Of a stretch of 20,457 bases of DNA, positions 1 through 20,457 are shown in pieces; the stretch's first letter is position 1; each line of letters opens with the position of its first letter. Origin of the DNA: a virus. The position numbers and the translations under genes were made by a program. A model generated the notes under the pieces. It ran no database searches. It was not told where the DNA came from and worked only from the letters and a program-made list of their open reading frames with translations. Location of the stretch: positions 1-20,457 of the IMG/VR virus record IMGVR_UViG_3300036945_001117. One strand, given 5' to 3'.

Positions 1-517
1 GAAGTTTTATTTCATGTTTTGTAAAAACTTCAGCGTCACTTCTGCCGCAGACAAACCACTGAGAAACAAATTTCGCATTTTTTGGATCAAATGGATTTCT
101 GTTTTCATTCAAAAAAAGTCTTTTGAATCTTAAAAGACACAAGTGTTCTTCTTGCGGTTGATCACTAAAAGACAAAACTGGATACTCATCAAATACAATC
201 TGACAAACTTTATCAATGCTGTAGAGCGGACAGTGGCTTTCACTGATTAAAACGAATTTTTCATTGTCTGGATCTTTAAGAGCATACATCAAAAGCCTCA
301 CTGTCGCCAAAACCAAAGAGTATTTGCCCCATTCAGTTGCGGTTTTATAATCACTTGGAATCTCAAATCTTTTGAAGTAATCGTTGGATATGGGATTTTT
401 ATTGTGAATATACAGATTATATTTATCAGAACGCTCTTCGCAGAAGAATTTCCGCATCAATCCATCCTTCAAAAATGATGAATTGGTCAAAGCAATGAAA
501 GCCACTTTTTTACCCAT
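1..517 (-). CDS. Core-2/I-branching (GT14-type) glycosyltransferase, partial at left edge
   Basis: I translated this gene by hand. It starts at ATG 517-515 and stays open to base 1, giving at least 172 residues, with the C-terminus outside the window. Residues 62-100 contain TEWGKYSLVLATVRLL followed by FVLISESHCPLYS. Residues 149-160 contain KFVSQWFVCGRS. These match the W...LV.A...LL, F.L.S.S..PL.S and SQW...R blocks of the Core-2/I-branching family (beta-N-acetylglucosaminyl- or xylosyltransferase-like, GT14). Family knowledge suggests transfer of a sugar to a glycan acceptor, but donor and acceptor cannot be read here. Bacterial and viral members usually have about 270-300 residues, so roughly 100 are probably missing. 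The start overlaps the upstream stop as TGATG, so it is probably translationally coupled. No signal peptide or membrane segment is visible, so it probably acts in the cytoplasm. Confidence 0.75.
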   Translation of the reverse strand, partial: MGKKVAFIALTNSSFLKDGLMRKFFCEERSDKYNLYIHNKNPISNDYFKRFEIPSDYKTATEWGKYSLVLATVRLLMYALKDPDNEKFVLISESHCPLYSIDKVCQIVFDEYPVLSFSDQPQEEHLCLLRFKRLFLNENRNPFDPKNAKFVSQWFVCGRSDAEVFTKHEIKL

Positions 518-807
518 CAACTCAAGTCAACGCGAATATCCATTTTTGACAGTTCCTCGCATCGATCAATGATATAATCTCGCGCAAGTGAAGGACTCAT
601 CTTTCTAAGGCTGGAAACCTTTTTTGAGAAGACTAGAAAATCACCAGTCTGAGGAATTGTTTTCTTGGATTCGTGATCATAGATCAATTCGTCCAAGACC
701 TCATATCGATGATTGAAGTTGATTTTAGCTTCAATTGGATCGATAGTAGTATTGCCAACGACATATCGAAAAATATCGTTGGCGTTAATTTCTACCTTCT
801 CGCTCAC
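517..807 (-). CDS. Hypothetical protein, 96 aa
   Basis: The gene starts with GTG at 807-805 inside a GTGA overlap with the stop of the preceding gene, and ends in the TGATG overlap with the glycosyltransferase. This tight fit on both sides supports it as real. The product is a soluble mixed alpha/beta protein with no cysteine, no membrane segment and a charged C-terminal half containing two helix-like stretches (SPSLARDYIIDRCEELSK). I do not recognise a family. Its position between orphan genes and a glycosyltransferase gives little hint of function. Confidence 0.6.
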   Translation of the reverse strand: MSEKVEINANDIFRYVVGNTTIDPIEAKINFNHRYEVLDELIYDHESKKTIPQTGDFLVFSKKVSSLRKMSPSLARDYIIDRCEELSKMDIRVDLS

Positions 808-998
808 TTGTTTCGAACGTCGAAGACCACTTCAGAAGATGTTTCCTTGCCATCTTGAAGCACATGCTCAACAACATACCCGCTGGTTCGCTTCGCGCAA
901 TCCTTGGCCCAACCAAAACCGCCCGCCAGTTGATTACTGTAGGACTGCTGATAATTGCCACGATGGTCGTAAACCCTGTATCGGATGTTCTGATTCAT
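804..998 (-). CDS. Hypothetical small protein, 64 aa
   Basis: The gene starts at ATG 998-996 directly after an A-rich leader (AAACAAAAAAAA) with no Shine-Dalgarno sequence. It overlaps the next gene by the GTGA stop/start. The product is hydrophilic and basic at its N-terminus, with the stretch RYRVYDHRGNYQQSYSNQL and a Gly-rich centre (AGGFGWAKDCAK). No known domain was recognised. It follows a 137-nt gap that contains a candidate promoter, so it may be the first gene of a separate transcript. Only overlaps and coding-like composition support it. Confidence 0.55.
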   Translation of the reverse strand: MNQNIRYRVYDHRGNYQQSYSNQLAGGFGWAKDCAKRTSGYVVEHVLQDGKETSSEVVFDVRNK

Positions 999-1079
999 TT
1001 TTTTTTGTTTATTTAGTAGTTTGTTGTTATTTTAGTTTGATTGCTGCGGTTTATTGTCGCCTCAATCGTTGTCGAGATC

Positions 1080-1108
1080 ACTGTATTCTAAAATGTTGCC
1101 GCCGTCAA
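1080..1108 (-). promoter_or_regulatory. Candidate sigma70-type promoter
   Basis: On the minus strand TTGACG (1108-1103) is followed by 17 nt and then TACAGT (1085-1080). The -35 matches consensus at 5 of 6 positions and the -10 at 4 of 6. It lies in the 137-nt gap between the 78-aa and 64-aa genes, and would give a leader of roughly 75 nt to the small-gene/glycosyltransferase transcript. This is motif evidence only; AT-rich gaps produce chance matches. Confidence 0.3.
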
Positions 1109-1135
1109 GAACAAATTTCAAATTTTTGTAGAGAA

Positions 1136-1372
1136 TTAAAAAGTAATTTCAATCCCAATCTTGCCCACGTTCACATTGTCGCTGATGTAGCCTTTGATGA
1201 TGACAGTGTTTTTATTTACAAAGAAAGTTTCGGAAATTTCAATGATGTGTTTTTTGCCATCAATAAATAATTCGTGCATTTTATGCTCCAAATGTTTAAT
1301 GTCAAATTCGATCTGCTGAGATAGTGAAAAATGGGAAAGACTATCGCTGATGCCAATAATTTTTGCTTTCAT
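1136..1372 (-). CDS. Hypothetical protein, 78 aa
   Basis: The gene begins at ATG 1372-1370, eight bases after the sulfotransferase stop codon, in the same direction. The product has an alternating charged/hydrophobic pattern suggesting beta strands (HIIEISETFFV, TVIIKGYISD, GKIGIEITF) and a His-rich middle (KHLEHKMHELF). No family was recognised. It ends 137 nt before the next gene, so it may close the transcript that starts at 3004. Confidence 0.55.
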   Translation of the reverse strand: MKAKIIGISDSLSHFSLSQQIEFDIKHLEHKMHELFIDGKKHIIEISETFFVNKNTVIIKGYISDNVNVGKIGIEITF

Positions 1373-1380
1373 TGTATATA

Positions 1381-2040
1381 TTAAAAAGTATATTTAAAAG
1401 TTTCAATATCGCGATGAAATATTTCTTCGACTAATTTTCGCGATTTGTCGTTGTAGTATTGTCTATAGTGCTTATGTTCTGTAGAATTTACATGAGGCAG
1501 TTTTGCTGGGATGTGAGTAACTCTCAAATCCAAAAGCATCTGCTCAAACGATGGCTGAAGATTTTCAAAACGAAGAATTTGTTTTGGCTGGAACGCTCCA
1601 GACATCCATTCCATTTGATCTTGAATAGGAAAAAAATCAGCAGCTTTATTTGAGAATTTTTCTTTTGTAATGTCGCAAAACTTTTCGAACGAGGGCTCTT
1701 CTTTTAAACCAAATAGTTTCCAGATTTGCATCTTATTAGCGAATGAATACATAGATACAAATCGATCCCAAGGATTTCTAACTATCGCAAAAGAATAATA
1801 ATCAGAACATTTGACTGGTAGAATGCTGGCAATCTCAGAAGGCTTTGCATGAGTAGGATCAAACCACCCCTTATACAAAGGCTTGTTCACGTTCTTCATA
1901 AAAGAAGAACTGTATTTATTAACTAAGTTAAAAGCGCCCAAATGTTGGTAAACTGAGGTGCTGGCATTTTTAGGGATTCGAATAAAAATCAAATGCAGCA
2001 CCCATTTACGATCAAAGTTTGGCAAAAAATACTCGTTCAT
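1381..2040 (-). CDS. PAPS-dependent sulfotransferase (Sulfotransfer_2-like)
   Basis: The protein has 219 residues. Residues 16-34 (HLIFIRIPKNASTSVYQHL) form the 5'-phosphosulfate-binding loop. Residues 84-100 (FAIVRNPWDRFVSMYSF) form the 3'-phosphate-binding segment with Arg88 and Ser96. The C-terminus (HVNSTEHKHY then YY...V...F..DIETFKYTF) follows the H.N.S...Y..YY pattern of Golgi-type carbohydrate sulfotransferases and their bacterial relatives. The family moves sulfate from PAPS to a sugar hydroxyl or amine; the acceptor is unknown here. No transmembrane anchor is visible, unlike eukaryotic members, so a cytoplasmic site is inferred. The start shares an A with the upstream stop (TAATG). 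It could instead act on a small molecule or peptide. Confidence 0.85.
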   Translation of the reverse strand: MNEYFLPNFDRKWVLHLIFIRIPKNASTSVYQHLGAFNLVNKYSSSFMKNVNKPLYKGWFDPTHAKPSEIASILPVKCSDYYSFAIVRNPWDRFVSMYSFANKMQIWKLFGLKEEPSFEKFCDITKEKFSNKAADFFPIQDQMEWMSGAFQPKQILRFENLQPSFEQMLLDLRVTHIPAKLPHVNSTEHKHYRQYYNDKSRKLVEEIFHRDIETFKYTF

Positions 2041-2555
2041 TACTTAACAACGACAGTATATTTGATATTCTGTAGAATGTCTGACATCTTGATTAATGAG
2101 AGCAAGTCTTGGCGACCTCTGCGTTGATAGCCAGTGTATAGAGGCATTGCTACATCAACATTCAATTTAGTAAGATCGCAAAGTCTTTCGCACAATCTGG
2201 CCAATAGCTTTCGATTAACCATAACGAAATCATTCTCGCGTTCGAATGCAATTAAATCGGCGGCTCCATAAAGCCATCCTCTTTTGCCAGCCACATTCTT
2301 GAACTCAATCCACAATAGCTCATCATTTACGCTATCGTCTTTACGCTTCACCTTCTTTCGAGATTTAACTTCTACAGAGAACTTTAGATTGTCGGAAGTC
2401 TCAATATAGAAGTCAATATGCTTGAATTGCTCCTGCCTAGATGATTCCGTAATCTTCGATCCACCTTTTTGAATAGCGGTAACGAAGCTAGACTCTGCGT
2501 TTTGTCCTAAAGCGAACGAAGATCCTGTTGTGTCATATTTATTTCTATAAGCCAT
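2040..2555 (-). CDS. PD-(D/E)XK-type nuclease-like protein
   Basis: I chose the ATG at 2555-2553 (171 aa), not the one four codons upstream, because it makes a TAATG overlap with the preceding stop, as seen elsewhere in this block, and has GGA seven bases before it. Glu21, Asp48 in KHIDFYI, and Glu62/Lys64 in FSVEVKSR give the E...D...ExK layout of the restriction-endonuclease/resolvase fold. The following segment (GWLYGAADLIAFE) fits the fold's core strand. The substrate is not known. Plausible roles are a Holliday-junction-type or other structure-specific DNA nuclease of the phage, or host DNA breakdown. The TAATG junction with the sulfotransferase suggests co-expression rather than shared chemistry. 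Confidence 0.6.
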   Translation of the reverse strand: MAYRNKYDTTGSSFALGQNAESSFVTAIQKGGSKITESSRQEQFKHIDFYIETSDNLKFSVEVKSRKKVKRKDDSVNDELLWIEFKNVAGKRGWLYGAADLIAFERENDFVMVNRKLLARLCERLCDLTKLNVDVAMPLYTGYQRRGRQDLLSLIKMSDILQNIKYTVVVK

Positions 2556-3004
2556 TATGTATTCCATAATACAACAATTTCTTGATTGTCAAGAATAATT
2601 CGTATATTTGGGTCTTTTTTGCTCAAAAAATTCATGAAATGTTTTAGTTTATGCTTTCTGGTTATTTGAGCGCGGAACGTCCGTATTTCTGGATGCGAGT
2701 CTCTGAAGAACAAGCGAAACTTTTTAAAGTTTTCGAGGAACCCAAAATGATCGCCAAAAATAAATTCTATTTCTAGGTTTTGATTATCTCTTCTGACAGC
2801 AATGAAGAGTTTTACTTCGTTGTTTACGGTCCCCAAATACACCTCGCAAATCTGGAATAAAAATTCAATATATTCTTTGATTTTAATTATTGACGCAGTT
2901 CTCGATGGTAAATGGCAAAAATCATAAGGTTTCGATTTAATGCAATAAGATATGAACTTTTCGCTTATTTCTTTAGTCGGTTGGTTTATTCGTTGAAACT
3001 GCAT
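2555..3004 (-). CDS. Phage protein, possibly GNAT-fold, 149 aa
   Basis: The gene starts at ATG 3004-3002 in the divergent promoter region with no Shine-Dalgarno sequence, and its stop couples to the nuclease by TAATG. The N-terminal helices (KEISEKFISYCIKSK) precede beta-like strands (EVKLFIAVRR, LEIEFIFGD), a helix (FLENFKKFRLFFRD) and FRAQITRKHKLKHFMNFLSKKD. This order, ending with a basic helix and ILDNQEIVVLW, resembles small GNAT-like phage proteins with an F..R..K...F..FL.K.D block. A clear acetyl-CoA loop (RxxGxG/A) is not visible, so activity is doubtful. It is the first gene of the left minus-strand block. Confidence 0.45.
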   Translation of the reverse strand: MQFQRINQPTKEISEKFISYCIKSKPYDFCHLPSRTASIIKIKEYIEFLFQICEVYLGTVNNEVKLFIAVRRDNQNLEIEFIFGDHFGFLENFKKFRLFFRDSHPEIRTFRAQITRKHKLKHFMNFLSKKDPNIRIILDNQEIVVLWNT

Positions 3005-3021
3005 ATGTATTTAATTATAAT
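2993..3021 (+). promoter_or_regulatory. Strong sigma70-like promoter of the tail-tip operon
   Basis: TTGAAA (2993-2998), a 17-nt spacer and a perfect TATAAT (3016-3021) precede the L gene. Predicted transcription starts near 3027-3029, leaving an A-rich leader of only about 10 nt with no Shine-Dalgarno sequence. The -35 overlaps the beginning of the divergent 149-aa gene, so the two directions may interfere. ATTATAAT is palindromic and gives a possible -10 on the minus strand too. Confidence 0.55.
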
Positions 3022-3024
3022 ATG

Positions 3025-3038
3025 GTGTAAAATAAAAC
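3025..3038 (+). promoter_or_regulatory. GTGTAAAAT element before L
   Basis: The element GTGTAAAATAAAAC runs up to the ATG at 3039. The same core GTGTAANAT ends up 14 or 15 nt before the ATGs at 16805 and 17453. It could be a phage late-promoter -10 box, a translation-initiation element or chance. It overlaps the transcript start predicted from the sigma70-like promoter. Confidence 0.3.
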
Positions 3039-5390
3039 ATGGGACAAGGACAAGATAAAATCGCACTCAGCTTGCTGGATTTACAACCTACAGCTATTGT
3101 AGAATTATTTCTGCTATATTTCAATACTATTGATAAAGAAGGTGTTTATATTGCATTTCATGGTGGATCTGTTTTTTCGAGAGGTATTAAATGGCAGGGT
3201 GTTGAATACCTACCTGTTCCAGTTGAGTCTGAAGGATTTGAGGTAAATGCGAATGGCCAAATGGCTCGCCCAAAAATCAGAATATCCAATAAAGATTACT
3301 TCATGACTGATTTGTTATTAAACAATCATGATTTGCAATTTGCCAAGATCGTTAGAAAAAGAACCTTCGTTAAGTATTTAGATGATGCGAATTTTGATGG
3401 TGGCAATCCTTGGGGCCAAGCAGATGCATCCGCCGAAGTAAGTAATGATACTTTTGTCGTAAGTCAAAAAACAGCAGAGAATAAAACGTTTGTAGAGCTG
3501 GAACTCACTTCTCCTCTTGACTTAGATAATTTTGATATTAATAATCGTTTGATTTTATCTCGTTATTGTTCTTGGTATTATAGAGGTAATGGTTGTAAGT
3601 ATGCTGGCCCTCCTATTGAAACTGAAGACGGCAGAAAAATAAATTACAGCGGTCAATGGAATTTAATAAAAGATCCTTGGTTTATTGGTAAATACTTTGA
3701 AAGTGGCGAACTCACATATATAGAAAATAAAAAAATCATTGTTGATGGCAAGCCAGCTAAAGTTTGGTATGTTTGTCAAACGGGCCATTCTGCTTCTTCG
3801 CAATACCAGCCTGGGTCTAATGATACATATTGGCTTAGAGATGGCTGTAATAAAAAATTAGACGGTTGTAAAAAAAGATTCCAAAACGCCCCAATATGGA
3901 CATCTAACACAGTTGGTGAATCTATTACTAACAACTATGTTGATTTCTCTCATAAAGCTGGCTACAATGCTTACAATAATATTGCGCCATTGGCTTCAGT
4001 TACTGCATCTAGCGAGTATTCTATTTCTTATTCCGCCTCTAACATTAATAATTTACAAACTGGAAGTTTTTATTCTTGGCAAAGTTCTGGAACCAGTGCG
4101 CCCGATCCTTGGGTGTCTTTACAATGGAATTCTCCAAAAACAATTGATAGAATTGATTTATATGATCGACCAGAAACTTATTCAAATTTTAGCGGAGCGT
4201 ATATCACTTTTTATAACGGAGCAAGTTTAGTAAAGTCTGGTATTCTTTCGAATATACCAACCAATGGATCAAGAATAACTTCTGGATTCTCAAGTGATCC
4301 TGTTACAGTAACATCTATTACAATCAGTGGCAGCGGATGCAATGGCGCTTATCCTGGACTTTCAGAAGTTTGTGTCTTTGAGCCTACTGGTCTAGGTTTA
4401 TACAACACAAGCTTTCAAGCAGACAATATTTCTTCCAAGGATTATTGGCAGTTATCTAGCTGGGTTCAATTTCCAAATGGCATTTCTCAATCAAAACAAT
4501 ATACAAACGTCCTTCATAACGTAAAATCTAATTGTCAATCTAGCGGAATAAACCTATATCTTTCTGGTGTTGGCTCAAGTCAAGAATTAATCCTCGATTT
4601 TGCTACCGCATATTTAACTGGAAGTTTAACATCAAGTGGTTATGCAATTTACCCAAGACAACTATCAATAAAATGGTCTGCTCAAAATATGAATCCTTTT
4701 CATATTTTTTGTTCTGGTGGAACATCCACAGGAACAAGACCAACAGCTTTTAAAGAAGGATATATTTCTTTGTCTGGAGCGGGCCAAATAAAAACTTTTA
4801 CTATTGCTCCTCCGAGCGGAAAAGTCGTGACTAGGGGAAATACAACCGTCGCTTCTGGAGAGTTTTTTGTTTTCAAAAATACCGCATTCAATAATGGAAT
4901 GGGAGATCTAAAATTTGGTATTAATGATTGGCAGTTTTCTGAATTATTATCTACTCCTAGTTTTAACGATGGAACTCCAGAATCAAATTTAAAAATAACA
5001 AGTAACATAAGACTTGGTTCTACAGCTATATGGACTGGCAGTTTGGATTACGGAAGAACAGAATTCTTTAATCGAACCGACGAAAAAAGCACTTTTAATA
5101 ATAGTGTTAATGTTGGATTAAAGCCAAGAAAATATTCAGAACTGCAAGATAATCATAAAATTGGTTTATATGATTGGTGGGGTATGAATTTAAGCGATTC
5201 CGCTCCATATGAAATAACAGGAGAAAACGTTTCTACAAGAAAAATTATTTTGAGTGGACAATATACGGGAAGTATGGATTATAGTGATACAGTTATTTAT
5301 TACGCAAATTCTAGTGCCGACTCACCACAAACATTCGTATCTTATTTGCCATTTGGTGGATTCCCTGGAACTGAAAAATATGGAAGATAA
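3039..5390 (+). CDS. L: Lambda gpL-like minor tail protein with inserted glycan-binding domain
   Basis: The 783-residue protein matches gpL at its N-terminus: SLLDLQPTAIVELF, then an FxRGIKWQGVEYLPVPVE segment, MARPKIRISN, FAKIVRKRTFVKYLDD and SPLDLDNFD...R. Cysteines 177/186 (CSWYYRGNGC) and 270/277 (CNKKLDGC) correspond to the four gpL cysteines that bind a [4Fe-4S] cluster. They are separated here by 83 residues, suggesting an insertion between the pairs. Residues about 313-448 look like an F5/8 type C (discoidin, galactose-binding) domain: NIAPLASVTASSE, PWVSLQWNSPKTIDRIDLYD and GLSEVCVF. Residues about 455-690 are beta-rich and may be a second lectin/LamG-like domain (low confidence). 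The end, LPFGGFPGTEKYGR, fits L homologues. The protein links the tail tube to the tip complex. Lambda gpL has about 230 residues, so this one is greatly enlarged. Confidence 0.85.
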   Translation: MGQGQDKIALSLLDLQPTAIVELFLLYFNTIDKEGVYIAFHGGSVFSRGIKWQGVEYLPVPVESEGFEVNANGQMARPKIRISNKDYFMTDLLLNNHDLQFAKIVRKRTFVKYLDDANFDGGNPWGQADASAEVSNDTFVVSQKTAENKTFVELELTSPLDLDNFDINNRLILSRYCSWYYRGNGCKYAGPPIETEDGRKINYSGQWNLIKDPWFIGKYFESGELTYIENKKIIVDGKPAKVWYVCQTGHSASSQYQPGSNDTYWLRDGCNKKLDGCKKRFQNAPIWTSNTVGESITNNYVDFSHKAGYNAYNNIAPLASVTASSEYSISYSASNINNLQTGSFYSWQSSGTSAPDPWVSLQWNSPKTIDRIDLYDRPETYSNFSGAYITFYNGASLVKSGILSNIPTNGSRITSGFSSDPVTVTSITISGSGCNGAYPGLSEVCVFEPTGLGLYNTSFQADNISSKDYWQLSSWVQFPNGISQSKQYTNVLHNVKSNCQSSGINLYLSGVGSSQELILDFATAYLTGSLTSSGYAIYPRQLSIKWSAQNMNPFHIFCSGGTSTGTRPTAFKEGYISLSGAGQIKTFTIAPPSGKVVTRGNTTVASGEFFVFKNTAFNNGMGDLKFGINDWQFSELLSTPSFNDGTPESNLKITSNIRLGSTAIWTGSLDYGRTEFFNRTDEKSTFNNSVNVGLKPRKYSELQDNHKIGLYDWWGMNLSDSAPYEITGENVSTRKIILSGQYTGSMDYSDTVIYYANSSADSPQTFVSYLPFGGFPGTEKYGR

Positions 5391-5790
5391 AATTACATCA
5401 AAATCTATAAACGATATTAAAGATTTTATTATAAATCATTCTATTCGCAACTTTAACAATGAGATTTGCGGATTTATTGGTTTTGATGAAATCGAAAAAT
5501 GCTTTGTTGTCACATTAGAAAAGAATGAATCATCTGATCCAAGATCATTTTTTAGCATAAATCCAGCTAGTTATTTGAAATTCAAAAATCAGTATTCAAT
5601 GCTTTCGATTTTTCATAGTCATGTAATTGGAGATGAGAATCCATCTGATTTTGATATTAGAATGTCCGAAGCATCATGCTTGACATTTACGATCTTTTCT
5701 ATTAATTCTCGCAAATTTTATATTTATGAGCCTAAAAATAAAGATTATGATGTAAACATACTAACAAGGTTAAAAGGAAAAATTTTATGA
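5380..5790 (+). CDS. K: Tail assembly protein K-like, JAB/MPN (JAMM) metalloprotease domain
   Basis: The chosen start, ATG 5380, overlaps L by 11 nt and gives 136 residues; an upstream in-frame start at 5254 lies inside L and lacks support. The complete JAMM zinc motif is present: Glu28 (NEICGFIG) and H79-S-H81-x7-S89-x2-D92 (HSHVIGDENPSDFD). In lambda, gpK carries this domain plus an NlpC/P60 peptidase; only the JAMM part exists here. The order L-K-I-J is conserved. The JAMM domain is thought to act in tail-tip assembly or in cleaving the host cell wall. The missing NlpC/P60 domain means any peptidoglycan hydrolase must lie elsewhere. Confidence 0.88.
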   Translation: MEDKITSKSINDIKDFIINHSIRNFNNEICGFIGFDEIEKCFVVTLEKNESSDPRSFFSINPASYLKFKNQYSMLSIFHSHVIGDENPSDFDIRMSEASCLTFTIFSINSRKFYIYEPKNKDYDVNILTRLKGKIL

Positions 5791-6437
5791 CGCTAATAAA
5801 TTTACACGGCATTCTTGGGCATGAGTTCCAAAGCTCAATGTTTTTTAAAATAAAAAAACCAAAGGAAGTTATTGAGGCTATTAGTTCAAAATTTTCACTT
5901 TTTAGAAAAAGGATGAATGAATTAATTGAACAAGGCATTCATTACAGCATCTTAGTCAACGGCGAAAAAATTGAAAATATCAATCAATTAGATATTAGCA
6001 ATAGCCCAGAACAAATAGATTTGGTTCCTGTTATTTGTGGAAGTGGCGCTGTGGCCCTTGCCGTGGTCGGCGCTGGACTTATGTATGCTGGAGCTACAGG
6101 AGCAATTTTTGGATTTAGCCTTGGAGCCGCCGCCACTCTTGTAGGTAGCATTGGATCAATGATGGTCAGTATGGCTCTTCAAATGATGCTCGCACCAAAA
6201 CCAGACATGCAAAAAACAGAAGCTACAGTGAGTGGAGCCAAACAATCTTTCTTGATAAGCTCCAAGGCTAATTTGGCAGAGCAAGGAAATCCTGTTCCCG
6301 TTGGATACGGAAGATTAAGAGTTGGATCTTCTGTGATTCAAACTACAATAAAATCATATCCTCAAAATTATAATACAACAGACTCTCTTGTTGGAACTAA
6401 AAATACCAAAGGAGCCGTAGTCACAAATAGCAGATAA
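5787..6437 (+). CDS. I: Tail assembly protein I-like
   Basis: The 216-residue protein starts in an ATGA overlap with K and has the best Shine-Dalgarno in the window (AAGGA about 8 nt upstream). The N-terminus (INLHGILGHEF then KKPKEVIEAISSKF) is the ubiquitin-like part of gpI. PVICGSG leads into a long Gly/Ala hydrophobic region at residues 87-136. Residues 160-181 (KANLAEQGNPVPVGYGRLRVGSS) carry the signature GNPVPVxYGRxxVGS. gpI is needed for tail-tip assembly and is not certainly in the mature virion. The hydrophobic region could insert in a membrane or bury in the tip. Confidence 0.88.
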   Translation: MTLINLHGILGHEFQSSMFFKIKKPKEVIEAISSKFSLFRKRMNELIEQGIHYSILVNGEKIENINQLDISNSPEQIDLVPVICGSGAVALAVVGAGLMYAGATGAIFGFSLGAAATLVGSIGSMMVSMALQMMLAPKPDMQKTEATVSGAKQSFLISSKANLAEQGNPVPVGYGRLRVGSSVIQTTIKSYPQNYNTTDSLVGTKNTKGAVVTNSR

Positions 6438-6439
6438 TA

Positions 6440-9400
6440 ATGAAACACTTATTTAATAAAAAAATCTTACAAGGAGGTGGTAAAAGCAAACCAAAGCCAC
6501 AACCAGCAGTTTTGCGTCCACCTGAAATTGGTAATTTCCAAATTTTAAATTCATACAGCGTGGTTGAAATGATAGATTTGATTTCTGATGGTCCAATCGA
6601 AGGATTAGTTAATCAAAATGGACAAGTTTTAGAAGATGGCCAAAGTATTTTACAAGGTGTTTATTTAGATAATACCCCAGTCCAAGTCACAAATCCAAGA
6701 TTTGAAGAGTATGCTAATGAAAACAAAATATTTCATATTGATATACAAAGTGGATTAAATAAATTTGGAGATACATTTTATGATAATAATTCAGAATCAT
6801 ATAAAAAATATAAATTTCCATTTGCTGGAACGGTTGCACCAGCGATACTTTATACAGCTATTCAATCAAATTTATTAATGGCTAAATTTGATGATGGTGG
6901 CTCTAGGAAAAGCCAGTTATATTCTCCCTTAACAAATTCAACAATTGGAAAAGCTGGAAATGGATGGATGTGGGTTGGAAATCCGACTCAATCAACAGCT
7001 ATTCAATATTTTCAAACACTCGCTAAAGATCTTGAAGTTCATTATACAAAAAGCTCCCTATTTGCTGCTGGAACAATATTAAATGATCTTGAGACGGGAA
7101 TAAAGAATGAAAGAGAAAGCTCTTCCAGCAATGTTCCTCAACAAGAATCAATAACAAAAGCTCAAATAAAATTAGAAAATTTCAAAAATCAATATTTCGA
7201 TCCAAAAAAGAATTCATTCGATTGGAAATCTAAGAATGACATTTTTTTTGTTGTTAAAATTGGATCAAGAGCATTAAAACAAAACGCTAAATGGGACCAA
7301 GCTAATAATTCTTCAGCAATAGATCCGACAGATTCAAAAAAATTAGTCGATGTTTCTTTTTATTTGAATAATTTTGAAAAATCTTTTCCGTCCTCAAGTA
7401 TAACAAAAATTATAGTTCCATCAATAATAACTAATTCACCAACTGACTCAAAATACAACAGCGAATTATTTGGTTGTGTTATATTTAAGTTGAATAATTA
7501 TTCTTCTTATATCGAAAAAGGCGCTCCTGCTTATCAATATTTTTATAAAATCAACATTGATAATACAATCCCTTTCACTAATGAAGAAATACCACTGACT
7601 CTTTATAAAGAGCCTGAATCAAAAAATTTCTCAAAAGCTAATAAGTATAATTTCTTAAATGTCGCTTGCGAATTTAAAGATGGATCAGAGGATCAAATTC
7701 CTCTGGAGCATTTTAAAAATATTTTTATTGATTATGATTATAATTCTAAATTGCTTGGGCCATTTAGAAATGCAATTGCAGTTCAAAGATTGATTGATCT
7801 TAAAACTAAAAATACTAGCGAACCAAATTTGTCAATGTTGTTGTCTCAGGCTATTACTGACGGAGACGGATCTAAAGACGAAAGAGATCTTGTGGTTGGC
7901 AAAAATGCAAAAAACCAACCCGAAAATTATTCAGATTGGAACGCTGTAAATTCTTTTGATGAAGAAGCTATAGCAATAACTCATACTATTGAAAATTCAA
8001 ACACAACATCTTTTTATGTTACACTTGCCATTTCTTCATTGAGTGACACTGTTGAAATTGATAAAAGAAGTGATTGGGGATCATCTATACTACCTGATTC
8101 AAGTAAACTTGTTAGAGCTGGATCAAAAATCCCTTCTATAGTTAATTTTAAGATTGAATATGGTAAAATAAACAATGGTCAGATCGATGATACGAGCAAA
8201 ATAATTAAGATCTTTTCTGTTTTAGCTTTGATTGAAGGTCAAATGTTAATTGATTTGGGCGCTCCAGAGTCTAAAATAAACTCCAATTTAAAAGACGCAG
8301 TAAAAGAATTTAATTCATCTGATTCTTCACTAAAATCAATTGAAGAAAATATTGTTTTCAAACTACCCGCGCTACAAGATGGAGAAGATCCAACTTCAAC
8401 AAAAAGATACGTAAAAATAACTAAATTATCAGCCGAAACAAATTCCATCTTAATAAATAAAGACATCTATGTTAATAAAATTACAGAAATTGTTGAAAGC
8501 AACTTATCTTATCCTTTTTCATCATTGTTAGGTATTAAATTGGATGCTAGATCTTTTAGTTCTGTTCCAGAAAGAAGTTATGATTGTAGATTGAAAAAAA
8601 TTCAAATACCTAGTAATTATACTCCTTTGAATCCTGATGGATCAGATAAAAGATATATAGAAAAAGCTTCAGATTATAATTCAAGCAATCAAATTTATGC
8701 TGGAGATTGGGGTGGCGAATTTAAAGAAGGATGGACTGATAATCCAGCTTGGATTATATACGATCTGTTGACCAGCAAAAGATATGGTCTTGGCTCTTAT
8801 ATTGACGAGTCCCAAATCAATAAATGGGAGTTATACAAAATTGCTCGCTTCTGTGATGCAGTTGATGATAATGGGTTCTTTGTTGGAGTTTCAGACGGTG
8901 TTGGTGGGTTAGAGCCAAGATATTCATGCAATATTGTATTCAGAGAACAAACTAAAATATTTGATGCTATTAATGTGGTTGCTAGTTTATTTAGAGGAAT
9001 TGTCTTTTTCAGCAATTCAGAAATTCATTTCTTAGACGATAGACCGAGAATTCCTATTGCCATTTTCACTAACACCAATGTTAAAGACGGGGTATTTAAT
9101 TACACAAACTCAAGAAGAGATCAGCAATTCAATACCGTAGAAGTGGCATATTTAGACAGGTTCGATAACTATCAAAGCAAAATTGAATACGTTCAAGATG
9201 AACCAGATATTAGAAAAAGAGGAATCTTCAAAACAACAATCAATACTTTGGGTGTTACTTCTAGAGCCATGGCAAGAAGAATCGGCCAACATATTATTTA
9301 TCAAACAATCAAAGAAAATCAAGGAGTTGAATTCCTCGCTGGCTTAGAATCTTTATTATGCCGACCTGGAGATTTAATAATCTTAGAAGATGAATTAAAA

Positions 9401-10684
9401 ACCAGAGCCACAAATTACGGAAGAGTTCTTGATATAAATGTTGCTGAAAAATCTTTAACTATTGATAATACTTTTGTAAGTGCAGAAATGAATAATACTA
9501 TTACTGTTTATACTCCTACTGGGTATTCTACCAATAACGAATTAAATGCTTTGGCGGATACAGAAAGAAGCAGAGTCGATTATTTTTATATAAAATTTAT
9601 TTTATTAATCGTTAATTCATTAACTGGTCGCTATTATTTCTCTGGCTATAGCGAAAAAATTATAAATACTCAACACCTATCTGGGATTCAGTATCCATTA
9701 TATACTGGAAAAAGCACATCCCATAATCAAAATCTCTATTGTTATTATAATACAGGGTATACAGGATTTGTTTTATCAACTGGTAGAGCATTTCAAGACA
9801 ATAACTTATATGATAAAGTCATAACCAATACAGGATTGTCAGATATTTTTGATATTTCGGTTGAAACAGCCAGCTATGAGAAAACAGGATTCATTTATGA
9901 TACAGCGTCTGGAAATAGAAGAGGATCTTCTGGAGACATATCCGCATCATTTAAATTCTATCAAAACGAAGGTTATAGTGGGCCTTTGCTATCAGAAGTA
10001 GAAAACGCTAATCATCCTCAAATCACACGATTTATTTTATCTGGATCTACTGGATTAGATTTCGGATCAAGAGTATATATTAGCAGCGGTGATGTTAATG
10101 CGAATTTGGTATCAAAAATTGCTGCTGGAAGTCCATACAGATTAGAAAGAAAAAATGCAAGCGACCAAATCTATAAAATCATTTCAATAAGAGAACAAAA
10201 CCAAAATGAATACTCGATTGTCGCAAGCAAATACAATACTGGTAAATTTGCAGAAATCGAAAACTTTATTGCAGAAGATTTTATGCCAGCTACTTATTCT
10301 ACTGGACCTATAACAATCAATAATGTGCAAATCACAGAATTGCCAGCACCAAGCGGAATTACTTTTTCTGGAGAAGATTTAGATTCCGATAGATTTTCTT
10401 TAAGAGCATCATGGAGTGGAGACTCACGTAGAGATGGAACAAAGGTTGAAATCTATAATTCTGTTTACAATGAATACCATGAATACATTGCCAATAACTC
10501 TTCTACAAGTTATTTATTAACTGGCCTTCAGTCTTTGGGACAGTGGAAACTAAAGTTAACAACTTTGGGAAATAATAGTAATTATTTAAATTCAATTACC
10601 AAAGAAACTGGAACTTTTATTGCATATACTGGAGCATTAACACAAATGGAGCAACCAGCAATTACTAACTTTTCTATCACTTAA
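6440..10684 (+). CDS. J: Tip attachment protein J-like (host specificity, central tail tip)
   Basis: The 1414-residue protein starts two bases after the I stop. The N-terminus has a short basic Pro/Lys-rich tail, then VEMIDLISDGPIEGLV, the usual gpJ beginning. The phage-tail-3 core is clear around residues 690-1030: YDCRLKKIQIPSNY, GGEFKEGWTDNPAWIIYDLL at about 758-777, RYGLGSYIDES, FREQTKIFDAINVVASLFRG and SLLCRPGDLIILED at about 970. The last ~115 residues (from LPAPSGITFSGEDL) resemble an FN3 domain ending in a receptor-facing tail. Residues 100-690 hold a long lineage-specific expansion, compared with about 1130 residues in lambda. No Shine-Dalgarno is seen; coupling to I is likely. J forms the tip hub and spike and binds the host receptor. 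Confidence 0.9.
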   Translation: MKHLFNKKILQGGGKSKPKPQPAVLRPPEIGNFQILNSYSVVEMIDLISDGPIEGLVNQNGQVLEDGQSILQGVYLDNTPVQVTNPRFEEYANENKIFHIDIQSGLNKFGDTFYDNNSESYKKYKFPFAGTVAPAILYTAIQSNLLMAKFDDGGSRKSQLYSPLTNSTIGKAGNGWMWVGNPTQSTAIQYFQTLAKDLEVHYTKSSLFAAGTILNDLETGIKNERESSSSNVPQQESITKAQIKLENFKNQYFDPKKNSFDWKSKNDIFFVVKIGSRALKQNAKWDQANNSSAIDPTDSKKLVDVSFYLNNFEKSFPSSSITKIIVPSIITNSPTDSKYNSELFGCVIFKLNNYSSYIEKGAPAYQYFYKINIDNTIPFTNEEIPLTLYKEPESKNFSKANKYNFLNVACEFKDGSEDQIPLEHFKNIFIDYDYNSKLLGPFRNAIAVQRLIDLKTKNTSEPNLSMLLSQAITDGDGSKDERDLVVGKNAKNQPENYSDWNAVNSFDEEAIAITHTIENSNTTSFYVTLAISSLSDTVEIDKRSDWGSSILPDSSKLVRAGSKIPSIVNFKIEYGKINNGQIDDTSKIIKIFSVLALIEGQMLIDLGAPESKINSNLKDAVKEFNSSDSSLKSIEENIVFKLPALQDGEDPTSTKRYVKITKLSAETNSILINKDIYVNKITEIVESNLSYPFSSLLGIKLDARSFSSVPERSYDCRLKKIQIPSNYTPLNPDGSDKRYIEKASDYNSSNQIYAGDWGGEFKEGWTDNPAWIIYDLLTSKRYGLGSYIDESQINKWELYKIARFCDAVDDNGFFVGVSDGVGGLEPRYSCNIVFREQTKIFDAINVVASLFRGIVFFSNSEIHFLDDRPRIPIAIFTNTNVKDGVFNYTNSRRDQQFNTVEVAYLDRFDNYQSKIEYVQDEPDIRKRGIFKTTINTLGVTSRAMARRIGQHIIYQTIKENQGVEFLAGLESLLCRPGDLIILEDELKTRATNYGRVLDINVAEKSLTIDNTFVSAEMNNTITVYTPTGYSTNNELNALADTERSRVDYFYIKFILLIVNSLTGRYYFSGYSEKIINTQHLSGIQYPLYTGKSTSHNQNLYCYYNTGYTGFVLSTGRAFQDNNLYDKVITNTGLSDIFDISVETASYEKTGFIYDTASGNRRGSSGDISASFKFYQNEGYSGPLLSEVENANHPQITRFILSGSTGLDFGSRVYISSGDVNANLVSKIAAGSPYRLERKNASDQIYKIISIREQNQNEYSIVASKYNTGKFAEIENFIAEDFMPATYSTGPITINNVQITELPAPSGITFSGEDLDSDRFSLRASWSGDSRRDGTKVEIYNSVYNEYHEYIANNSSTSYLLTGLQSLGQWKLKLTTLGNNSNYLNSITKETGTFIAYTGALTQMEQPAITNFSIT

Positions 10685-10687
10685 TTT

Positions 10688-11836
10688 ATGTATGAATTTG
10701 ACACATCGTTTAATGTAGACACTGGCGATTTCAGCAAAGTGTTTTCTGGCAGTGGAGTGCATCTTAATAAAGATGTTTCTTTTTCTTTTTCTTTGATGGA
10801 CCATCAGTTAAACACCATTGAAAATGATCAGCAATTGATTGAAAATCCGCTGATTAATAATTTGGCTTTTGATATTTTAGATAGCGGAGGCAACGTTGTA
10901 TTCCCAAATTATCTTTCTGGAGGAACTAGCAGATCAATTTATATTTCTGAATCAGCAAATCGTAGCATTTTTGGTAGATACACAAAAGATTTTGGAGTTA
11001 GAGTCCGAATGTCTAATTATCTTGACGATAAAATATCCACTGGAGAATTTTATGTTTATGGAAATGTTCCATCTGTAGGCTCTCCAATATACGTATCAGA
11101 TGGTGAAGAACCTTCTGGTTCGGATCTATCTCCAGAAGTTAAAGTTTTTGATGAGATTGTTGTTAATTTAACATATCAAAACAATTTAAAATATATAAAC
11201 TTTGAAAGATATGATATTTACGCCTCAACAGGAAATGATATTATTCTTTACGAAGATCCATCTATTCCACCAAAAAATAATCCAGATTTCATCTACTCGC
11301 AAAATACACAAAACATTCAAGATATTTTCACTCTTAGAATCAAACCTTTTGGATTAGATTATAATGTTCCATACTATTTCAAAGTGGTTCCATACTCTTC
11401 ATTAGGATCTGGCAGTGTTATTTCTTTTGGCCCGAAAATCTTCTCAAAAGAGACACAAACAATTGATAATGTTATTGTGTCTAGTAATGAATTCGAATTG
11501 TTTGATGGTGAGGAGGCTATGAATTTAACTTATAAAACTGGAGTAATTACTGGCGCACCTCTTCATGTGATTGATTATATTGAAACTGGGCTTTACCATA
11601 CTTTAGCTTATACAGTTGAAATTCAAACTGGAGAGCGCTTCTCATCTTCAGAATTAAAATTGGTATTGAATGACGAAGATCTATTCTTATCACAAACAGA
11701 TATAAACAACGATGGCCAACTGATTTACTCAGTTGGCACATCTCCACCTTATTATGTTTTATATGTATCTGGTTTAGACGAGTCTGTGGAATCTTCAATA
11801 TCAGGTCTATACAAGATCTACAAAACATCAATCTGA
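10688..11836 (+). CDS. Putative tail protein with Ig/FN3-like domains, 382 aa
   Basis: The gene begins three bases after the J stop. The protein is beta-rich with few charged helices. The N-terminal ~125 residues look like an Ig-like domain (DVSFSFSLMDHQLN, FGVRVRMSNY, ISTGEFYVYGN). The middle region about 150-255 (EIVVNLTYQNNLKYINFERYDIYAS to NVPYYFKVVPYSSLGSGS) has the FN3 strand pattern with the W/Y..V.P. motif. The C-terminal third is unassigned. Position after J and before a terminator suggests an accessory tip or side-fibre protein that attaches to J. No enzymatic motif was found. Its last 9 nt overlap the convergent 53-aa gene. Confidence 0.6.
   Translation: MYEFDTSFNVDTGDFSKVFSGSGVHLNKDVSFSFSLMDHQLNTIENDQQLIENPLINNLAFDILDSGGNVVFPNYLSGGTSRSIYISESANRSIFGRYTKDFGVRVRMSNYLDDKISTGEFYVYGNVPSVGSPIYVSDGEEPSGSDLSPEVKVFDEIVVNLTYQNNLKYINFERYDIYASTGNDIILYEDPSIPPKNNPDFIYSQNTQNIQDIFTLRIKPFGLDYNVPYYFKVVPYSSLGSGSVISFGPKIFSKETQTIDNVIVSSNEFELFDGEEAMNLTYKTGVITGAPLHVIDYIETGLYHTLAYTVEIQTGERFSSSELKLVLNDEDLFLSQTDINNDGQLIYSVGTSPPYYVLYVSGLDESVESSISGLYKIYKTSI
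11715..11737 (-). terminator. Candidate hairpin downstream of the minus-strand operon
   Basis: GCCAACTGA and TCAGTTGGC form a perfect 9-bp stem with a 5-nt loop. Read on the minus strand it lies about 90 nt past the 53-aa gene stop and is followed by a moderately T-rich stretch (CATCGTTGTTTATATC), not a clean T run. It sits inside the 382-aa tail gene. It could be a terminator for the minus transcript, an RNA structure in the tail mRNA or chance. Confidence 0.35.
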
Positions 11837-11989
11837 TTGCATCAATTTAGAAAGATGCTCCAAGAACACAGGCTTTGCGTCTTTCGAAAGCCTTGTGTAA
11901 ACCTTTTTTGCTCTTCGATAATTGCGGCGACTGATCGCGTCTGTCGGCGGAAGAATTCTTCTGATTTTTTTTGCTGTTTTGTTATTCAT
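11828..11989 (-). CDS. Small basic protein, 53 aa
   Basis: I translated it by hand: ATG at 11989-11987 forms an ATGA overlap with the GNAT gene stop, and the frame runs to TGA at 11830-11828. The product begins MNNKTAKKIRRILPPTDAIS and continues RRNYRRAKKVYTRLSKDAKP, then VFLEHLSKLMQSD. It is strongly basic, helix-forming and lacks cysteines. The coupling and the coding-like composition support it as real. Its length is below usual ORF cut-offs, so automatic annotation can miss it. The character suggests nucleic-acid or ribosome binding, but no family was recognised. Its 3' end overlaps the convergent tail gene by 9 nt. Confidence 0.6.
   Translation of the reverse strand: MNNKTAKKIRRILPPTDAISRRNYRRAKKVYTRLSKDAKPVFLEHLSKLMQSD
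11866..11909 (+). terminator. Rho-independent-like terminator of the tail-tip operon
   Basis: ACACAGGCTTT (11866-11876) pairs with AAAGCCTTGTGT (11887-11898) with one bulged base and a 10-nt loop. It is followed within five bases by a run of six T (11904-11909). It lies 30 nt after the 382-aa tail gene stop. It is embedded in the antisense 53-aa gene. Confidence 0.6.
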
Positions 11990-12444
11990 AATTTTCCTAC
12001 GTATGTGATTGTATCTTCTAATAGACCGATTTTCTGGTAAAAAGATTTTACTTTTTCATGCTTTGGATGAGAAGTGACGGTGGACATGCTGATATATTTA
12101 AAGTTATTCTGCTTTGCGAATTTTACCGCAGTTCTGAATAATGAATATCCTGTTTTTGGGTTTTTAGATAACCAAAGATATTCTGAAAATATCAACTCGC
12201 CAAACTTTGCATTCTTATCATTAAAAAACATGATGCAAGAATCAAACTCGCCACCCTCCTCATTAGCCCAAACAAACAAGTCCCAAGCTAATACAGAAGG
12301 ATGGCTGAATGACGCTTTTATTGTTTCGGCGTTGTGCCGCAATAATTGATGTCCCTGATTTTGATTTTCGTATTCGAAAAGACGATCTAAACCATCAATC
12401 AGCCTATTAAATTCTGCTGGATTAGTTATTCTTTTGATGCTCAT
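11986..12444 (-). CDS. GNAT-family N-acetyltransferase
   Basis: The 152-residue protein has the GNAT core. The strand GELIFSEYLWLS (82-93) leads to the acetyl-CoA-binding loop/helix KNPKTGYSLFRTAVKFAK (94-111). Then comes the strand YISMSTV and the C-terminal block HEKVKSFYQKIGLLEDTITY (129-148), matching the FY.K.GF..... Y motif B. The acetyl acceptor is unknown; it could be a protein, an antibiotic-like amine or an amino sugar. It overlaps the preceding gene by 23 nt and the 53-aa gene by 4 nt. No Shine-Dalgarno sequence is present. Confidence 0.75.
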   Translation of the reverse strand: MSIKRITNPAEFNRLIDGLDRLFEYENQNQGHQLLRHNAETIKASFSHPSVLAWDLFVWANEEGGEFDSCIMFFNDKNAKFGELIFSEYLWLSKNPKTGYSLFRTAVKFAKQNNFKYISMSTVTSHPKHEKVKSFYQKIGLLEDTITYVGKL

Positions 12445-13249
12445 TGATTATTTTAAGCAAAACGCGAGCGGTCTTTGCAGAAATATCCTTGAACTCTTTC
12501 CAATTTTTAGCTTCTTCCAAAAGCTCAAGAATAGGCTTATCTTGTTCTTCGTTAGCCTTCTTCCAGAGGGTTCTCAAGAATGTCTTAAACTCTTCGAAAG
12601 ACTGAAGCTTCAGCTTCTCATTGACTGCCTTCTCAAGAGTTCCCTGCGCACTAATTGGTAGAGCATTAGAGACAATGAGATCTCCAATATCTGCCACTCT
12701 ATTTTTTGATTTATCGATTTCGTCGGCTCCCACAATATGAATATTTAAAAAGTTTCTTACGCAACGGACAAACGCTCTGTTGCAAGCGATAGTCTCCAAG
12801 AACTTGAGGCAAAAGTCATCTGTATTATCAGCAGTGGCATTCGCGACATCTTCAAATTCAACAAGGTCGTAATTGGTTTCGTAATTACCGATCCATTGGA
12901 TCTTGCATGTAGCAAAAACATAATTTGCGCCAACATGTGAGACATTATAGGAAACCTTTCTAAAGCCGCGTAGCTTTGCCAGTTCTTTGATTCCTGCAAG
13001 CATAATCAATAGTTGCTTGTCATCTAAGCCTTCAGTTGATTCTGGCACAGGCTTCTTACGAATATCAAACCAGTCCTTATTTGGGTAAAGGAATTCTGGC
13101 TTGATCATGGCCCGCCAATTAATAGAGCCATCTTCGTTGAAAACGTAATCTGTAGATGTGATTAATCCGTATGAGTTTCTATCGTATTTATCCATTGGAT
13201 TTTGCGGATGCGCAACCAATGCTTCGTTACTTTGTTCGTTCGTAGACAT
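12422..13249 (-). CDS. Possible Rad52-like ssDNA annealing/recombination protein
   Basis: The 275-residue soluble protein has a central segment (LLIMLAGIKELAKLRGFRKVSYNV, ATCKIQWIGN) leading to ETIACNRAFVRCVRNFLNI and HIVGADEI at residues 152-178. An A..RAF.R..R..L block after a strand-rich core is reminiscent of Rad52/Sak-type single-strand annealing proteins, which place a helix with an RA..RA...GN signature there. The C-terminal ~90 residues are charged and helical, ending in KIINEHQKNN, and may recruit partners. No ATP-binding motif is visible. A possible ssDNA-binding protein is encoded in the same strand block, which fits a recombination role, but the assignment is from recall of pattern only. 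The start overlaps the previous gene by 23 nt. Confidence 0.4.
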   Translation of the reverse strand: MSTNEQSNEALVAHPQNPMDKYDRNSYGLITSTDYVFNEDGSINWRAMIKPEFLYPNKDWFDIRKKPVPESTEGLDDKQLLIMLAGIKELAKLRGFRKVSYNVSHVGANYVFATCKIQWIGNYETNYDLVEFEDVANATADNTDDFCLKFLETIACNRAFVRCVRNFLNIHIVGADEIDKSKNRVADIGDLIVSNALPISAQGTLEKAVNEKLKLQSFEEFKTFLRTLWKKANEEQDKPILELLEEAKNWKEFKDISAKTARVLLKIINEHQKNN

Positions 13250-14393
13250 AAAAATGATTTAATTCTTCTAGTAGGGTTTCATTATCCTCTAAATTAAAGT
13301 TTTTGTCAATGAAGTTTTTTTGTTGTTGCCAATGATATTTACTCGGGTATTTTTGGTTATTGGCCAAAATAGTTTTGGACGAATTAAAATATAGTTTAGA
13401 AAAATCAGAGCAATCTTCAGGTAAGTCTTTTTTGCTGGTTTTGAAATACAATTGAACAGGGTAATCAAAGAATTTATTTCTCATTTCTGGAAGGTCATCT
13501 TCGTTCTCAACCAATAATGTGATTGGTATTCCCAGCGATGAAAGATCCCTTAGATACTCTTCCGAAATCGCAGAATCTTTTGAAACAATAAATGAGATGC
13601 CCTTTATTTTTTGAGCAAATGATTGACAAAAATCCAGCGGCAATAATTTCTCAGAGAAAATCGCATAGCTGTTTAAGAAGTTGCACCAGTATCCAATGAA
13701 ATTCCCGTCATAGCCATAATCCAATCGAAGAAATACTGTTTGATTTTTAAGGTCTTCAATCGGTTGGAAAAAATCTGGAACGATTTCTACTACTCTATTT
13801 GTATAGTAGTTACCGATAAATTTCGTCTTCAGTGGAATTGCGCCATTGATGTTGAGAGATTTTAATATTTCTGACGCAATTTTTTCTGGATTGATTTTGT
13901 TAATTGAATCATTCGCATCTAAAGAATTTAAGCTAGGCTTTACTTTCCAAGGAGCTTCAATATTAGTTTGATTCTTGCTCCAATAGCCGCGAGAAATATT
14001 AGAGTAAACGTTTCCGAAAAGAGTAACCAACGGAACGTTTATCGAACTGGCATAATGAGAAAAAACATTGTCAACGCCAATATGCAGTTTTGCTTTAGAA
14101 ATGATGTAGGCTGTATTTTTGAAGCTCAACCCCAGCATTCTAGCGTCTACATTATTCAACATCGGGCTTTTTGGCGATCCAACTTGAATCACCTTGATGC
14201 CTTTTGCATTTAAAAAGTTTTTAATCATATCTATTACAATCTCATAATATTTATAATTTTTAGAAGCAGCTTGATCTTCTAAAGAAATTGTAATGTATTC
14301 ATCAAATACCAATGGCCAAAAGTGCCTCGATACTATCGGTTTGGAGATTTTTACTCCAAGGTTTTTTGCATATTCTTCAATTAAATGGCTCAT
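13227..14393 (-). CDS. GT9 (heptosyltransferase-like) C-terminal domain plus unknown C-terminal region
   Basis: The 388-residue product begins with the linker helix SHLIEEYAKNLGV and then the C-terminal Rossmann half of a GT9 glycosyltransferase. FWPLVFDEYITISLEDQAAS starts the domain, and residues 96-127 (YIISKAKLHIGVDNVFSHYA, then SSINVPLVTLFG) match the GxDxGxxHLAxA...P.v.LFG signature with Asp108. The N-terminal GT9 half is absent here and occurs at the end of the upstream gene, to which this one is joined by ATGA. Residues about 190-388 (from FIGNYYTNRVVEIVPDFFQP) are unassigned. The two halves may associate to make one active enzyme with the nucleotide sugar bound in this half. It could also be a degrading fusion gene. 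Confidence 0.65.
   Translation of the reverse strand: MSHLIEEYAKNLGVKISKPIVSRHFWPLVFDEYITISLEDQAASKNYKYYEIVIDMIKNFLNAKGIKVIQVGSPKSPMLNNVDARMLGLSFKNTAYIISKAKLHIGVDNVFSHYASSINVPLVTLFGNVYSNISRGYWSKNQTNIEAPWKVKPSLNSLDANDSINKINPEKIASEILKSLNINGAIPLKTKFIGNYYTNRVVEIVPDFFQPIEDLKNQTVFLRLDYGYDGNFIGYWCNFLNSYAIFSEKLLPLDFCQSFAQKIKGISFIVSKDSAISEEYLRDLSSLGIPITLLVENEDDLPEMRNKFFDYPVQLYFKTSKKDLPEDCSDFSKLYFNSSKTILANNQKYPSKYHWQQQKNFIDKNFNLEDNETLLEELNHFYVYERTK

Positions 14394-20457: not shown

Follow-up and report, generated by a model that had tools for sequence, protein, structure and literature searches.

A GT14-family glycosyltransferase and a PAPS-dependent sulfotransferase are encoded together in a single minus-strand gene block of what we read as an uncultured tailed phage. 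Both families are known; what is new is their combination, which we class as a phage glycan-modification set that includes sulfation. The window analyzed here is an entire 20,457-base IMG/VR contig (G000), taken as a piece of a larger phage genome. We assign a probability of roughly 45% to the reading that the 2 enzymes are a phage-borne, cytosolic set that makes and decorates a glycan in the infected cell, with a virion protein as the likeliest acceptor. By the metal-independent GT-A mechanism typical of its family, the GT14 enzyme would take a sugar from a nucleotide-sugar donor and attach it to the acceptor, after which the sulfotransferase would place sulfate from host-made PAPS on a hydroxyl of the same glycan. 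The acceptor would most likely be a co-produced virion protein of the tail tip or fibre and, as a second choice, a precursor of host glycan that faces the cytosol. Results of the analysis are the identities of the genes, their cofactor and catalytic motifs, the selection on them, their co-occurrence, and the sugar genes around phage sulfotransferases; the order of action, the donor, the host origin of PAPS, and the acceptor we infer.

The block consists of 7 tightly packed genes running from position 3004 down to the contig end on the minus strand. In the order of transcription these encode a conserved 149-aa protein (2555–3004), a 175-aa protein (2040–2567), the 219-aa sulfotransferase (1381–2040), conserved proteins of 78 aa (1136–1372), 64 aa (804–998), and 96 aa (517–807), and the GT14 glycosyltransferase (2–520, TTG start). 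Most adjoining ORFs overlap by 1 to 13 bases, and the sole clear gap, of 137 bases, lies between the 78-aa and 64-aa genes. The sequence-only reading had placed both enzymes in one minus-strand block, and Pfam matches confirm that placement. The block exceeds the limits drawn for it there, including the 175-aa and 149-aa genes upstream and, in relatives, genes for Mom-family, nucleoside deoxyribosyltransferase (NDT)-like, and HNH proteins downstream. Scans for promoters and terminators gave results near chance level, comparison of the DNA of positions 1–3100 with phage records returned no match, and a defence library search yielded nothing convincing.

Tail genes surround the sugar genes of this phage. 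A lambda-type tail module diverges from the block at a distance of 35 bp, with PHROG matches to minor tail protein L-like (3039–5390), K-like, I-like, and J-like (6440–10684) proteins. A second sugar block, flanked by tail genes, contains a GT9 domain in a 388-aa protein (13227–14393, minus strand; PF01075, 3.1e-7), which resembles heptosyltransferases (TIGR02201, 5.6e-8, under the cut-off), and a GT4-like glycosyltransferase of 641 aa (14390–16315, minus strand; PHROG 2170, 4.2e-17; PF00534, 1.2e-5). Between sugar genes and tail fibre, the gene at 16805–17443 strongly matches PHROG 3704 (3.6e-52), a family with the label ferredoxin. Because the 2 enzymes are embedded among tail genes and a virion protein would need no export, it is our first choice of acceptor; tail-gene adjacency is in itself weak support for such a target.

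The GT14 assignment rests on a match to PF02485 (E = 5.6e-16, 59.3 bits against a curated cut-off of 23.4). Since the contig stops within the ORF, the window shows no more than 173 residues out of about 267; a complete 267-aa copy, 90% identical, occurs in the 48-kb relative G001 (IMGVR_UViG_3300012663_001434; L003:10001–10804). A structure model of this full-length relative (pLDDT 87.6) adopts a GT-A fold whose nearest counterparts are GT14 structures, with human xylosyltransferase 1 (E = 5.8e-9) and mouse C2GnT-L (E = 3e-7) making up all of its first 18 PDB matches. PDB sequence searches with the GT14 protein returned no match. Among viral structures, Megaviridae proteins labelled "Core-2/I-branching" match best (E = 7e-20). 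D186-E187 and R252-K253, which lie beyond the point where the window copy ends, are near-invariant among the relatives, and we take them to correspond to the catalytic acidic and basic UDP-binding residues of C2GnT-L. The fold and conserved residues are thus shared with human XYLT1, C2GnT-L, and the GT14s of giant algal viruses and herpesviruses, from which the phage enzyme differs in being short and soluble, without a stem or membrane anchor. The GT14 family also includes peptide-serine xylosyltransferases. The proposal that the product is a "branched" glycan goes back to the Pfam name and is not supported here, the nearest solved fold being that of a peptide xylosyltransferase.

The sulfotransferase matches PF03567 (Sulfotransfer_2; E = 1.5e-16, 61.8 bits against a curated cut-off of 22) and PHROG 3347 (E = 4.3e-20), and lacks a membrane segment. 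Both cofactor loops are intact in the window as originally reported, the 5'-phosphosulfate loop PKNASTS at residues 23–29 (1954–1974, minus strand) and the 3'-phosphate loop VRNPWDRFVS at residues 87–96 (1753–1782, minus strand), and alignments show that both loops are kept even by relatives with no more than about 30% identity. A regular-expression tally of the loops in 81 sulfotransferases proved too strict, with most of the misses showing the P-loop by eye. A structure model (pLDDT 82) matches the PAPS-sulfotransferase fold weakly, its top PDB matches being sulfotransferases including HS6ST (E about 1e-3, TMq at most 0.54), and a PDB sequence search likewise gave weak matches only. Ratios of dN/dS among the window, G001, and the 93-kb relative G002, at 0.08–0.12 for the sulfotransferase and 0.13–0.24 for GT14, indicate that both genes are under purifying selection.

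Gene order is well conserved in close relatives. In G001 the sulfotransferase is 96% identical to that of the window. G002 (81%) has the order 151-aa, 175-aa, sulfotransferase, 78-aa, 64-aa, 94-aa, GT14, Mom, NDT, and HNH, and the stretch as far as GT14 is likewise kept in G005–G010 (53%). The 175-aa gene lies immediately upstream of the sulfotransferase in every member of the lineage. In G003 and G004 (60%) all the small genes are present and are followed by Mom, with GT14 missing both at the locus and elsewhere in the 112-kb record. A tree of the tail L, 175-aa, and sulfotransferase proteins has G003 (L012) closer in identity to G006 (L015), which carries GT14, than to the window; its lack of GT14 is therefore most simply explained by loss. 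A sister lineage (L020–L026; sulfotransferase 45–50% identical) carries instead of GT14 a 320-aa gene between the homologues of the 78-aa and 64-aa genes. This gene, next to the conserved sulfotransferase (L020:3968–4930, and also in L021, L023, and L025), has no Pfam or PHROG match, and its product reads like a glycosyltransferase. In marine relatives GT14 is followed by ThyX and lies 5–8 kb from the sulfotransferase. In a 203-kb record (L047), genes related to the 275-aa, GT9, and GT4 genes of the window lie close to 2 sulfotransferases, a GT32 gene, and a putative divergent GT14-like gene, this last assigned by alignment only.

The 3 small ORFs between the enzymes (517–807, 804–998, and 1136–1372) have no family matches in Pfam or PHROG. 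Their conservation in relatives and dN/dS of 0.03–0.19 indicate real genes. The suggestion that they might be accessory factors of the GT14 enzyme or the sulfotransferase was dropped, since all of them persist in L012, where GT14 is missing, so that a role as its accessories is not obvious. Members of the 96-aa family are found in 2 quite different phage groups (517–807 in the window and L033:6998–7294), those of marine phages lying apart from the sulfotransferase, and the family corresponds to no convincing database entry. The 175-aa protein has no confident match in Pfam, PHROG, or a further profile search; its motif VEVKSRK suggests a PD-(D/E)XK nuclease fold.

Beyond this lineage, the pairing of GT14 and sulfotransferase exceeds chance and is not obligate. 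Scans with single proteins (sulfotransferase, GT14, or tail J) recovered one close record or none, so that alignment-based scans were needed, and these found more than 500 viral relatives of the sulfotransferase. GT14 is present in 14 of 50 sulfotransferase-bearing viral records versus none of 50 control records of similar total length picked by the thymidylate synthase ThyX. A Fisher test gives p = 4e-5 for the raw counts, rising to about 2e-3 with related sulfotransferases roughly collapsed by hand, and because the records are related and fragmentary and a single control gene was used, these values speak to the existence of an association rather than to its strength. In the other direction, the GT14 scan gave 71 viral loci, with the sulfotransferase already found on 18 contigs and PF03567 in 14 of 50 others, so that at least 32 of the 71 GT14 contigs carry a sulfotransferase; PF03567 occurs in 10 of the 50 ThyX-chosen controls. 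The expectation that the 2 genes co-occur across phages is therefore upheld, while that of an obligate two-gene system is contradicted by the loss of GT14 in L012 and the other glycosyltransferase-like gene of the sister lineage. The dispensability of GT14 in L012, its absence from most sulfotransferase phages, and the 5–8 kb between the marine copies would fit 2 unrelated auxiliary genes sharing a block by chance, with the sulfotransferase acting on a small molecule and GT14 on something else. We consider such a coincidence unlikely, given the association relative to the control, weaker than the raw counts because the lineages are related, and the sugar genes described next.

Phage sulfotransferases of the same kind are widespread and lie mostly among sugar genes. 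We surveyed 125 proteins encoded within about 2 genes of non-redundant sulfotransferases, covering nearly all of 46 chosen loci and excluding the window's lineage. Among the 125 are 21 sulfotransferases, 8 GT32-type proteins, 5 capsule synthesis proteins, 5 GT2, and 4 GT92, in addition to GT25, epimerases, GDP-mannose dehydratase, pyruvyltransferase, NodZ, and FkbM. Since these neighbours are mainly sugar genes, a carbohydrate is the likely acceptor of the sulfotransferase, and the relatives of the window bear out the same glycan context for the pair: GDP-mannose dehydratase and a nucleotidyltransferase occur in G001 and G002, the latter with an additional GT2 and methyltransferase. In a 484-kb phage (LR756508; L009:9317–11183), 3 consecutive sulfotransferase-like genes lie between GT25-like genes. 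In marine phages with GT14 and sulfotransferase, genes for a cupin, an HldE-like kinase, a nucleotidyltransferase, and a phosphatase (L033:8533–10428) look like an ADP-heptose route.

No PAPS-making gene was found in the window's lineage, a point against the main reading; for APS kinase the lineage gave one sub-threshold match, in G016. Convincing APS kinases are present in 2 sulfotransferase records, G048 and G037; other matches cover for the most part just a portion of the protein and may represent different P-loop kinases. The clusters of glycosyltransferase, nucleotide-sugar, and sulfotransferase genes, together with the APS kinases of these 2 records, make a sulfated glycan the working hypothesis.

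The sugar genes also bear on the idea that the enzymes alter precursors of a host surface glycan such as LPS or capsule, which host export would carry outward to hide receptors, block superinfection, or aid progeny release. GDP-mannose dehydratase, UDP-galactopyranose mutase (UGM), ADP-heptose-like genes, and a GT2 that in one relative weakly resembles GtrB are found among the relatives, a set characteristic of surface polysaccharides, and the window phage has its heptosyltransferase-like GT9. Against this, a simple hydropathy analysis applied to the 93-kb relative, a record that is itself a fragment, predicts at most 2 transmembrane helices for any protein, which leaves no multi-pass membrane protein such as a flippase, a polymerase, or a GtrA-like protein. 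The phage therefore seems to be without its own flippase, polymerase, or exporter, which argues against a self-sufficient system and counts against the surface remodelling or superinfection exclusion proposed in the sequence-only reading; an exporter could be encoded elsewhere in the genome. A large phage with replication genes of its own would also have little time for surface replacement. We regard modification of host surface glycans as rather improbable.

A different acceptor is suggested by the genes beyond GT14. A Mom-family DNA modification gene (PF25680, 1.5e-34) lies directly after GT14 at L003:10741–11469 (G001) and L011:12294–12944, followed by the NDT-like and HNH genes; G001 also has a cluster of 26 tRNA genes (L003:13641–19630). 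The Mom and NDT-like neighbours, with ThyX in the marine relatives, leave DNA as an acceptor, and GT14 and the sulfotransferase might then act on modified bases alongside the adjoining Mom-family enzyme. A role in base modification for phage glycosyltransferases combined with sulfotransferases was put forward earlier (Iyer et al. 2013, as cited in PMC10829341). The thymidylate synthase/dCMP hydroxymethylase family (PF00303), which control genomes match, is absent from all 17 related records, themselves fragments, and DNA is for this reason the less likely acceptor; the folds nearest to the GT14 model are those of protein or glycan GT14s and not of DNA glucosyltransferases, and sulfotransferases elsewhere lie among polysaccharide genes. 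TET/JBP oxygenases were found in none of the 17 records, and the controls likewise gave no match. DNA hypermodification appears quite unlikely, and a glycan carried by a virion protein is the reading we favour.

GT14 enzymes are known from giant viruses and herpesviruses. The phage GT14 has no PHROG match and no relative among 50,697 phage records, and we found no GT14 of tailed phages in a literature search that left most subscription papers outside its reach. The sulfotransferase belongs to the same family as the phage proteins of PHROG 3347 ("Galactose-3-O-sulfotransferase") and shares their PAPS loops, yet its closest isolate homologue, in phage DLP_6, is just 31% identical over part of the protein, and GT14 is absent from the DLP_6 record and from 2 other records with sulfotransferase matches. 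Two papers count phage sulfotransferases among auxiliary genes (PMC8290583, PMC12285232), and another calls their function unclear (PMC10580990).

We know of no sulfation in the virion glycosylation of mycobacteriophages. There, phage glycosyltransferases act on virion proteins (Freeman et al. 2023, as cited in PMC12619734), whereas here such a target is inferred. Gtr seroconversion and O-antigen conversion cassettes likewise have phage glycosyltransferases in common with the present set, and differ from it in that neither a membrane flippase nor an anchored transferase is seen in the 93-kb relative. A broader and quite tentative proposal is that tailed phages of fresh and sea water sulfoglycosylate their own virion proteins with a conserved sulfotransferase and exchangeable glycosyltransferases, GT14 or others. 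If true, this would give a variable, negatively charged phage coat.

A few observations concern the host. Almost none of the window's genes are preceded by a Shine-Dalgarno-like motif (2 of the 21 starts tested, with 9% expected by chance; 2 of the 21 were mis-set), a scarcity that fits hosts such as Bacteroidota. A contig binned in a Flavobacteriaceae MAG (L253) encodes a member of the 96-aa family together with GT14 and a ThyX of 87% identity; it is probably a phage contig and perhaps a hint of the host.
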